Source of the DNA: Thioalkalivibrio sp. ALJ24
GTDB lineage: Bacteria; Pseudomonadota; Gammaproteobacteria; Ectothiorhodospirales; Ectothiorhodospiraceae
DNA: 64,000 nt
NCBI RefSeq assembly: GCF_000377785.1
Contig: NZ_KB898732.1
Location: 62,001 to 126,000, forward strand
Direction: 5' to 3'
The notes below the pieces were generated by a model. That model was not told the DNA's origin, did not search any database, and worked only from the letters and a program-made list of their open reading frames with translations. Every line of letters starts with the position of its first letter. Positions within the stretch are counted from its first letter, which is position 1. Positions 1 through 64,000 of the stretch are shown here, piece after piece. Position numbers and translations under genes: made by a program.

Positions 1-1055
1 TGGCCGCCCTGCTGCGCGATCTGGAGGCGCAGCTGCCCGAGGTCTGGGGGCGGCGCATCGAGAGCGTGTTCATCGGCGGCGGGACGCCCAGCCTGTTCCC
101 GCCCGAGGCGATGGCGGAGCTGATGTCCGGGCTGCGTGCCCTGCTGCCGCTGCGCCCGGATGTGGAGATTACGCTGGAGGCCAACCCCGGTACCGCCGAC
201 CGCGATTTCTTCCGTGGCTACCGCGAGGCGGGGATCAACCGGCTGTCGCTGGGGGTGCAGAGCTTCGACGGCGCGATGCTGCAGCGTCTCGGTCGCATCC
301 ACGGGCCCGAAGAGGCGGCCGCGGCGGTGGAACATGCCCGGGCGGCGGGTTTCGAACGGATCAACCTGGATCTGATGTTCGGTCTGCCGGGGCAGTCGGT
401 GGCGCAGGGTATGGCGGATCTGGAAGCGGCGATCGCGCAGCGGCCCGAGCACATCTCCTGGTACCAGCTCACGCTGGAGCCCAACACCCTTTTCGCCGCC
501 CGGCCACCGGAACTCCCGGAGGACGATGCGATTGCGGAATTGTTTGCCGCCGGCAGATCGCGTCTCGTGGAGGCCGACTATACTCGCTACGAGGTGTCCG
601 CTTACGCGAGGGTGGGTGAGACATGCCGGCACAATCTCAATTACTGGACCTTTGGCGACTATCTCGGCATTGGTGCCGGTGCCCACGGCAAGCTTACGCA
701 GATGCACGACGGGGCGATCATCCGCCGCGCGCGGCCGCGCCAGCCGCAGGCCTACATGGCCGATCCGGCCGGAGGGCAGGACACGCCGGTAGCGCCGCGC
801 GAACGGCCGTTCGAGTTCATGCTGAACGCCCTGCGGCTGGTGGAGGGGGTGCCCGAGGCGCTGTTTCGCGAGCGTACCGGGCTGCCCCTGACGGCTCTGG
901 AGCCCGGGCTGGGGCGTGCGCGCCAGCGCGGCCTGATGGATCCCGCCGGAAGCGGTGTGCTGCGTGCCACGGAGGAGGGGCTGCAGTTTCTGAATGATGT
1001 GCTGGAAAGCTTTCTGCCGGAGGCGGCCGATACCGCCTGGGAGGTGTCCCGATGA
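1..1055 (+). CDS. hemW: HemW-type radical SAM coproporphyrinogen III oxidase-like protein (5' end outside window)
   Basis: The reading frame is already open at base 3 and ends in TGA at 1053-1055, so about 350 C-terminal residues are visible. The true start and the CxxxCxxC iron-sulfur motif lie upstream of the window. Diagnostic stretches are FIGGGTPSLF, TLEANPGT, RLSLGVQSF and NLDLMFGLPGQ, the usual signature of the HemN/HemW radical-SAM fold, followed by a winged C-terminal region (about the last 100 residues). The short family (about 380-400 residues) is HemW, now regarded as a heme chaperone rather than a true coproporphyrinogen oxidase; that role is family knowledge. Its stop overlaps the next start as ATGA, so translation is probably coupled. 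Confidence 0.9.
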   Translation, partial: AALLRDLEAQLPEVWGRRIESVFIGGGTPSLFPPEAMAELMSGLRALLPLRPDVEITLEANPGTADRDFFRGYREAGINRLSLGVQSFDGAMLQRLGRIHGPEEAAAAVEHARAAGFERINLDLMFGLPGQSVAQGMADLEAAIAQRPEHISWYQLTLEPNTLFAARPPELPEDDAIAELFAAGRSRLVEADYTRYEVSAYARVGETCRHNLNYWTFGDYLGIGAGAHGKLTQMHDGAIIRRARPRQPQAYMADPAGGQDTPVAPRERPFEFMLNALRLVEGVPEALFRERTGLPLTALEPGLGRARQRGLMDPAGSGVLRATEEGLQFLNDVLESFLPEAADTAWEVSR

Positions 1056-1246
1056 CCCGACTGATCGAATTCGTGGCGTTTGTGTGTCCCTGGTGCGGGG
1101 AACCGGGCGAGATCACGGTGGATATGGTCAGCGAGGAGCAGTCCTGGGTGGAGGATTGCGGCGTGTGCTGTTCGCCCATCGTGTTCCGCCGCCTGTCCGG
1201 AGGCGATGACGAACCACCGGTCGTGGAGGCGCAGCGGGAGAGTTGA
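1052..1246 (+). CDS. CPxCG-family small cysteine-rich zinc-ribbon protein
   Basis: A 64-residue protein with a CPWCG motif near residue 12 and a second CGVCC cluster near residue 36, the pattern of the CPXCG-related cysteine-rich small-protein family (zinc-ribbon-like). No function is established for the family. The start ATG overlaps the hemW stop by four bases, so it sits in the hemW-rof operon. The spacing of the two Cys pairs is suited to a single structural metal site. It could be a nucleic-acid or protein adaptor, but nothing in the sequence decides this. Confidence 0.8.
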   Translation: MTRLIEFVAFVCPWCGEPGEITVDMVSEEQSWVEDCGVCCSPIVFRRLSGGDDEPPVVEAQRES

Positions 1247-1250
1247 TGTG

Positions 1251-1505
1251 ATGGCGCCGGACTACGTGCCCATTTCCTGCGAGCGGTACTCCGAGCTGGA
1301 GCTGTGCATCATGCACGGGCGGTCGCTGCGGATCCGCTGGCAGTGGCACGGGATGGACCGGGTGGTGCGGGTGCGGCCGCTGGATCTGCGCACCCGGCAC
1401 GGCGCGGAGTACCTGATCCTGAGCGACGCCGACGGACGGCGTCAGTGGCGGCGGCTCGACCGGTTGCGCGATTTCGAGCCGCTGGACTCCGGGGCGTCCG
1501 ACTGA
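1251..1505 (+). CDS. rof: Rho-binding antiterminator Rof (YaeO family)
   Basis: An 84-residue protein, the same length as E. coli Rof. It begins YVPISCERYSELELCI and continues with a beta-rich Sm-like core ending in RRLDRLRDFEPL, matching the family pattern (YxPIxCxxYDxLE... R..L..I..F). Rof binds hexameric Rho at its primary RNA site and blocks RNA loading; that is family knowledge. The start chosen is ATG at 1251, with GTG at 1248 as a one-codon alternative. It lies five bases after the CPxCG gene and converges with rho, whose stop is only 25 bases away. The inhibitor therefore sits tail-to-tail with its target. Confidence 0.85.
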   Translation: MAPDYVPISCERYSELELCIMHGRSLRIRWQWHGMDRVVRVRPLDLRTRHGAEYLILSDADGRRQWRRLDRLRDFEPLDSGASD

Positions 1506-1529
1506 AGGCCCCCGCACCCGGACGCGACG

Positions 1530-2789
1530 TCAGGAGCGCTTCATCTGATCGAAGAACTCGGAGTTGGTCTTGGACGACTGCATGCGGCCGAGCAGGAATT
1601 CCATCGCCTCGATGTCGTCCATGCCGTGGAGGAACTTGCGCAGGATCCACAGCTTCTGCAGTTCTTCCGGGTCGGTCAGCAGTTCCTCGCGGCGGGTGCC
1701 GGAGCGGTTGACGTTGATCGCCGGGTAGATCCGCTTCTCGGCGATGCGCCGCTCCAGGTGCACCTCCATGTTGCCGGTACCCTTGAATTCCTCGTAGATC
1801 ACCTCGTCCATCTTGGAGCCGGTCTCGACCAGCGCCGTGGCGAGGATGGTCAGGCTGCCGCCCTCCTCGACGTTGCGCGCGGCGCCGAAGAAGCGCTTCG
1901 GGCGGTGCAGGGCGTTGGCGTCCACGCCGCCGGTGAGCACTTTGCCGGAACTGGGCGCCACGGTGTTGTAGGCACGTGCCAGGCGGGTGATGGAGTCCAG
2001 CAGGATCACGACGTCGCGCTTGTGCTCGACCAGACGCTTGGCCTTCTCGATGACCATCTCGGCCACCTGAACATGGCGCTGCGCGGGTTCGTCGAAGGTG
2101 GAGGAGACCACCTCGCCCTGAACCATGCGGTCCATCTCGGTGACTTCCTCGGGGCGCTCGTCCACCAGCAGGACGATCAGGTAGCACTCGGGGTAGTTGG
2201 TCGCGATGCTCTGGGCGATGTTCTGCAGCATCAGCGTCTTGCCTGCCTTGGGCGGCGAGACCACCAGGCCGCGCTGGCCCTTGCCGAACGGCGCGACGAT
2301 GTCGATGACGCGCGCGGTGATGTCCTCGGTGGAGCCGTTACCGCGCTCCATGCGCATGCGGTGATTGGCATGCAGCGGCGTGAGGTTCTCGAACAGGACC
2401 TTGTGCTTGGCGTTTTCCGGCGGCTCGAAGTTGATCTCCGAGACCTTCAGCAGCGCAAAGTAGCGTTCGTTGTCCTTGGGCGGGCGGATCTTGCCGGCGA
2501 CCGTGTCCCCGGTGCGAAGGCCGAAGCGGCGGATCTGGCTGGGCGAGACGTACACGTCGTCGGGGCCGGCCTGGTACGAGGCATCCGGGCTGCGCAAAAA
2601 GCCGAAGCCGTCGGACAGGATCTCGAGTACGCCGTCACCGTAAATGGCCTCGCCGCTTTTTGCATGGGACTTGAGCAGGGCGAAGATGATGTCCTGCTTG
2701 CGCGCGCGGGACATGTTCTCGATGCCCTGCTTTTCGGCGAGGCCAACGATGTCGGCGGCGGTCATCCGCTTCAGTTCGGTCAGATTCAT
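1530..2789 (-). CDS. rho: Transcription termination factor Rho
   Basis: The 419-residue reading starting MNLTELKRM is exactly the E. coli Rho length. An in-frame upstream extension of 20 codons exists but does not resemble Rho. N-terminal helical domain (about 1-50), cold-shock-like RNA-binding domain (about 52-125, with GFLRS and [10 protein letters not shown]), then the RecA-type motor with Walker A SPPKAGKT, Walker [18 protein letters not shown]-loop GGVDANAL and R-loop. It is an RNA-dependent ATPase hexamer that ends transcription. Upstream on the same strand is trxA, the classical gammaproteobacterial order. No long insertion is present in the RNA-binding domain. Confidence 0.98.
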
Positions 2790-2974
2790 GCGTGGGGCGC
2801 TGTGCTCAACGTGGATGATCGGCGGCCGGGGGTGGCCGCTGGATTGCAAAGATGGACGGGGCAGGGGACGACTCCGGGAGAGGCCCGGGATCGACGAAAC
2901 GCTGGAATGTTAAGCGGGGCGGGCGGCGGTTGCAAGCCCGCCCCGCGCGGGACCGGATTTGGCCGTGCGGCCGA

Positions 2975-3301
2975 TCAGGTGTGCTGATCGAGGAAGGCGG
3001 TCAGCTGCGACTTGGACAGCGCCCCCACCTTGGTGGCTTCCACGTCGCCGTTCTTGAACAGCATCAGCGTCGGGATTCCGCGGATGCCGAACTTCGGCGG
3101 CGTCGACGGGTTGTCGTCGATGTTCAGTTTGGCAACCTTGACCTTGCCGGCGTATTCTTCGGCGATTTCGTCCAGAATCGGCGCGATCATCTTGCAGGGA
3201 CCGCACCACTCCGCCCAGTAGTCCACCAGGACCGGCTGGTCGGACTTCAGGACATCCTCGTCGAAACTGGCGTCCGATGTATAAATGATCTTGTCGCTCA
3301 C
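2975..3301 (-). CDS. trxA: Thioredoxin 1
   Basis: 108 residues with the WCGPC active site at residues 32-36, the buried Asp in VLVDYWA, and the cis-proline loop [11 protein letters not shown]. This is a cytoplasmic thiol-disulfide reductant. Its length and every core motif match E. coli thioredoxin 1. It is transcribed toward rho, with about 185 bp between them (the position of the rho leader in E. coli), and divergently from rhlB. The rhlB-trxA-rho neighbourhood is conserved in many gammaproteobacteria and supports all three calls. Confidence 0.98.
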
Positions 3302-3440
3302 TCCGCGTCCTCATGACGTTGGTATGGCACGGTCAACCGGAGCAGCGGAACACCGTCTGTCCCGGGACCACGTAAGCCGTACTATCGACGAAGATGACGG
3401 GAAAGTTCAAGTAAAACAGTGAAGCCCGCCCGGGAGCCCC

Positions 3441-4739
3441 ATGACTGACGCTGCGCAAGAGTCCGCCGAGCCCGCATTTGACCGTTTCGATCTGCCCGAG
3501 GCGGTGCGCGCGGGCCTGCGACGGGCCGGGTTCGACACCTGCACCCCCATCCAGGCGAAGGCGCTGCCGGTGGCTCTCGCGGGCCGGGATGTGGCGGGGC
3601 AGGCGCAGACCGGCACCGGCAAGACCGCCGCCTTCCTGATCGCGACCTTTGATCGCCTGCTGCGCCAGGCCCCTGCTGAGCAGCGCCGCCCCACCGACGT
3701 GCGCGCCCTGATCCTGGCCCCGACCCGCGAGCTGGCGATCCAGATCCACCGCGACGCCGAGCTGCTGGGCGGCGACACCGGCCTGAAGCTGGCGCTGGCC
3801 TACGGCGGTACCGACTACGATCGTCAGCGGGAGGCGCTCGCCGCCGGCGCCGATATCCTGATCGGCACGCCGGGCCGCATCATCGACTACTTCCGGCAGA
3901 AGGTCTTCGGCCTCAAGCACACGGAGGTGGTGGTGCTGGACGAGGCCGACCGCATGTTCGATCTGGGCTTCATCAAGGACGTGCGCTTCCTGATGCGCCG
4001 CTGTGCCCCGCCGAAGGAGCGGCTGTCCATGCTGTTCTCGGCGACGCTGTCGTTCCGGGTGATGGAGCTGGCCTACGAGCACATGAACAACCCGGAGAAG
4101 GTCCAGGTCGAGGCCGAGACCCTGACCGCCGACCGCGTGCGCCAGGTGGTCTACTACCCGGCCAACGAGGAAAAAATCCCGTTGCTGTTGGGGCTGGCCC
4201 GCGACCTTGGGCCGGAACGCGCGATCGTGTTCTCCAACACCAAACACGGCGCGGAGAAGGTAGCCGACTGGCTGAATGCCAACGGCCATGCGGCGGCACT
4301 GCTGTCGGGCGACGTGCCGCAGAAGAAGCGCCAGAAGCTCCTGCAGGGCTTTGCCGCCGGCGAATACACCTTCCTGGTCGCCACCGACGTGGCCGCCCGC
4401 GGGCTGCACATCCCCGAGGTCACGCATGTCTTCAACTTCGACCTGCCGCAGTCCGGGGAGGACTACGTGCACCGCATCGGGCGTACCGCGCGCGCCGGTG
4501 CCGAGGGCGATGCGATCAGTTTCGGCTGCGAGGACTCGGCCTTCTACCTGCCGGACATCGAGAGCTATCTCGGCGAACGCATCCCCACCGCCGATATCGA
4601 TCGCGCTGCCCTGCCGCAGGACCTGACCCGGCCGCAGCCGCGCGAGCGCAAGCCGCGGGGCGGGCCCGGCGGCGGCCGTGGCGGGCCCCGGCGCGGCGGG
4701 TCCTCGGGGCGTTCCCGCGGCAACGGCCGCGGCCACTGA
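3441..4739 (+). CDS. rhlB: ATP-dependent DEAD-box RNA helicase RhlB
   Basis: 432 residues. Q motif near residues 16-40 ([13 protein letters not shown]), Walker A AQTGTGKT at 55-62, [23 protein letters not shown] box at about 166 ([14 protein letters not shown]), SAT (FSATLSF), then motifs IV-VI ending [10 protein letters not shown]. The C-terminus is an Arg/Gly-rich tail ([22 protein letters not shown]-like, about 25 residues) typical of RNA-contacting helicase tails. In E. coli, RhlB unwinds RNA for the degradosome. Identity as RhlB rather than RhlE or SrmB rests on [15 protein letters not shown], the [14 protein letters not shown] block, and the divergent trxA-rho neighbours. A CsrA-like gene follows 19 bases downstream. 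Confidence 0.92.
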
Positions 4740-4758
4740 GTCCGGCGCGCCACCCGCG

Positions 4759-5010
4759 ATGGAGACCCTTGACCTGCAGGTCGGCGATTCCTTCCGCCTG
4801 GGTGCGGATATCGAGGTCGTCGTGGTGCAGGCCGGCTGCGACGGGCAGATCCGCCTGGTCGCCAACGCGCCGGGTCACCGCGTGCAGTGGGTCGACAACG
4901 AACTGCTGATCGACCGCCACATCCGCGTGCGCTTCGACGAAAGCCGGCCCGGCCGGGTTGTGGTCGAGTCCGCCACGCCCGTGACCGTGATCCGCGGCGA
5001 CACGCGCTGA
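4759..5010 (+). CDS. Divergent CsrA-like small protein
   Basis: 83 residues starting METLDLQVGDSFRLG; an in-frame upstream extension inside rhlB is not favoured. The stretch VGDSFRLGADIEV..IRLVANAPGHRV lines up with CsrA (VGETLMIGDEVTVTVL...VRIGVNAPKEV) over the five-stranded core. The two RNA-contact patches of CsrA are not kept: the N-terminal LTRR is replaced by LDLQ, and the position of Arg44 in the HREEI helix start is Asp in VDNELL. The C-terminal 30 residues extend beyond a normal CsrA. It could be a CsrA paralog with altered RNA specificity, a dimerising antagonist, or an unrelated small beta barrel. Position directly behind rhlB suggests a link to RNA metabolism (inference). Confidence 0.6.
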   Translation: METLDLQVGDSFRLGADIEVVVVQAGCDGQIRLVANAPGHRVQWVDNELLIDRHIRVRFDESRPGRVVVESATPVTVIRGDTR

Positions 5011-5083
5011 GCGCCCCTTACCCCGCCTGTCGTTTCCTCTCCGGCGCGGCGGTTCCATCAGGGATTCCGGTCCGATGTCCGCG

Positions 5084-5125
5084 CGCTAGTTGACAACGAT
5101 TCAATAGTCGTTGAACCATTGAAAC
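5084..5125 (+). promoter_or_regulatory. Probable promoter/operator of the ars operon
   Basis: TTGACA at 5090-5095 overlaps an AT-rich dyad: TTCAA and TTGAA arms (5100-5104, 5111-5115) and a second pair, AACGA and TCGTT. It lies directly upstream of the arsR start at 5126. ArsR proteins bind AT-rich imperfect dyads that overlap their own promoter, so this is the expected autoregulatory site. A clear -10 box is not visible. Confidence 0.55.
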
Positions 5126-5452
5126 ATGGACAAGCTCACCGCCACCTCCATGTTCGAGTCGCTGGCCTCCGGTGTCCGTCTGGACATCGTGCGCCTGCTG
5201 GTTGGCCACGGACGCGAGGGGCTGGTCGCCGGGGAGATCGCCGAGAAACTGGAGCTGCCACGTAGCAACCTTTCGTTCCACCTCAAGACCCTGACCCGGG
5301 CCGGCCTCGTCACCGTGACCCAGGAGGGGCGTTACCAGCGTTACCGGGCGGACCTGGCCGCGATGCAGGATCTCGTGGCCTACCTGACCGCGCACTGCTG
5401 TGCGGCCGAGGAGGGCGAGTGCGAGCTTTCCGGGGTGGAGACCTCCTGCTGA
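5126..5452 (+). CDS. arsR: ArsR/SmtB-family arsenic-responsive repressor
   Basis: 108 residues with a winged helix-turn-helix: GEIAEKLELPRSNLSFHLKTLTRAGLV spans the recognition helix at about residues 37-62. The E. coli-type ELCVCDL metalloid site in the DNA-reading helix is absent. Instead, cysteines cluster at the C-terminus (Cys91, Cys92, Cys99, plus Cys108), resembling the Acidithiobacillus ferrooxidans ArsR type where three C-terminal Cys bind As(III). It is first in the operon arsR-acr3-CC protein-hemerythrin, with a dyad upstream that probably serves as its own operator. acr3 begins one base after its stop. Confidence 0.9.
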   Translation: MDKLTATSMFESLASGVRLDIVRLLVGHGREGLVAGEIAEKLELPRSNLSFHLKTLTRAGLVTVTQEGRYQRYRADLAAMQDLVAYLTAHCCAAEEGECELSGVETSC

Positions 5453-5453
5453 C

Positions 5454-6545
5454 ATGAACGATCGCAACCAGTCCGCCGAGGAGATCTCGGCGAAAGAAGG
5501 CATGGGCCTGTTCGAGCGCTTCCTGAGTGTGTGGGTGGCGCTGTGCATCGTGGCGGGCGTTGCGCTGGGGCAGTTCTTCCCCGCGGTGCCGGAGACGCTG
5601 TCGCAATGGGAGTACGCGCAGGTCTCCATCCCGGTGGCCATCCTGATCTGGGCGATGATCTACCCGATGATGGTGCAGATCGATTTCTCCGCCATCCTCG
5701 GCGTGCGCCGCGAGCCGAAGGGCCTGACCGTCACCACCTCGGTGAACTGGCTGATCAAGCCGTTCACCATGTTCGCGATCGCCTGGTTCTTCTTCATGGT
5801 GGTCTACGCCGCGTGGATCCCGGAGGATCTGGGCCGCGAGTACCTGGCCGGGGCGATCCTGCTGGGGGCTGCGCCGTGTACCGCGATGGTGTTCGTCTGG
5901 AGCTATCTCACGCGCGGCGATGCGGCCTACACCCTGGTGCAGGTGGCGGTGAACGACATCATCCTGCTGTTCGCCTTCGCGCCCATCGTGGTCCTGCTGC
6001 TGGGGATCTCCGATATCCATGTGCCGTGGGACACGGTCGCGCTGTCGGTGCTGCTGTACATCGTGATCCCGTTCGCGGCCGGCTACCTGTCGCGCATCTG
6101 GCTGATCCGCAGAAAGGGCATCGAGTGGTTCGACAACGTCTTCATGAAACGCATCGGCCCGGTCACGCCCATCGGGTTGCTGGTGACGCTGGTCCTGCTG
6201 TTCGCGTTCCAGGGCGAGCGCATCCTGGCCAATCCGGGGCATATCCTCCTGATCGCCATCCCGCTGATCATCCAGACCTTTCTGGTGTTCTACATTGCGT
6301 ATTACTGGGCGAAGGCGTGGCGTGTGCGCCACGCGGTGGCGGCCCCCGGTGCGATGATCGGCGCCAGTAACTTCTTCGAGCTGGCCGTGGCGGCCGCGAT
6401 CGCGATGTTCGGCCTGCAGTCCGGTGCGGCGCTGGTGACGGTCGTTGGCGTGCTGGTGGAGGTGCCGCTGATGCTGGCGCTGGTGCGCATCGCGAATCGC
6501 ACGCGCCACTGGTTCCCGACCAACAACGAGGCGCCGGGTACGTGA
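5454..6545 (+). CDS. acr3: Arsenite efflux permease Acr3 (ArsB/Acr3 family)
   Basis: 363 residues with about ten hydrophobic segments. The start MNDRNQSAEE is chosen just after the arsR stop; an upstream in-frame extension overlaps arsR. The fourth membrane segment carries GAAPCTAMVFVWSYL, whose conserved Cys is essential in characterised Acr3 proteins, and NDIILLFAFAP follows. It exports As(III) (and sometimes Sb(III)) across the inner membrane using the proton gradient. The last codons overlap the next gene (GTG start at 6542), so expression is coupled. Confidence 0.93.
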   Translation: MNDRNQSAEEISAKEGMGLFERFLSVWVALCIVAGVALGQFFPAVPETLSQWEYAQVSIPVAILIWAMIYPMMVQIDFSAILGVRREPKGLTVTTSVNWLIKPFTMFAIAWFFFMVVYAAWIPEDLGREYLAGAILLGAAPCTAMVFVWSYLTRGDAAYTLVQVAVNDIILLFAFAPIVVLLLGISDIHVPWDTVALSVLLYIVIPFAAGYLSRIWLIRRKGIEWFDNVFMKRIGPVTPIGLLVTLVLLFAFQGERILANPGHILLIAIPLIIQTFLVFYIAYYWAKAWRVRHAVAAPGAMIGASNFFELAVAAAIAMFGLQSGAALVTVVGVLVEVPLMLALVRIANRTRHWFPTNNEAPGT

Positions 6546-6835
6546 CCACCGTGTCCCTCAGTGACGCGGCACGCGACTGGCTCGGCGGCCGGGGCGGCGA
6601 GATGACGCTGAGACTGTCCGCCCGCCACGGCTGCTGCGGTGGCCAGGCGGGCGTGCCGGTGGCCGAGCCGGGCGCGCCGCGCTCAAAGGACGGGTACGCA
6701 AGGACGCAGATCCAGGGCATCCACGTGTACGTGGCCGACGACATGGGTCCGGGTCCGTACCGGGTCGACCTCGAGGGCTTCTTCCGCTGGCGGCGTCTGG
6801 TGGTGGAAGGCGCGATTGGCCATGCGCATGAGTAG
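6542..6835 (+). CDS. Small CC-motif protein of the arsenic operon (HesB/IscA-like layout)
   Basis: 97 residues, GTG start overlapping the acr3 stop. The central motif is HGCCGGQAG, with two adjacent Cys near residues 31-32 and no others. The order (short helix, beta strands, GCC motif, Y...GIHVYV, hydrophobic end LEGFFRWRRLVVEG) resembles the IscA/HesB fold but lacks its C-terminal CGCG motif. I believe related short proteins occur in which one Cys of the pair is selenocysteine; here both codons are TGC. A vicinal dithiol could bind As(III) or a metal (inference). No enzyme function is claimed. Confidence 0.6.
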   Translation: MTTVSLSDAARDWLGGRGGEMTLRLSARHGCCGGQAGVPVAEPGAPRSKDGYARTQIQGIHVYVADDMGPGPYRVDLEGFFRWRRLVVEGAIGHAHE

Positions 6836-6853
6836 ACGATGCTGGAGTGAGCC

Positions 6854-7144
6854 ATGAGTGAAGTGCAGCGCAGCCTGAAGATTCCGGAGCTGGAGCAGGC
6901 CTTCATGAACGACGATCACCACGAAGCCGCCCGGTTGCTGGAAGCCGTGGGCCGGGCCCGCGAGGAGGGCGACGACAACGCCGTGCGGGAGGCGTTTGCG
7001 GCCTTCGTCGAGTTCAATCGGGAGCATTTCGCGCGCGAGGACGAGCTGATGGAGCGGGTCGGTTTTCCGCAGAAGGACTACAACCGGCAGGCACATGCGG
7101 CCCATCTGGCGCATTGGGAAGCCCTGCCGGCGGGAACCCGCTGA
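6854..7144 (+). CDS. Short hemerythrin-like protein
   Basis: 96 residues, almost all helical. It has DDHHEAARLL (His22/23), NREHFAREDELM (His58, Glu62) and HAAHLAHW (His81, 84, 87), in the order of hemerythrin iron ligands. The usual last helix with HxxxxD is missing, because translation stops right after the third His cluster and a terminator follows at once. The third cluster is spaced HxxHxxH rather than HxxxH. It may bind a diiron or single-metal site differently, or be a truncated relative. Last gene of the ars operon, 18 bases after the CC-motif gene. Confidence 0.7.
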   Translation: MSEVQRSLKIPELEQAFMNDDHHEAARLLEAVGRAREEGDDNAVREAFAAFVEFNREHFAREDELMERVGFPQKDYNRQAHAAHLAHWEALPAGTR

Positions 7145-7159
7145 ACGAAACTGGAACGA

Positions 7160-7192
7160 AAAAGGGCCGGCACACGCAGTGCCGGCCCTTTT
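7160..7192. terminator. Bidirectional intrinsic terminator after the ars operon
   Basis: A 14-bp perfect stem (AAAAGGGCCGGCAC / GTGCCGGCCCTTTT) with a 5-base loop ACGCA. T-runs occur on both strands, so it can end the ars operon on + and the tRNA-Thr transcript on -. Confidence 0.85.
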
Positions 7193-7200
7193 CAATGGTC

Positions 7201-7276
7201 TGGTGCCGGCGAGAGGAGTCGAACCTCCGACCTATCGATTACGAATCGATTGCTCTACCAACTGAGCTACACCGGC
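7201..7276 (-). tRNA. tRNA-Thr (anticodon CGT)
   Basis: 76 nt on the minus strand, including an encoded 3' CCA. Acceptor GCCGGTG pairs with CGCCGGC. The D arm is GCTCAGTTGGTAGAGC and the T loop TTCGACT. The anticodon loop TTCGTAA gives CGT, which reads ACG codons and is useful in a high-GC genome. Confidence 0.95.
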
Positions 7277-7344
7277 TGAACGCGGCATCATAGCGGAGCC
7301 GGGCGAGTCCAACAATCCCCCGGCGGGGCGGCCGGGGTGGCGGG

Positions 7345-7794
7345 TCAGTGCGCGTCGCCGTCCCGTTCCGAGCCGACGCGGATGATCACGTCGACGCTCA
7401 GCACGCTGGTGCCCTCCGGCAGCGCGGGCAGGTCCTGTACGTCCACATGAGTGGGGGCGACGTCCTCGAGTTCGCCGGTTTCCACATGGAACAGGTGGTG
7501 GTGCGGCTCGAGGTTGGAGTCGTAGAACAGCCGGGACGGGTCGACCACGACCTCGCGTACCAGGCCCTTCTCGGCGAACAGCTTGAGGGTGTTGTAGACC
7601 GTGGCCTTGGAGACCCGGGATTCCTGCCGCGTCAGGCGGGCGAGGATGTGCTCCGCGCTCAGGTGCTGGTTGCGCGCGAACATCAGGCGCGCGATCTCCA
7701 CCCGCTGCTCGGTCGGGGAGATCCGGTATTCATGGAGCAGCGCCCGCGCGTCGGCGGGGTCCAGCAGCTCGGTCTGGTGGGTTCCGGTCTTCAT
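7345..7794 (-). CDS. Fur-family transcriptional regulator (Cys-free, Irr/PerR-like)
   Basis: 149 residues. Winged-helix domain 20-85 (SPTEQRVEIARLMF, SAEHILARL, SKATVYNTLKLFAEKGLV), then the dimerisation domain with EPHHHLFHVETGELEDV, the His/Glu-rich metal site. There is no cysteine anywhere, so the structural Zn(Cys)4 site of Fur and many PerR proteins is absent; this resembles Irr-type members. It probably senses iron, heme or peroxide, but the sequence does not settle which. It lies alone between two tRNA genes. The ATG sits about 25 bases from an AT-rich stretch likely to hold its promoter. Confidence 0.85.
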   Translation of the reverse strand: MKTGTHQTELLDPADARALLHEYRISPTEQRVEIARLMFARNQHLSAEHILARLTRQESRVSKATVYNTLKLFAEKGLVREVVVDPSRLFYDSNLEPHHHLFHVETGELEDVAPTHVDVQDLPALPEGTSVLSVDVIIRVGSERDGDAH

Positions 7795-7927
7795 GATTAA
7801 GACGTTACAACAGCGAATTGGACCCAGTCCAGTTCCGGTTCGTGATGCGGGGCTGCGCGGATACCGTAGAATGCGCGACCGCCGGGCTGTTCGGCGGGAG
7901 GAACATTCGGCATCCGTGCGGAAAAGA

Positions 7928-8001
7928 TGGAGCGGGTGATGGGAATCGAACCCACGTTCTCAGCTTGGGAAGCTGATGTTCTACCATTGAACTACACCCG
8001 C
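7928..8001 (-). tRNA. tRNA-Gly (anticodon CCC)
   Basis: 74 nt on the minus strand, including encoded CCA. Acceptor GCGGGTG pairs with CACCCGC. The anticodon stem is TCAGC/GCTGA with loop TTCCCAA, giving CCC (reads GGG). The T arm is GTGGG TTCGATT CCCAT. Confidence 0.95.
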
Positions 8002-8098
8002 CTGGCCCGAAATTGTATGCGTGCCGGCGCGCCGGCTCAATGCCCGGATCACAACGGGCCCGATTCACAACGACCCCGAATCACCAATGGTGTGCCCC

Positions 8099-8308
8099 AT
8101 GCAGATCAAGTTGAATGGAGAAGCCTGTGAAATCCCGGTGCAGCAGGAGCCGCCGACAGTGGCCGACCTGATCGAGCTGCGCGGACTGACCGGCCGCCGC
8201 CTGGCCGTCGAGGTCAACGAGACCCTGGTGCCCCGCAGCGAGCATGCCGAGCGGCGTCTGCAGGAGGGGGATCGGGTCGAGGTCGTTCAGGCAATCGGCG
8301 GGGGCTGA
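8099..8308 (+). CDS. thiS: Sulfur carrier protein ThiS
   Basis: 69 residues of ubiquitin-like fold, starting [13 protein letters not shown] and ending AIGGG with the C-terminal Gly-Gly that is adenylated and thiocarboxylated in thiazole synthesis. The ATG at 8099 was preferred over an in-frame ATG twelve bases upstream and longer extensions, because ThiS normally begins with this strand. It is followed 61 bases later by thiG. No thiamine-pyrophosphate riboswitch is recognisable in the short leader between tRNA-Gly and this gene. Confidence 0.93.
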
Positions 8309-8369
8309 TATTCTTGTGGGCTTGCCGCGGTCGTTGCCGCATCCCGCAATCCATAACCGAGGAGCATGC

Positions 8370-9182
8370 ATGAGCCAGGTGGCCGCCGGATCCGCCGACG
8401 ATCCGTTTCACGTCGGCGAGCGCCGTTTCCAGTCCCGTCTGCTGGTGGGCACGGGCAAGTACCGTGACCTGGAGCAGACCCGCGAGGCGATCGAGGCCAG
8501 CGGGGCCGAGATCGTGACCGTGGCGATCCGCCGCACCAACATCGGCCAGAACCCCGACGAGCCGAACCTGCTGGACGTGGTCCCGCCGGATCGCTACACC
8601 CTGCTGCCGAACACCGCCGGCTGCTACTCCGCCGAGGATGCGGTGCGCACCTGCCGGCTGGCGCGCGAGCTGCTCGACGGGCACAACCTGGTCAAGCTGG
8701 AGGTGCTGGGCGACGAGAAGACCCTGTACCCCGACGTGTTCGAGACGGTGAAGGCCGCCGAGACCCTGGTGAACGAGGGCTTCGAGGTGATGGTGTACAC
8801 CACCGACGATCCGCTGCTGGCGAAGCGTCTGGAGGACATCGGTTGCCAGGCCATCATGCCGCTGGCCGCACCCATCGGCTCGGGTCTGGGGATCCAGAAC
8901 CGCTACAACATCCGCGAGATCGTGGAGAACGCGTCGGTGCCGGTGCTGGTGGATGCCGGGGTGGGCACCGCGTCGGATGCGGCCATCGCGATGGAGCTGG
9001 GCTGCGACGGCGTATTGATGAACACCGCCATCGCCGCGGCCGACGATCCGGTGCGCATGGCCCATGCGATGCGTCACGCGATTGTGGCGGGCCGCGAGGC
9101 ATGGCGCGCCGGGCGCATGCCGGCGCGGCGCTATGCCTCGGCCTCCTCGCCCGAGACCGGGCTGTTCTTCGCCGGCTCATGA
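8370..9182 (+). CDS. thiG: Thiazole synthase ThiG
   Basis: 270 residues forming a TIM barrel. RLLVGTGKY at the N-terminus, VAIRRTNIG, the Schiff-base Lys109 in [17 protein letters not shown], and the phosphate-binding [31 protein letters not shown]. It condenses deoxyxylulose phosphate, dehydroglycine and ThiS thiocarboxylate into the thiazole ring. The start ATG is preceded by GAGGAGCATGC (ribosome-binding site). Its stop overlaps the trmB start by four bases (ATGA). Confidence 0.97.
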
Positions 9183-9940
9183 CGGTCCCGCACGAATCGC
9201 ATGACAGTCGGCCCGCTGGCGGGGACGGGGGGCGCCCGGCCCACCATCGGCGCGTGCGCTCCTTCGTGCGCCGCGAGGGCCGGCTGACCACCGGTCAGCA
9301 GCGGGCGCTGGATGAATTGTGGCCGCGCTTCGGCCTGGATCCGGCGCCGGACGCCGGAGTGCTGGATCTGGCGGCGGTCTTCGGTCGCGAGGCGCCGGTG
9401 ACCCTGGAGATCGGTTTCGGCGACGGCGACAGCCTCGCCGAACAGGCGGCCGCGGCGCCGGAGCGCGATTTCATCGGCACCGAGGTGCATCGCCCCGGGG
9501 TCGGGCACCTGCTGGGCGAGATCGAGCGTCGGGGGCTGACCAACCTGCGGGTCTCGGATCGCGATGCGGTGGAGCTGCTGGAGGCGCATTTCGCGCCGGG
9601 CAGCCTCGACACCGTGCAGATCTTCTTCCCCGATCCCTGGCACAAGAAGCGCCATCACAAGCGCCGCCTGGTTCAGCCGGGGTTCGTGCGCGCGCTGGCG
9701 GGCTGGATCCGGCCGGGCGGCTGGCTGCATCTGGCCACCGACTGGGCGGAGTACGCCGAGCACATGCAGGAGGTGATGGCCGGGGCGACCGAGTGGTTCG
9801 CGCCGGAGGGGCCCGTGCCACGCCCGGAGCGCCCGGCCTGGCGCCCCGAGACCAAGTTCGAGCGGCGCGGCCTGCAGCGCGGGCATGTGGTGGCGGATCT
9901 GGTGTATCGCCGTACCGGGGCCGCCGCGCCCGCCGGCTGA
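9179..9940 (+). CDS. trmB: tRNA (guanine-N7)-methyltransferase TrmB
   Basis: 253 residues. SAM-binding [15 protein letters not shown], the [11 protein letters not shown] strand, and the family signature [17 protein letters not shown], ending with TKFERRG close to the C-terminus. It forms m7G46 in tRNA. The chosen ATG at 9179 overlaps the thiG stop; the first 25 residues (Pro/Gly/His-rich) are variable. thiG-trmB adjacency is common in gammaproteobacteria. Confidence 0.95.
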
Positions 9941-9967
9941 AGCCGCGTCGCAGGGAGGAAGGGCGGG

Positions 9968-10828
9968 TCAGCTCTTCTTCTTGACCACCAGCACCGCGCA
10001 GTGCGCCTGGCCGACCACGCGCTCGGAGACGGAGCCCATCAGCAGCCGCCGCAGGCCGGTCCGACCATGGCTGCCGACCACGATCAGGTCGCGGTGCAGG
10101 CGCTCCGCGACCTCGACCAGGGTGACTTCGGGACGGCCCTCCTCGAAGACCGCGTCGGTCTCCACGCCGGCCTCGCGTGCCTCGACCTGCAGGCGCTGGA
10201 TCGCCTGTACGCCCTCCTGGCGGCGCTCCTCACTCTGTCCGGGCACGGCCACCGAGGCCACCGTCAGCGGAAGGCTGCAGTACTGCGCCAGTTCCATGGC
10301 CGCGAGTGCCGCGGCATCGCCCCGTTCGGAGCCGTCGGTGCCCACCAGCAGGCCGCGGTGCGGGGCCTCGGTGTCGCGCGGGACCACCATCACGTTGCAG
10401 GGCGCCAGCCCGATCACCTTGGCCGTGGCGTCGCCGACCATCAGGCGGGCCATCTCGCCGCGGGTGCGCCGACCGATCACGATCAGGCTGGCGTCGTATT
10501 CCTCGGCCACGGAGACGATCTCCTGGTGACGGTCCACGCCGTGGCGCAGGATCGCCGAGACTTCCAGACCCGCCTCGCGGGCGCGTTTTTCCAGTACGTC
10601 GAGATCGCCCTGAGCCGCCACGCTGACGTCGTGACTGCGCCGCGGCGAGAGTGCGTCGTGCTGCGTGTCCGTAGGGATGATGCGGACGATCAGCAGTCGT
10701 GCCCCGCAGCGCCCGGCGAGCTCCAGCGCCACGTTCTCGGCGGCGGTGCTGTATTCCGAGCCGTCGGTGGCGACAACGATGGTACGGAACTGGGGCTCGA
10801 TCTCCCCGGACGTCGCTTCGGCCATCAC
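9968..10828 (-). CDS. Tandem universal stress protein (two UspA domains)
   Basis: 286 residues made of two UspA domains (about 12-150 and 158-286). The second keeps the complete ATP-binding signature IVVGSHGRTGLRRLLMGSVSERVV. In the first, the equivalent is VIGRRTRGEMARLMVGDATAKV, where the Gly-Ser after the spacer is Gly-Asp, so nucleotide binding there may be weak. Soluble, probably stress or energy-status responsive. It converges with trmB and is divergent from the SLC13 transporter gene. Confidence 0.9.
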   Translation of the reverse strand: MMAEATSGEIEPQFRTIVVATDGSEYSTAAENVALELAGRCGARLLIVRIIPTDTQHDALSPRRSHDVSVAAQGDLDVLEKRAREAGLEVSAILRHGVDRHQEIVSVAEEYDASLIVIGRRTRGEMARLMVGDATAKVIGLAPCNVMVVPRDTEAPHRGLLVGTDGSERGDAAALAAMELAQYCSLPLTVASVAVPGQSEERRQEGVQAIQRLQVEAREAGVETDAVFEEGRPEVTLVEVAERLHRDLIVVGSHGRTGLRRLLMGSVSERVVGQAHCAVLVVKKKS

Positions 10829-11114
10829 GCGTTACTCCTCCTCGGTCGATCCGATCAGCATACCGGACCGGGCGCTGCCCGCGCACGCCCCGCCTCGCGT
10901 CGCGCTCCCGCAGGGTCCGGGGAGGTCCCTTCTTTGCGTCCGGCTCGCCGGGATGGAATAATCGCGCGCTCCTAATGGGTGTAGTCTGCGGGGTTCCGCG
11001 TGGCCGTCGAGGCCCGGAGCGCCGCCCCGTGTTCGTGACGCGGCATGCCCGTTCTTTATCTCGTGGCGCCGGCGCAAGGGCTCGCCGGCCTCGCTCCTTC
11101 AGGACTGGCGGTTC
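10829..11114. other. Divergent intergenic region between usp and the SLC13 transporter
   Basis: 286 bases without a convincing gene. It must hold the promoters of both flanking genes. I see no clear -35/-10 pair, tRNA, terminator or repeat. Confidence 0.4.
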
Positions 11115-12974
11115 ATGGAAAATCTGACGCTGACCACCGAAATGATCGTGGTGCTGGGGCTGCTCGCCTTCACCATCTTCCTGTTCGTCTCCGAGATCGT
11201 GCGGGTCGACATGGCCGCGATCCTGGTCATGGTCCTGATCGGGCTGCTGCCGCTGGTGTTCGGCGTGGTGCCGCTGCTGCCCGAGCTGGGCGAGCTGGTA
11301 GCGCAGGACGAGCTGTTCAGCGGTTTTGCCTCCAATGCCGTGATCTCGATCATCGCGGTGATGATCATCGGCGCCGGTCTGGACAAGACCGGGGTGATGC
11401 ACAAGGTCGCCAGCTTCATCATGCGCGTGGGCGGCACCGGGGAGAAACGCATCATCCCCACGGTGTCCGGTACGGTCGGCGTGATCTCCAGCTTCATGCA
11501 GAACATCGGCGCGGCGGCGCTGTTCATGCCGGTGATGAGCCGCATCTCCAGCCGTCTGGGCATCCCGCTTTCGCGCCTGCTGATGCCGATGGGCTTCGCC
11601 GCGATCGTCGGCGGCACCATCACCCTGGTCGGTTCCAGTCCGTTGATCCTGCTGAACGACCTGCTGCCGGACGACATGGAGCGTTTCGAGCTGTTCGATG
11701 TCACGCCGATCGGTCTGGCCCTGCTGGCCACGGTGATCGTCTATTTCGTGCTGCTGGGGCGCTACGTACTGCCGTCGGCCGGCGCGCAGCCGACCGCGAC
11801 CGAGGGTACGCGCGACTATTTCCAGCGGGTCTACGGCCTGTCCTACGAGATCCACGAGGTGCGTGTCGCCGAGGATGACCCGCTGGTGGGCCGTACGGTG
11901 GCCGATGTCGAGCGCGAGACCGGCGTGGCGATCGTCGGCTCCCACGCGCGCGACGAGCTGCGCATGGCGCCCTGGACCGGCTACGAGATCCAGCCCAATT
12001 CGCGTCTGGCGGTGCTGGCCAGCCCGCGCCGGATGGAAGAACTGAGCCAGAATCTGAAGCACCAGCCCTCCAGCGACCTGGAGGTGTTCGCCAGCGCCCT
12101 GGATTCCTCCCAGTCCGGGGTCGCCGAGGTCGCGATCTCGCCGGGTTCCAACCTGGCCGGCAAGACGGTCACCGAGGTCGCGATGCGGCAGACCTACGGG
12201 CTGTCGGTGATGCGCCTGCAGCGCGGCGGCGAGGTCTACCGCGAGGGTCTGCGCGACATCCCGCTGGAGCCGGGTGACATCCTGGTTGCGCACACCACCT
12301 GGACTTCGCTGGCGCGTCTGGAGAAGGACCGCGATTTCGTCGTGATCACCTCCGACTACCCGCGCGAGGAACTGCGTCCGAGCAAGGTCCCGCACGCGCT
12401 GACCTTCCTCGCGGTGTCGGTGTCGCTGATCCTGTTCACCGACCTCCAGCTGTCGATCGCGCTGCTGACCGGGGCGATCGGGATGATCCTCACCGGGGTG
12501 CTGAGCCTGGATGACGCGTACAACTCCATCAGCTGGAAGACCGTATTCCTGCTGGCCTCGCTGATCCCGCTGGGGATGGCAGTGGAGAACACCGGCACCG
12601 CGGCCTGGATCGCACAGAACACCCTGGACATGCTGGGAACCGTGCCACCCTGGGTCCTGCAGGCCACGATCTTTGCGCTGGCCACGTTCTTTACCCTGGT
12701 CATGTCCAATGTGGGCGCGACCGTGCTGCTGGTGCCGCTGGCGATCAGTTTCGCGACCGCCGCCCAGGCCGCGGGCATGGACGCCGATCCGCGCGTGTTC
12801 GCGATCACCGTGGCCATCGCCACCTCCAACTCCTTCCTGATCCCGACCCACCAGGTGAATGCCCTGATCATGGGCCCCGGCGGCTACCGGGTGAAGGACT
12901 TCATGAAGGCCGGTGGCATCATGACCATTCTGTTCGGTGTGGTCGCCATGTTCATGATCAACCTGGTCTTCTGA
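11115..12974 (+). CDS. SLC13/DASS-family permease with two RCK_C (TrkA-C) domains
   Basis: 619 residues: an N-terminal membrane half (about 1-225), two cytosolic TrkA-C/RCK_C domains (about 235-310 and 325-400, the second ending LEPGDILVAH), then a second membrane half (about 415-619). Short motifs PLILLNDLLP and SNSFLIPTHQVNALIMGPGGY match DASS helix hairpins. Members carry di/tricarboxylates or sulfate with Na+; the RCK-containing subgroup is often annotated as sulfate or sulfur-compound permease. Substrate is not determined here, though sulfate export or uptake would suit a sulfur oxidiser (inference). prkB follows 48 bases downstream. Confidence 0.85.
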   Translation: MENLTLTTEMIVVLGLLAFTIFLFVSEIVRVDMAAILVMVLIGLLPLVFGVVPLLPELGELVAQDELFSGFASNAVISIIAVMIIGAGLDKTGVMHKVASFIMRVGGTGEKRIIPTVSGTVGVISSFMQNIGAAALFMPVMSRISSRLGIPLSRLLMPMGFAAIVGGTITLVGSSPLILLNDLLPDDMERFELFDVTPIGLALLATVIVYFVLLGRYVLPSAGAQPTATEGTRDYFQRVYGLSYEIHEVRVAEDDPLVGRTVADVERETGVAIVGSHARDELRMAPWTGYEIQPNSRLAVLASPRRMEELSQNLKHQPSSDLEVFASALDSSQSGVAEVAISPGSNLAGKTVTEVAMRQTYGLSVMRLQRGGEVYREGLRDIPLEPGDILVAHTTWTSLARLEKDRDFVVITSDYPREELRPSKVPHALTFLAVSVSLILFTDLQLSIALLTGAIGMILTGVLSLDDAYNSISWKTVFLLASLIPLGMAVENTGTAAWIAQNTLDMLGTVPPWVLQATIFALATFFTLVMSNVGATVLLVPLAISFATAAQAAGMDADPRVFAITVAIATSNSFLIPTHQVNALIMGPGGYRVKDFMKAGGIMTILFGVVAMFMINLVF

Positions 12975-13022
12975 CCCCGATTCGCTGACGTTTAACGCTT
13001 GATTGCGTAAGGAGAGACCCTC

Positions 13023-13913
13023 ATGTCCCAGAAACATCCCGTGATCGCCGTCACCGGTTCCTCGGGTGCCGGCACCTCCACCGTGAAGCGCTCGTTCGAG
13101 TCGATCTTCCGCCGCGAGCAGATCAACCCCGTGGTGATCGAGGGCGACAGCTTCCATCGCTATGACCGCAAGGCGATGAAGGCGGCCATGCAGAAAGCGG
13201 CCGACGAGGGCAACCCGCACTTCTCCCACTTTGGCCCCGAGGCCAACCTGTTCGATCGCATCGAGGATCTGTTCAAGACCTACGGCGAGACCGGTCAGGG
13301 CGAGAAGCGCTACTACCTGCACTCGGACGAAGAGGCGGAGCACCACAACCAGCGTCTCGGTACCAGCCTGGGCCCGGGCGAGTTCACCCCGTGGGAAGAG
13401 ATCGAGCCGGGTTCCGACCTGATGTTCTACGAAGGCCTGCACGGGCTGGTGACGGACGGCAGCATCGATGCCTCCCAGCATGTCGATCTGGGCATCGGCG
13501 TGGTGCCGATCGTCAATCTGGAGTGGATCCAGAAGATCTTCCGCGACAACCTCGAGCGCGGTTACTCCGCCGAGGCGACCGTGGACACCATCCTGCGGCG
13601 CATGCCGGACTACGTGAACTACATCACCCCGCAGTTCTCGCGTACCGACATCAACTTCCAGCGCGTGCCGACGGTGGACACCTCCAACCCGTTCATCGCC
13701 CGCGACATCCCCACCCCGGACGAGAGCATGGTGGTGATCCGCTTCAAGGAACCCGCCCGGTTCGGCGTGGACTTCCCCTACCTGCTGAACATGATCCCGG
13801 ACTCGTTCATGTCCCGGCGCAACACCATCGTGGTGCCCGGCGGCAAGATGGCCCTCGCGATGGAAGTCATCCTCGGTCCGATCATCCACGACATGCTGGC
13901 GCGCCGCGGCTGA
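13023..13913 (+). CDS. prkB: Phosphoribulokinase, class I (bacterial)
   Basis: 296 residues. The P-loop GSSGAGTST at 12-20 is the unusual PRK variant. VIEGDSFHRYDR contains the catalytic Asp region, then HSDEEAEHHN, FYEGLHGLV and a C-terminal RRNTIVVPGGKMALAMEVILGPI. It phosphorylates ribulose-5-phosphate to ribulose-1,5-bisphosphate for Rubisco, marking CO2 fixation by the Calvin cycle. A good ribosome-binding site (AAGGAGA) precedes the ATG. No Rubisco or other cbb genes are visible in the window, so prkB stands apart from its pathway partners. A strong terminator follows. Confidence 0.96.
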   Translation: MSQKHPVIAVTGSSGAGTSTVKRSFESIFRREQINPVVIEGDSFHRYDRKAMKAAMQKAADEGNPHFSHFGPEANLFDRIEDLFKTYGETGQGEKRYYLHSDEEAEHHNQRLGTSLGPGEFTPWEEIEPGSDLMFYEGLHGLVTDGSIDASQHVDLGIGVVPIVNLEWIQKIFRDNLERGYSAEATVDTILRRMPDYVNYITPQFSRTDINFQRVPTVDTSNPFIARDIPTPDESMVVIRFKEPARFGVDFPYLLNMIPDSFMSRRNTIVVPGGKMALAMEVILGPIIHDMLARRG

Positions 13914-13996
13914 TCGCCGCGTTCGGCAGGGTCGGGTGGCGGATGACCGCCGCCCGGCGGGCCCGGGTCCACTACGGGCCGCTACGGGGCCACAGC

Positions 13997-14031
13997 AGGG
14001 CCGCGACCTTCGGGTGGCGGCCCTTCTTTTT
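13997..14031 (+). terminator. Intrinsic terminator after prkB
   Basis: The stem AGGGCCGC-G-ACC / GGT-G-GCGGCCCT with a TTCG tetraloop and a single G-G mismatch is followed by TTCTTTTT. It ends the SLC13-prkB unit. Confidence 0.8.
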
Positions 14032-14104
14032 GGCCGGCGTTTTTTCACTGCCCTGCCGGTTTCGGATAGGATTGCCGGCCTGTTCCCGAGATTACGGAGT
14101 CGTC

Positions 14105-14566
14105 GTGTTCGGATTGTTCGGTCCGCGACCGGCCCAGCAGATGGAGCGCTTCCGGGCCCGCTATACCGGGCGTTCGCTGATCGTGCACGAGGGTTTTTCC
14201 GGTGACTGGCTGGAAGAACTGCTCAAGCAGCCCGGGGGCGGCGGGCACTTCCGCATCGACAGCCGGCGCCTGCCGGCCGGGCGTCAGGCGACCCCCGTCG
14301 AGTGGCTGGTGCAGACGCACGTCCTGCCGCTCGCGTTGCCGCAGCCGCTGTTCCTCGATGTCCGCGAGGACGCGGTGCTGGCGCGCCATCTGATGCGCGG
14401 CGAGCGGGCGGTCCACCCCTCCGAGATCGCCTGGTTCCTGGAGGAGCTGGACTCGCGGCACCATGCCCGTCTGGAATTCGCCGGGAACGAACACATGCGC
14501 GTCGAGGTCGGTATCCCGGTCGAGGACAACGAGGCCCTCAGCATGCTGGAGCATCTCGGACTATGA
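14105..14566 (+). CDS. Conserved-looking hypothetical protein paired with a FIST sensor
   Basis: 153 residues from a GTG start (FGLFGPRPAQQMERFRARY). Soluble, no membrane segment, no Cys-pair motif. Two regions look ordered: GRSLIVHEGFSGDWLEELLKQPGGGG near the N-terminus and a helical stretch AVHPSEIAWFLEELDSRHHARLEFAGNE, followed by VEVGIPVEDNEALSMLEHLGL. I do not recognise the family. The stop overlaps the FIST gene start (ATGA), so the two are probably co-translated and may act together in sensing. The start could be a few codons different; GTG is chosen because the frame upstream enters the prkB terminator region. Confidence 0.6.
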   Translation: MFGLFGPRPAQQMERFRARYTGRSLIVHEGFSGDWLEELLKQPGGGGHFRIDSRRLPAGRQATPVEWLVQTHVLPLALPQPLFLDVREDAVLARHLMRGERAVHPSEIAWFLEELDSRHHARLEFAGNEHMRVEVGIPVEDNEALSMLEHLGL

Positions 14567-15699
14567 GCGTGACCCAACCGTTTCTCTGTGCCAGCGCCAC
14601 CGGCGAGGAGCCGCGCGCGCTGGCCGCCGAACTGGCCGAACAGCTGGGGGAACTGGCCCCGGCGGCGGATGGCCGGGTGCGCGTGGGCTTCGTCTACGTC
14701 GCCGACGATATCGCCCGCAACGCGCGGTTGCTGCTGCGTGAGCTGGGACGCCTGCGGCCGATCGATCATTTCGTCGGCGGCATGGGCATCGCAGTGATGG
14801 GCCGCCAGCACGAGTTCTACGACCAGCCGGCCGTGACCCTGATGGTGGGCGAGTTTCCGGCACATTCCGTGCGCCTGATCCGGAATCCGGTGCGGTCGTT
14901 CGAGGAACTGACGCGGGCCCTGGAAGGGTTCGTCGATCCCGACACGCCGGCCCGGCTGATCCTCAGCGCCGATCCACGGCTGGCGGACGTGGAAGCGATC
15001 CTCACGCGGATCGACGAGGAGACCTCGTGGTTCGCCACCGGCGGGATCAACTCCGGCGAGGACGACGCGGTGCAGATCGCCGACGGCGTGGTCAGTTCGG
15101 GGATCACCGGCATCGCCCTGCGTGACGACGTGCCTCTGGTGGCCCGCCACACCCAGGGTTGCACCCCGCTGCCCGGGCAGCATGAGCTGACCGAGACCTG
15201 GCGCAACATCGTGGTGCGTCTGAATGGGGAGCCGGCCCTGCCGGCGTTCCGGCGCATCATCGGCGACGTGCTCTCGCGCGATCTGGAACGCGCCCTGAGG
15301 TATATCCAGATCGGGTTCCCGATCCCGGGGTCGGACACAGGGGACTACCGCGTGCGCAACATCATCGGCATCGATCTGGACCAGGAACTGCTGGCGGTGG
15401 GCGAGCCCCTGGAGCAGGGTTCGCGGGTATTGTTCGTGCGTCGCGACGGGCAGTCGGCGCACGAGGACCTCGAGCGCATGCTGGCGCAGATCCGCGAGCA
15501 GTGCCCGGACGGGATCCGTGGCGCGGTCTACGTGTCCTGTCTGGGCCGCGGGCGCCATCAGTTCGTGCACGAGGACGTGGAGCTGGGGACCGTGCAGCGG
15601 GTCCTGGGCGACGTGCCGCTGGTCGGTTTCTTTGCCAATGGCGAGATCTTTTCCAATCGCCTGTACGGTTATACCGGCGTGCTGACGCTGTTCACCTGA
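14563..15699 (+). CDS. FIST N/C-domain signal sensor protein
   Basis: 378 residues. FIST N domain (about 30-200: RVRVGFVYVADDI, FVGGMGIAVMGRQHEFYDQPAVTLMVGEF) and FIST C domain (about 220-360: EELTETW...IIGIDLDQELLAVGEPLEQGSRVLFVRRD, then GAVYVSCLGRG and PLVGFFANGEIFSNRLYGYTGVLTLF). FIST domains are proposed to bind small ligands such as amino acids and are usually fused or linked to signalling enzymes. Here the protein is stand-alone and coupled to the upstream unknown gene. No output domain is present, so a partner protein must carry the signal. Confidence 0.85.
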   Translation: MSVTQPFLCASATGEEPRALAAELAEQLGELAPAADGRVRVGFVYVADDIARNARLLLRELGRLRPIDHFVGGMGIAVMGRQHEFYDQPAVTLMVGEFPAHSVRLIRNPVRSFEELTRALEGFVDPDTPARLILSADPRLADVEAILTRIDEETSWFATGGINSGEDDAVQIADGVVSSGITGIALRDDVPLVARHTQGCTPLPGQHELTETWRNIVVRLNGEPALPAFRRIIGDVLSRDLERALRYIQIGFPIPGSDTGDYRVRNIIGIDLDQELLAVGEPLEQGSRVLFVRRDGQSAHEDLERMLAQIREQCPDGIRGAVYVSCLGRGRHQFVHEDVELGTVQRVLGDVPLVGFFANGEIFSNRLYGYTGVLTLFT

Positions 15700-15727
15700 C
15701 GACGCCCCGCCGGGGCAGGGGAGAGGC

Positions 15728-16759
15728 ATGGAATATCGCAAGCTGGGTCGCACCGGCATCGACGTGAGCCTGATCGGCCTGGGCACCATGACCTGGGGCG
15801 AACAGAACACCGAGGCCGAGGCCTTCGAGCAGCTGGATTATGCGCTGGAGCGCGGTATCAACCTGATTGATGCGGCGGAGATGTACCCGGTGCCGCCGCG
15901 CGCCGAGACCCAGGGGCTGACCGAACGCTACATCGGCAACTGGCTGCGCTCGCGCGGCTGCCGCGACCGCGTGGTGCTGGCCTCCAAGGTCGCCGGGCCG
16001 GGTATGGACTATCTGCGCGGCGGCACGCAGCTGACCCGCGAGCACGTCGAACAGGCCGTGGATGCCAGCCTGGAACGCCTGCAGACCGACTGCATCGACC
16101 TCTATCAGGTGCACTGGCCGGCACGTTCGACCAACTTCTTCGGCAAGCTGGGCTATAACCACGATCCGGACGACCGCGCCACGCCGATCGAGGAGACCGC
16201 CGCCGCGCTGAAGGACGTGGTCGCCAGCGGGCGCGTGCGCTACATCGGCATCTCCAACGAGACGCCCTGGGGCTTCATGGAATGGCTGCGCCAGCACGAG
16301 CGCGGGCTGGCCGAGCGCATCGTCTCCATCCAGAATCCCTACAGCCTGCTGAACCGCAGCTTCGAGGCCGGTCTCGCCGAGATGGCGATCCGCGAGGATG
16401 CGGGTCTGCTGGCCTATTCGCCGCTGGCCTTCGGCATGCTCTCCGGCAAGTATCGTGACGGACGCAAGCCCGAGGGGGCGCGGCTGACGCTGTACGAGCG
16501 CTTCCAGCGCTACAGCAATCCGCAGGCGCTGGCGGCCACCGAAGAATACGCGCGCCTGGCCGAGGACCACGGGCTGACGCCGACGCAGCTGGCGCTGGCC
16601 TTCGTCAACCGGCAGCCGTTCGTGACCAGCAACCTGATCGGGGCGACCACCATGGAACAGCTGCGCGAGAACATCGACTCGGTGAACGTGGCGCTGTCGG
16701 ACGAGATCCTGCAGGCCATCGAGGACATCCACGCCCGCTATACCTACCCCAGCCCGTAA
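15728..16759 (+). CDS. tas: NADP(H)-dependent aldo-keto reductase Tas
   Basis: 343 residues. MEYRKLGRTGIDVSLIGLGTMTWGEQNT is the Tas N-terminus. The catalytic tetrad is visible as Asp49, Tyr53 (DAAEMYP), Lys in VVLASKVAG, and His in LYQVHWP. GISNETPWG and LAYSPLAFGMLSGKY follow, ending AIEDIHARYTYPSP. Compared with short potassium-channel-beta-type reductases it has the Tas insertion after DLYQVHWP (ARSTNFFGKLGYN). A soluble carbonyl reductase; physiological substrate unknown. Confidence 0.9.
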   Translation: MEYRKLGRTGIDVSLIGLGTMTWGEQNTEAEAFEQLDYALERGINLIDAAEMYPVPPRAETQGLTERYIGNWLRSRGCRDRVVLASKVAGPGMDYLRGGTQLTREHVEQAVDASLERLQTDCIDLYQVHWPARSTNFFGKLGYNHDPDDRATPIEETAAALKDVVASGRVRYIGISNETPWGFMEWLRQHERGLAERIVSIQNPYSLLNRSFEAGLAEMAIREDAGLLAYSPLAFGMLSGKYRDGRKPEGARLTLYERFQRYSNPQALAATEEYARLAEDHGLTPTQLALAFVNRQPFVTSNLIGATTMEQLRENIDSVNVALSDEILQAIEDIHARYTYPSP

Positions 16760-16773
16760 CCCGGGGCCGCGAC

Positions 16774-17565
16774 GTGGAGCTGTTCGACACCCACGTCCAT
16801 CTCGATCTGGATCCGTTCGATCCGGACCGCCCGGCGGTGCTGGATCGCGCCCGCGCCGCCGGGGTCACGCAGATGGTCCTGCCCGGCGTGAACCGCGATC
16901 GCTGGGCGGACATGGATGCCCTGGCCCGGCGCGAGCCGGGGCTGTACGTGGCTCGCGGCCTGCATCCGGTGTTTCTCGAACAGCACGCCGACGCGGATCT
17001 GGACGCCCTGGACGCCGCCCTGGATGCCGATCCGCAGGCGGTGGCGGTGGGCGAGACCGGGCTCGACGGCTTCGTGGCGGGGCTCGACTTCGATACCCAG
17101 TGGCGGTTCTACACCGCGCAGCTGGCGATCGCGCATAACCACGACCTGCCGGTGATCCTGCACTGCCGGCGCGCGGTGGACGCGATCCTCAAGGGGCTGC
17201 GCCAGTACCCGGGCGTGACCGCCATCCTGCACAGCTTCTCCGGCAGCGAACAGCAGGCGCGACAGGCGGTGGATCGGGGCTGCGTGCTGGGGTTCGGCGG
17301 ACCGGTGACCTATGAGCGTGCGCGACGCCTGCAGAGGATCGTGCGCGACCTGCCCGAGGAGGCCCTGGTGCTGGAGACCGACGCCCCGGACCAGCCGCTG
17401 GCCGGGCATCGCGGCGAGCGCAACGAACCGGCGATGATCGCCCGGGTCAACGAGGCCGTGGCGCGATTGCGCAACACGGACCCGTCCAGCACCGCTATAC
17501 TCACAACCCGGAATGCACGCCGGGTCTTCCGGCTGGACATGGTCCGGACCGATGAGCAGCACTGA
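16774..17565 (+). CDS. tatD: TatD-family metal-dependent hydrolase (DNase)
   Basis: 263 residues, GTG start. Metal ligands are visible: His7 and His9 in FDTHVHLD, Glu in AVGETGLDG, His in VILHCRRAVD, His in ILHSFSG, and Asp in LVLETDAPDQPLAGHRG. TIM-barrel amidohydrolase with 3'-5' exonuclease activity in characterised members. It is unclear whether it corresponds to TatD, YcfH or YjjV; the QPLAGHRGERNEP ending is most like YjjV. Its last 14 bases overlap the tcdA start. Confidence 0.88.
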   Translation: MELFDTHVHLDLDPFDPDRPAVLDRARAAGVTQMVLPGVNRDRWADMDALARREPGLYVARGLHPVFLEQHADADLDALDAALDADPQAVAVGETGLDGFVAGLDFDTQWRFYTAQLAIAHNHDLPVILHCRRAVDAILKGLRQYPGVTAILHSFSGSEQQARQAVDRGCVLGFGGPVTYERARRLQRIVRDLPEEALVLETDAPDQPLAGHRGERNEPAMIARVNEAVARLRNTDPSSTAILTTRNARRVFRLDMVRTDEQH

Positions 17566-18301
17566 CGATCTGCCACACGACGCCTATACCGAACGCACCG
17601 ATCTCCTGCTGGGGGCGGATGTCACGGCGGGACTGCGGGACCGGCACGTATGCATTGCCGGGCTGGGCGGGGTGGGCAGTTATGCCGCCGAGGCCATCGC
17701 CCGCGCCGGGGTCGGCCGCCTGACCCTGGTCGATCACGACGTGGTCGCGCCTTCCAACCTCAACCGCCAGCTGGTGGCGCTGCGGTCCACCGTGCAGCAC
17801 CCCAAGACCGACGTGATGGCCGAGCGGATCCGCGACATCGATCCGGCGATCGCGGTCACCGTCCGGCGCGAGTTCCTCAACCCGGATACGGTCGCCGACC
17901 TGATCCCGGAGGACACCGACTACGTGCTGGATGCGATCGACTCCATCGCCTGCAAGGCGGCGCTGGTAGCCGGCGCGCAGGCCCGCAGGGTGCCGGTGAT
18001 CTCGGCCATGGGTGCCGGCGGGCGGATCGATCCGCGGGCGGTCCGGGTCGGGCCGCTGGACGGTACCCGGGTGTGTCCGCTGGCGCGGCAGATGCGCAAG
18101 CGCCTGCGGCGGCTGGATGCGCGGCTGGACTATCCCGTGGTGTTCTCCATCGAGAATCCGCGCAAGGGCACCGAGCATCGGCCGGTGGACGGACCACTGG
18201 GCGGGCGGCCGCGCTCGGTCAACGGCACCATCTCCTATCTGCCGGCGCTGTTCGGCCTGACCGCGGCCGGCGAGGTGATCCGCAGCCTGATCGACCGCTG
18301 A
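17552..18301 (+). CDS. tcdA: tRNA threonylcarbamoyladenosine dehydratase TcdA (CsdL)
   Basis: 249 residues of the E1-like/MoeB superfamily: nucleotide-binding GLGGVGSYAAEAIARAGVG, LVDHDVVAPSNLNRQLVAL, the catalytic-type Arg/Lys region, and YVLDAIDSIACKAAL. It converts t6A37 of tRNA to its cyclic form with ATP. The start MSSTDDLPHDAYTERT was chosen because Y..R.. at that point is the usual N-terminus; a 13-codon longer reading overlaps tatD more deeply. It lacks the C-terminal rhodanese domain of ThiF/MoeB fusions, which supports TcdA. Confidence 0.9.
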   Translation: MSSTDDLPHDAYTERTDLLLGADVTAGLRDRHVCIAGLGGVGSYAAEAIARAGVGRLTLVDHDVVAPSNLNRQLVALRSTVQHPKTDVMAERIRDIDPAIAVTVRREFLNPDTVADLIPEDTDYVLDAIDSIACKAALVAGAQARRVPVISAMGAGGRIDPRAVRVGPLDGTRVCPLARQMRKRLRRLDARLDYPVVFSIENPRKGTEHRPVDGPLGGRPRSVNGTISYLPALFGLTAAGEVIRSLIDR

Positions 18302-18358
18302 GCCGGCCTCGTTCGCCTGCAAGCAGGCGCCTGTGCGAACCGTCAGGGCCCGGGGCGT

Positions 18359-18586
18359 TCAGCCCTTGCGCCGCTTGCGGCTCTCCTCGGCGTGCTTGAG
18401 CACCAGGGCCAGGTTCTGTTTCTCGATCTCGGTGACCTGCGGGTCCTGATTCACCGCCTGGCGCAGGTGGCCGATCAGCCGATCCAGTTCCTCGCGGCTG
18501 ATCTGCTGGAAGTTGAAGCCGCCGCCGTAACGGGATTCCAGTTCGTCCCAGTAGTCGGCCAGCGGCGGACGGTAGTCGTCGGTCAT
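18359..18586 (-). CDS. Conserved-looking hypothetical small protein
   Basis: 75 residues starting MTDDYRPPLADYWDELESRYGGGFNFQQI, then an amphipathic helix ISREELDRLIGHLRQAV and a basic end EESRKRRKG. No signal peptide, membrane segment or metal motif. I do not recognise a family. The longer in-frame reading upstream has unrelated composition and crosses the coaD start, so the shorter start is preferred. It is divergent from coaD with about 150 bp between the two starts. Confidence 0.65.
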   Translation of the reverse strand: MTDDYRPPLADYWDELESRYGGGFNFQQISREELDRLIGHLRQAVNQDPQVTEIEKQNLALVLKHAEESRKRRKG

Positions 18587-18701
18587 GCGTGTCTCCCGGT
18601 CGGGCCGGCGTGTGTGTGCGCCGCAGTGTAGCGGCTCGGCGAGCGGCTGTCGGCCCACCGGCGGCCGGCGAGTTTCCCTCCGGCTGCGGGTTGCGGTGTA
18701 A

Positions 18702-19512
<811 letters not shown>

Positions 19513-19527
19513 GCGGGGCGGTCCGTC

Positions 19528-21258
19528 ATGCGCCGCCACCTCCTGACCGTCACGCTGTTCGGCCTGCTCGCGGCCCCGCTTGCCTCCCCGGTCGTGGCCG
19601 GGCCCGCCGAGACGCCTGCCGATACGCCCGGCGAACACGCCGTCGCCACCGCCCACCCCGAGGCCACCGCGGCTGGCGAGGCGATCCTCGCCGACGGCGG
19701 CAATGCCTTCGACGCGGCGGTGGCGATCACCGCGGCGCTGGGTGTCGCGGAGCCCTACGGCTCCGGGCTGGGCGGCGGGGGCTTCTTTCTGCTGTATGAG
19801 GCGGACCGCGACCGCACGCTGATGCTCGATGCGCGCGAGACCGCGCCCGCCGCGGCCGATCGTGACATGTACCTGGACGACGACGGCGAGGTCATCGACG
19901 GGCTGTCGCTGGACGGGGTGCTGGCGGCGGGTATCCCGGGGATGCCGGCGGGGATGGATCATCTGGCGACGGAATACGGCGCGCTGTCGCTGGAACGCAG
20001 CCTGGCCCCGGCGATCCGCCTGGCGGAGGAAGGCGTGACCGTCGGGCCGCGTTATCAGCAGATGGCCGAGTTCCGGCACCAGGCGCTGCGCGACGGCGCC
20101 GATGCCGCTGGGATCTTCCTGCGCGATGGCGGGCCGCCGGAGGCCGGCGCGGAGCTGGTGCAGCCGGATCTGGCCGACACCCTGCGGCGCCTCGCGGACC
20201 AGGGCCGTGACGGCTTCTACACCGGCGAGCTGGCGCAGACCCTGGTGGAGGGCGTGCGCGAGGCCGGGGGGATCTGGAGTACCGAAGATCTGGCGGGCTA
20301 CGAGGTCGTGGAGCGCGATCCGGTGCGCCTGGAGTGGAACGGCGCCGAGATCGTGACCGCCGCGCCGCCGTCCTCCGGGGGCGTGGCCATCGGCCAGATC
20401 CTCAATATCCTGTCCTTCCACGACCTGGACGCGATGGAGGAGGATGCCCGCGTCCACCTGATCCTGGAAGCGATGCGCCGGGCCTACCGTGACCGCGCCG
20501 AGTACCTGGGCGATCCGGATCATGTCGACATGCCGCTGCAGCGGCTGCTGTCACGCGACTATGCCGCCGGCCTGCGCGCCGGTATCCACCCCGATCAGGC
20601 GACCCCCAGCGACAGCCTGCCGCCGGTGGTGGAGCCGGAGAACCGTCCCGGGACCGATGGCGCGGCGGAGAGCCCGCAGACCACGCATTTCTCGGTGATG
20701 GACGCCGACGGCAACCGCGTGGCCGCGACCCTGACGCTGAACTATCCGTTCGGCTCCGGCTACGTGGTCCCGGGGACCGGCGTCCTGCTGAACAACGAAA
20801 TGGACGACTTCTCCGCCAAGCCGGGCGAGCCCAACGCCTACGGCCTGATCGGCTTCGAGGCCAATGCCATCGCCCCGCAGCGGCGGCCGCTGTCGTCCAT
20901 GAGCCCCACGTTCGTGGACACCGGCGATCGCGTGGCGATCCTCGGCACGCCGGGGGGCAGCCGCATCATCACCATGGTGCTGCACGGCATCCTCGGTGTG
21001 GTCGACGGCCAGTCGATCGACGAGGTGGTGGAGGCGCCGCGCTGGCACCACCAGTACCTGCCCGACCGGGTCGAATTCGAGACCGGGGCCTTCGACACCG
21101 AGCTGCGCGGCAAGCTGGTGCAGCGCGGCCATCGTCTGACCCCGCAGGTGCGCCCGTTCGGCGACATGCAGGCGGTGCTGTGGGAGCGTGAGGCCGGGCG
21201 GCTGGAGGCGGCCTCGGATCCGCGCGGCGAGGGCGAGGCGCGCGTCTTCGGCCGCTAA
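19528..21258 (+). CDS. ggt: Gamma-glutamyltransferase (periplasmic)
   Basis: 576 residues. The signal peptide is MRRHLLTVTLFGLLAAPLASPVVA. HPEATAAGEAILADGGNAFDAAVA and GSGLGGGGFFLL are followed by the autocleavage site in PQTTHFSV, where Thr385 becomes the N-terminal nucleophile of the small subunit. NNEMDDFS, PLSSMSPT and GTPGGSRII follow. It cleaves gamma-glutamyl amides such as glutathione in the periplasm and could recycle glutathione sulfur. It converges with mutM, whose stop is 13 bases away. Confidence 0.94.
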   Translation: MRRHLLTVTLFGLLAAPLASPVVAGPAETPADTPGEHAVATAHPEATAAGEAILADGGNAFDAAVAITAALGVAEPYGSGLGGGGFFLLYEADRDRTLMLDARETAPAAADRDMYLDDDGEVIDGLSLDGVLAAGIPGMPAGMDHLATEYGALSLERSLAPAIRLAEEGVTVGPRYQQMAEFRHQALRDGADAAGIFLRDGGPPEAGAELVQPDLADTLRRLADQGRDGFYTGELAQTLVEGVREAGGIWSTEDLAGYEVVERDPVRLEWNGAEIVTAAPPSSGGVAIGQILNILSFHDLDAMEEDARVHLILEAMRRAYRDRAEYLGDPDHVDMPLQRLLSRDYAAGLRAGIHPDQATPSDSLPPVVEPENRPGTDGAAESPQTTHFSVMDADGNRVAATLTLNYPFGSGYVVPGTGVLLNNEMDDFSAKPGEPNAYGLIGFEANAIAPQRRPLSSMSPTFVDTGDRVAILGTPGGSRIITMVLHGILGVVDGQSIDEVVEAPRWHHQYLPDRVEFETGAFDTELRGKLVQRGHRLTPQVRPFGDMQAVLWEREAGRLEAASDPRGEGEARVFGR

Positions 21259-21271
21259 ACGGAAATACGCG

Positions 21272-22099
21272 TCAGCGCTGGCAGCTCGGGCAGTAGGCGC
21301 TGGCCCGCTGACCCACGCTGCGGGTGCGGATCGACGTACCGCAGACCCGGCAGGGTTCCCCGGCGCGCCCGTAGATCCGCAGTTCCTGACGGAAGTAGCC
21401 GTGGCTGCCGTCCTCGCGCAGGAAATCGCGCAGGGTCGTGCCGCCGCGTTCGATGGCGGCCGCCAGCACCGTCTTTACGTGCCCGGCCAGGCGGCGGTAT
21501 TCGGTGCGGGTTACGCGGCCCGCCGCGCGCCCCGGCCGGATGCCCGCGAGGAACAGCGCCTCGGTCGCGTAGATGTTGCCGACGCCGACCACCGTCGCCT
21601 GATCCATCAGGAAGGCCTTGACCGGTCCGCGCCGGCCGCGACTGCGCCGGAACAGGTAGTCGCCGTCCATGTCCGCGTCCAGCGGTTCGGGCCCCAGGCG
21701 CTCGAGCAGCGGATGGGTGTCGGGGCCGCCGTCGGGCGCGGGGTCCAGTGGCAGACAGCAGCCGAAGCGTCGCGGATCGTGCAGACGGATCTCGTGGCCG
21801 TTGTCGAGCATCAGGCGCAGGTGATCGTGGCGCCGCAGCGGCGTATCCGGGGCGCAGTGGCGCAGGCTGCCGGACATCCCCAGATGCAGCAGCAGCCCGG
21901 TAGCATCGGTATCCAGCAGCAGGTACTTGGCCCGCCGCCGCAGGCCGCGCACGGTGGCGCCGGCGATCCGCGCCGGGAGGTCCGCCGGGACCGGCCAGCG
22001 CAGCCGCGCGTCACGCACCTCCAGGTGCAGTATGCGGCGTTCGCGAAGCAGGGGTTCGAGGCCGCGCCGGGTGGTCTCCACCTCCGGCAGTTCAGGCAT
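21272..22099 (-). CDS. mutM: Formamidopyrimidine-DNA glycosylase
   Basis: 275 residues. The N-terminus MPELPEVETTRRGLEPLL carries catalytic Pro2 and Glu3. Lys in ATVRGLRRRAKYLLL, HLGMSG, the helix-two-turn-helix GNIYATEALFLAGIRPGR, and a C-terminal zinc finger CRVCG...YCPSC are all intact. It removes 8-oxoguanine and Fapy lesions. The start overlaps the upstream chorismatase gene by eight bases on the same strand, so they are co-transcribed. Confidence 0.96.
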   Translation of the reverse strand: MPELPEVETTRRGLEPLLRERRILHLEVRDARLRWPVPADLPARIAGATVRGLRRRAKYLLLDTDATGLLLHLGMSGSLRHCAPDTPLRRHDHLRLMLDNGHEIRLHDPRRFGCCLPLDPAPDGGPDTHPLLERLGPEPLDADMDGDYLFRRSRGRRGPVKAFLMDQATVVGVGNIYATEALFLAGIRPGRAAGRVTRTEYRRLAGHVKTVLAAAIERGGTTLRDFLREDGSHGYFRQELRIYGRAGEPCRVCGTSIRTRSVGQRASAYCPSCQR

Positions 22100-23066
22100 G
22101 CACGCCCTCGATCTCGATCAGCAGCTCCTGGCGGCAGACGTCACCGCGCACCCATTGCACCGGCGGGGTCCGTTCACCGTAGTGCTCGCGCAGGATCGCC
22201 TCCACGGTGTCGCGATGTTCCGGGTGGCGCAGATAGACCCGCAGCCAGCGCAGTCCGGGCAAATCGGCGCCGCCCTCGGCCTGCAGCGTGTCCAGGTTGG
22301 CGAGGGTCTCGCGGGCCTGCCCGGCGATATCGCCGGGGTGCCGGCTCTCGTGCCCGGTGATGCTGGCGGTGCCGGAGATCAGCAGCATCGGGCCCCGCGG
22401 CGTCTCGATGCGGGTCGCGCGGGCGAAGCTGGGGCTCTTCGGGCTGTAGCGCTCCGGATAGTGGTAGGCGCTGACCTGGCGGGGGTTTTCCACCGGCGCG
22501 CCGGGTTCGCGCGCGGCAATCGCATGCACGAACAGTCCGGCGTGGTCGGAACCGATGGCGGTGGCCGCAGGCATGCTGCCGAGCGGGATGTCCAGGGCCT
22601 CCAGGGCCTCGGCACGGCCGATGCAGAAGGCCTGATAGCGTTCCAGGCCATCTTCGGGTTCGTGGATCCGACCGAAGAAGTTCCACATGCGCAGCAGGTA
22701 GGGGTAGCCGGCTTCGCGGCAGGCGGACACCAGGTCGCGGTACACCGTGCGGGTGCGCGTGCGGAGGTCATCGTCCGGTTCCGCGCGGGCGATGAACAGC
22801 ACGTCGCCATGGGGCACCCGGTGAAAGCCGCCCTCCGTGGTCGCCGGCGCGGCAGCCGGTCCGGCGAACCACTGCTCCTCCGGGACCGCGGTGCCCAGTG
22901 GCGCCAGTCCGGGATCCACTTGCAGGCCCTGTCCGTCGGTTCCGGCCGTCTGAACCCCGGGGGTGCCTGCCGGATGCAGGCGGAGCCCCGGCGGATGCGT
23001 GACCGCCCCTGCGGCTGCCTGCCGGGCCCGTGGGTCGTGCAGTCTCGTGTCCAGGTCGACGGTCAT
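22092..23066 (-). CDS. Chorismatase (Hyg5/XanB2/FkbO family), probably 3-hydroxybenzoate synthase
   Basis: 324 residues. Family features are the RTVYRDLVSACREAGYPYLLRMWN-like helix, NFFGRIHE, ERYQAFCIGRAEAL, NPRQVSAYHYPERYSPKSPSFARAT, and SGTASITGHESRHPGD. Chorismatases hydrolyse chorismate: FkbO type gives a dihydroxy acid, Hyg5/XanB2 type gives 3- (and 4-) hydroxybenzoate. A Cys at about residue 311 (GDVCRQELL) sits near where Hyg5-type enzymes carry an active-site Cys, hinting at the 3-hydroxybenzoate subtype (inference). In Xanthomonas the product feeds aryl-polyene pigment and ubiquinone. It overlaps mutM downstream and the EAL-HDOD gene upstream by four bases. Confidence 0.85.
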   Translation of the reverse strand: MTVDLDTRLHDPRARQAAAGAVTHPPGLRLHPAGTPGVQTAGTDGQGLQVDPGLAPLGTAVPEEQWFAGPAAAPATTEGGFHRVPHGDVLFIARAEPDDDLRTRTRTVYRDLVSACREAGYPYLLRMWNFFGRIHEPEDGLERYQAFCIGRAEALEALDIPLGSMPAATAIGSDHAGLFVHAIAAREPGAPVENPRQVSAYHYPERYSPKSPSFARATRIETPRGPMLLISGTASITGHESRHPGDIAGQARETLANLDTLQAEGGADLPGLRWLRVYLRHPEHRDTVEAILREHYGERTPPVQWVRGDVCRQELLIEIEGVHA

Positions 23067-24286
23067 GCGCTGCTCTCCCCCTGCATCTCCGCGAGCATGC
23101 CCTCCGTCCAGCGAACGGCCTCCAGGTACAGGCGCCCGGCGACCTGGGGCGAGATCGGCGAGACCTCGAACGGGAAGCGCCGGTCCGGATCCTCGAAAGA
23201 TTCGATGATGCGGGGGACGGCCCCAAGCTCCCCGCTTTGTTCCAGCAGGGCCTCCTCCACCGCCGGGCTCAGGTTCAGCTCGTTGAGGACCCGGTGCAGC
23301 GGTATCCCCAGCACCCGGTCCAGCCCGGACAACAGGCCGAGGGTGAAGTAGCGCTCGGCCTCGTTGGGCACACCCGAAGGCGCGGCCAGCAGTGCGGCCA
23401 TGCGGGCGCGGATCATCACCTGCTCCAGACCCTGGCGTTGCGGGGTGCTGGTGTGCAGGGCCGCGATCATCGCCAGCGAGCGAATCCGGGCGGTCCCCAG
23501 GAGCACGATTGCCTCGCGCAGGGTCTCGATCGGGCGCCGCCGCCGCAGCATCGGGCTGTTCGCCTGGCGCAGCACATGGATGGCCAGATCCGGATGGGCG
23601 GTGATCTCCTCGGCCAGGGCATCCACGGTTATGTCCGGATCCTGCAGCCGTTCGATCAGATGCAGCAGCCCGACCTCGAGTTGCTCCAGGCGCTGGCCCT
23701 CGACCACGTTGGGATAGGACAGGAAAAAGCCCTGGTAATAGAGGAAGCCCAGTTTCCGGCAGGTCTCGTACGTCGCGGAGTCCTCGACCTTCTCCGCGAG
23801 GAGTTCCACGTTGAAGGGCCGCAGGCGTTCGATCTCTGCACGCAGGCCGTCGCCGTCGAAGGCCAGCAGGTCCAGTTTCACGATGTCGGCCAGTTCGATC
23901 AGCGGCGAATCCTGTTCGCGGAACTGGTAGTCGTCCAGGGCGATGCGAAAGCCGCGTTCCTTCAGGCGCCGGACCGCCGCGATCACCTCGTCGTCAACCA
24001 CAATGTCCTCGAGGATCTCGAGGACCACCTGCTCGGGTGGCAGGCTCTGCAGGACCTCGTGTTCCAGGAAGCCGCGCGGCAGGTTCACGAACGCCAGGTG
24101 TTCCCCCACCAGGTTCTCCATGCCGATGTCGATGAAGGCGCTGTGCAGCAGGTCGGAGGTGGCGAGATCGCCGTCCACCACGTTGGCCCGGCTGTCGCTG
24201 GCACCGGCCCGGAACAGCAGTTCGAATCCGATGATGCTTTCATCCCCATCAAAAATGGGTTGCCGTCCGACGAAAATTGGCTGCAT
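23063..24286 (-). CDS. EAL-HDOD (YuxH-like) signalling protein with degenerate EAL domain
   Basis: 407 residues starting MQPIFVGRQPIFDGDESI; a longer upstream frame is not supported. The EAL-like domain (about 1-200) has FELLFR in place of the EAL signature and IALDDYQFREQD in place of DDFGTG, so phosphodiesterase activity is unlikely. The HDOD domain (about 200-400: ITAHPDLAIHVLRQANSP, RIRSLAMIAALHT) follows. Such proteins bind c-di-GMP or act as protein scaffolds in motility and surface behaviour (family knowledge). It leads the operon EAL-HDOD, chorismatase, mutM and is divergent from a small unknown gene 72 bases away. Confidence 0.88.
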   Translation of the reverse strand: MQPIFVGRQPIFDGDESIIGFELLFRAGASDSRANVVDGDLATSDLLHSAFIDIGMENLVGEHLAFVNLPRGFLEHEVLQSLPPEQVVLEILEDIVVDDEVIAAVRRLKERGFRIALDDYQFREQDSPLIELADIVKLDLLAFDGDGLRAEIERLRPFNVELLAEKVEDSATYETCRKLGFLYYQGFFLSYPNVVEGQRLEQLEVGLLHLIERLQDPDITVDALAEEITAHPDLAIHVLRQANSPMLRRRRPIETLREAIVLLGTARIRSLAMIAALHTSTPQRQGLEQVMIRARMAALLAAPSGVPNEAERYFTLGLLSGLDRVLGIPLHRVLNELNLSPAVEEALLEQSGELGAVPRIIESFEDPDRRFPFEVSPISPQVAGRLYLEAVRWTEGMLAEMQGESSA

Positions 24287-24358
24287 TCTTGTGTTCTGCG
24301 AACGAAGTGGATCGGTCCTGCCTGCGTGACACGGGCCGGCAACAAGAGGAAACGCGAC

Positions 24359-24565
24359 ATGGATTCCATCAACGCGCCGTTCGGGGAAATCGTGGAGCTG
24401 CGGCAGATCCTGCACGACTCCGGGGTGCCCCTGCTGCGGGTCATTATCCGCGATGGCGAACGTTACACCAAGATCGAACTGGACCCGGCCACGGCCCATC
24501 GCTGGGGCAAGCTGATGACCCGCTGGGCCGAGGACGTCGCGCAGACCCGGGGCAGCGAAGCCTGA
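24359..24565 (+). CDS. Small conserved-looking hypothetical protein
   Basis: 68 residues starting MDSINAPFGEIVELRQI. A beta-rich core LLRVIIRDGERYTKIELDPATAHRWGKLMTRWAEDVA ends in an acidic-polar tail. No membrane segment or Cys. AAGAGGAAACGCGAC precedes the ATG (ribosome-binding site). It is alone on the plus strand between the EAL-HDOD gene and rpmG, and converges with rpmG. Family not recognised. Its compact size and regular strand pattern suggest a real, folded protein. Confidence 0.65.
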   Translation: MDSINAPFGEIVELRQILHDSGVPLLRVIIRDGERYTKIELDPATAHRWGKLMTRWAEDVAQTRGSEA

Positions 24566-24601
24566 CCCCGCGGAAGCGTTCCCCGCCCCGGCTCCGGCCA
24601 C

Positions 24602-24626
24602 AAAAAAGCCCGGCATCGCCGGGCTT
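24602..24626 (-). terminator. Intrinsic terminator of the rpmB-rpmG operon
   Basis: A 9-bp perfect stem AAGCCCGGC/GCCGGGCTT with a three-base loop. Read on the minus strand it runs into six Ts, so it terminates rpmBG. On the plus strand the T-run is broken (TTCTTC), so it may be only a weak terminator for the small plus-strand gene. Confidence 0.85.
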
Positions 24627-24657
24627 CTTCATGCGAGCGCGACACGACAGGTCGCGC

Positions 24658-24828
24658 TTACTTGATCTTGGCTTCCTTGTACATCACGTGCTTGCGGATG
24701 ACGGGATCGAACTTCTTGATCTCCATCTTTTCGGGCATGTTCCGCTTGTTCTTCGTGGTGGTGTAGAAGTGCCCGGTGCCGGCGGAGGACACCAGACGGA
24801 TCTTGTCGCGTGCGGTCTTGGCAGCCAT
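24658..24828 (-). CDS. rpmG: 50S ribosomal protein L33
   Basis: 56 residues, [18 protein letters not shown] then [36 protein letters not shown]. It is the Cys-free form of L33 (no CxxC zinc pairs), as in most gammaproteobacteria. It follows rpmB by 12 bases on the minus strand and ends just before the operon terminator. Confidence 0.96.
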
Positions 24829-24840
24829 CGTGACGTCTCC

Positions 24841-25077
24841 TTAAACCTTTTCGCCGCGGGCCCGGCAGTCGGCGAGGACCGCGTCGATGCCGCGCTTGTC
24901 GATGATGCGCATGCCCTTGCTGCTCAGGCGCAGCTTGACGAACCGCTTTTCGCTTTCCACCCAGAAACGATGGGTGTGCAGGTTCGGCAGGAAGCGACGC
25001 CGCGTCTTCCGCTGGGAATGCGAGACATTGTTACCGGTAGCCGGGCGCTTGCCCGTCACCTGACATACTCGGGACAT
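24841..25077 (-). CDS. rpmB: 50S ribosomal protein L28
   Basis: 78 residues starting [27 protein letters not shown], with [32 protein letters not shown], all hallmark L28 stretches. It is first in the rpmB-rpmG operon, with a near-consensus promoter upstream. Confidence 0.97.
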
Positions 25078-25119
25078 CGGGGCTACTCCAGATGTTCGGG
25101 TCGGGACGAAAGACCGCGG

Positions 25120-25148
25120 ATCCTAGCCGATTACGGGGGGCGTTGCAA
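25120..25148 (-). promoter_or_regulatory. Sigma70-type promoter for rpmBG
   Basis: On the minus strand, TTGCAA (25143-25148) and TAGGAT (25120-25125) are separated by exactly 17 bases, about 43 bases upstream of the rpmB start. Confidence 0.65.
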
Positions 25149-25253
25149 GCGTCTTGACGCTTCGTCATGGCGCGATGGACGGCGAAGGCCGCCCGCCGCG
25201 TCTATCTTCCGACACAGCACAAATAATGACAGCCGGTAACGGAGGGGACGGGA

Positions 25254-26138
25254 ATGAGAGCAGTGACGATGACACGCGGCATCGCCGGGATGGTCCTGGC
25301 CGGGATGATGGCCGGGCCACTGGCGGCGGACGAGGCGCAGACCGGCGACGGACAGTGGTGGTGGGACGACGACTGGTGGGAAGAGGGGCAGCTGAACCCC
25401 GATATCGAAAACCACGAGGTCGAGGTGGAACGCCTGGAATACGAGCGTGATGACGTGTTCGTTCCGGCCATGGTCGCGCGCCCGGCGGACGGAGAGGACT
25501 ATCCGGCCATCCTGTGGTCGCACGGGCGGCGCGGGCTGGACCATCTGGCCGAATTGCACGTGAAGCGGCTGGCGGCACGCGGATTCGTGGTGCTGGCGCC
25601 GGATCTGTATACCGGTCGTTTCATCGAATCCCACCCGCTGGATCACGACTACGAGCTGGAAGGGGATCTCGACCGCGGGCTGGACGTCCTGCTGGAACGC
25701 GACGACATCCTCGGAGACCGCGCCTGCCTGGTGTCCATTACCCGCGGCGGATACAAGACCCTCAAGGTCGCGGTGACTTATGAACGCCAGGTTCAAGACG
25801 TGGCCTGCTGGGCCGGGTACTACCCGCACGTGCAGGACCCGAACCTGGGCGAACCGCATCAGGTGTATCGCTACGCCAACGAGTTCAATCAGCTGGAGAT
25901 CCCGGTGATGATCCTGATCGGCGACGAGGAGCAGTACCAGCGCCACCGTACGGCGAAGATGGCCGCCGACGGGCTGAAGGATCGGGGCGGTGATGTCACC
26001 TGGATCGAGTACCCCGGCGTGGGTCGGGGGTTCGACTTCCGCAACGGCAACAACCGCACCTTCGCCGATGACCTCGCGGCGCGCGATGCGATGATGCGTG
26101 TCACCCGCTTCGCCAACCAGCACCTGCGGGACGACTGA
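25254..26138 (+). CDS. Secreted dienelactone-hydrolase-like protein lacking catalytic residues
   Basis: 294 residues. A signal peptide (about 1-25, ending GPLAA) is followed by an acidic Trp-rich linker (GQWWWDDDWWEE), then an alpha/beta-hydrolase fold of the dienelactone-hydrolase type. The nucleophile elbow, normally G-x-C/S-x-G-G, reads SITRGG, with Thr at the nucleophile position. The strand that normally ends YPGxGHGF reads YPGVGRGF, with Arg replacing the catalytic His. The acid Asp (IGDEEQ) remains. The protein is therefore probably a non-enzymatic binding or accessory protein. A good ribosome-binding site (GGAGGGGACGGG) precedes the ATG. It is followed by a second secreted protein and a TonB receptor, suggesting an uptake locus. 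Confidence 0.8.
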   Translation: MRAVTMTRGIAGMVLAGMMAGPLAADEAQTGDGQWWWDDDWWEEGQLNPDIENHEVEVERLEYERDDVFVPAMVARPADGEDYPAILWSHGRRGLDHLAELHVKRLAARGFVVLAPDLYTGRFIESHPLDHDYELEGDLDRGLDVLLERDDILGDRACLVSITRGGYKTLKVAVTYERQVQDVACWAGYYPHVQDPNLGEPHQVYRYANEFNQLEIPVMILIGDEEQYQRHRTAKMAADGLKDRGGDVTWIEYPGVGRGFDFRNGNNRTFADDLAARDAMMRVTRFANQHLRDD

Positions 26139-26203
26139 ACGCCGCGGCCCTCCGGGGTGTCAGCTTCCGAAGCGGGGACACGTGTGATCGAGGAGACGGT
26201 GCA

Positions 26204-27610
26204 ATGAAAAAGAGCGTGGTGTGGGTGGCGGCCACTACGGCAATGCTGGCGGGGCCGGTGCAGGCCGACCCGGCCGGTGTCGCGCACGGTCTGGATGCCC
26301 GCGATCGAGCCCTGGTGCATGCCGACGGGATGCGGGCCGAGGATGCGTTCATGGCGCTCGGGGCCCTGGCGGTCAAGGGTCGCCTGATGCGCGACAGTGA
26401 ACTGAGCCACGAGGCCTACCGCCCTGAGCTGGGGGAGGAGCCGATGCGGCGGGTCGGCGAGACCTGGCTCGGCCTGCTGGAGGCGGTGGATCGTGACCTG
26501 CTGGAAGAGGGGCGTCTGCGTGCGCGGGTCGGTGGTGATGCGGAGGCCGAACCGGCGGCCTATGCCGAGGCGGCGTACCTCTACCACATGCATCACAGTG
26601 GCGGGCGCTTCGAGCATCTCGATCTGTACGATGCGATCACCCATGACCCGCCGCCGGTGATGGCGGCGCTGACCTCTCACCTGGTGAACGAGCGTTACGC
26701 CGACGGCGAGGTGGCCACTGCCGGGGATTCGGAAGCGGATGCCCTGGCCTACGGCCTGGATGCCCTGCACGCACCGGCCTATGCATGGGTGCGCCAGCAA
26801 AAACCGGGTGGCGAGGACGACATGGGCCGGCTCGAGCGCGAGACCCTCGCGGGCTGGCTCGGCCACACGCGCGACGACATGGTCGCGATCGCCCGCTCCA
26901 TGGCGGACACCGCCGAGGCCGCCTGGGACGAAGACGCCGGGATGTTCGTGCGCGACGGCGGCGCGCGCTGGTCGGTGGATCAGATCGGAGCCCTGCTGCG
27001 AGGGCTCAAGGGGACCTACGAGACGCTCTACCTGTTCGGGGATGCGGACGACCGGGAACGGGCCGGGGTCCTTGCGGATCGCACCGCGTCGGTGACCCGG
27101 GCCCTGGTGGCCGAAGACGGTCCCGTGCGCGACTGGGGCCTGCCGGCCGAGGTGGAATTCGTGGACGGCGAGGCGCGTGCTGCCTCGGATCACGTGGATG
27201 TCGCGGCACAATGGCGGTTCGTCCACCAGGTCACCGGTGGATTTTCCCTGCTGCGCGAGCGCGAAGGGACCGCAAGGCTGCTGGGCGAGCGCGCACCGGA
27301 GCTGGAAGCCGAGCTGGGCGCGGCCATCGACCGGCTGCTGCAGGGGGCACTGGAACACCAGCCGGATACCGGTATCGTGCCCGCCCGGCTCGCCTACGCG
27401 GACGGATCGGTGACCGACCCCTCGGTGACCCTGCCGTCGGTGGCCGGCTTCATGATGGCCGTGGCCAACGGCTACCGCACGGGCGAGGCCTTCGACCACC
27501 CGGCGGCGTGGGAGGATGACGCTGCGCTGGCCGAGCGCAGCCGGGCGCTGTACGACACCTTCGTCGAGCACGGAGAGCTCCTGAGTCGCAAGCTGATCAT
27601 CCGGGAGTGA
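26204..27610 (+). CDS. Secreted helical protein of unknown function, upstream of a TonB receptor
   Basis: 468 residues. The signal peptide MKKSVVWVAATTAMLAGPVQA ends in an AQA-type cleavage site. The mature part is nearly all alpha-helical with repeated helix pairs, plus WAWVRQQ-like and DWGLPAEVEFVDG segments, and could form an alpha/alpha toroid or helical-repeat solenoid. No catalytic motif, heme motif or lipobox is visible. A ribosome-binding site (GAGGAGACGG) precedes the ATG. It lies 65 bases after the pseudo-hydrolase gene and six bases before the TonB-dependent receptor, so it probably works in the periplasm with that receptor. Family not recognised. Confidence 0.75.
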   Translation: MKKSVVWVAATTAMLAGPVQADPAGVAHGLDARDRALVHADGMRAEDAFMALGALAVKGRLMRDSELSHEAYRPELGEEPMRRVGETWLGLLEAVDRDLLEEGRLRARVGGDAEAEPAAYAEAAYLYHMHHSGGRFEHLDLYDAITHDPPPVMAALTSHLVNERYADGEVATAGDSEADALAYGLDALHAPAYAWVRQQKPGGEDDMGRLERETLAGWLGHTRDDMVAIARSMADTAEAAWDEDAGMFVRDGGARWSVDQIGALLRGLKGTYETLYLFGDADDRERAGVLADRTASVTRALVAEDGPVRDWGLPAEVEFVDGEARAASDHVDVAAQWRFVHQVTGGFSLLREREGTARLLGERAPELEAELGAAIDRLLQGALEHQPDTGIVPARLAYADGSVTDPSVTLPSVAGFMMAVANGYRTGEAFDHPAAWEDDAALAERSRALYDTFVEHGELLSRKLIIRE

Positions 27611-27616
27611 GTCGCC

Positions 27617-29746
27617 ATGTCGGTAGTCGGTCCGCACCCGAACACCCGGACTTCCACGGCGCCCGTCGCGCTGCTCGCGCCCGCCCTGGCAGTGTCCGCT
27701 CTGGCGGTTCCGGCGGGCGCGTCCGGCGACGACACCCCGGTGCTGGATCCGGTGGAGGTCACGGCGCCGCGGCTGACGACACCGCTGGCCGAGCTGCCGG
27801 CATCGGTCAGCCGGGTGGACGGGCGTCAGGCCACCGAGGCGCGCCAGGGGCTGCAGCTGGACGAGGCGCTCAACCGGGTGCCCGGGCTGTATGCGCAGAA
27901 CCGCCACAACTTCGCCCAGGACGTGCGCATCTCCATCCGTGGCTTCGGCTCGCGGGCGCCGTTCGGAGTGCGCGGGCTGCGCATCCTGCAGGACGGCATC
28001 CCCGAGACCACGCCCGACGGGCAGTCGCAGGTGGATGCGATCGACCTGCTGAACATCCGTGACATCGAGGTGCTGCGCGGGCCCAGTGCGGCGCTGTACG
28101 GAAACGCCTCGGGCGGGGTGATATCGATCCGCACCCGCGACGGCAGCGAGCCCCGCGGGCATGGGGGCGGAGTGCTGGCGGGCTCGCACGGGTTCCGCCG
28201 GCTGGAGGCGACCAGCGAGGCGGATCTCGGCGAGCACCGCTACTCGCTGACCGCGCACGACTTCCGCATGGATGGCTACCGTGACCAGTCGCGGGCGGAA
28301 AAGCGCTATCTGCGTCTGCATACGGCAAGCGAACTGGGCGCGGGCACGCTGCGCACCCACCTGCGCTACCTCGATGCCCCGCGTACCGACGACCCGGGCG
28401 GGCTGACCCGCGACGAGCTGCGCGAGGATCGGCGCCAGGCGGCTCCGAACGCCGAGTTGCTGGACTCGACTCAGGAGGCCGAACAGCTGACCGCCGGGCT
28501 GCGCTGGGAACAGCCGGTGGGGGACGCCGAACTGCGCGTCGGCGGATTCTGGACGCAGCGCGACTACGCCCAGCAGCTGCCGTTTCCGGGGGACAGCCGG
28601 GTGGCCTACGAGCGCGACTTCTACGGGCTGAATGCGCAGCTGGAGGGCGATCTCGGGCCAACGCGCTGGCTGGCGGGCGTGGATCTGGAGGAGCAGCGCG
28701 ACGAGCGGACGCGCCGCTGCACTTCGGGCACGTTCGTGCCCGGTCAGGTGGATTGTGACCCGGACGCCGTGATCGGCGATCTCGCTCTGGAGCAGACCGA
28801 ACGCGCCCGCACTCGCGGCGCCTTCCTGCATACCGACACCCTGCTGGGCGAGGACTGGAACCTGGTGCTGGGGGCGCGTCACGATCGTATCCGTTTCCGC
28901 ATCGACGATGACTTCGCCGAGTCCGAGGAGATCGACGAGCCGGACCGTTCCGACAGCCGGACCTATCGCGAGGAGAGCCTAATGGCCGGGCTGGTGTGGC
29001 ATTTCCGCCCGGGACAGCGGGCCTGGGTCAACGTGGCCACCAATTTCGAGACCCCGACCTTCACCGAATTCGCCAATCCCGAAGGGGACGGTTCCAGGGG
29101 CGGTTTCAACCCGGACCTGGAACCGCAGAGGGCACGCAGCCTGGAGCTGGGCTGGCGCGGCGAACAGGGTGCGTTCGGCTGGGAGGCGGTGGTCTGGAGT
29201 ACACGGGTGCGCGATGAGATCACGCCGTTTCAGCTCGAAGACGCGGGCGATCGGGATTTCTACACCAATGCCGGGCGCACCGCGCGCGACGGGCTGGAAC
29301 TGGCGCTGGACTGGCAGGCGACGCCGCAATGGACCCTGAGCGGGGCCTTCACCCTCAATGATTTCCGCTTTCGCGAATACGAAGACGTCGAAGGCGTGCG
29401 CCACGACGGCAATCGGCTGCCCGGACTCCCGCGCGAGCAGCTGTTCCTGGAGGCCGACTGGCGCGAGGCCCCGTGGTTCGTCACCGTGGATGCCCTGCAC
29501 GCCGGGGCGCGCTACGCCGACGACGCCAACGACGAGCGCGTCGGCTCGCAGACCACGGTCAACCTGCGCGCCGGGCGCGAGTGGAGCCGCAACGGGGCGA
29601 ACATCGAAACCTTCGTCGGTGCGGACAATCTGCTGGATGCGGACAACATCGACAACGTGCGCATCAATGCCAACTTCGGACGGCATTACGAACCCGCTCC
29701 GGGCCTGACCCTGCGCGCGGGCCTGCGGGTGACCTTCGGGGATTAA
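27617..29746 (+). CDS. TonB-dependent outer-membrane receptor (PqqU/YncD-like plug)
   Basis: 709 residues. After a signal-like segment (about 15-36) comes a TonB-box-like DPVEVTAPRL and a plug domain: LQLDEALNRVPGLYAQNRHNFAQDVRISIRGFG, FGVRGLRILQDGIPETTPDGQSQVDAIDL, EVLRGPSAALYGNASGGVI. A beta barrel ends in LRAGLRVTFGD with a terminal aromatic-type strand. The IRGFG..FGVRG..DGIP.T.PDGQ pattern resembles the YncD/PqqU subgroup, but other metal-chelate receptors share parts of it, so the substrate is open. It imports a scarce ligand with TonB energy. It overlaps the convergent rhomboid gene at the stop codons by four bases. Confidence 0.92.
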   Translation: MSVVGPHPNTRTSTAPVALLAPALAVSALAVPAGASGDDTPVLDPVEVTAPRLTTPLAELPASVSRVDGRQATEARQGLQLDEALNRVPGLYAQNRHNFAQDVRISIRGFGSRAPFGVRGLRILQDGIPETTPDGQSQVDAIDLLNIRDIEVLRGPSAALYGNASGGVISIRTRDGSEPRGHGGGVLAGSHGFRRLEATSEADLGEHRYSLTAHDFRMDGYRDQSRAEKRYLRLHTASELGAGTLRTHLRYLDAPRTDDPGGLTRDELREDRRQAAPNAELLDSTQEAEQLTAGLRWEQPVGDAELRVGGFWTQRDYAQQLPFPGDSRVAYERDFYGLNAQLEGDLGPTRWLAGVDLEEQRDERTRRCTSGTFVPGQVDCDPDAVIGDLALEQTERARTRGAFLHTDTLLGEDWNLVLGARHDRIRFRIDDDFAESEEIDEPDRSDSRTYREESLMAGLVWHFRPGQRAWVNVATNFETPTFTEFANPEGDGSRGGFNPDLEPQRARSLELGWRGEQGAFGWEAVVWSTRVRDEITPFQLEDAGDRDFYTNAGRTARDGLELALDWQATPQWTLSGAFTLNDFRFREYEDVEGVRHDGNRLPGLPREQLFLEADWREAPWFVTVDALHAGARYADDANDERVGSQTTVNLRAGREWSRNGANIETFVGADNLLDADNIDNVRINANFGRHYEPAPGLTLRAGLRVTFGD

Positions 29747-30513
29747 CCCCGGCGGTCGGGCGGATCGTCGGGGCCATCGGGGCCGCCGGGGCCGTGCTCG
29801 TCGCGGTGGCGGGGCGGTTCGATCTCGTCGAGGCGACCCTGCTCGATCTTGCGCAGGGTCTCGGCGTCGGTGGGGTCGTCGGGGTCTTCTTCCCATTCGT
29901 AGCGGTGCGCCACCGGGAAGGGGTCGCGGCGGTACAGGAACCAGCCGCAGACCGCGCCCACGGTCGCGCCGAACAGATGTGCCTCGAACGAGACCCTCGG
30001 TGCGGTCGGAAACACGCCCCACATCATGCTGCCGTAGAGGAACAGCACGATGATCGTCAGGGCGATCGACAGCGCATCGCGGCGGCGGATGCCGATGACC
30101 ACGGCAAAGAACATCAGGCCATGGGTCAGGCCGCTGGCGCCGATGTGCAGACCTTCGCGGGCGAACAGCCAGACCCCGAGGCCACCCATCACCCAGATCA
30201 GCGGGACCGCGGTGCGCGTGGCCTGCGGAAAGCCGTAGAGCGTCAGGATGCCCAGCACCCACAGGGTGGGGGCGTTGGACATCAGGTGTCCCCAGGAACC
30301 GTGGATCAGGGGCGAGGTGAAGATCCCCAGCGCGCCGACACCGTCGCGCGGCAGGATGCCCAGGCGCGAGAAGTCCGCGCCCAGCAGTTCCTGCAGGGCG
30401 TGGATCAGGACCAGGGCCATCACCCCGAAGAAGGGCCACAGCAGCGCTCGCCGGAAGCGTTCGCGATCGGCCGCGGGGTCCGTCGGGGGTGCCGGACGTC
30501 GCAGATTCAGCAT
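29743..30513 (-). CDS. Rhomboid-family intramembrane serine protease
   Basis: 256 residues. Six or so membrane segments span about 20-200, with HGSWGHLMSNAPTLWVLG (the His/Asn region of helix 2), the catalytic Ser in GASGLTHGLMF and the catalytic His in FEAHLFGATVGAVCGWFLYRRDP. The C-terminal tail is hydrophilic, acidic and Pro/Gly/Asp-rich (GGPDGPDDPPDRRG). It cleaves transmembrane substrates; the target is unknown. The start MLNLRRPAPP was preferred over an ATG twelve codons upstream. It ends tail-to-tail with the TonB receptor gene. Confidence 0.88.
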   Translation of the reverse strand: MLNLRRPAPPTDPAADRERFRRALLWPFFGVMALVLIHALQELLGADFSRLGILPRDGVGALGIFTSPLIHGSWGHLMSNAPTLWVLGILTLYGFPQATRTAVPLIWVMGGLGVWLFAREGLHIGASGLTHGLMFFAVVIGIRRRDALSIALTIIVLFLYGSMMWGVFPTAPRVSFEAHLFGATVGAVCGWFLYRRDPFPVAHRYEWEEDPDDPTDAETLRKIEQGRLDEIEPPRHRDEHGPGGPDGPDDPPDRRG

Positions 30514-30637
30514 CGAACCAGACTGCCACGGGGGCGTGGCGGGGAACAATGCACCGCCCGGGGCGACGGTTTCGTGCCCGCACGGGCAGCCCCGGCGGCG
30601 GACCCGGCCGCGGATCTGGCTAATCCGGGGCCGGCGT

Positions 30638-32653
30638 TCAGAGGCGGAACTGGGCCAGGGCGCGCTGGATCTCGCTTTCCACCTGCTTGAGCTCGTCGGT
30701 GGCCGCGCTGACGCGGTCGGCAGTCTCGGCCGACTGGTCGGCCCCGTCGGAGATCTGCACGATGGTGCGGTTGATGTCCTCGACCACCGTGGTCTGCTGG
30801 CGCGCCGCGACGGCGATCTGATCCGTCATCTCCGAGATGGTGTCGACCGACTGGCGGATCTGCTGCAGTGCGCCGTTGACCTCCGCGGTGTGCTCCATCG
30901 TGGTCTCGGCCTCTTCCTGGCCCTTCTTCATCACCGAGACGGCGTCATTGGTGGCGTTCTGCAGCCGCGAGATCATGCCCTCGATCTCGTCGGTGGACTC
31001 CTGGGTGCGGGTGGCGAGCTTGCGCACCTCGTCGGCGACCACCGCGAAGCCGCGGCCATGCTCGCCGGCGCGGGCCGCCTCGATCGCGGCGTTCAGCGCC
31101 AGCAGGTTGGTCTGCTCCGCCACCCCGCGGATCACCTCGAGGATGGTGCCGATCTGACGCGAATCCTCGCCCAGGTTCGACACCGTATCGGCGGCCTGTT
31201 CCACCGTGCCCAGCAGGGACGACATCGAGGCCACGTTGCGCTCCATCACCTCCATCCCCTGGTGCACCGCGTCGCCGGCCTGCTGGCCCGACTGCGAGGT
31301 GGCGTCGGTGTTGCGCGCGATCTCCTCGGCGCTGCTCTGCAGCTCGTTGATGGCGGTGGCCACGCGTTCGGTCTCGTCGCGCTGGCGTGACACCGCCTCG
31401 CGCGCCCCGTAGGCCTCCTGGCTGAGGTTGTCGGTTGCCTGGCGCAGGGTCTCGGTGCTGCCGCGCGCCCTGCCCACCGCGCCGGCGATCTTGTCGGTGA
31501 AGCGATTGAAGGCGCGGCCCAGCGCGGCGGTCTCCTTCAGCCCGTGTTCCTCCAGCCGGCGGGTCAGGTCGCCGTCGCCGTCGGCGATCTCCTCCAGCGC
31601 GGTGGACGAGCGGTTCATCGCCCGGCGAATGGTCACGATGATCACCGTCGCACCCGCCAGGCCGAGGATGATGCCCGCGATCGCCAGCACCATCTGCGCG
31701 ACCTGGGTCGTGCGCATGGTGGCGGTCAGTTCGCTGGCCTGTTCCTCGGCGCGTCGGGTGATGGTCTCGCTGAGTCCCTGCAGTTCACTGCGGGCTTCCA
31801 TCAGCAGCGGGCCGATCTCGGTGCGGATCATGTCGGCGTCCTGATAGGCCGCGGGCGAGCCGTGGACCTCGAAGATGTCGTCCAGCGCGCCACGCAGTTG
31901 GTCCAGTTCGGCCGAGAAGTCCTCCAGGGCGATCTCCTGTTCGAAATCCAGTGTGGCCGACTGGCCTTCGAGATCGTCGACGATGCGTTCGAGCTGGCGG
32001 CGGTAGAGTCCGACGTTCTGTTCGAAGGCGTCGTCGCGGAAGGCGAGGAAACCGCGCAGGTTGGAGGTGACCTGCAGTGCGTTCGTGCGCAGGTCCTGGA
32101 ACTGCGCCAGGCGGTCCCACGAGCGCTCGATCTCGGTCAGGTTGTTCTCGGCGTCGATCATGGTGGCCGCCTGCTGGGCCATCGCGCGGGTGGCGGGGTT
32201 GGCCCGCTGGTTGGCGATCTCCAGCGCCGGCATGTTGGCGGCGTCGTCGGTCGCCAGTTCGGTCAGGCGGTCGACATGGCCGTGGAATTCGTTGACCCGT
32301 TCCTGAACCGCCTCGGCGGAGCGGGCCATTTCGTCGTCGGTCGCCACCACCGGGTCGTCGCCGAGCGCCCGCGCGGCACTTTGCAGCGCGTCCATCGATT
32401 CCAGCCACGCGTCGTGGTGGTCCTGTTCGTCGCTCATCAGGTAGAAACCGAGGAAGGCCGCGCTTTCCTGCAGCCGCTGCTGGACCTCGTTGACCCGGGC
32501 GACCGCCGGATAGTCCTCCTGCGTGAGGCTCTGCACGTCCTGGGCGCCGATCTGCAGTGCACGCAGGGCCATGACCGAGTTGATGACGAGGATCAGGACC
32601 ACCAGACCGAAGCCGGCCGTCAGCAGTCCGCGGATCGAAAATCTGTCCAGCAT
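30638..32653 (-). CDS. Methyl-accepting chemotaxis protein
   Basis: 671 residues. TM1 about 10-30; a long helical periplasmic sensor (about 31-310, with repeated helical bundles and no PAS/Cache motif I recognise); TM2 about 312-336 ([23 protein letters not shown]); HAMP (about 337-390); and the signalling domain with the hairpin tip [35 protein letters not shown]. It senses a ligand and controls CheA. No che genes are nearby, so it is an orphan receptor. The C-terminus has no NWETF-type CheR tether (it ends AQFRL). Confidence 0.93.
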
Positions 32654-32851
32654 GGGTGTGCTCCTCCGCCGGCGTCTCTGCGGACGCCTGTCGCTCCCGT
32701 ATGCGCGTACACACGGGAAGGTGACCCGCGGGTCAAGTCCAGGTCGTTACACCTGCTGTTACGGCACGCAGGCCCCGGAGTTGAGTGCCGGGCGGAGCGG
32801 CACCGGAACCGGCCCGCTGTGCGACCTCCTCAGGAGACGCGGCTTGCCCAC

Positions 32852-34768
32852 TCAGGATTCCAGTTCTTCCCAGCGCTGGTAGGCTTCTTCGAGTTCCTGT
32901 TCCACCTCGGTCAGACGCTGCTGCAGTTCGCGTACGCGCTCGCCGTCGCGCTGGGTTTCGGGGTCGCAGAGGGCCTGATTGATCGTGTCCTGCTCCGTCT
33001 CCAGCGCCTCGATGCGGCCCGGCAGGGCCTCCAGTTCGCGCGCATCCTTGTACGAGAGCTTGCGCGGACGTTCCGTGTGGCCCGAGGTCGGCGACGGTGT
33101 GGAGGGCTCGGGCGCCGGGGCCACGGGGCGCGCGGCGGCCCCGGTATCCGGCGCCGGGTCACCCTCGATCAGGCGCCGGGTCACGCGCTCGGGCAGATCC
33201 GACCAGCCGCCGACGAACTCCTCGATGCTGCCATCGCCGGGGACCACCAGGGTGCTGGTGGCCACGTTGTCGAGAAACGCGCGGTCGTGGGTGACCACGA
33301 TGGCGCTGCCCTTGTATTCAATCAGCAGCGACTCCAGCAGCTCCAGGGTCTCCACGTCGAGGTCGTTGGTGGGTTCGTCGAGCACCAGCAGGTTGGCCGG
33401 ACGCAGGAACAGTTTCGCCAGCAACAGGCGGTTGCGTTCGCCGCCGGACAGCGCGGATACCGGCTGGCGGGCGCGCGCCGGCGGGAACAGGAAATCGCCC
33501 AGATAGCTCAGCACGTGCCGCGTCTCGCCGTTGACCGTTACCTGCTCGCGGCCCTCACCCACGGCATCCTGCACCGTGGTCTGTTCGTCCAGGTGGGCGC
33601 GGGTCTGGTCGAAATAGGCGATGGTCAGCTGGGTGCCCAGCTTGACGCTGCCGGCCAGCGGCGGCAGATCGCCCAGCAGGCCGCGCAGCAGGGTGGTCTT
33701 GCCGGCGCCGTTGGGGCCGATCACGCCCAGGGTGTCGCCGCGCTGCAGCAGCAGGTTCACGTCGCGCAGCACCGGCTTGCCGGCGTGGCCGAAACTGGCG
33801 TTTTCGGCCTCGATCACCCGCTTGCCGGAGCGCTGTTCCGGGCTCAGCTGCATGCGCACCTGCCCCGCGCGTTCGCGGCGTTCGGCGCGTTTCTCGCGCA
33901 GCTTCTGCAATGCGCGCACGCGGCCCTCGTTGCGCGTGCGCCGGGCCTTGATGCCCTGGCGGATCCAGGCCTCCTCCTGCGCCAGCTTGCGGTCAAATTC
34001 CGCCTGCTGGCGGGCTTCGACCTCCAGCCGCTCGGCCTGACGCTCGCGGAACGCGGCGATGGACGGCGGGTGTTCGTGCAGCTGGCCACGGTCCAGTTCG
34101 AGGATGCGGGTGGCCACGTTCTCCATGAACTGGCGGTCGTGGCTGATGAACACCACGGTCATGCGGCTGCCGGTCAGAAAGGCCTCGAGCCAGCGGATCG
34201 CGGCCACGTCGAGGTGGTTGGTGGGCTCGTCCAGCAGCAGGATGTCGGGATCGCGCACCAGTTCGCGGGCCAGCCACACCCGGCGTCGCAGGCCGCCGGA
34301 CAGCGCGGCGAATTCCGCCTCGGGGTCCAGCTCCAGCCGCGACAGGGTGGTTTCCACCCGGTTCTGCAGACTCCAGCCATCGATCGCGTCCAGCTGCGCC
34401 TGCACCGGCCCCATCTTTTCCAGCGCCTCGGGGTCGCCACCGGCCGCCGCCTGGCTCAGGTGGTGGAAGCGTTCCAGCAGCCGCCCGGACTCGCCCAGGC
34501 CTTCGGCGACCACGTCGAACACGCTGCCCTCGATGCCCGGCGGCAGCTCCTGGGTCAGCCATGCGACGGTCAGCCCGTCGCGGCGGGTGATGTCGCCGGC
34601 ATCCGGCTCCACCTCGCCGGCGAGGATGCGCAGCAGGGTCGACTTGCCCTCGCCGTTGCGTCCGGCGATCGCCACCCGCTCGCCGGGCTCCAGGCTCAGG
34701 CCGGCGCCGTCCAGCAGCGAGGCCATGCCATAGGCCAGGTGGATGTCGCGCAGGGTGATCAGGGCCAT
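32852..34768 (-). CDS. uup: ABC-F ATPase Uup
   Basis: 638 residues starting MALITLRDIHLAYG; longer in-frame readings overlap the upstream gene. Two ABC domains: Walker A GRNGEGKST at 36-44 with signature LSGGLRRRVWLAREL, and GPNGAGKTT with LSGGERNRLLLAKLF. Between them is the ABC-F linker (RQQAEFDRKLAQEEAWIRQGIKARRTRNEGRV), and there is a C-terminal coiled coil (about 550-638: DARELEALPGRIEALE...LEEAYQRWEEL). No membrane segments. Uup acts on ribosomes and influences transposon excision and replication in E. coli (family knowledge). It follows the MFS gene by two bases. Confidence 0.93.
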   Translation of the reverse strand: MALITLRDIHLAYGMASLLDGAGLSLEPGERVAIAGRNGEGKSTLLRILAGEVEPDAGDITRRDGLTVAWLTQELPPGIEGSVFDVVAEGLGESGRLLERFHHLSQAAAGGDPEALEKMGPVQAQLDAIDGWSLQNRVETTLSRLELDPEAEFAALSGGLRRRVWLARELVRDPDILLLDEPTNHLDVAAIRWLEAFLTGSRMTVVFISHDRQFMENVATRILELDRGQLHEHPPSIAAFRERQAERLEVEARQQAEFDRKLAQEEAWIRQGIKARRTRNEGRVRALQKLREKRAERRERAGQVRMQLSPEQRSGKRVIEAENASFGHAGKPVLRDVNLLLQRGDTLGVIGPNGAGKTTLLRGLLGDLPPLAGSVKLGTQLTIAYFDQTRAHLDEQTTVQDAVGEGREQVTVNGETRHVLSYLGDFLFPPARARQPVSALSGGERNRLLLAKLFLRPANLLVLDEPTNDLDVETLELLESLLIEYKGSAIVVTHDRAFLDNVATSTLVVPGDGSIEEFVGGWSDLPERVTRRLIEGDPAPDTGAAARPVAPAPEPSTPSPTSGHTERPRKLSYKDARELEALPGRIEALETEQDTINQALCDPETQRDGERVRELQQRLTEVEQELEEAYQRWEELES

Positions 34769-34770
34769 GT

Positions 34771-36105
34771 TCAGACCTCCTTCATGCGCCAGGCGCTCAC
34801 GGCCCCGGCCAGACTCATCAGCGCCAGCACGAAGATGGCGAATTCGGTGCCGACGATCTGGGCCACCAGGCCGAACAGGCCCCCGACCAGCAGCAGCACG
34901 CCGATCACCGTGTTGCTGACCGCGGTGAAGGCCGCGCGGGTCTCCTGTGTGGCCATGTCCACCAGGTAGGTCTTGCGCCCGAGACGCACGCCGGCGTGGC
35001 TGATGCCCAGCAGGAAGAACAGCACCGCATGCACCCAGCCCATGTCCAGCAGGCCGGAGGCGGCCGGGGCGAACCAGCTGCCCAGGGCGACCACGAAGCC
35101 CAGCAGCGTGGCCAGCCCGCCGGACAGCACCAGCACCCCGCGCGAGGAACGGTCGGACATCCGCCCCCACACCGGCGCGCTGAGCGCGGACGCGAGCCCG
35201 CTGGCGAGGATCAGCAGGCCCAGGGTCGCCAGCGCCCCCTCGGTCGCATCCTCGGCCAGCAGCACGTAGAACGGCAGCGCCAGCGCGGTGCTCATCAGCA
35301 GTGCGCGGGTCAGCACGAAGTGGCCGAAGGCGCGGTCGGTCCACAAAAGGCGCAGCGAGCGCAGGGCCTCGCCGAATCCGTTGACGCCCCCTTCGGTCGC
35401 ACCCGGGTCCTCGTGCAGGCGGGCGAATACCGCCGCCGCGATCCACCACGCGCCGGCCGAGGCCGCCAGCAGGGCCACGAACAGGCCGACACCGGCATCG
35501 TCCAGGCTCGCCAGCGTCAGGTACCCGCCCAGGGCGAGGGTAAAGAAGCCGGCGGCCGAGGCCGCGTAGCCCATCACCGTGCCGCGGCAGTGTTTGGCAA
35601 TGGTCTTGCCGAGCACGTCCTTGGAAGCCACCGAGTTGATACCGCGCGACAGGGCGAACACGATCAGCAGGCCGATGATGGCCCAGCCCGCGGCGGCCCC
35701 CTCCAGGGTCAGGGCGGCGATCGCCATGCCCGCGACCGCGAACCCGGACAGCGCGCTGCCCAGCACCCAGAACCCCTTGCGGATGGCGTGGCGGCGGATC
35801 GAGGCGGCCACGAACAGCTGTGGCAGCAGCGAGCCCGATTCCCGGATGGGCACCAGGAAACCGGTGAACGCGGCCGGGGCCCCCAGGGTGCCCAGCAGCC
35901 AGGCCAGGACCAGGCGCGCGGAGGCCAGCTCGTCGCCGATCTTGGACAGGGTATTGGCGACCAGGTGGACGAGGAAGTTGCGCGGCTGCGCGTTGCAGGC
36001 CCCCTCGGGGATGTCCTTGCAGGCACGGGCGTCCTCGTCACCGGCGATGGTCTCGTACAGGCTGACGAGGGGGCGCCGGCGTTTGTCGCGATCGGTCTCG
36101 GTCAT
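34771..36105 (-). CDS. MFS-family transporter
   Basis: 444 residues with about twelve hydrophobic segments. An N-terminal cytosolic stretch (DRDKRRRPLVSLYETIAGDEDARACKDIPEGACNAQPRNF) precedes TM1. The conserved inter-helix motif GRMSDRSSRGVLVLSGG lies between TM8 and TM9. The region GFLVPIRESGSLLPQLFVAASIRRHAIRKGFWVLG resembles a subgroup of permeases annotated only as MFS. Substrate unknown. It is immediately upstream of uup in one transcription unit. Confidence 0.85.
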   Translation of the reverse strand: MTETDRDKRRRPLVSLYETIAGDEDARACKDIPEGACNAQPRNFLVHLVANTLSKIGDELASARLVLAWLLGTLGAPAAFTGFLVPIRESGSLLPQLFVAASIRRHAIRKGFWVLGSALSGFAVAGMAIAALTLEGAAAGWAIIGLLIVFALSRGINSVASKDVLGKTIAKHCRGTVMGYAASAAGFFTLALGGYLTLASLDDAGVGLFVALLAASAGAWWIAAAVFARLHEDPGATEGGVNGFGEALRSLRLLWTDRAFGHFVLTRALLMSTALALPFYVLLAEDATEGALATLGLLILASGLASALSAPVWGRMSDRSSRGVLVLSGGLATLLGFVVALGSWFAPAASGLLDMGWVHAVLFFLLGISHAGVRLGRKTYLVDMATQETRAAFTAVSNTVIGVLLLVGGLFGLVAQIVGTEFAIFVLALMSLAGAVSAWRMKEV

Positions 36106-36128
36106 GCAGTTCTTCCGTTGTGTCGCCC

Positions 36129-36241
36129 GTCATCGCGAGGCGCCGAAGGCGGTCTGGCAATCTTTCTTCCGCGGGCACCCGACCTAGACGCCTCGCCGGT
36201 GTCCGGAGGTGGCCACGGCACCTTCGGCGCCTCGCGATGAC
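36129..36241. repeat. REP-type inverted repeat pair (REPIN-like)
   Basis: A 21-base sequence beginning GTCATCGCGAGGCGCCGAAG (36129-36149) recurs as a perfect reverse complement at 36221-36241, with about 71 bases between the arms. The first arm is followed by the GGCAATCTTTCTT tail seen with this class of dispersed GTCAT-GCGAGG repeats in other bacteria. It fills the gap between the MFS gene and metA. No transposase is adjacent. Confidence 0.75.
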
Positions 36242-36266
36242 CGGGGACCGGGCCCGGTGTGAAGTT

Positions 36267-37337
36267 CTACCGCCGCCCGGCCAGCGGGTCGTCGGGGTCG
36301 ACGCTGTCGCGGAAGGGCTTGCGACGGTCGAGGTTGGTCAGCTGGTACACGTTGCCCAGCCAGTTGTTGATGACCGCCAGCGCGGTGTCGTGCCAGGTGT
36401 TGTCCAGGCGGTCCAGCAGCAGCGCTTCGGGCAGCGGCGGGATTTCGGTGCAGTGCTCCAGCGCCGCCTCCACGTGCTCGCGATGTTCATCGAGGATCGC
36501 CGCGGCCTGCGGCATCAGGTAGTTCTCCGGCAGCGGCGGATAGGCCTTGCGGTCGCCCTCGATGTAGCGCACCACTTCGCGCTTGTATTCCTTGAGCAGG
36601 CTGATCGAGTCGTACTCCGGATGGCCCTGGAAGAAGACCATGCGGAAACCGTCCGGCGAGGCCCCCAGGTGGATGCCGGCCTCCTCGCTCTCCACCAGGA
36701 CGCGCAGCCCGTGGCGTTCGAACTGCTCGCGGGTGACCTTGTTGTAGCGCGAGTGCGGCACGTCGAAACGGGTGTTCACTCCGGTAACCAGCGGGTGCCC
36801 GCGGTCCACCACCCGGTGCGGGAACACGCCCCACAGCTTCTCGCCCATGTGCTGGCGGTGTTCGTCGTAATGCGACTGCAGCACCGCATGGGTCGCGAGG
36901 CAGGAGCACAGCGTGGAGGTCACGTTCTCCCAGGCCCAGTCCACCACCTCGGCCAGCGGCTCCCAGAACGGTTCCAGGGCCAGGTCCGGCTGGGTCACGT
37001 TGGCCCCGGTGATGATCAGTGCGTCCAGGCCCTCTTCCTTGAGCTTGTCGAAGTCCTCGTAGTAGTTCTCGACGTGCTCGCGCCCCTTCCGGCCGCGCTT
37101 GAGCTGCGGCAGCGTGAACGGGTGGATGTAGAACTGCGCGATCTGGTTGCTCTCGCCGATCAGGCGGAAGAACTGGCGTTCGGTGGCCGCCAGCGCGGCA
37201 TCCGGCATCATGTTCAACAGCCCGATGTGCAGCGCGCGGATCTCCTGCTGACGGGCGAAGTCGTTCGGCAGGACCGACTCGCCCTCGCTGCGCAGGCGTT
37301 CGAAGGTAGGGAGATCGGAGTGTGCAACCAGGGGCAT
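36267..37337 (-). CDS. metA: Homoserine O-succinyltransferase (MetA-type)
   Basis: 356 residues. The N-terminal block RALHIGLLNMMPDAALAATERQFFRLIGESNQIAQFYIHPF, the catalytic Cys in TSTLCSCLATHAVLQ, and His/Glu in MVFFQGHPEYDSISLLKEYKREV are present. It uses succinyl- or acetyl-CoA to activate homoserine for methionine synthesis; acyl preference cannot be read without alignment. It is the last gene of the tolC-to-metA run. Its ATG shares one base with the stop of the preceding ATPase gene. Confidence 0.95.
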   Translation of the reverse strand: MPLVAHSDLPTFERLRSEGESVLPNDFARQQEIRALHIGLLNMMPDAALAATERQFFRLIGESNQIAQFYIHPFTLPQLKRGRKGREHVENYYEDFDKLKEEGLDALIITGANVTQPDLALEPFWEPLAEVVDWAWENVTSTLCSCLATHAVLQSHYDEHRQHMGEKLWGVFPHRVVDRGHPLVTGVNTRFDVPHSRYNKVTREQFERHGLRVLVESEEAGIHLGASPDGFRMVFFQGHPEYDSISLLKEYKREVVRYIEGDRKAYPPLPENYLMPQAAAILDEHREHVEAALEHCTEIPPLPEALLLDRLDNTWHDTALAVINNWLGNVYQLTNLDRRKPFRDSVDPDDPLAGRR

Positions 37338-38188
37338 TACAGTCGCCTCTCGCGTTCCAGGGCCATGCAGACCAGCTCGTCGAAGTCGGCGGCGTTCCGC
37401 ACCCGGGCCACCTCGGTGGTGCTGACGGTGTACCCCCAGGTCTCGGCGATCTGCTCGTAGCGCGGCAGGCGCGCGCGGAACAGGCGCGAGAACACCCAGC
37501 GCACAAAGGCGTCAGGGTCGATCTGGGCGACGTAGTCCAGACCTTCGATGCGCATGTATTCGGCCAGCTGCTGGTCGAGGAAGGCCTCGCGGTAATACAG
37601 CGGCTTGGGGTTCGCCTCGGCGCGTTCGATCAGTTCGCGCTCGTCCTCGTCGGTGGCCTGGATATACAGGATGATCGTGTGTTCGGCCAGAGTCTCCAGT
37701 ACGCCCGGGGTGTCCAGCTCGCACACCGACCCCCCCGCGTCGTTGACGAAATGCGGGTAGCCGAACAGGGTGCGCGCCTTCTGGATGAAGTCCGGGACAT
37801 CCAGCATCGCCTGCACCTCGGCCTCGTGGTGGAGGGCCTGACGGCGCTTGAACTCGGTCAGTGGCAGCCCGCCCTGTTCCGGATTCCCCAGCTTGCCCAG
37901 GAAGCTGGAGACCGGGTGCAGGTTGTTGAATGTGATGTTATTGATGATCTGGATGGAATCCGAACGCAGAAGCTCGCGCAGGAACGGCACCTGCATCGCC
38001 TGGGACTTGATGTTGTCCAGGATCGGCTCGTTCAGGTAGCGCGTACCGATGCGGTAGTCGCCGGAGTAATGGAACCATTCCTCGTGGCGCAGTATGTTGG
38101 CCAGCCGCGTCTTGCCGACACCGGACATCCCCAGCAGGGTGATGCGGCGGCCGTCCAGTTCGCGGTACTCGTCCGGGGTCAGGCGCAT
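37337..38188 (-). CDS. P-loop ATPase/GTPase-like protein linked to metA
   Basis: 283 residues. Walker A GMSGVGKT near residues 19-26, then YRIGTRYLNEPILDNIKSQAMQVPFLRELL, an acidic strand CELDTPGVLETLAEHTIILYIQATDEDERELIERA, and ending VRNAADFDELVCMALERERRL. No membrane segment. Similar ATPases often sit beside metA in gammaproteobacteria, but I know of no established function. Translation is coupled to metA (stop and start overlap). A kinase-like or assembly ATPase role is possible. Confidence 0.75.
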   Translation of the reverse strand: MRLTPDEYRELDGRRITLLGMSGVGKTRLANILRHEEWFHYSGDYRIGTRYLNEPILDNIKSQAMQVPFLRELLRSDSIQIINNITFNNLHPVSSFLGKLGNPEQGGLPLTEFKRRQALHHEAEVQAMLDVPDFIQKARTLFGYPHFVNDAGGSVCELDTPGVLETLAEHTIILYIQATDEDERELIERAEANPKPLYYREAFLDQQLAEYMRIEGLDYVAQIDPDAFVRWVFSRLFRARLPRYEQIAETWGYTVSTTEVARVRNAADFDELVCMALERERRL

Positions 38189-38203
38189 GCGATCGGGGTC
38201 CCT

Positions 38204-38350
38204 CTAGCGACGCAGGATGAAGAGCACACCGGCAGCCAGCGCCAGGGCGCTCATGACGTAGTGATCGTACTGGAACTGCAGCCCGAGCAGGCCGCGCAGG
38301 CCGTACAGTACGAGCCAGATCCCCAGCAGGATGTTGCCGACAACGCGCAT
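38204..38350 (-). CDS. Small membrane protein (48 residues)
   Basis: 48 residues starting MRVVGNILLGIWLVLYGLRGLLGLQFQYDHYVM, with two hydrophobic segments (about 3-22 and 28-46) and the end LFILRR. One base after the upstream isochorismatase-like gene and 15 bases before the ATPase gene, in a tightly packed operon. Probably a double-spanning inner-membrane protein. No family recognised. Confidence 0.65.
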   Translation of the reverse strand: MRVVGNILLGIWLVLYGLRGLLGLQFQYDHYVMSALALAAGVLFILRR

Positions 38351-38351
38351 C

Positions 38352-38942
38352 TCAGACCTCGCGCAGCAGCTGGCTGACCGACTTGAACTCCGCGGCGCGG
38401 GCATCGCCCAGCCATTCGAACAGCACCGATTCGTGATTGGTGATGACCGCCCCGGCCGCGCGCAGGCGCTCCAGACCGTTGACCCGCAGCTCGGGGTTGC
38501 GCGAGCAGACCGCGTCGGCGACTACGAACACCGTCACCCCCGCATCCAGCAGATCCAGGGCGGTCTGGGTGACGCACACATGGGTCTCGGCGCCGCCGAT
38601 GACCACGCTCGGGTGCTCGCTCAGGCGCGTCTGCAGGGTTGCCTCGCCGCAGCAGGAAAAGGCGGTCTTGTCGGTGACGGTTGCGACGCTGCCCGCTTCG
38701 GCCAGTGCGGAGCGCAGTGGCTCCACGGTATCGCCCAGTCCTCGTGGATACTGGCGCGAGACCTCCACCGCAATGCCCAGCTGGCGGGCCGCCTCGACCA
38801 TGCGCGCGGTGTTGCGCACCGTGCGCTCGCGGTCAGCCTCCGGCATCGCGGCCATCAGCCGCTCCTGCAGGTCGACCAGCAACAGGGTGTCGCGGTCACG
38901 TGCGCAACGCGCGCGACCATGGTCCCGGGCCTCCCCGGTCAT
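38352..38942 (-). CDS. Isochorismatase-family cysteine hydrolase
   Basis: 196 residues. The Asp in LLLVDLQERL, the Lys in TVTDKTAFSCCG and the nucleophilic Cys in IGGAETHVCVTQTALDLL form the usual Asp-Lys-Cys triad. It hydrolyses amide-like or enol-ether substrates; members such as YcaC have no firm substrate. It lies two bases after tolC in the same operon. It should not be read as isochorismate metabolism without evidence. Confidence 0.85.
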   Translation of the reverse strand: MTGEARDHGRARCARDRDTLLLVDLQERLMAAMPEADRERTVRNTARMVEAARQLGIAVEVSRQYPRGLGDTVEPLRSALAEAGSVATVTDKTAFSCCGEATLQTRLSEHPSVVIGGAETHVCVTQTALDLLDAGVTVFVVADAVCSRNPELRVNGLERLRAAGAVITNHESVLFEWLGDARAAEFKSVSQLLREV

Positions 38943-38944
38943 GA

Positions 38945-40336
38945 TCAGTCCAGCAGCTGGTCGATGTTCTCGAGGTCTTCCACGGCCAGCTGCCCTGCCG
39001 CCCGTTCCAGGCGCAGGGTATTGGTCAGGAAGTCGTAGCGCGCCTGGGCGAAGTCACGCTCGGCACCGAACACCTCGCGCAGGGCCAGCAGCACGTCCAC
39101 CTGGGTACGGGTGCCAACCTCGAAGCCGGCCTCGGCCGCCTCGAATGCCGCCTGGGTGGACTCCAGCGCACGGTTGAGCGCGCGCACGCGCGAGTCGGCC
39201 GCGACGGTGCTGAGGTAGGCATTGCGGGTGTCCTGAGTGGTAAAGCGCTCGACCTGCGTCTGGCCCTGCTGGGCCGCCTGGAAGTCCTCGCGCGCCTGGC
39301 GGGTCATCGCTGTGACCCGGCCGCCGGTGTACAGCGGGATCTCCAGGCGGATCCCGATCTGCGCCTCGGTGCCGTCCTCGAACTGGTTGCCGCCGGCGCC
39401 GGCCAGGCCTTCCAGCGCCTGCCGGGCCGCCGGGTCCTGCACCTGGCTGAAATCCGCCTCATCGCCGGGGTCGTCGATCCCGTAGTAGCGGTTCTCCGAG
39501 ACCGAGGCGCTGAGGCCCACGCGCGGCTGTCCCTCGGCCCGCTGGCGCTGGATCTGTTCGCGCGCGGTCTCGGTGGCCAGCCGCTGGGCCGCCAGCTCGA
39601 GATTGTTCTCCATCGCCCGTTCCACCCAGGCGTCGGCGTCGCGCGGCTCGGGGATGCTCAGCTCGGCATCGTCGGCGAGGGTGTTCAGTTCGCCCCAGTA
39701 CTGGTTGGTGATCACCGCCAGCTGTTCATTGGCGACGTCCAGCTCGTTCTCCGCCGCGATGCGCTCGGCCTCGGCCAGATCCCGCTGGGCCTGTGCTTCC
39801 TTCACGTCGGTGGAGGCGATCAGGCCGACGTCAAAGCGGCGCTCGGTCTGTTCCAGCTGGCGCTCGATCGCCGCCAGCTCGGCGATGCTGAACTCCAGCG
39901 ATTCCTGCGCGACGAGCACGTTGAAGTAGGCCTCGGAGACCCGCAGCATCAGGTCCTGGCGGGCGCCGTCGAGTTCGGCCTCGGCCCGGGCGATCTCCAG
40001 GTCGGCCTGGCTCAGCTCGATGAAGTTGCGCCGGTCGAAGACGCTCTGCTCCAGACGCAGGGCGAAACTGCTCTGGCGCCCGTCGATGCTGTCGCGCCCG
40101 TCGGGGTTGTTGTAGAAGGCTCCGCCCTCGATCTCGCCGGTCAGCTGCGGGAGCAGGGCCGAGCGCGCCATCGGCCGGTTCTGCAGAACGCTGCGGTATT
40201 CCGCCTTGGCGATCTGCAGTTCGGCGTCTTCCTGGGCCGCGCGTTCGTAGACCTCCATCAGGCTTGCGCCCTGTGCAGGGGCGGCCGTGAACAGGACGAG
40301 ACCGGCGGCGGCGAGCAGGGGGTGCAGTCGTTTCAT
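38945..40336 (-). CDS. tolC: TolC-family outer-membrane channel protein
   Basis: 463 residues. The signal peptide MKRLHPLLAAAGLVLFTAAPAQG precedes two OEP repeats rich in long helices and beta strands (EVYERAAQEDAELQIAKAEYRSVLQNRP; SVFDRRNFIELSQADLEIARAEAEL; FEVGTRTQVDVLLALREVFGAERDFAQARYDF). Trimeric outer-membrane exit duct for type I secretion and RND efflux. It starts 90 bases after pcm and heads a closely spaced operon down to metA. The C-terminus lacks the long variable tail of E. coli TolC. Confidence 0.94.
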   Translation of the reverse strand: MKRLHPLLAAAGLVLFTAAPAQGASLMEVYERAAQEDAELQIAKAEYRSVLQNRPMARSALLPQLTGEIEGGAFYNNPDGRDSIDGRQSSFALRLEQSVFDRRNFIELSQADLEIARAEAELDGARQDLMLRVSEAYFNVLVAQESLEFSIAELAAIERQLEQTERRFDVGLIASTDVKEAQAQRDLAEAERIAAENELDVANEQLAVITNQYWGELNTLADDAELSIPEPRDADAWVERAMENNLELAAQRLATETAREQIQRQRAEGQPRVGLSASVSENRYYGIDDPGDEADFSQVQDPAARQALEGLAGAGGNQFEDGTEAQIGIRLEIPLYTGGRVTAMTRQAREDFQAAQQGQTQVERFTTQDTRNAYLSTVAADSRVRALNRALESTQAAFEAAEAGFEVGTRTQVDVLLALREVFGAERDFAQARYDFLTNTLRLERAAGQLAVEDLENIDQLLD

Positions 40337-40426
40337 GGCAATCCAATCCGGGCAGGCTAGGTTCTTGATACTAGCAAAGCCCGCCGCCTGTGGCGGGCGG
40401 GCGCAGGGCAGGCGGGTTCCGGCGCC

Positions 40427-41083
40427 CTAGAATGCGAAGGCCGGGCGCGGCTCGAAACCGGCCAGCGGCGGGACGCGCGTCTCGAACAGGTACTCGTGCC
40501 GGGTGTGGTCCTCGGTGGTGCGCGTCACCAGGCGCGCCTCCATGATCGGCGGTTTGCCGGTGACCACAAACAGGCGGCCGCCCAGCGCGAGGAATTCCTC
40601 GAGGAAGTCGTCGTACTCGGTCATCGCGCCGTTGACGGCGATGACGTCATAGCGTTCGCGCGGCGGGCGCCAGCCCGGGGCCACCGTGCCGGTGCGCGGG
40701 GCGGCATGGGTAAGACCCAGATCGTGCAGGCGGTTGCGCGCGGCCAGGCGCAGGTCGTCGTGGCGCTCCACGCTGTCGACATGCGCGGCGAGGCTCGCCA
40801 GACAGGCGGTGGCGTAGCCGGAGCCGGTGCCGATCTCCAGCACGGTGTCGGTCGGCTGCGGCGCGACGGCCTGCAGCATGCGCCCGATCACGCGCGGCGG
40901 CAGGGTCTCCTCGCCGTGGCCCAGGGGGATCTCGGTGTCGGCATAGGCCAGGGACTGGTAGGGCTCGGGCATGAAGCGCTCGCGCGGCAGCGTCTCCATC
41001 ACCCCCAGCACGCGCATGTCCAGCACGTCCCAGGGACGTACCTGCTGTTCCACCATGTTCATCCGGGCCTTGGCGAAATCCAT
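40427..41083 (-). CDS. pcm: Protein-L-isoaspartate O-methyltransferase family protein
   Basis: 218 residues. ARMNMVEQQVRPWDVLD, RFMPEPYQSLAYADTEIPLGHGEETLPPRVIGRMLQAV, the SAM motif VLEIGTGSGYATACLA and YDVIAVNGAMTEYDDFLEEFLALGGRLFVVTG. It lacks a clear match to the SGLQ/PYNRGTPLP ends of the E. coli enzyme, and the family member next to tolC is common in gammaproteobacteria. It repairs isoaspartyl residues or methylates another acid; the exact substrate is inferred only. Confidence 0.85.
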   Translation of the reverse strand: MDFAKARMNMVEQQVRPWDVLDMRVLGVMETLPRERFMPEPYQSLAYADTEIPLGHGEETLPPRVIGRMLQAVAPQPTDTVLEIGTGSGYATACLASLAAHVDSVERHDDLRLAARNRLHDLGLTHAAPRTGTVAPGWRPPRERYDVIAVNGAMTEYDDFLEEFLALGGRLFVVTGKPPIMEARLVTRTTEDHTRHEYLFETRVPPLAGFEPRPAFAF

Positions 41084-41156
41084 TGCGGGATCCTCTGTGC
41101 GGCAACGAACCGTGAAGAGTACGGCCGCCGCGCGTTGCAGGCAAGTGGGGCCCGGT

Positions 41157-42380
41157 TCAGTGTCCTTCCAGGGCTTCGGCGATTGCGCGGATGCGCTCGC
41201 GGCGCAGGGCCTCGCCCAGCTGCGGGCCCTGGTATCCGGCCTCGATCAGGGGTTGCGGGCTGACGGCCGCGGCCGCCTCGACCGCGCGGCGCAGGCCGTC
41301 GGCCTGGGGGTAGGGGCGGTCTTCCCAGCCGCTGCGGCCGCGGTAGTCGGCCTCCACCGCGAGCAGGAAGGGCTCCACGTTCTCCGGGCGGCGCAGGGCG
41401 TCCAGTCCCTCGATCAGTTTCATCACGGTCTTCGGGCGCAGGTCGAAAAGCCGGTGGGCCAGTCCGTGGTAGCGGGCCACGCGAATCCCGAGGTCGCGGT
41501 AGCGCCGGGGGATGCGCAGGCGTTCGGCGAGCGCCTTGATATGGGTGACCCCGCGTTCCTCGTGCCCGTGATGTGCGGGCAGGATGTCCGCCGGGGTGTC
41601 GCCCTTGCCGAGGTCATGGGTCAGCGCGGCGAAGCGTACCTCGGGCGCCTCGCTCAGGCGGGTGGCCTGCTCCAGCACCATCAGGGTATGCACGCCGGTG
41701 TCGATCTCGGGGTGGTATTTCGCCCGCTGCGGGACGCCGAACAGGCGTTCGAGTTCGGGCAGCAGCACCGCCAGGGCCCCGCATTCGCGCAGCACGTCGA
41801 TGAACCGGCGCGGCGCCGGGCTGGCCAGGGCCTTCTCGAATTCCGCCCAGACTCGTTCCGGTACCAGGGCGTCCACCTCCCCCGAGTCGACCAGATCGCG
41901 CAGCAGGGCGCGGGTCTCGTCGGCGATCTCGAACCCCCAGGGGGCCAGCTGGGCGGCGAAGCGTGCCAGACGCAGCAGGCGTACCGGGTCTTCGGCGAAG
42001 GCCGGGGAGACGTGCCGCAGGATGCGGTTTTCCAGGTCATCGCGGCCGCCGAACGGGTCGATCAGCTCGCCGCCATCGTCCTCGGCCATGGCATTGATGG
42101 TGAGGTCGCGCCGTTCCAGGTCCTGTTCCAGCGGGACATCGGGGGCCGCGTTGAACTGGAAGCCGTGGTAGCCCCGCGCGGTCTTGCGCTCGGTGCGGGC
42201 GAGGGCATATTCCTCCTGCGTGCGCGGATGGAGAAACACCGGGAAGTCGCGGCCCACGGCGCGGTAGCCGGCCGCCTCCATGGCCTCGGGCGTGGCGCCG
42301 ACGACCACGTAATCGCGCTCGCTGACCGGGCGCCCCAGGAGCCGGTCGCGGACCGCGCCGCCGACCAGATAGATGTGCAT
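41157..42380 (-). CDS. cca: CCA-adding tRNA nucleotidyltransferase (multifunctional, HD domain)
   Basis: 407 residues starting [16 protein letters not shown], the usual family start (a longer frame upstream overlaps the next gene). Motif A LVGGAVRD, the DxD-type segment [30 protein letters not shown] and the HD phosphohydrolase domain [25 protein letters not shown]. It adds or repairs the 3' CCA end. The tRNA genes in this window already encode CCA, so repair is the likelier job. It overlaps none of its neighbours; it lies 16 bases after the NDUFA9-like gene. Confidence 0.96.
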
Positions 42381-42396
42381 CCCCGAGGCGGGCGCC

Positions 42397-43350
42397 TCAG
42401 TCGCGCTTGTAGCTGGTACGCAGCTTCTGCATGCGGGCCTCGCGGCCGCCCTTGCCCAGATAGGTGGGGGCGATGCTCTCCAGCCGGGTGGGGCAGGGCA
42501 GGGTCTGCCCGGCGCACACGCTGTCGATCGACAGCGAGGCGAGGTTGTCCCGCGAGAGCGGCTTGCCCGGCACGTATTCCAGGATCCCGGCCTGCACCCG
42601 ACTCGCCCAGTCCGGTAGGGCAATGACCGGACGCCGGCGACCGGAGACCCGGCCGACGTAGCGCACCAGCTCGCCCAGGCTGTATTCCTGCGGGCCGCAA
42701 AGCTCGAAGCCCTGACCGAAGGTCTCGGGGTTCTTCAGGGCATCGGCGAAGTGGTCGGCCACGTCGCCCACGAACACCGGGGCGAAGCGCGCTTCGGCAC
42801 GCGCCAGCGGCATCACGGGAGAGAAGCGCAGCAGGCTGGCGAAGCGGTTGAGGAAGCTGTCTTCCGGGCCGAAGATCACCGACGGGCGGAACACCGTCAC
42901 CGGGAAGGCCGTGGTCGCGAACACCGCCTGCTCCGCCTCGGCCTTGGTCCGCAGGTAATGGCTGGGCGGATCGGGCATGTCGGCCTTCAGCGCGCTCATC
43001 TGCAGGAAGCGGCGGACGCCCTGGCGCTCGGCGGCGGCCAGGGCCTTTTCCGTCAGCTCGACGTGGGCGCGGCGGAAGCCGGAACCGTCGTGGCCGCGCT
43101 CGTTGAGGATGCCGACCAGATTGATCACGGCGTCCTGGTCGCGCAGCACGCGGTCGAGGTCCTCGGGGTCGTGGACGTCGCCGGCGATCAGGTCCACCTC
43201 CGGATTGACCATAAGCTCGCGGTGACGGTGCGGGTGTCGCGTTACTACGCGCACGTTCAGCCCGCGGTCGATCAGGCGTGCGACGATGTGGTGTCCGACG
43301 AAGCCCGTTCCGCCGAGCAGGCAGACGTTGCGAATCGAGAGAGTCGACAT
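42397..43350 (-). CDS. NDUFA9-like NAD(P)-binding protein (complex I NDUFA9 subunit family)
   Basis: 317 residues starting [27 protein letters not shown], a Rossmann fold with the GGTGFVG motif. It continues with [40 protein letters not shown] and [12 protein letters not shown]. The dehydrogenase Tyr-Lys pair is present as YLRTK. Bacterial NDUFA9-like proteins are of unclear function; the nuo operon is not nearby. The C-terminal half ([13 protein letters not shown]) is basic. cca follows. Confidence 0.82.
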
Positions 43351-43481
43351 GATTGCGAAGGCCCCTGGAGAGTATCTTGATAACGATAGCGGATGCGTGC
43401 GTCTTATACTCGGCTGCGGGCGCGTGATCAATCCAGCGGGGCTATGCTGGCCCGGCGAGTACTGACAGATGAGGCCCGAAC

Positions 43482-44849
43482 ATGAGTGACCTGACCGCCG
43501 TCAATCCCGCCACCGGCAAGGTACTGGCGAACTACCCGCGCATGGACACAGCCGGCGTCGAGGGTGCGCTGCAGGGGGCGGTGGAAGCCCGTGCCGCCTG
43601 GGCCCTGAAGCCGGTCCACGAGCGCGCGGTCCTGTTGCGCGAACTGGCCGGCGTGCTGCGCGGGCGCCGGGAGGAGCTGGCGGCGACCGCGACCCGCGAG
43701 ATGGGCAAGCGGCGGGTCGAGGCCCGCGCCGAAGTGGAGAAATGCGCGGTGGCCTGCGAATACTACGCCGAGCATGGACCGGGCTTCCTGCTGGATGTGC
43801 CGGTGGCTACCGAGGCGGCCCGCTCGTATGTGGCCTGGCAGCCGCTGGGCACGGTGCTGCTGGTCATGCCGTGGAATTTTCCTTTCTGGCAGGCCTTCCG
43901 CCAGGCCATTCCGGCGACCCTGGCCGGCAACACCGTGCTGCTCAAGCACGCCTCCAATGTGCCGGGCTGTGCGCAGGCACTGGAGGAGGTGTTCCGCGCG
44001 GCGGGGTTCCCCGATGGGGTCTTCCGCAACCTGCCGGTGGGCTCCGATGCGGTCGAGGGGCTGATTGCCGATCCGCGGGTGCAGGGCGTGAGCCTGACAG
44101 GTTCGGAGCGCGCCGGGCGCGCGGTGGGTGCGGCCGCGGGCAAGGCCCTGAAGGCCTCGGTGCTGGAGCTGGGCGGTTCGGACGCCTTCATCGTGCTGCA
44201 TGACGCGGACCTGGACACCGTGGTGCGCGAGGCCCTGCGCGGGCGGTTCCAGAACAACGGCGAGACCTGCATCGCGGCGAAGCGCTTCATCGTCGAAGAT
44301 TCGGTCGCCGAGGCCTTTGCCGAACGCCTGAGCCAGGCGGTGGCTGCCCTGCAGGCGGGCGATCCGATGGAAGACGGGACGGATCTGGGCCCGCTGGCGC
44401 GCGGCGATCTGCGCGACGAACTGCACGACCAGGTGCAGCGCAGTGTCGCCGCGGGAGCGGTGTGTCGCACCGGCGGCCATCCGCTGGAGGGCGAAGGTTT
44501 CTTCTATGCCCCCACCGTGCTGGATCACGTGGAGCCGGGGATGGCGGCCTTCGACGAGGAGACCTTCGGGCCGGTGGCCGCGATCACGCGGGCCGCGGAT
44601 GCCGCGGCGGCGGTGGAGCTGGCCAATCGTTCGCGCTTCGGTCTGGGCGGGTCGGTGTGGACCGCCGACAGCGCCCGTGGCGAGGCGCTGGCGCGCCAGC
44701 TGGAATGCGGCTGCGCGTTCGTCAACGCGGTGGTGAAGAGCGATCCGCGGCTGCCGTTCGGCGGGGTGAAGGATTCCGGCTACGGCCGCGAACTGGCGGA
44801 TCTGGGGATCCGCGAGTTCGTGAACGCCAAGACGATCTGGGTGGCCTGA
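43482..44849 (+). CDS. NAD(P)-dependent succinate-semialdehyde dehydrogenase (Sad/GabD type)
   Basis: 455 residues. SDLTAVNPATGKVLANYP, AWQPLGTVLLVMPWNFPFWQAFRQAIPATLAGNTVLLKHASNVPGCA, the NAD-site VSLTGSERAGRAVG, the general base in LELGGSDAFIVL, and the catalytic Cys in NNGETCIAAKRFI. It oxidises succinate semialdehyde to succinate or a related aldehyde. GabD and Sad cannot be separated by inspection; length and N-terminus fit Sad. It stands alone, divergent from the NDUFA9 gene and convergent with moaA. Confidence 0.88.
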   Translation: MSDLTAVNPATGKVLANYPRMDTAGVEGALQGAVEARAAWALKPVHERAVLLRELAGVLRGRREELAATATREMGKRRVEARAEVEKCAVACEYYAEHGPGFLLDVPVATEAARSYVAWQPLGTVLLVMPWNFPFWQAFRQAIPATLAGNTVLLKHASNVPGCAQALEEVFRAAGFPDGVFRNLPVGSDAVEGLIADPRVQGVSLTGSERAGRAVGAAAGKALKASVLELGGSDAFIVLHDADLDTVVREALRGRFQNNGETCIAAKRFIVEDSVAEAFAERLSQAVAALQAGDPMEDGTDLGPLARGDLRDELHDQVQRSVAAGAVCRTGGHPLEGEGFFYAPTVLDHVEPGMAAFDEETFGPVAAITRAADAAAAVELANRSRFGLGGSVWTADSARGEALARQLECGCAFVNAVVKSDPRLPFGGVKDSGYGRELADLGIREFVNAKTIWVA

Positions 44850-44871
44850 CGCGGCCCCGGTCGCATCGGCC

Positions 44872-45861
44872 TCAGCCGCCGGTCATGGACATGAAGCGCA
44901 TGATCTTTTCCGGACGCTCGTTGAACTCGTGGCGCTCGGGCTTGAGGGCGATCGCCTCGAGGATGGCCTCTTCCAGTTCGGCATCGCTGCAGCCGTCGCG
45001 CAGTCGCGGACGCAGCGCCAGGCTGTGCTCATTGCCCAGGCAGGTGTGGATGGTGCCGTCCACTGACAGCCGTACGCGGTTGCAGGTGTCACAGAAGTGC
45101 TGCGAGATCGGGGTGATGAAGCCGATGCGAATGTCGGTGCCCGCAACCTGCGCATAGCGCGCCGGCCCGCCGCCGGGCATCACCCCGGGGATCAGGTCGA
45201 AGCGCTGCTCCAGGTCGCGGCGCACCTCCTGCAGGTTCACGTAGTGGCCTTCGTTCGCCTCGCGCCCGGTGTCGCCCATCGGCATGGTCTCGATGAAGCG
45301 CAGCGTAAAGCCGTGCTCGATACAGAAGTCGACCATGTCGCCGACCTCGTTATCGTTGATGCCGCCCATCACCACCATGTTGATCTTGATCGGGTCGAAT
45401 CCGGCGCGTTTCGCCGCCATCAATCCGTCGAGCACCTTCTCCAGCTTGCCGCCGGTGACGCGCTTGAAGACCTCCGGGCGCAGGGTGTCCAGGCTCACGT
45501 TGATGCGTTCCACCCCGCCCGCGGCCAGCGCGTCGGCATGCTTCGCGAGGCGCACCGCGTTGGTGGACAGCGAGAGGTCGTCGATCCCCGGCAGGGCGTT
45601 CAGGCGCGCGGCCAGCTCCGGGAGGCCGTGGCGTACCAGCGGCTCGCCGCCGGTCAGGCGCACCCGCCGGGTGCCGAGGCGGCCGAATGCCGCCATCACC
45701 CGCTCGACCTCGTCGAAGGTCAGCCAGTGCTCGGGCACCTCGAAGTCGCGAAAGCCTTCCGGCATGCAGTAGAAGCAGCGCAGGTCGCAGCGGTCGGTGA
45801 CCGATACGCGCACGTATTCGATCTTCCGCCCAAAGGGGTCTGTCAGTCCGCGATCATTCAT
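44872..45861 (-). CDS. moaA: GTP 3',8-cyclase MoaA (molybdenum cofactor biosynthesis)
   Basis: 329 residues starting MNDRGLTDPFGRKIEYVRVSVTDRCDLRCFYCMPEGF, where CxxxCxxC binds the SAM [4Fe-4S] cluster. GGEPLVR, NINVSLDT-like, GGINDNEV, and the second cluster ligands FCDTCNRVRLSVDG...C are present. The C-terminal Gly-Gly (SMTGG) contacts the substrate. It is the first step from GTP to molybdopterin. The gene is divergent from soeABC, a molybdoenzyme operon that needs this cofactor. The start was preferred over a 27-codon longer reading. Confidence 0.96.
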   Translation of the reverse strand: MNDRGLTDPFGRKIEYVRVSVTDRCDLRCFYCMPEGFRDFEVPEHWLTFDEVERVMAAFGRLGTRRVRLTGGEPLVRHGLPELAARLNALPGIDDLSLSTNAVRLAKHADALAAGGVERINVSLDTLRPEVFKRVTGGKLEKVLDGLMAAKRAGFDPIKINMVVMGGINDNEVGDMVDFCIEHGFTLRFIETMPMGDTGREANEGHYVNLQEVRRDLEQRFDLIPGVMPGGGPARYAQVAGTDIRIGFITPISQHFCDTCNRVRLSVDGTIHTCLGNEHSLALRPRLRDGCSDAELEEAILEAIALKPERHEFNERPEKIMRFMSMTGG

Positions 45862-46082
45862 AGAAGCCCCCGGCCTCGGGCGAGGCGTTATGTTTGTTAG
45901 GGAATATCGTAGACCATGCCGTGGCCAGCGCCGAAAATGCACAGTCCCGGCGCAAGAATAAATAAATTCTTTTACTGATTACTCTCCTTTATTTGCGGAT
46001 AAGTACTTCTCGTTGGCCAACGCGGTAGCCGGCGTCCACAATGATCCGTGGACAACTGAACCGACGTAACGAGGTCGCGCCC
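45862..46082. promoter_or_regulatory. AT-rich divergent promoter region between moaA and soeA
   Basis: 221 bases, clearly more AT-rich than the surroundings between about 45950 and 46015. A 6-bp inverted repeat, AAGAAT (45954-45959) with ATTCTT (45966-45971), lies in its centre and could be a regulator site. I see no Moco-RNA-like fold on the moaA side. Confidence 0.4.
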
Positions 46083-48992
46083 ATGAGTGCCCTGCCCGAA
46101 TTCGAGAATCACGGCAAGCAGGAGATCAAGTACAGCACCTGCTACATGTGTGCCTGCCGCTGTGGCATCAAGGTCACCGTGGAGGACAACAAGGTCCGCT
46201 ACATCCAGGGGAACCGGCATCACCCGATCAACAAGGGCGTGCTCTGCGCCAAGGGCAATGCCGGGATCATGAAACAGCAGTCGCCGGCGCGCCTGCACCA
46301 GCCGATGCGCCGCAAGCCGGGCACCGAGCGCGGGGCCGGCGAGTTCGAACCGATCTCCTGGGATGAGGCCCTGGACACCCTGTCCGAGCGCCTGCAGAAG
46401 ATCCGCGAGACCGATCCGCGCAAGCTGGCGTTCTTTACCGGGCGTGACCAGATGCAGGCCCTGACCGGCCTGTGGGCGACCCAGTTCGGCACCTACAACT
46501 GGGCGGCCCACGGTGGCTTCTGCTCGGTGAACATGGCCGCCGGCGGCCTGTACACCACCGGCTTCGCCTTCTGGGAATTCGGCGATCCCGACTGGGACCG
46601 CACGAAGTACCACGTGCTGTGGGGCGTGGCCGAGGACCATGCCTCCAACCCGATCAAGATCGGGCTGGAGAAGCTCAAGCGCAATGGCGGCAAGTTCGTC
46701 GCCATCAACCCGGTGCGTACCGGCTATCAGGCGATCGCCGACGAATGGGTGGGCCTCAAGCCCGGCACCGACGGTCTGTTCGCGCTGTCGATGCTGCACG
46801 TGCTGCTGAAGAACAGCCAGTTCGACTGGGACTTCCTGGTGCGCTACACCAACGCCACCCAGCTGGTGGTGCAGACCCCGGGGCAGCAGGGCGACGGCCT
46901 GATCCTGCGTGATGACAACGGCAACCCGCTGGTCTGGGAGCTGGAGAAGGAAGACTTCGTCGACGGCAGCCAGGTGGACATCAAGCCGGCCCTGTTCGGC
47001 GAGTACACCGCGCCCGACGGCCGCCCGGTCAAGACCGTGATGACCCTGCTGGCCGAGCGCTACCTGAGCGACGAGTACTCCCCGGAGAACACCGCCGAGA
47101 TCACCGGCGTGCCGGCCGAGCAGACCGAGCGCCTGGCGCTGGAAATGGCCCACGTCGCGTTCAAGGAATCCATCGAGCTCGACATCGAGTGGACCGACTC
47201 CTGGGGTCGCAAGCACGACAAGGTCATCGGGCGCCCCGTGTCCATGCACGCGATGCGTGGCATCTCGGCGCACTCCAACGGCTTCCAGACCTGCCGCGCG
47301 ATCCACTTCCTGCAGATCATGCTGGGCTCGGTGGACTGCCCCGGCGGTCACCTTTCCAAGCCGCCGTATCCCAAGCACGTCCCGCCGGGCATCAAGCCGG
47401 CGAAGGAATGCGCGCCGAACACCCCGCTGAAGAGCCCGCCGCTCGGGTTCCCGACCGCGCCGGAAGACCTGGTGATCGACGGCGACGGCAACCCGCTGCG
47501 CATCGACAAGGCCTTCTCCTGGGATGCGCCGATCTCCAACCATGGCCTGATGCACATGGTGGTGACGAATGCGGTCAACGGCGATCCCTACCCGATCGAC
47601 ACGCTGATCTTCTTCATGGCGAACATGTCGTGGAATTCCACGATGAACACCGCCGAAGTGATGGACATGCTGCGGGCCAAGGACGACAACGGCGAGTACA
47701 AGATCCCGTATCTCGTGGTCTCGGACGCGTTCAACTCCGAGATGGTCAGCTTTGCCGACCTGGTGTTGCCGGATACCACCTATCTGGAGCGTTACGACAC
47801 CATCTCCATGCTCGACCGTCCGATCTCCGAACCCGCCGCGGCGGCGGATTCCATCCGCCATCCGATCCTGGAGCCGGATCGTGACGTGCGCCCGTGGCAG
47901 GAGGTGATGGTCGAGCTGGCCAGCCGTCTGAAGTTCCCGGCGTTCACCAGGGACGACGGCAGCCGCAAGTTCGAGGACTACAAGGACTTCATCATCAACT
48001 ACGAGAAGGAGCCGGGCATCGGCTTCCTGTCGGGTTATCGCGGCAAGGATGGCCAGAGCCATCTGCGCGGCGAACCGAACCCGAAGCAGTGGGAGGCGTA
48101 CATCGAGAACCAGGGGTTCTTCATGTATCACCTCGCGCCGAACCAGCAGTTCTACCGCTACGCCAACCAGGACTACCTCGAGCTGGCCAAGCATGCCGGC
48201 TGGGTGGGCAAGACCGACCCGATCACCATCGAGCTCTACTCCGAGACCCAGCAGCGCTTCAAGCTGGCCGGCCAGGGCCTGTATGACGGCCCGCAGCCGA
48301 CCAAACAGGAGCACAAGGATCGTCTGACGCAGTTTTTCGATCCGCTGCCGATCTGGCACAAGCCGCTGGAGCAGACCCGCATCGACGAGGACGAGTACCC
48401 GTTCTACGCGATCAACCAGCGCCCGATGTTCATGTACCACTCCTGGGATTCGCAGAACGCCTGGCTGCGCCAGATCTGTGCCCAGAACTACCTGTACATG
48501 AACCGCCAGAAGGCCGAGTCCATGGGTATCGAGGATCTGTCCTGGGTGTGGCTCGAGTCGCACAACGGCAAGATCCGCGTGCAGGTCAAGCTGATCGAGG
48601 GCTGCGAACCCAATACCGTCTGGACCTGGAACGCCATTGGCAAGCAGAAGGGCGCCTGGGGGCTGAAGGACGACGCCAACGAGTCGCAGAAGGGCTTCCT
48701 GATGAATCACCTCATCAGCGAGCTGCTGCCGAAGAAGGGCGATCCGGTGGACAGCATCACCAACTCCGACCCGGTCACCGGCCAGGCCGCGTGGTACGAC
48801 CTGAAGGTCAAGATCACCCCGGCCGGACCCGAGGAAGAGGGCTCCTGGCCGCAGTTCGACAAGGTCACGGCCACCCCGGGCATGTCCGAATCACCGGACC
48901 AGCTGCGCTATCACGCACACAAGCCCGTGCACCTGAACCGCGACATCCGCGACGTGCTGACCCGCGGCTCGCTGGACAAAGACAAGAACTGA
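46083..48992 (+). CDS. soeA: Sulfite dehydrogenase (quinone) molybdopterin subunit SoeA
   Basis: 969 residues starting MSALPEFENHGKQEIKYSTCYMC. [4Fe-4S] ligands Cys20, 23, 27 and 55 (CYMCACRC..., VLCAKG). The DMSO-reductase-type core has NPVRTG, HAMRGISAHSNGFQTCRAIH, CPGGHLSKPPYP and a C-terminal cap with MYHSWDSQNAWLRQ. There is no Tat signal, so the catalytic subunit faces the cytoplasm, as in the SoeABC sulfite:quinone oxidoreductase of Allochromatium vinosum. It oxidises sulfite to sulfate and feeds the quinone pool. SoeA is distinguished from PsrA/PhsA by the missing signal and by soeB/soeC neighbours; alignment is needed to exclude a related tetrathionate or polysulfide reductase. The ATG is preceded by GAGGTCGCGCCC. 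Confidence 0.85.
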   Translation: MSALPEFENHGKQEIKYSTCYMCACRCGIKVTVEDNKVRYIQGNRHHPINKGVLCAKGNAGIMKQQSPARLHQPMRRKPGTERGAGEFEPISWDEALDTLSERLQKIRETDPRKLAFFTGRDQMQALTGLWATQFGTYNWAAHGGFCSVNMAAGGLYTTGFAFWEFGDPDWDRTKYHVLWGVAEDHASNPIKIGLEKLKRNGGKFVAINPVRTGYQAIADEWVGLKPGTDGLFALSMLHVLLKNSQFDWDFLVRYTNATQLVVQTPGQQGDGLILRDDNGNPLVWELEKEDFVDGSQVDIKPALFGEYTAPDGRPVKTVMTLLAERYLSDEYSPENTAEITGVPAEQTERLALEMAHVAFKESIELDIEWTDSWGRKHDKVIGRPVSMHAMRGISAHSNGFQTCRAIHFLQIMLGSVDCPGGHLSKPPYPKHVPPGIKPAKECAPNTPLKSPPLGFPTAPEDLVIDGDGNPLRIDKAFSWDAPISNHGLMHMVVTNAVNGDPYPIDTLIFFMANMSWNSTMNTAEVMDMLRAKDDNGEYKIPYLVVSDAFNSEMVSFADLVLPDTTYLERYDTISMLDRPISEPAAAADSIRHPILEPDRDVRPWQEVMVELASRLKFPAFTRDDGSRKFEDYKDFIINYEKEPGIGFLSGYRGKDGQSHLRGEPNPKQWEAYIENQGFFMYHLAPNQQFYRYANQDYLELAKHAGWVGKTDPITIELYSETQQRFKLAGQGLYDGPQPTKQEHKDRLTQFFDPLPIWHKPLEQTRIDEDEYPFYAINQRPMFMYHSWDSQNAWLRQICAQNYLYMNRQKAESMGIEDLSWVWLESHNGKIRVQVKLIEGCEPNTVWTWNAIGKQKGAWGLKDDANESQKGFLMNHLISELLPKKGDPVDSITNSDPVTGQAAWYDLKVKITPAGPEEEGSWPQFDKVTATPGMSESPDQLRYHAHKPVHLNRDIRDVLTRGSLDKDKN

Positions 48993-49064
48993 TCCGGCCG
49001 CCCCGTGGCGGCCGCGAGCCGCGACGGGGTCCGCCCGTACGAACGATTTGAAGGAGTACCAACC

Positions 49065-49760
49065 ATGCGACTTGGACTCGTGATCGACATGGACACCTGC
49101 GTGGGCTGCCATGCCTGCGCGGTGGCCTGCAAGCAGTGGAACACCAGCGGCACCACTGGCCCGCTGACCGACTACCAGCCTTACGGGGAGGACCCCAGCG
49201 GGGTGTGGTTCAACCGCATCCGCCATTACGAGGTCGGGGACTACCCCAACAACAAGACCGTCAACATCCCGATGTCCTGCATGCACTGCGATCATGCCGA
49301 CTGCGTGACCGTCTGCCCGACCGGCGCCTCCTACAAGCGCCCGGAAGACGGCATCGTGCTGGTCGACCAGGACAAGTGCATGGGTTGCAACTACTGCGCC
49401 TGGGCCTGCCCCTACGGTGCCCGCGAGCTGGACCGCGAGGACGGCGTGATGAAGAAGTGCACCCTGTGCGTGGACCGCATCTACGACGACGCACTGCCAC
49501 CGGAGGAACGGCAGCCGGCCTGCGTGATCACCTGCCCGGCCCACGCCCGCTTCTTCGGTGACTTCGACGATGAAGAGTCCGAGGTCAGCCGTCTGGTGCG
49601 CGAGCGTGGCGGCGTGAAGCAGATGCCCGAGCTTGGCTACAAGCCGGTCAACACCTATCTTCCGCCGCGAGTCACCCGCCCCATCCCCACCGACGACGTG
49701 CGTGCCAATACGCTGGTCAGCTCGGTAAAGGACTGGGTCAACAAGATGGTGGCGCGCTAA
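49065..49760 (+). CDS. soeB: SoeB iron-sulfur electron transfer subunit
   Basis: 231 residues with four [4Fe-4S] motifs: C12xxC15xxC18xxxC22 at the N-terminus (DTCVGCHACAVACKQW), CMHCDHADCVTVCPTG, DKCMGCNYCAWACPYG, and KKCTLCVDRI...ACVITCPAHARFFGD. It is the standard DmsB/NrfC-like ferredoxin subunit that passes electrons from SoeA to the quinone-binding SoeC. AAGGAGT lies just upstream of the ATG. It starts 72 bases after soeA and precedes soeC by 27. Confidence 0.93.
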   Translation: MRLGLVIDMDTCVGCHACAVACKQWNTSGTTGPLTDYQPYGEDPSGVWFNRIRHYEVGDYPNNKTVNIPMSCMHCDHADCVTVCPTGASYKRPEDGIVLVDQDKCMGCNYCAWACPYGARELDREDGVMKKCTLCVDRIYDDALPPEERQPACVITCPAHARFFGDFDDEESEVSRLVRERGGVKQMPELGYKPVNTYLPPRVTRPIPTDDVRANTLVSSVKDWVNKMVAR

Positions 49761-49787
49761 CGCGTCGCGTCCCGGGGAGAAACCACC

Positions 49788-50726
49788 ATGCATCCTGCAC
49801 TTTCCGTCATCCTGTTCACGGTCACTTCGGGCGCCGGCTACGGCCTGTTCGTCCTGCTGGTGATCTTCCACCTGGCGGGCGTCGGCCCGGCCATGAGCCA
49901 GGGCGAGGTGATCGCCCATGGCGTGGGCGCGCTCGGCCTGATCACCGTCGGGCTGCTGTTCTCCACCGGCCACCTGGCCAACAAGAAGAACGCCTGGCGT
50001 TCGTTCATGCGCTTCAAGACGTCGTGGCTCTCGCGCGAGGCGGTATTCGCCGTACTGTTCTACCCGTTCGCGGCAATCTACGGCCTGAGCGTGCTGCTGC
50101 AGGGCCCCGAGATCGGGCTGCTGGGCATGATCGCGGCGCTGATCGCAGCGATCCTCGCCGTGATCGTCCTGTTCTCCACCGGCATGATCTACGGCTGCCT
50201 GAAGACCATTCGCCAGTGGAACACCGCGCTGACTCCGGCGAATTACATCATGCTGGGTATTGCCACCGGCTCGGCGGCCTACGCCGCCATCGCCAGCGCC
50301 TTCGGCAACGCGACGGCGATGCACGCCGGCGTGGCCATCGTGATGCTGCTGATCGCCGCGGTCCTCAAGGGGATCTATTACTTCTGGATCTCGAAGGTGA
50401 CCGGCCCGACCATCAACACCGCCACGACCTTCAACCGGGCCACCGTCCGGCTGCTGGATACCGGGCATACGGCCGGCACCTTCCTGACCGACGAGTTCGG
50501 CTACGATCCCAGCAAGAAAACGACCAGCATGATGAAAGCGGGTGTGTTCCTGCTGGGCTTCATTATTCCGGCCTTGTTATTGGCTGCGGTCCTGGCCGGC
50601 GCCACGGCCGTAACGGCCTGGCTGGCGGTGGCCTCCGCCCTGATCGGTGTGGGCATGGAGCGCTGGCTGTTCTTCGCCGAGGCGAAGCACGTGGTACGCC
50701 TATACCACGGCGATCAGCACACCTGA
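49788..50726 (+). CDS. soeC: SoeC membrane anchor/quinone-reducing subunit (DmsC family)
   Basis: 312 residues with about eight hydrophobic segments. MHPALSVILFTVTSGAGYGLF is typical of DmsC-type N-termini. KTIRQWNTALTPANYIMLG and the cytosolic-loop stretch FDEFGYDPSKK follow. It anchors SoeAB to the inner membrane and reduces quinone. No heme-ligand His pair is obvious by inspection. It is the last gene of soeABC; the strong hairpin downstream has T-runs only on the opposite strand. Confidence 0.9.
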   Translation: MHPALSVILFTVTSGAGYGLFVLLVIFHLAGVGPAMSQGEVIAHGVGALGLITVGLLFSTGHLANKKNAWRSFMRFKTSWLSREAVFAVLFYPFAAIYGLSVLLQGPEIGLLGMIAALIAAILAVIVLFSTGMIYGCLKTIRQWNTALTPANYIMLGIATGSAAYAAIASAFGNATAMHAGVAIVMLLIAAVLKGIYYFWISKVTGPTINTATTFNRATVRLLDTGHTAGTFLTDEFGYDPSKKTTSMMKAGVFLLGFIIPALLLAAVLAGATAVTAWLAVASALIGVGMERWLFFAEAKHVVRLYHGDQHT

Positions 50727-50775
50727 GCCCATCCCGGGCCTGCCTCTGCCGGGGCGGGCCCGCTTTCCGGGCACG

Positions 50776-50807
50776 AAAAATCCCGCCTCCGTCATCCGGA
50801 GGCGGGG
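50776..50807 (-). terminator. Intrinsic terminator for the small minus-strand gene
   Basis: A 10-bp perfect stem CCCGCCTCCG/CGGAGGCGGG with a five-base loop. On the minus strand it is followed by A and five Ts. The same hairpin lacks a T-run on the soeC side. Confidence 0.75.
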
Positions 50808-50857
50808 CAGCAGGTGCCAAACTCCGCAGGCGTCCGGGATTTATCCCGGTGCCTCGG

Positions 50858-50998
50858 TTATTCGTTCTTGTCCTGCTCCGCCTTGCGGACGTTTCGCACC
50901 ACGATGTAGCCCGTCCAGCCGAGGAAAACAAAGATCCCGAGCAGGGTCGCAATGGTCAGGATGCCGATCGGGGACTGAAACAGGATTTCGGTAATCAT
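50858..50998 (-). CDS. Small membrane protein, 46 residues
   Basis: 46 residues: MITEILFQSPIGILTIATLLGIFVFLGWTGY then VVRNVRKAEQDKNE. One transmembrane segment (about 10-33), with a basic-acidic cytosolic tail. The N-terminal ILFQSPIGILTIATL pattern recalls short membrane proteins of the DUF3149 kind, but I am not certain. It follows no gene closely, has its own terminator, and is convergent with soeC. The upstream AGGGAGAGC is a fair ribosome-binding site. Confidence 0.7.
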   Translation of the reverse strand: MITEILFQSPIGILTIATLLGIFVFLGWTGYIVVRNVRKAEQDKNE

Positions 50999-51073
50999 GG
51001 CGCTCTCCCTGTGGTATATGCCGCACCTGCTATAAAAATAGACCTGTTCCGCGCAGGGCTGCCATGACCTGTC

Positions 51074-52927
51074 TCAATCTTTCGGCGGCTCTTCCTCTCG
51101 GGTGCTGCCGTTGACCACCACGCAGTTGCGTCCGCGGGACTTGGCCGCGTAGAGAGCGTCATCGGCCCGCCGCAGCGCATCGTCGGCCCCCCTGTCGTCA
51201 GCGCAAAGGATGGTCACGCCGATGCTGGTGGTCACCCCGGCGGTGTCCGGGCGTTCGGTCTGCGGCTCCATTGCCTCCACCCGGGCCCGTACGCGCTCCG
51301 CGGTGTGCTCGGCGTCTTCCGGCGAGATGCCGTGGAGCAGGATCGCGAATTCCTCGCCGCCCAGGCGTGCGGCGCGGTCGCCGGCCCGCAGCGAGGCGGC
51401 GATGCAGTGGGCGAACTCGACCAGCACCTGATCGCCGATCTCGTGGCCGTACTGATCGTTAAAGCGCTTGAAGTGGTCGATGTCCAGCATCAGCAGGCCG
51501 GCGGCGTAATCCGGCTCCCGGCGCATCCGCGCGTATTCGCGCTCCAGTTCGTCCATGAACAGCCGACGGTTGGCCAGTCCGGTCAGCGGATCGGTCCGTG
51601 CCAGCGTCTCCAGGCGCTGCTCCAGACGTTTGTGTTCCGTGATATCCCGCACCACGCCCACCATGCGCCGGGCGCGTTGCTGGTGGTCGCGTTCGATCAC
51701 TTGTCCGGCATCCAGCAGCCAGGCCTCGGCCCCGGAAGGATGGCGGACGCGGAATTCCGACGAATAACGGGAGGTGTCGCCTCTCAAATGTCGCTGCAGG
51801 GCGGAGTCCCGGCGCTCGCGGTCATCCGGATGCAGGGCCTGATCCCACAGCGCCACGGGCCCGGTCCCCGCTTCTGTCGCCAGACCGGTCAGTTCGCCCC
51901 AGCGGTGATCATGGAACATCGCATCCGTGTCGATTCGCCAGTCCCACAGTCCGAGGTTTGCCCCCTCCAGTGCCGCGGCCATGCGGGCCTCGGATTCGCG
52001 GATGCGGCCTTCCAGGCTCGCGCGGCTGCGGGCATAACGGATTGCGCGGACCAGGGTGGGGGTCTCGATCCGGCCCTTGACCAGGTAGTCGGCCGCACCG
52101 ACTTCCAGCGCCTTCAGCGCAAAATCCTCATCCTCGTAGCCGGTCAGCACGACCACCGGGGTGTCCCGGAAGAGTTCACGCGCGGCGCGCACGGTCTCCA
52201 GCCCGGTACTGTCCGGCAGCGACAGGTCGAGCAGAACGACGGCGGGCGTGATCTCCTTGAGGGTTTCGGGCACCACGGACAACCGGTCGACCCAGGTCAC
52301 GTCGAAGCGTTCGCGGGCTGAACCCCGAAGGCCGAAACGCACGAGGTCGGCATCCCCGGGTTCGTCCTCTACCAGCAGTACCGGTACGCCTTTACCCTCG
52401 TTCGCCGCCGGAGTGGTGCGCTCCGGGGCTCCCCGGTCCGGTGTTGCCAAGGGGCGGGCACGGGCGATCGCGGGCGAGGGTGGAGCCGGGATTGCTTCAT
52501 CCCGGGGCAGATTCCAGTCCTCTGCCAGACGCTGGACACGGTCACAGAACTGCTCCATGTCCAGGGGCTTCACGACGTAATCGGCGGCACCGTGCTGGCG
52601 GCTGGTGCGTATGTCGCGGTCCAGATCGGAGGTGGACAGCACCACCACCGGGATCTGGTCGGCATGGTCCAGCTCGCGCAGGCGCTCCAGGAACTCCAGC
52701 CCCCCCATGTTCGGCATGTTCAGGTCCAGCAGGATGAGCCCCGGTTGCGGGACTCCGGCGTAGGGCGCCTCTCCGGACAGGAATCGAAGGGCCTCCTGGC
52801 CGTCCTCCACGTGGTGCAGGCGCGCAGTGACCCCGGCCTCCTCGAAGGCCATGCGCGTCAGGTGGACGTCCGCTGGCTCGTCTTCCACCAGTAGGACTTC
52901 GGTGACCGGATCGGGGCTCTTGTTCAT
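51074..52927 (-). CDS. REC-REC-PAS-GGDEF diguanylate cyclase response regulator
   Basis: 617 residues. REC1 (about 10-130) has phospho-acceptor Asp68 (LILLDLNMP). A Pro-rich linker leads to REC2 (about 180-300, Asp in VVLLDLSLPD), then PAS (about 320-440, ending GVVRDITEHK) and GGDEF (about 450-610). The active site is GGEEF, with an upstream RAGD allosteric I-site exactly five residues before it, so the cyclase is probably active and product-inhibited. The start MNKSPDPVTE is preceded by GGAG; a 12-codon longer start is possible. It lies 25 bases after the sensor kinase, its likely partner. Confidence 0.93.
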   Translation of the reverse strand: MNKSPDPVTEVLLVEDEPADVHLTRMAFEEAGVTARLHHVEDGQEALRFLSGEAPYAGVPQPGLILLDLNMPNMGGLEFLERLRELDHADQIPVVVLSTSDLDRDIRTSRQHGAADYVVKPLDMEQFCDRVQRLAEDWNLPRDEAIPAPPSPAIARARPLATPDRGAPERTTPAANEGKGVPVLLVEDEPGDADLVRFGLRGSARERFDVTWVDRLSVVPETLKEITPAVVLLDLSLPDSTGLETVRAARELFRDTPVVVLTGYEDEDFALKALEVGAADYLVKGRIETPTLVRAIRYARSRASLEGRIRESEARMAAALEGANLGLWDWRIDTDAMFHDHRWGELTGLATEAGTGPVALWDQALHPDDRERRDSALQRHLRGDTSRYSSEFRVRHPSGAEAWLLDAGQVIERDHQQRARRMVGVVRDITEHKRLEQRLETLARTDPLTGLANRRLFMDELEREYARMRREPDYAAGLLMLDIDHFKRFNDQYGHEIGDQVLVEFAHCIAASLRAGDRAARLGGEEFAILLHGISPEDAEHTAERVRARVEAMEPQTERPDTAGVTTSIGVTILCADDRGADDALRRADDALYAAKSRGRNCVVVNGSTREEEPPKD

Positions 52928-52952
52928 CGGCCGATCTCCACGGGCCCCTTTG

Positions 52953-55900
52953 TCAGTCTGCATTGTTTTCCGTTCGCTCGTCGTCCGGCGTCCGGAAGGG
53001 TATCCGGAACCAGAAGGTGCTGCCGTGTCCCGCTCCGCCCGAATCGACGCCGATGCTGCCGCCATGATGCTCCACGATCCGGCGGCAAAGTGCCAGGCCG
53101 ATGCCGCTGCCCTCGTATTCACCGTGACCGTGCAGCCGCGAGAAGACGCGGAACAGTCGATCCTTCTGGTCCTGCGGGATGCCGACCCCGTTGTCGTGCA
53201 CGCGGACCACCCAGTGGTCGCCGTCGATATGCCCGCCGACAAGGATCTCGGGCCGCGTGTCGCCCGGCACGTACTTCAGCGCATTGTCGATCAGGTTCTG
53301 CAGCAGACGTACCAGCTCGTCCTGACTGGCGACCAGGCGCGGCCAGTCGCCTTCGACGTCGATGCGCGCGGATGTTTCGGACACCGCCGGCTGCAGGAAC
53401 GCCAGAGCGGTGTCCAGGGCGTCGCGGGCGTCCAGCGGAGCCATGGGGTCGGTCTTCCTTCCCACTCGGGAGTATTCCAGCAGGCCCACGATCATGCGGT
53501 CCATGCGTCGGGCGCCCTCGGTGGCGTAGCCGAGGAAACGCTGCTGGTCTGCATCCAGCCGTTCGCCCAGGCTGCGCTCCAGCAGCTGCAGGTAGCTGCT
53601 GACCATGCGCAGCGGCTGGCGCAGATCGTGGGACACCCCGTAGGCGAACTGCTCCAGCTCCTCGTTGGATCGGCGCAGTTCCAGGTTCAGTCCCTCCAGG
53701 GCCTGCTGCACTCGGTGGCGTTCCAGTACGTTGCCCAGCAGGTCCGCGACATGTCGCAGGGTCTCGGCGTCCTCCGGCCCCCAGACCGTAGTGCCGTGCA
53801 CGTCCACTACGCCCAGCAGGCCCAGCGGCTCGCCGGCCGCCAGCAGGGGGGCGGCCATCAGCGCATCCACCCCCAGCCCCCGGAGCCATTCCCGTTCTCG
53901 GTCTGCCCCCTCTCCGAGCGCATCTACATCGGGTATGTGGATCAGACGTTCATGGGCCATCCGTTGCTGCCATTCCGGGAAATCGGCCAGCACCAGTCCC
54001 TGGAGCTCCTGTTGTCGGCGGGGCACCCCGGGCGCGGCCCATTCATGGGTGTTGTCGAGAACCCCGCGGTCTTCGCGAAACAGAAAGACCCACGATCGAC
54101 TGGCTCCCAGCAGTTCGCCCAGTGCCTCCAGCGACTCCTCGATCGCCCGGTCCACGTCGCGTCGGGTCACCAGACGCGTAGCGATGTCGGAGGTCGCGCG
54201 GTCGGCCGCCTGACGTCGCCCCAGGGCCTCTTCCGTCGCCTTGCGCTCGGTGATGTCGAGAATGGTCCCCAACATCCGCAGCGGGTTGCCAACGTCGTCG
54301 AATTCGACCTCGCCCTGCTGGTACACGGTGCGAACCTCACCGTCCGGGCGCAGGATCCGGTGCTCCACCCGGTAGGGCGCGCCCGGCCCGCTCACCGAGG
54401 CATCGATGGCCGCGCGGACCCTCTCACGATCATCCGGGTGGACCCGTTCCATGAAGTCCGCCTCGGTCCCGCCCCATTGGTCGTGATCCAGGCCGAAGAT
54501 GCGGTAGACCTCCTCCGACCAGCGGATCACCCCGGAACGGAAATCCGATATCCAGTTGCCCATGTGCGCGATACGCTGGGCCTCGGCCAGTTCGTTCTCG
54601 CGCTGGCGCAGCTCGGCCTCGACCTCCTTGAGCCGCTGGATATCCACGTGGATGCCCATCATTCGCCGCGGCTCGCCCTCCGGGCCCCACTCGACCACGC
54701 GTCCCCGCCCCAGGGTCCACAACCAGCCGCCGTCGGCCAGGCGGTAGCGGAACTCGATGGAGAATTTCGAGCCCTCGGCCAGCTGGTGCTGCACCTCTGC
54801 CTCGGCTTGTGGGAGATCCTCCGGGTGCAGGCGCTGGCGCCAGTCTTCAAAGCTCAGCAGCCGGCCCTGCGCAGGGTCTTCGCCCAGCATGCGCCAGCAC
54901 TGATCATCCCAGTGGATGCGGTCGTCCGGGAGATTCCATTCCCAGATACCGAAGCGTGCGGCCTCCTGGGCGAGGCGGAAGCGGGCCTCGCTGTCGGCCA
55001 GTGCCCGTTCCATCGCCTTGCGTACCGAGATGTCCTGGAACGACACCACCACGCCGGTCAGTTCGCCGGCGTCGTCTCGCATCGGCGAGGCGTAAACCAG
55101 TACCGGGAAGGCTTCGCCGTCCTGACGCCAGAAATGGTCCTCCCAGGCTTCCACCGTCTCGCCGCTGACCAGGACCCCGTGGATCGGACATTCCTCCGCA
55201 GGATAATGGGAGCCGTCCGGGTGGCTGTGATGCGCCGTCTGGTGGGAATCCCGTCCCAGGGCCTCGTTCTGGTCGGCGAACCCCAGCAGGCGGCAGCCGG
55301 TGGGATTGACGAAGGTGAAACGGCCATCCCGGTCAATGCCGAACACGCCCTCGCCCAGGCTGGCAAGCAGGTTCTCGCGGAAGCGGCGTTCCTGGTTCCG
55401 TGTCGCCTCGATGGCGGATCGCTGGCTGACGTCGCGCACGATCATCAGCACTTCGTCCTCGTTCAGCGGGACCACCCGCGCCTCGAAATGGCCGGGTTTG
55501 CCCAGTGGCGCGGTGTCGTATTCGAAGTCGCGGACATCGCCGCTGGCCAGCGCCTCGTGGATAGCCCGGGTTCCCTGTTCCGCGTAGGCGGGCGGGAACA
55601 GTTCGTCCAGCTGCCGCCCGAGAAACTCCTCGGGCGGCATCAGCAGCATCTCTTCCGAAGCGGACTCACATTCGATGAAGGTTCCGTCGCGGCCCATCCG
55701 GAACAGGCTGTCCGGCAGGGCCCGCATCAGTGCGCGCGCGTGGGCCTCGTTACGGCTCAGGGCCGCGGCCTTCTCTTCCAGTTCCTTGCGCAGCGTGGCC
55801 AGGCGGCGGTTCACCAGCACCAGGCCAAGGATCAGCGCGAGCATGACACTTCCGACTCCCAGCATCAGGGTGACCTCGCGACCGTAGGTCTCGAGGAATT

Positions 55901-56822
55901 CCCGCAGGGTGAGCTGCGGCGAGGCATCGTAAGGCGGCAGGCGGAGTTCGCGTGCCAGTTCCTCCACCGGTTCGTAGTCCATGGGGACGGTGAAGCCGTC
56001 GATGCCCGCGGACCGTGCGGGGTCCGATTCGCCATCCAGCTCGAGCAGGGCGATCAGCACGCGGTGGCTCAGCTCGTGCGGGACCTGTTCAAGGGCGATA
56101 AACGGCCATTCCGGATACAAGCGTGTGGAAAGCGCCAGCGGGAAGTCCGCCATCTCCTGGCGTCCGATGATGCGGATCTCCTCCGGGGCTACCCGGCCGT
56201 CTTCCTGCAGGCGTTCCAGGATCCCGATACGCACGAAGCCCACGTCGGTCCCGCCGTCCAGAACCCGGTCCACCACCCGGTCGTGCGGCATCCCGGTGAA
56301 CTCGATGTCCGCGTCAGATGGTCTCGTGCCGCGTTCGCGCAGTTCCCGGGCTTGCGCCTGGTAGCCACCGAGCGAGTCCTGAAGGACGGCTGTGATGCGT
56401 TTTCCGGGGATGTCCTCCCAGTCGCGGATGTGATCGTTGTCGGCGCGGGTGAAGGCGACTCCGCCGAAGCCGCTCACCGGAGTCCCATCGTGCAGCGGGA
56501 CCAGAGTCGCCAGCGCCCCGGACAGGTGACTGTCGCTGCGGATGCGAATGTAGTGGCTGGGGTTGGTCAGCAGGAAATCCAGTCGATTATTGCGCAGCTT
56601 CTCCTCCAGCACCGAGTAATCGGCGATTACCCCGTCCACCGTGACGTCTTCCAGTTCCGCGTCCAGATGTTCGATCAGCGGACCCCAGCGCTCGCGGGCC
56701 AGGTCCTCCGGTTCGAAAGCCAGGATCCCCACGGTCACGTGGTGTTCGGCCACCGCCGGCGTCGCTGCAAGCATCAGCACGGCGACCAGCAGGGGCACTG
56801 CGATCCCGATTGCGTCTCTCAT
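52953..56822 (-). CDS. Large multi-PAS histidine kinase with PhnD-like periplasmic sensor
   Basis: 1289 residues. Signal peptide 1-25 (VLMLAATPAVAE); a PhnD/substrate-binding-type periplasmic domain (about 26-290, VTVGILAFEPEDL...LDFLLTNPSHYIRI); one TM (about 318-340). Four PAS domains follow (about 360-475, 480-600, 605-730, 735-860), then a GAF domain (about 870-1030), HisKA with phospho-His near residue 1065 in YGVSHDLRQPLRMV, and HATPase_c ending with GSGIGLALCRRIVEHHGG. It probably phosphorylates the REC-REC-PAS-GGDEF protein encoded next. Its start overlaps the stop of the upstream substrate-binding gene by four bases. Confidence 0.92.
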   Translation of the reverse strand: MRDAIGIAVPLLVAVLMLAATPAVAEHHVTVGILAFEPEDLARERWGPLIEHLDAELEDVTVDGVIADYSVLEEKLRNNRLDFLLTNPSHYIRIRSDSHLSGALATLVPLHDGTPVSGFGGVAFTRADNDHIRDWEDIPGKRITAVLQDSLGGYQAQARELRERGTRPSDADIEFTGMPHDRVVDRVLDGGTDVGFVRIGILERLQEDGRVAPEEIRIIGRQEMADFPLALSTRLYPEWPFIALEQVPHELSHRVLIALLELDGESDPARSAGIDGFTVPMDYEPVEELARELRLPPYDASPQLTLREFLETYGREVTLMLGVGSVMLALILGLVLVNRRLATLRKELEEKAAALSRNEAHARALMRALPDSLFRMGRDGTFIECESASEEMLLMPPEEFLGRQLDELFPPAYAEQGTRAIHEALASGDVRDFEYDTAPLGKPGHFEARVVPLNEDEVLMIVRDVSQRSAIEATRNQERRFRENLLASLGEGVFGIDRDGRFTFVNPTGCRLLGFADQNEALGRDSHQTAHHSHPDGSHYPAEECPIHGVLVSGETVEAWEDHFWRQDGEAFPVLVYASPMRDDAGELTGVVVSFQDISVRKAMERALADSEARFRLAQEAARFGIWEWNLPDDRIHWDDQCWRMLGEDPAQGRLLSFEDWRQRLHPEDLPQAEAEVQHQLAEGSKFSIEFRYRLADGGWLWTLGRGRVVEWGPEGEPRRMMGIHVDIQRLKEVEAELRQRENELAEAQRIAHMGNWISDFRSGVIRWSEEVYRIFGLDHDQWGGTEADFMERVHPDDRERVRAAIDASVSGPGAPYRVEHRILRPDGEVRTVYQQGEVEFDDVGNPLRMLGTILDITERKATEEALGRRQAADRATSDIATRLVTRRDVDRAIEESLEALGELLGASRSWVFLFREDRGVLDNTHEWAAPGVPRRQQELQGLVLADFPEWQQRMAHERLIHIPDVDALGEGADREREWLRGLGVDALMAAPLLAAGEPLGLLGVVDVHGTTVWGPEDAETLRHVADLLGNVLERHRVQQALEGLNLELRRSNEELEQFAYGVSHDLRQPLRMVSSYLQLLERSLGERLDADQQRFLGYATEGARRMDRMIVGLLEYSRVGRKTDPMAPLDARDALDTALAFLQPAVSETSARIDVEGDWPRLVASQDELVRLLQNLIDNALKYVPGDTRPEILVGGHIDGDHWVVRVHDNGVGIPQDQKDRLFRVFSRLHGHGEYEGSGIGLALCRRIVEHHGGSIGVDSGGAGHGSTFWFRIPFRTPDDERTENNAD

Positions 56823-57784
56823 CGGGGCTCCTCGCGCGGCAGCAGGTCGGGGCGTACCAGCTCGTCCCCGAAGTTGCGGTCCAGTGGCGCGTCTGCCTCT
56901 TCCGGCAGGTTGGCAATCTCCAGCGCCGCCTGCAGGACCCGCGATTCCGGGCCGTCCAGCAGGCGGTGGTTGCTGGCCGCATCCGGCAGCACCAGCCCAC
57001 GGAAGGTTTCCATGGCCCGCTGGCCGGGGACCCCCAGGCGTTCCGCCATGCGGTAGCCCGCGTCCACCGGATTGGCGCGCAGATGATGCAGGGCGCGGAA
57101 ATGTGCCGCGATCAGGTGGCGGGTCGATCTTTCGAGACGCTCCAGGTGACCGGCCTCGATCGCGAGCACATCGAAGATCGTGTCGGGCATGGCCCGGCTG
57201 TCGAACAGGACGCGAGCGCCGTCGTCCAGCAGGCGGTCGGCGACGGGCTGATAGGTCACCACGGCATCCACCTCATCCCGCTCCCAGGCGGCCTCCTGCG
57301 CGTCAATGGTCAGCGACACCGTTTCTACCTCATCGCGTGCGAGGCCCGCAGCGTCCAGGGTGTGATGGAGCATCAGGGCCCCCAGGGCCGAGTCTTCCAC
57401 GCCGACCCGACGCCCGGCCAGATCTTCCAGCCTTTCGATCGCGGGGCGCGCCAGCACCACGTCGGCCCCCGCGGAGATGTTGAAGACCAGTACGACGCGA
57501 AGATCCGCCCCCCGGGCGCGTACCCGCAGCACCTCGTCCAGGGTCAGCGCCGCACCATGGACCTCTCCGGCAGCCAGCCGGCGCATGGATTCGCTGGCGG
57601 AAGCGGTCTCCCGCAGCCGGACCCGCTCGGGGTCCAGCCAGCCCATGACCCGGGCCAGGAACATCGGTTCATAGCCGGGCCATACATGGCCGGCGATCTC
57701 CAGCGGCGGGTCCGGGCGGCCACAGGCCCCCAGCAGGGCGGGGAGGGCGGTGCCGGCGGCGACCAGAAAATTGCGTCGATCCAT
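56819..57784 (-). CDS. NMT1/THI5-like substrate-binding lipoprotein
   Basis: 321 residues starting MDRRNFLVAAGTALPALLGACG: a twin-Arg-type N-terminus and lipobox ALLGAC, so it is probably Tat-exported and lipidated. The rest is a periplasmic-binding-protein fold of the NMT1/SsuA type (MFLARVMGWLDPERVRLRETASASES, VVLVFNISAGADVVLARPAI, GRRVGVEDSALGALMLHHTLD). No ABC permease or ATPase gene is nearby. Instead, the adjacent kinase has its own PhnD-like domain, so the lipoprotein probably captures a ligand for signalling, not transport (inference). An alternative ATG lies two codons upstream. Confidence 0.85.
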   Translation of the reverse strand: MDRRNFLVAAGTALPALLGACGRPDPPLEIAGHVWPGYEPMFLARVMGWLDPERVRLRETASASESMRRLAAGEVHGAALTLDEVLRVRARGADLRVVLVFNISAGADVVLARPAIERLEDLAGRRVGVEDSALGALMLHHTLDAAGLARDEVETVSLTIDAQEAAWERDEVDAVVTYQPVADRLLDDGARVLFDSRAMPDTIFDVLAIEAGHLERLERSTRHLIAAHFRALHHLRANPVDAGYRMAERLGVPGQRAMETFRGLVLPDAASNHRLLDGPESRVLQAALEIANLPEEADAPLDRNFGDELVRPDLLPREEPR

Positions 57785-58093
57785 GTGCATGTCGGCGTTG
57801 TGGCAGGCCCCCGGGCCAGGTGGCTCGTCGTGCGGTTGCGAGGCTGTCCAGTCTACAGCCTGCCGCAACGGCAAGTCGCAGTCGGTCAGAGCTCCCCGCA
57901 GCGTACGGATCACGCAGGCAAACCCCGACCGGGTTCGAGGAACAGCAGGGGGAGTTCTGTGGCGGCCAGCCCGGCCGAGCCTGTACCGGCGGGTTCACCG
58001 GAAGCCGCAGTGGCCCGGTGTACGCGGGGTTCGGGCGGGTGGTACAGCTGATGGAGATGCCGGCAAGCGCGCACGCCGATCGGGGGGCAAATA
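57785..58093. other. Intergenic stretch between the signalling operon and tRNA-Arg
   Basis: About 309 bases with no supportable gene. It must contain the promoter of the minus-strand signalling operon and the terminator or 3' flank of tRNA-Arg. I see no clear hairpin or promoter consensus. Confidence 0.4.
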
Positions 58094-58170
58094 TGGCGCG
58101 CCCGAGAGGATTCGAACCTCTGACTTCCACCTCCGGAGGGTGGCGCTCTATCCAGCTGAGCTACGGGCGC
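58094..58170 (-). tRNA. tRNA-Arg (anticodon CCG)
   Basis: 77 nt on the minus strand, including CCA. Acceptor GCGCCCG pairs with CGGGCGC, discriminator G. D arm GCTCAGCTGGATAGAGC. Anticodon stem CCACC/GGTGG with loop CTCCGGA, giving CCG (reads CGG). T arm CAGAGG TTCGAAT CCTCT. Confidence 0.95.
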
Positions 58171-58484
58171 TTTGCGGCAGAATGGTACGCCTCGGTCGGC
58201 TCTGCGTCCAGTCTTCGGCGGATGCGGGCACGGTTTGCCGGAGCGCCGGGTGCGTGTCGAGTACTCGTTTCCGGGGGCCGCCCTTTGATTAGAATACAGC
58301 CAGTATCCCGGTGCGAAACCCGATTATTCGAGTGCTGTACTCGGTTTGTGGTCTGTGGTGGTCGGATGCCCTATACTCCCGCCCTCCATGCGCGCCCTTA
58401 ATGTTCGCAGCCGGCGGGGCCGCGCCGACCGATCAGAAAAATCCAATTCAAGGCCGCGACAGGCCGGACCTCGGAGGGAGAGCA
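58171..58484. promoter_or_regulatory. Leader and promoter region of the cytochrome gene
   Basis: 314 bases between tRNA-Arg and the diheme cytochrome gene, with no other supportable gene. TATACT at 58372-58377 is a near-consensus -10 about 108 bases before the start. No good -35 is visible at the standard spacing (TGTGGT at 17 bases). The ribosome-binding site GGAGGGAGAG precedes the GTG start. Confidence 0.4.
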
Positions 58485-59372
58485 GTGGCAAATCAACCGA
58501 TCAAGATGGATGCCGGGAACAAGGTCCTCCTGTTCCTCTCGGCGATCGTGCTGGCGGGAACGGTCATCTACCTGGTGGCGCAGCTGGTGAACTGGCTGGG
58601 GCAGATGGGTGTGGCCGAACGCACGCCCATCAGCGAAGAAGAACTGACCGCCCGTCTGACGCCGGCCGGTCGTGTGGAAGCCGGTGCGGTTGAGGTGGAC
58701 GAGGAAGAGGCCGAGGTGAGTGCCGGCGACATCTATCAGAATGTCTGCGCCGCCTGTCATGACACCGGTGCTTCTGATGCCCCCATCATCGACGACTCCG
58801 ACGAGTGGGCCTCGCGTTTCGACGATAAGGGGATGGATACCCTGTTCGATCACTCCATCAACGGCTACAACGCCATGCCGCCGCGGGGCGGCGATCCGAA
58901 CCTGAGCGACGAGGAAGTGCAGCGGGCGGTGGCCTACATGCTGGATCAGGCCGATGTCGACCATGGCTGGTCGCCCGACAACGGCGATGAGAGCAATGGC
59001 AACGGCGCGGACGAAGCCGCCGAAGATGACAGCGCCGCCAATGGCAACGGCGAGGACGAAGCGGTTGAAGAAGACGCCGCCGCCAATGGCGACATGGTAA
59101 ACGGTATCGACCTGGCGGCCGGTGACGCCGCGCGCGCCGAGAGCCAGCTGTATGGCACCTGCATCGCCTGCCACGGTGCACAGGGCCAGGGCATCGGCAT
59201 CTTCCCGTCGATTGCCGGTGAGTCCGCGGAATTCATCGCGCAGCGTCTGGTGGCCTACCGTGCCGGCGAGACCGTGGGTGACGACACCCACCTGATGGCG
59301 CCGAACGCGCGCAACCTGTCGGACGAGGATATCGCCGACCTGGCGGTCTTTATCGCCGAATTCGAGGGCTGA
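58485..59372 (+). CDS. Membrane-anchored diheme cytochrome c (cytochrome c5-like)
   Basis: 295 residues from GTG (ANQPIKMDAGNK). An N-terminal membrane anchor is at about 16-40 (VLLFLSAIVLAGTVIYLVAQLV). Cytochrome c domain 1 has CAACH near residue 88 and the Met ligand in AMPPRGG. An acidic Asn/Gly/Ala linker with two imperfect copies (NGNGADEAAEDD, NGNGEDEAVEED) leads to domain 2, with CIACH and a Met ligand near MAPNARNLSDEDIADLA. It carries electrons in the periplasm, plausibly to an oxidase, which fits a sulfur oxidiser. GGAGGGAGAG precedes the start. A strong terminator follows. Confidence 0.9.
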   Translation: MANQPIKMDAGNKVLLFLSAIVLAGTVIYLVAQLVNWLGQMGVAERTPISEEELTARLTPAGRVEAGAVEVDEEEAEVSAGDIYQNVCAACHDTGASDAPIIDDSDEWASRFDDKGMDTLFDHSINGYNAMPPRGGDPNLSDEEVQRAVAYMLDQADVDHGWSPDNGDESNGNGADEAAEDDSAANGNGEDEAVEEDAAANGDMVNGIDLAAGDAARAESQLYGTCIACHGAQGQGIGIFPSIAGESAEFIAQRLVAYRAGETVGDDTHLMAPNARNLSDEDIADLAVFIAEFEG

Positions 59373-59391
59373 TCGATTTCGGTCGATCCCG

Positions 59392-59427
59392 GGCCCCGTC
59401 GCGGGAGACCGCGGCGGGGCCTTTTTT
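59392..59427 (+). terminator. Intrinsic terminator after the cytochrome gene
   Basis: A 13-bp stem starting GGCCCCG (one T-G pair) with a GAGA tetraloop, then six Ts. Very stable. It also separates the cytochrome from the convergent comM remnant. Confidence 0.9.
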
Positions 59428-59430
59428 GTG

Positions 59431-60104
59431 TCATTCCACGCGCCAGTGATCGAGGGCGCGAAAACTCAGTGCTTCGGTCAGCTGGGCACGCCCGATGGCC
59501 CTTGCCCCGGCGAGATCGGCAAGGCTGCGGGCGACTCGCAGGATCCGGTGATAGGCGCGCGCCGACAGGCGAAAACGTTCCGCGGCGGCATCCAGCAGAG
59601 CCCGTTCCGCCTCCGCCAGCGCCGCGTGCTGCTGCAGGGCGCGGCCCTCCAGCATCCGGTTGAGGCATCCCTGACGTTCCAGCTGCAGCCGGCGTGCGGC
59701 AGCCACGCGGCGTGCCACCGTGACGCTGTCCTCGGCGTCCGGATCCGGAGTGTCGCGGCCGAGTTCGGCCGGCGGGATGCGCGGCACGTCGATCGCCAGA
59801 TCGATCCGGTCCAGCAGGGGTGCGGACAGCCGCTTGCGGTGGCGCCCGCGCTGCTCGGGGGTGCACTGACAGGCGTTCCCCAGGTCGCAGTCGAAGCCCT
59901 GCGGGCAGGGGTTCATGGCCCCGACCAGCTGAAACCGGGCCGGAAACTCGGCCTGACGGGCGGCGCGCGAGATGTGGATGACACCGGTCTCCAGGGGCTC
60001 GCGCAGCACGTCCAGCACCCGCCGGTCGAACTCGGTCAGCTCGTCCAGGAACAGCACGCCATTGTGGGCGAGCGAGATCTCGCCCGGCCGCGGTGATCCT
60101 CCTC
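59431..60104 (-). pseudogene. comM: comM (yifB) 3' fragment interrupted by a transposon
   Basis: About 224 C-terminal residues of the ComM AAA+ helicase: PRPGEIS, GVLFLDEL, TEFDRRVLDVLREPLE, ISRAARQAEFPARFQLVGAMNPCPQG, SAPLLDRIDL, RLSARAYHRILRVARSLADL. The Walker B / sensor region is present, but the whole N-terminal half and Walker A are absent, because the frame runs straight into a transposon end at 60105. The frame is intact up to that base. ComM drives branch migration in natural transformation (established in several gammaproteobacteria), so the host gene is inactive here unless the far half is rejoined. The 5' half should lie beyond the other end of the element, outside the window. Confidence 0.93.
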
Positions 60105-60278
60105 TGTCATTTCCAGTAAATTATGCGATCCTATCTACCGTAGATCAGTGCCTTAACGAGCAGCCGCACAACGGTTTGTGCGAATTCGGACAAGGATTGT
60201 CGCGAATAACCCGGAATTTAACGCTTAATTCTGCGAACGAATTCAAGCGGAATTCCGGGCTGGACAAGGAGTAGTTCA
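60105..60278. repeat. tnsA-proximal transposon end with repeated TnsB-site-like motifs
   Basis: Four related motifs share a TTxTxGCGAA-like core: around 60120 (AATTATGCGATCC), 60176 (TTGTGCGAATTC), 60197 (TTGTCGCGAATAAC) and 60229 (TTCTGCGAACG). Tn7-type ends carry several TnsB sites of about 20 bp, so these are candidates. Also present are a perfect 13-base palindrome ATCTAC-C-GTAGAT (60133-60145) and a 9-base inverted repeat CCCGGAATT/AATTCCGGG (60210-60218 and 60251-60259), 20 bases upstream of tnsA. The latter pair could be an operator. Confidence 0.5.
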
Positions 60279-60926
60279 ATGCCAGCGAGAAAGATCCCGA
60301 AAAACTACCGTAACCTCACGGGCCTCATTGCCAGTCAGAAGGGGGGTGGCGCCCCCGCCTTCGAGTCCAGCCTGGAGCGTGACCTGCTGATTCTCCTCGA
60401 CTTTGATCGAGAAGTTGAAAGCATTGAGGAACAGCCCCTCACGCTTGAGTACACCGACCCCCTCGGTGCCACCAGAACCTACACCCCCGACTTTTTTGTC
60501 CGATACGTCGATGATCGGCGGCCCTTGCTGTGCGAGGTGAAGTATCGCAAAGACCTCTTTCGTGACTGGTCGTTGCTCAAGCCTCGTCTGAAGGCCGCTC
60601 GCCGATACGCCACCGAGCAGGGATGGGAGTTCCGCATCCTGACGGAGAACGAGATTCGGACTCCCTACCTCGAGAACGCCCGCTTTCTGCGCGAATATCG
60701 CGATCTCCCGGTGACTCTGGACCAGAGAGTGGCGGTTATGCCGCTGCTGAACGACATGCGGGAGACAACTCCAGCGGAGCTTACTCAGGCCATTTTCCGT
60801 TCACCCTGGAATCGAGCGGAGATCCTGCCAGTGGTCTGGCATCTCATGGCTCTTGGTCGGATTGAAGCCGACCTTACACGTCCCTTGAGCATGTCTAGCC
60901 GTATCTGGGCGGAGGGCGATCAATGA
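60279..60926 (+). CDS. tnsA: TnsA endonuclease of a Tn7-like transposon
   Basis: 215 residues. Restriction-endonuclease-like fold: Glu29/Glu33 in FESSLERDLLILL, Asp71 in TYTPDFFV, and the Glu-Val-Lys motif at 86-88 in LLCEVKY. TnsA of Tn7 cuts the 5' ends of the element (catalytic E, D, QxK there). The C-terminal domain (about 120-215) has a winged-helix-like layout ending GRIEADLTRPLSMSSRIWAEGDQ, and should contact TnsB/TnsC. It is preceded by CAAGGAGT. Its stop overlaps the tnsB start (ATGA). With TnsA present, the element should move by cut-and-paste, not replicative cointegration. Confidence 0.9.
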   Translation: MPARKIPKNYRNLTGLIASQKGGGAPAFESSLERDLLILLDFDREVESIEEQPLTLEYTDPLGATRTYTPDFFVRYVDDRRPLLCEVKYRKDLFRDWSLLKPRLKAARRYATEQGWEFRILTENEIRTPYLENARFLREYRDLPVTLDQRVAVMPLLNDMRETTPAELTQAIFRSPWNRAEILPVVWHLMALGRIEADLTRPLSMSSRIWAEGDQ

Positions 60927-62788
60927 AAGTTTCTTTCGAACTGAAGCCCGGAACCGACGTGCGGTACCAAGGGCGTGCCTTCGTGGTACACCAGTTGCTG
61001 GACTACAACCGGGTGCTGGTGAAGGACTCTGAATCTGGAGAACTCCGGTCGGTATCTCCCTCCGTCTTGTCCCCTCCAGAGCCCGAAGCGGGTTCAGGAT
61101 CCTCAGTCGAGTTGGAGTTGATCTCCGATGAAGACTGGAACGTAGCTCAGGAGAGAATGGCGGTGATTCGCCCGCTTCTGGAGAACGATTGGCGGTCGGT
61201 CGTAGATGTCCAGCAGGCCGCTAAAGAAGCTGGCGTTAATCAAGCCACCATCTACCGCTGGATCCAGCGGTACGAGGTCACGGGGCGGGCTTCGTCCCTC
61301 GTTCCGGTACGGCGGGGGCCCAAGCCGGGGGGCGTGCGGATCCCGGACGAGGTCGAGGAGGTTATTCAGGCCACGATCGAGGAAAGGTATCTGAGCAAGC
61401 AGCGCCCCAAGATTCAGGTTGTATGCCAGGAGGTCATTCGTCGCTGCAAGACGGCCGGCTTGAAGCCTCCTCACCCTAATACAGTCCGTAATCGCATCAG
61501 GACCATCACTGACCGTCGAAAGATGGAGCGACGGCTCGGGCGGCGCACTGCCCGAGAGCGATACGAGCCGACACAGGGCCAGTTTCCGGATGCTCAATGG
61601 CCTCTCCATACAGTGCAAATCGACCACACACCTGTCGATCTGATCATTGTGGATGACGACGAGAGAAAGCCTATTGGCCGCCCCAGCCTGACCCTGGCGA
61701 TGGACGTCTTTTCGAGGATGGTGACTGGTTTTTCAGTGTCATTGGAGGCCCCCGGAAGCCTGCCGGTGGGATTGGCTCTGGCACACTCGATCCTCCCGAA
61801 GGACGGCTGGATGCTTGAGCGGGGTATCGATGGCGAATGGCCCGTATGGGGGCTCCCAGGCACGGTCCATGCCGACAATGCCAAGGAGTTCCGGGGCGAT
61901 ATGCTCAAGCGCGCGTGCTCTGATTACGGGATTGACCTGCATTGGCGCCCGGTGGCGCACCCCAACTTCGGAGGCCACGTCGAACGACTACTCGGGACGT
62001 TCAATGCAGAAATCCACAACCTGCCAGGAACAACCTTCTCGAACATCGAAGAACGGATGAACTACGACTCGTCAGGGATGGCAGCGTTTACGTTGTCGGA
62101 ATTCGAGGTATGGATTGCCACCTACATCACTCAAATCTACCACCAGACCGTCCATTCAGCGCTCGGTGTTTCGCCGTTGAAGAAGTGGGAGGAGGGGATT
62201 CTGGGTACTGATCATCAGGTGGGCCGAGGCCTGCCTGCCCGCGTGCGAGACGAGGAGCGCCTGAAGATCGATTTTCTCCCGTGGGAGGAGCGGACCGTCC
62301 AGCGCCATGGAGTCGTGTTGGATCATGTCGCCTACTATGCCGACGTTCTCCGTCCATGGGTCCACGCCACGGATCCCAATGGCAGCGGAAAGAAGCGCAA
62401 GTTTTTGATTCGGCGAGACCCACGGGATATCTCCGTCGTCTACTTCTTTGACCCGCAACACGAGCGGTATTTCGATCTCCCCTACCGGAACACTTCGCAC
62501 CCGAAAATTAGTCTTTGGGAGCTACGAGAGGCCCAACGCCGATTGCGACAGGAGGGGCGTGATGCCCAGGATGAAGATGCGATCTTTGAAGCCCATGAGC
62601 GGCTGCGGAAGATCGAGGATGAGGCCTCGCGACAAACAGCACGCGCCCGGCGTCAGGCCCAGCGGCGCAAGAACAACAAGCAAGTGGCCCGAACTTCGTA
62701 CGGTTCGCACCCGGAGGCGTCTCCCCTGGATTCGCACGACGATGATGGATGGGGCGACATTGACCCCTATGACGACGTGGAGGTCTAG
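60923..62788 (+). CDS. tnsB: TnsB DDE transposase of a Tn7-like transposon
   Basis: 621 residues. The N-terminal region has HTH-type segments (WNVAQERMAVIRPLLEN, VQQAAKEAGVNQATIYRWIQRYEVTG). The DDE core has Asp234 (VQIDHTPVD), Asp318 (VHADNAKEF) and Glu354 (GGHVERLLGTFNAE), spacing 84 and 36, as in the rve/TnsB/MuA group. The C-terminal region is basic/Gln-Arg-rich (RQTARARRQAQRRKNNK), ending acidic (DDDGWGDIDPYDDVEV). It recognises the ends and joins them to the target. The gene overlaps tnsA and lies two bases before tnsC. Confidence 0.93.
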   Translation: MKVSFELKPGTDVRYQGRAFVVHQLLDYNRVLVKDSESGELRSVSPSVLSPPEPEAGSGSSVELELISDEDWNVAQERMAVIRPLLENDWRSVVDVQQAAKEAGVNQATIYRWIQRYEVTGRASSLVPVRRGPKPGGVRIPDEVEEVIQATIEERYLSKQRPKIQVVCQEVIRRCKTAGLKPPHPNTVRNRIRTITDRRKMERRLGRRTARERYEPTQGQFPDAQWPLHTVQIDHTPVDLIIVDDDERKPIGRPSLTLAMDVFSRMVTGFSVSLEAPGSLPVGLALAHSILPKDGWMLERGIDGEWPVWGLPGTVHADNAKEFRGDMLKRACSDYGIDLHWRPVAHPNFGGHVERLLGTFNAEIHNLPGTTFSNIEERMNYDSSGMAAFTLSEFEVWIATYITQIYHQTVHSALGVSPLKKWEEGILGTDHQVGRGLPARVRDEERLKIDFLPWEERTVQRHGVVLDHVAYYADVLRPWVHATDPNGSGKKRKFLIRRDPRDISVVYFFDPQHERYFDLPYRNTSHPKISLWELREAQRRLRQEGRDAQDEDAIFEAHERLRKIEDEASRQTARARRQAQRRKNNKQVARTSYGSHPEASPLDSHDDDGWGDIDPYDDVEV

Positions 62789-62790
62789 CT

Positions 62791-63669
62791 GTGGGCCAAC
62801 TGGAACACCTTTCCGCGGAAGCTCAAGAGGCTTTGAGCCTGCCCCCAGAAGACCGGCTTCGGCATATCAGGAAAATCCCCCGATGGATTGGGTACGAGGG
62901 GGCTCACGCTGCACTTGACCGCCTGGAGGATCTGCATAATGAGCCGAAGACGCATCGCATGCCCAATATGCTTCTGTATGGCGACTCGAACAATGGTAAG
63001 ACCGTCGTAGTGCGGCGCTTCCAGGCGCAGCATCCCGCATTCGAAAATCCGGAGGGGGAGGGGATCACAGTTCCTGTCCTGGTCGTCGAGGCGCCGCCGA
63101 AGCCGGACGACAAAGCGCTCTTGACCTCCATTCTCCATGAGATCTCGGCTCCGTACCGCGCCAACGATCCGGCTTCAAAGCTGGAACGGCAACTGCTCCA
63201 TTACATGCGCTATGTGGATGTCCGGATGCTGATCATTGACGAGATCCATAACCTCATTGCTGGGCCCACCGTCAAACAGAAGCAGTTCCTTAACTTGTTG
63301 AAGCACCTGGGAAACCAGCTCCAGATCCCGATCGTTGGTGTCGGAACGAAGGAGGCACTCCGGGCCATAGGAACAGATCCACAGCTCGCTAACCGCTTCC
63401 ATCCCTTCGAGCTTCCCCGCTGGTCACTGGATAAAGCGTTTGCCCGACTGCTGGTGACGTTCGAGCGATCGCTTCCATTGGTCAACCCCTCAACGCTCGG
63501 GCAGAAAAAGGTCGCCCGAAAGCTCCATTTGATGTCGGAGGGGCTTATTGGAGAGCTAGCCGAAGTGCTCAGGCGGGCGGCAATACACGCCGCCAAGGAT
63601 GGCAGTGAGCGCATCACCCTCGACACACTGAACGCGATCGAGTGGACGCCCCCCTCAGGGCGTCGTTAG
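62791..63669 (+). CDS. tnsC: TnsC/TniB-type AAA+ ATPase
   Basis: 292 residues from GTG. The AAA+ core has Walker A GDSNNGKT at 64-71, Walker B LIIDEIHN with Asp150/Glu151, and sensor VGVGTKEALRAIG; the Arg finger region ANRFHPFELPRWSLDKAF follows. The sequence has the short TniB (Tn5053/Mu-B-like) layout, about half of Tn7 TnsC (555 residues), so it lacks the extra TnsA/TnsD-interacting arms. It selects target DNA and activates TnsAB. It ends three bases before tniQ. Confidence 0.9.
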   Translation: MGQLEHLSAEAQEALSLPPEDRLRHIRKIPRWIGYEGAHAALDRLEDLHNEPKTHRMPNMLLYGDSNNGKTVVVRRFQAQHPAFENPEGEGITVPVLVVEAPPKPDDKALLTSILHEISAPYRANDPASKLERQLLHYMRYVDVRMLIIDEIHNLIAGPTVKQKQFLNLLKHLGNQLQIPIVGVGTKEALRAIGTDPQLANRFHPFELPRWSLDKAFARLLVTFERSLPLVNPSTLGQKKVARKLHLMSEGLIGELAEVLRRAAIHAAKDGSERITLDTLNAIEWTPPSGRR

Positions 63670-63672
63670 CCA

Positions 63673-64000
63673 ATGACCAGCCTGGTGCAAGGTTTGAGTG
63701 GAAACCTGTGGCCAGCGCATCCTAAGCCGCTGCCAGACGAATTGGTGTCGTCGTGGATCGTCCGTCTAGCGCGGGCGAACCACTTGCCATTACATACCTT
63801 CTGCCATCTGGAGTGGCCGGGAAAGGCCATCTGGAACCGTGATATCGACAAGAGTGCGGATGTCGATCTGTTGGCCGGCCTTGCTACCCGGACTGCGACA
63901 CCATTCCACCGTGTGAGTGAGACCACCCTGAAAGACCATATCGGGCGCATCCATGAGCGATTCAACGCGCTTGGAAACACGCCTTGGGTTATGCCTGTCG
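63673..64000 (+). CDS. TniQ/TnsD-family target-selection protein (3' end outside window)
   Basis: The visible N-terminal 109 residues start MTSLVQGLSGNLWPAHPKPLPDEL, then VSSWIVRLARANHLPLHTFC, AIWNRDIDKSADVDLLAGLATRT. This is the TniQ domain pattern (PLPDELVSSWIVRLA...N..D, L..L). The ATG is three bases after the tnsC stop, so it belongs to the tns operon. Full-length TniQ/TnsD proteins bind the target; because this insertion sits in comM, this protein is the best candidate for comM recognition. Its length, a possible C-terminal HTH or zinc-finger part, and whether another TniQ follows cannot be read. Confidence 0.85.
   Translation, partial: MTSLVQGLSGNLWPAHPKPLPDELVSSWIVRLARANHLPLHTFCHLEWPGKAIWNRDIDKSADVDLLAGLATRTATPFHRVSETTLKDHIGRIHERFNALGNTPWVMPV

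Follow-up and report, generated by a model that had tools for sequence, protein, structure and literature searches.

Gene layout of the locus

The window, by which we mean the whole 64,000-nucleotide stretch that was analysed, belongs to a genome of 2.8 Mb whose closest named matches are Thioalkalivibrio. Three open reading frames on the plus strand, referred to here as DLH, HEL and TBDR, occupy positions 25254–29746 and are separated by gaps of 65 bp (DLH–HEL) and 6 bp (HEL–TBDR). The genes and the sites discussed below are:

25254–26138, plus strand: DLH, a secreted pseudo-dienelactone-hydrolase-family protein of 294 aa (Pfam match, AlphaFold model with Foldseek search, family survey)
25740–25742, plus strand: codon of DLH Thr163, nucleophile-elbow position, aligned to the Cys of 4zv9
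26025–26027, plus strand: codon of DLH Arg258, catalytic-His position, aligned to the His of 4zv9
26147–27678, plus strand: segment missing from the syntenic locus of genome G012, amounting to presence or absence of HEL alone (blastn)
26204–27610, plus strand: HEL, a secreted helical protein of 468 aa, predicted to be (α/α)6-barrel-like, with the invariant motifs YHMHH and KPGGxxDMG
27617–29746, plus strand: TBDR, a TonB-dependent receptor of 709 aa, PqqU type (plug and barrel, YncD/PqqU match, PQQ signature)
27962–27964, plus strand: codon of TBDR Phe116, equivalent to PqqU Tyr99, a position at which the published signature also allows Phe (PMC12124388)
28559–28561, plus strand: codon of TBDR Arg315, equivalent to PqqU Arg304
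28706–28708, plus strand: codon of TBDR Arg364, equivalent to PqqU Arg365

The rpmB and rpmG genes upstream of DLH lie on the other strand (as read from the sequence) and are divergent, and the rhomboid gene downstream of TBDR is convergent; a single DLH–HEL–TBDR transcription unit is therefore plausible. An earlier, sequence-only reading of this DNA had proposed three genes for secreted proteins in a row, accompanied by no ABC permease, and both points hold: the genes share one strand, no permease is found in the block, and the flanks are rpmG/rpmB and rhomboid. The signal peptides of all three proteins were judged by eye. A promoter scan of positions 24600–30000 returned no sigma-70-like promoter, a result that is uninformative at such a G+C content.

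The receptor and its probable ligand

TBDR consists of a plug and a barrel, and its best PDB matches are YncD/PqqU (E ~1e-83), the TonB-dependent PQQ transporter of Escherichia coli (PDB 6V81, 9C4O; PMC12124388), with similarity over the full length. PqqU has been defined by the signature Y/F/W99, R304 and R365 (Munder et al., PMC12124388), which is matched in TBDR by F116, R315 and R364. The same signature columns were obtained with an independent MAFFT alignment, and the signature is absent from BtuB, FepA and FhuA. TBDR also shares the PqqU positions Q84, Q121, Q308 and R536 (as Q101, Q138, Q319 and R546), whereas K274, N477 and Y481 are replaced by Gln, Thr and Asn, respectively. F116, R315, R364, Q101, Q138 and R546, but not Q319, are invariant in 30 homologues with identities down to 47%. 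In a tree with long branches and weak fork support, TBDR groups with E. coli PqqU in a clade separate from BtuB, FepA and FhuA. The score of TBDR against the NCBIfam PqqU equivalog NF041535 is 360 bits, below the cut-off of 1200 (E. coli PqqU itself scores 1312), and hence the protein is labelled PqqU-type rather than PqqU.

The earlier recognition of a TonB receptor with a PqqU/YncD-like plug thus stands, but the accompanying statement that the ligand is unknown holds only in part, as the published PQQ signature narrows the choice. Because the signature is present in TBDR and invariant in the 30 homologues, PQQ is the best guess for the ligand. TBDR would probably import PQQ to the periplasm in a TonB-driven process; periplasmic use of PQQ, as known from E. 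coli, would leave no inner-membrane permease to be expected, and such a permease accompanies neither PqqU nor TBDR. A search for literature on Thioalkalivibrio TonB receptors found nothing relevant. Within the class, a further PqqU-like subgroup (L200–L217) has Glu at the position of K274, where E. coli has Lys and TBDR has Gln; Glu at this position has been linked to possible metal co-transport (PMC12124388).

The window genome differs from the E. coli system in that no PQQ dehydrogenase was detected in it by a search for PF01011. Its sole PF13360 match, considered as a candidate PQQ user, was rejected as a BamB-like protein located next to der. Receptors of this type are present in 33 of the 47 genomes of the order, and a genuine PQQ dehydrogenase in one of these 33, the congener G037, which encodes a PQQ alcohol dehydrogenase (TIGR03075 above cut-off; L222:451-2778); no other genuine one was found in the order. 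The remaining PF01011 matches in the order are weak and mostly lie in open reading frames of BamB-like length. A PQQ biosynthesis search with TIGR02111 gave 0 matches, and likewise 0 in the control genomes. Among PqqU carriers at large, 67% encode a PQQ-dependent enzyme, and eight Ectothiorhodospirales carriers without PQQ enzymes have been reported, with their use of PQQ left open (PMC12124388).

That no PQQ user was found in nearly all receptor carriers, together with the replacement of K274 by Gln, would also fit import of a ligand other than PQQ, be it cobalamin, heme or a metal chelate, with the PQQ-site residues reflecting ancestry only. Cobalamin in particular is suggested by another Thioalkalivibrio clade, where the receptor gene is located after an operon for class II ribonucleotide reductase. 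However, the PQQ-contact residues are strictly invariant, and TBDR scores 104 bits against the B12 receptor model (cut-off 600). The receptor loci contain no cobalamin or other Rfam riboswitch, on which ground the cobalamin link drawn from the nrdJ neighbourhood of this one clade was rejected. A ligand other than PQQ is accordingly considered unlikely. The gene order in that clade is class II ribonucleotide reductase, a TSCPD gene, an uncharacterised gene and then the receptor (L109, L110, L111, L113, L093, L094); an intein is present in the L109 reductase.

The hydrolase-like and helical proteins

DLH matches the Pfam dienelactone hydrolase family (PF01738) with 46 bits (cut-off 21). Its AlphaFold model (pLDDT 86, pTM 0.83) has dienelactone hydrolases and esterases as the closest PDB folds in Foldseek. 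In a profile alignment with the solved homologue 4zv9, the segments FCYGG and YPGVNHGF correspond to ITRGG and YPGVGRGF of DLH, such that Thr163 and Arg258 occupy the expected positions of the Cys and the His. DLH therefore has the fold of a catalytic dienelactone hydrolase, with neither the Cys/Ser nucleophile nor the catalytic His, which confirms the earlier description. It further differs from the enzymes of the family in being secreted and in belonging to a tight, separate group with conserved Arg-rich motifs of its own.

The altered triad is kept in 41 family members, Arg258 is invariant, and Ser replaces Thr in a single tandem duplicate (position 163, in G019; L087:6218-7093); relatives retaining the catalytic residues, which would have marked this copy as simply mutated, were thus not what was found. 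A search with the family profile detected members in 33 of 369 Gammaproteobacteria genomes, representing 26 of 271 genera (~10%); all 33 members had E < 1e-110, with nothing between this value and the reporting limit of 1e-30. The aligned members contain many invariant Arg residues and share the motifs HGRxG, [HI]TRGGY, [ED]QYxRxR, YPGVxR[GA]F[DE]FR and RxFADDL, also given for the family in the narrower form HGRRG, [HI]TRGGY, EQYQRxR, YPGVGRGFDFR and RxFADDLA. Judged from these sequences, the pseudo-DLHs are a distinct, conserved and widespread family, and the altered triad is not a local mutation, since Thr163 and Arg258 are kept throughout. The family is independent of the receptor in our proposal, and its members probably bind or process a substrate of their own.

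No pseudo-DLH gene was found on plasmids. A search for a constant neighbour across distant genomes also found none, with a home-made gene caller that overlooked the pseudo-DLH gene at several loci. No relevant literature on a DLH pseudoenzyme was found, nor an assigned function for a periplasmic, triad-altered DLH family. Three distant pseudo-DLHs are fused to a metallo-beta-lactamase-fold domain (L162:1537-3342, L165:9626-11401, L166:1340-3103). This domain is nearest to TIGR04559/TIGR04558 (SoxH-related, "quinoprotein relay"), at ~141 bits (cut-off 280), and its first zinc motif looks degenerate; two of the three genomes also have a PqqU-type receptor.

HEL has no match in Pfam, NCBIfam or PDB sequences, including in a PDB sequence-profile search. 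The earlier description of a 468-residue secreted helical protein is borne out by a structure model that is helical (pLDDT 80), built from 14 sequences with five models of uneven quality. The model resembles (α/α)6-barrel enzymes of the AGE/cellobiose 2-epimerase type (Foldseek E 2.5e-5, probability 1.00) at the fold level only, with a TM-score of just 0.48–0.56, ~12% identity and no sequence match. HEL is thus predicted to be an (α/α)6-barrel-like periplasmic protein, as a fold-level hint rather than an assignment. It has invariant His and Arg residues, and two distant homologues start like lipoproteins, which fits a periplasmic location.

Distribution and arrangement of the three genes

The pseudo-DLH gene is present in most of the 47 genomes of the order, and HEL in 10; HEL was found in four of the 369 class genomes and, in a phylum sample of 398 genomes, only in the window genome itself. 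The earlier reading had taken the three genes together as a new ligand-capture system. They are contiguous and all exported in the window genome, DLH and TBDR are also adjacent in G012, and the two are associated within the order (25/1/4/8, P = 8e-5), although this value comes from a naive Fisher test confounded by shared ancestry. Against this, the contiguous set occurs in the window genome only, among the genomes surveyed, and outside the order DLH and TBDR co-occur at the level of chance: 30 class genomes have DLH and 37 have the receptor, with an overlap of four against 3.0 expected (P = 0.36), such that 26 of the 30 DLH genomes are without a PqqU-type receptor. The three genes do not co-occur across genomes. 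As they are found separately in most genomes, both in the order and in the class, the three-component system is not supported; it is largely refuted by these distributions, and we regard it as very improbable.

In many congeners DLH lies 1.3 to ~45 kb from the receptor, and in the other clade it is far off. The closest relative, G012, carries DLH and TBDR at the same site without HEL: its locus (L101) is collinear with the window at 85–88% identity on both sides, and the blastn matches stop at 26147 and restart at 27679. The window genome also contains a decayed second pseudo-DLH, ~90% identical but lacking an internal segment, next to a porin gene (G000:C3:218397-218578; L119:9848-10078), as well as a second intact HEL, ~62% identical, adjoining Usp and SulP genes (G000:C11:8260-9627, L118). 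Since porin and Usp/SulP genes neighbour the same genes in related species, these copies are read as remains of an ancestral arrangement, and the DLH–HEL–TBDR block as having been re-assembled, specifically in this lineage, from genes that had been loose neighbours before.

HEL lies directly upstream of TBDR in eight Thioalkalivibrio genomes, namely the window genome and seven congeners, despite differing genes further upstream (porin, BCCT transporter and others). This adjacency, with the 6 bp gap in the window genome, the signal peptide of HEL and its invariant His and Arg residues, would suit a two-gene uptake module. The imported ligand would then be bound or modified by HEL in the periplasm, and the pseudo-DLH would be incidental. 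HEL is, however, unlinked to TBDR in G012, G014 and G390, occurs in G332, where no PqqU-type receptor was detected, and is missing from most receptor-carrying genomes. A functional tie is possible in view of the eight species, and a two-gene module of this kind is a possible though rather unlikely reading.

We therefore favor, as the probable explanation, a PqqU-type receptor that imports PQQ, with two genes that came to lie upstream by happenstance rather than as parts of one three-part system. HEL would be an optional periplasmic protein, often located directly before the receptor gene in Thioalkalivibrio, where both genes may share a transcript. Viewed as a new uptake locus, the region is ordinary; what interest is left lies in an importer for which no user was detected and in a conserved, retooled hydrolase family.

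The first of these extends the published puzzle of a PQQ importer kept without a known PQQ enzyme from eight to about 30 genomes, and does not solve it. One conceivable though highly improbable answer is that, in the receptor-bearing Ectothiorhodospirales that have no quinoprotein, HEL or the Arg-rich pseudo-DLH is an unrecognised periplasmic protein that binds or uses PQQ; if so, imported PQQ would have a role outside dehydrogenases. The second defines a conserved periplasmic dienelactone-hydrolase family with an altered triad, present in about a tenth of the gammaproteobacterial genera sampled.
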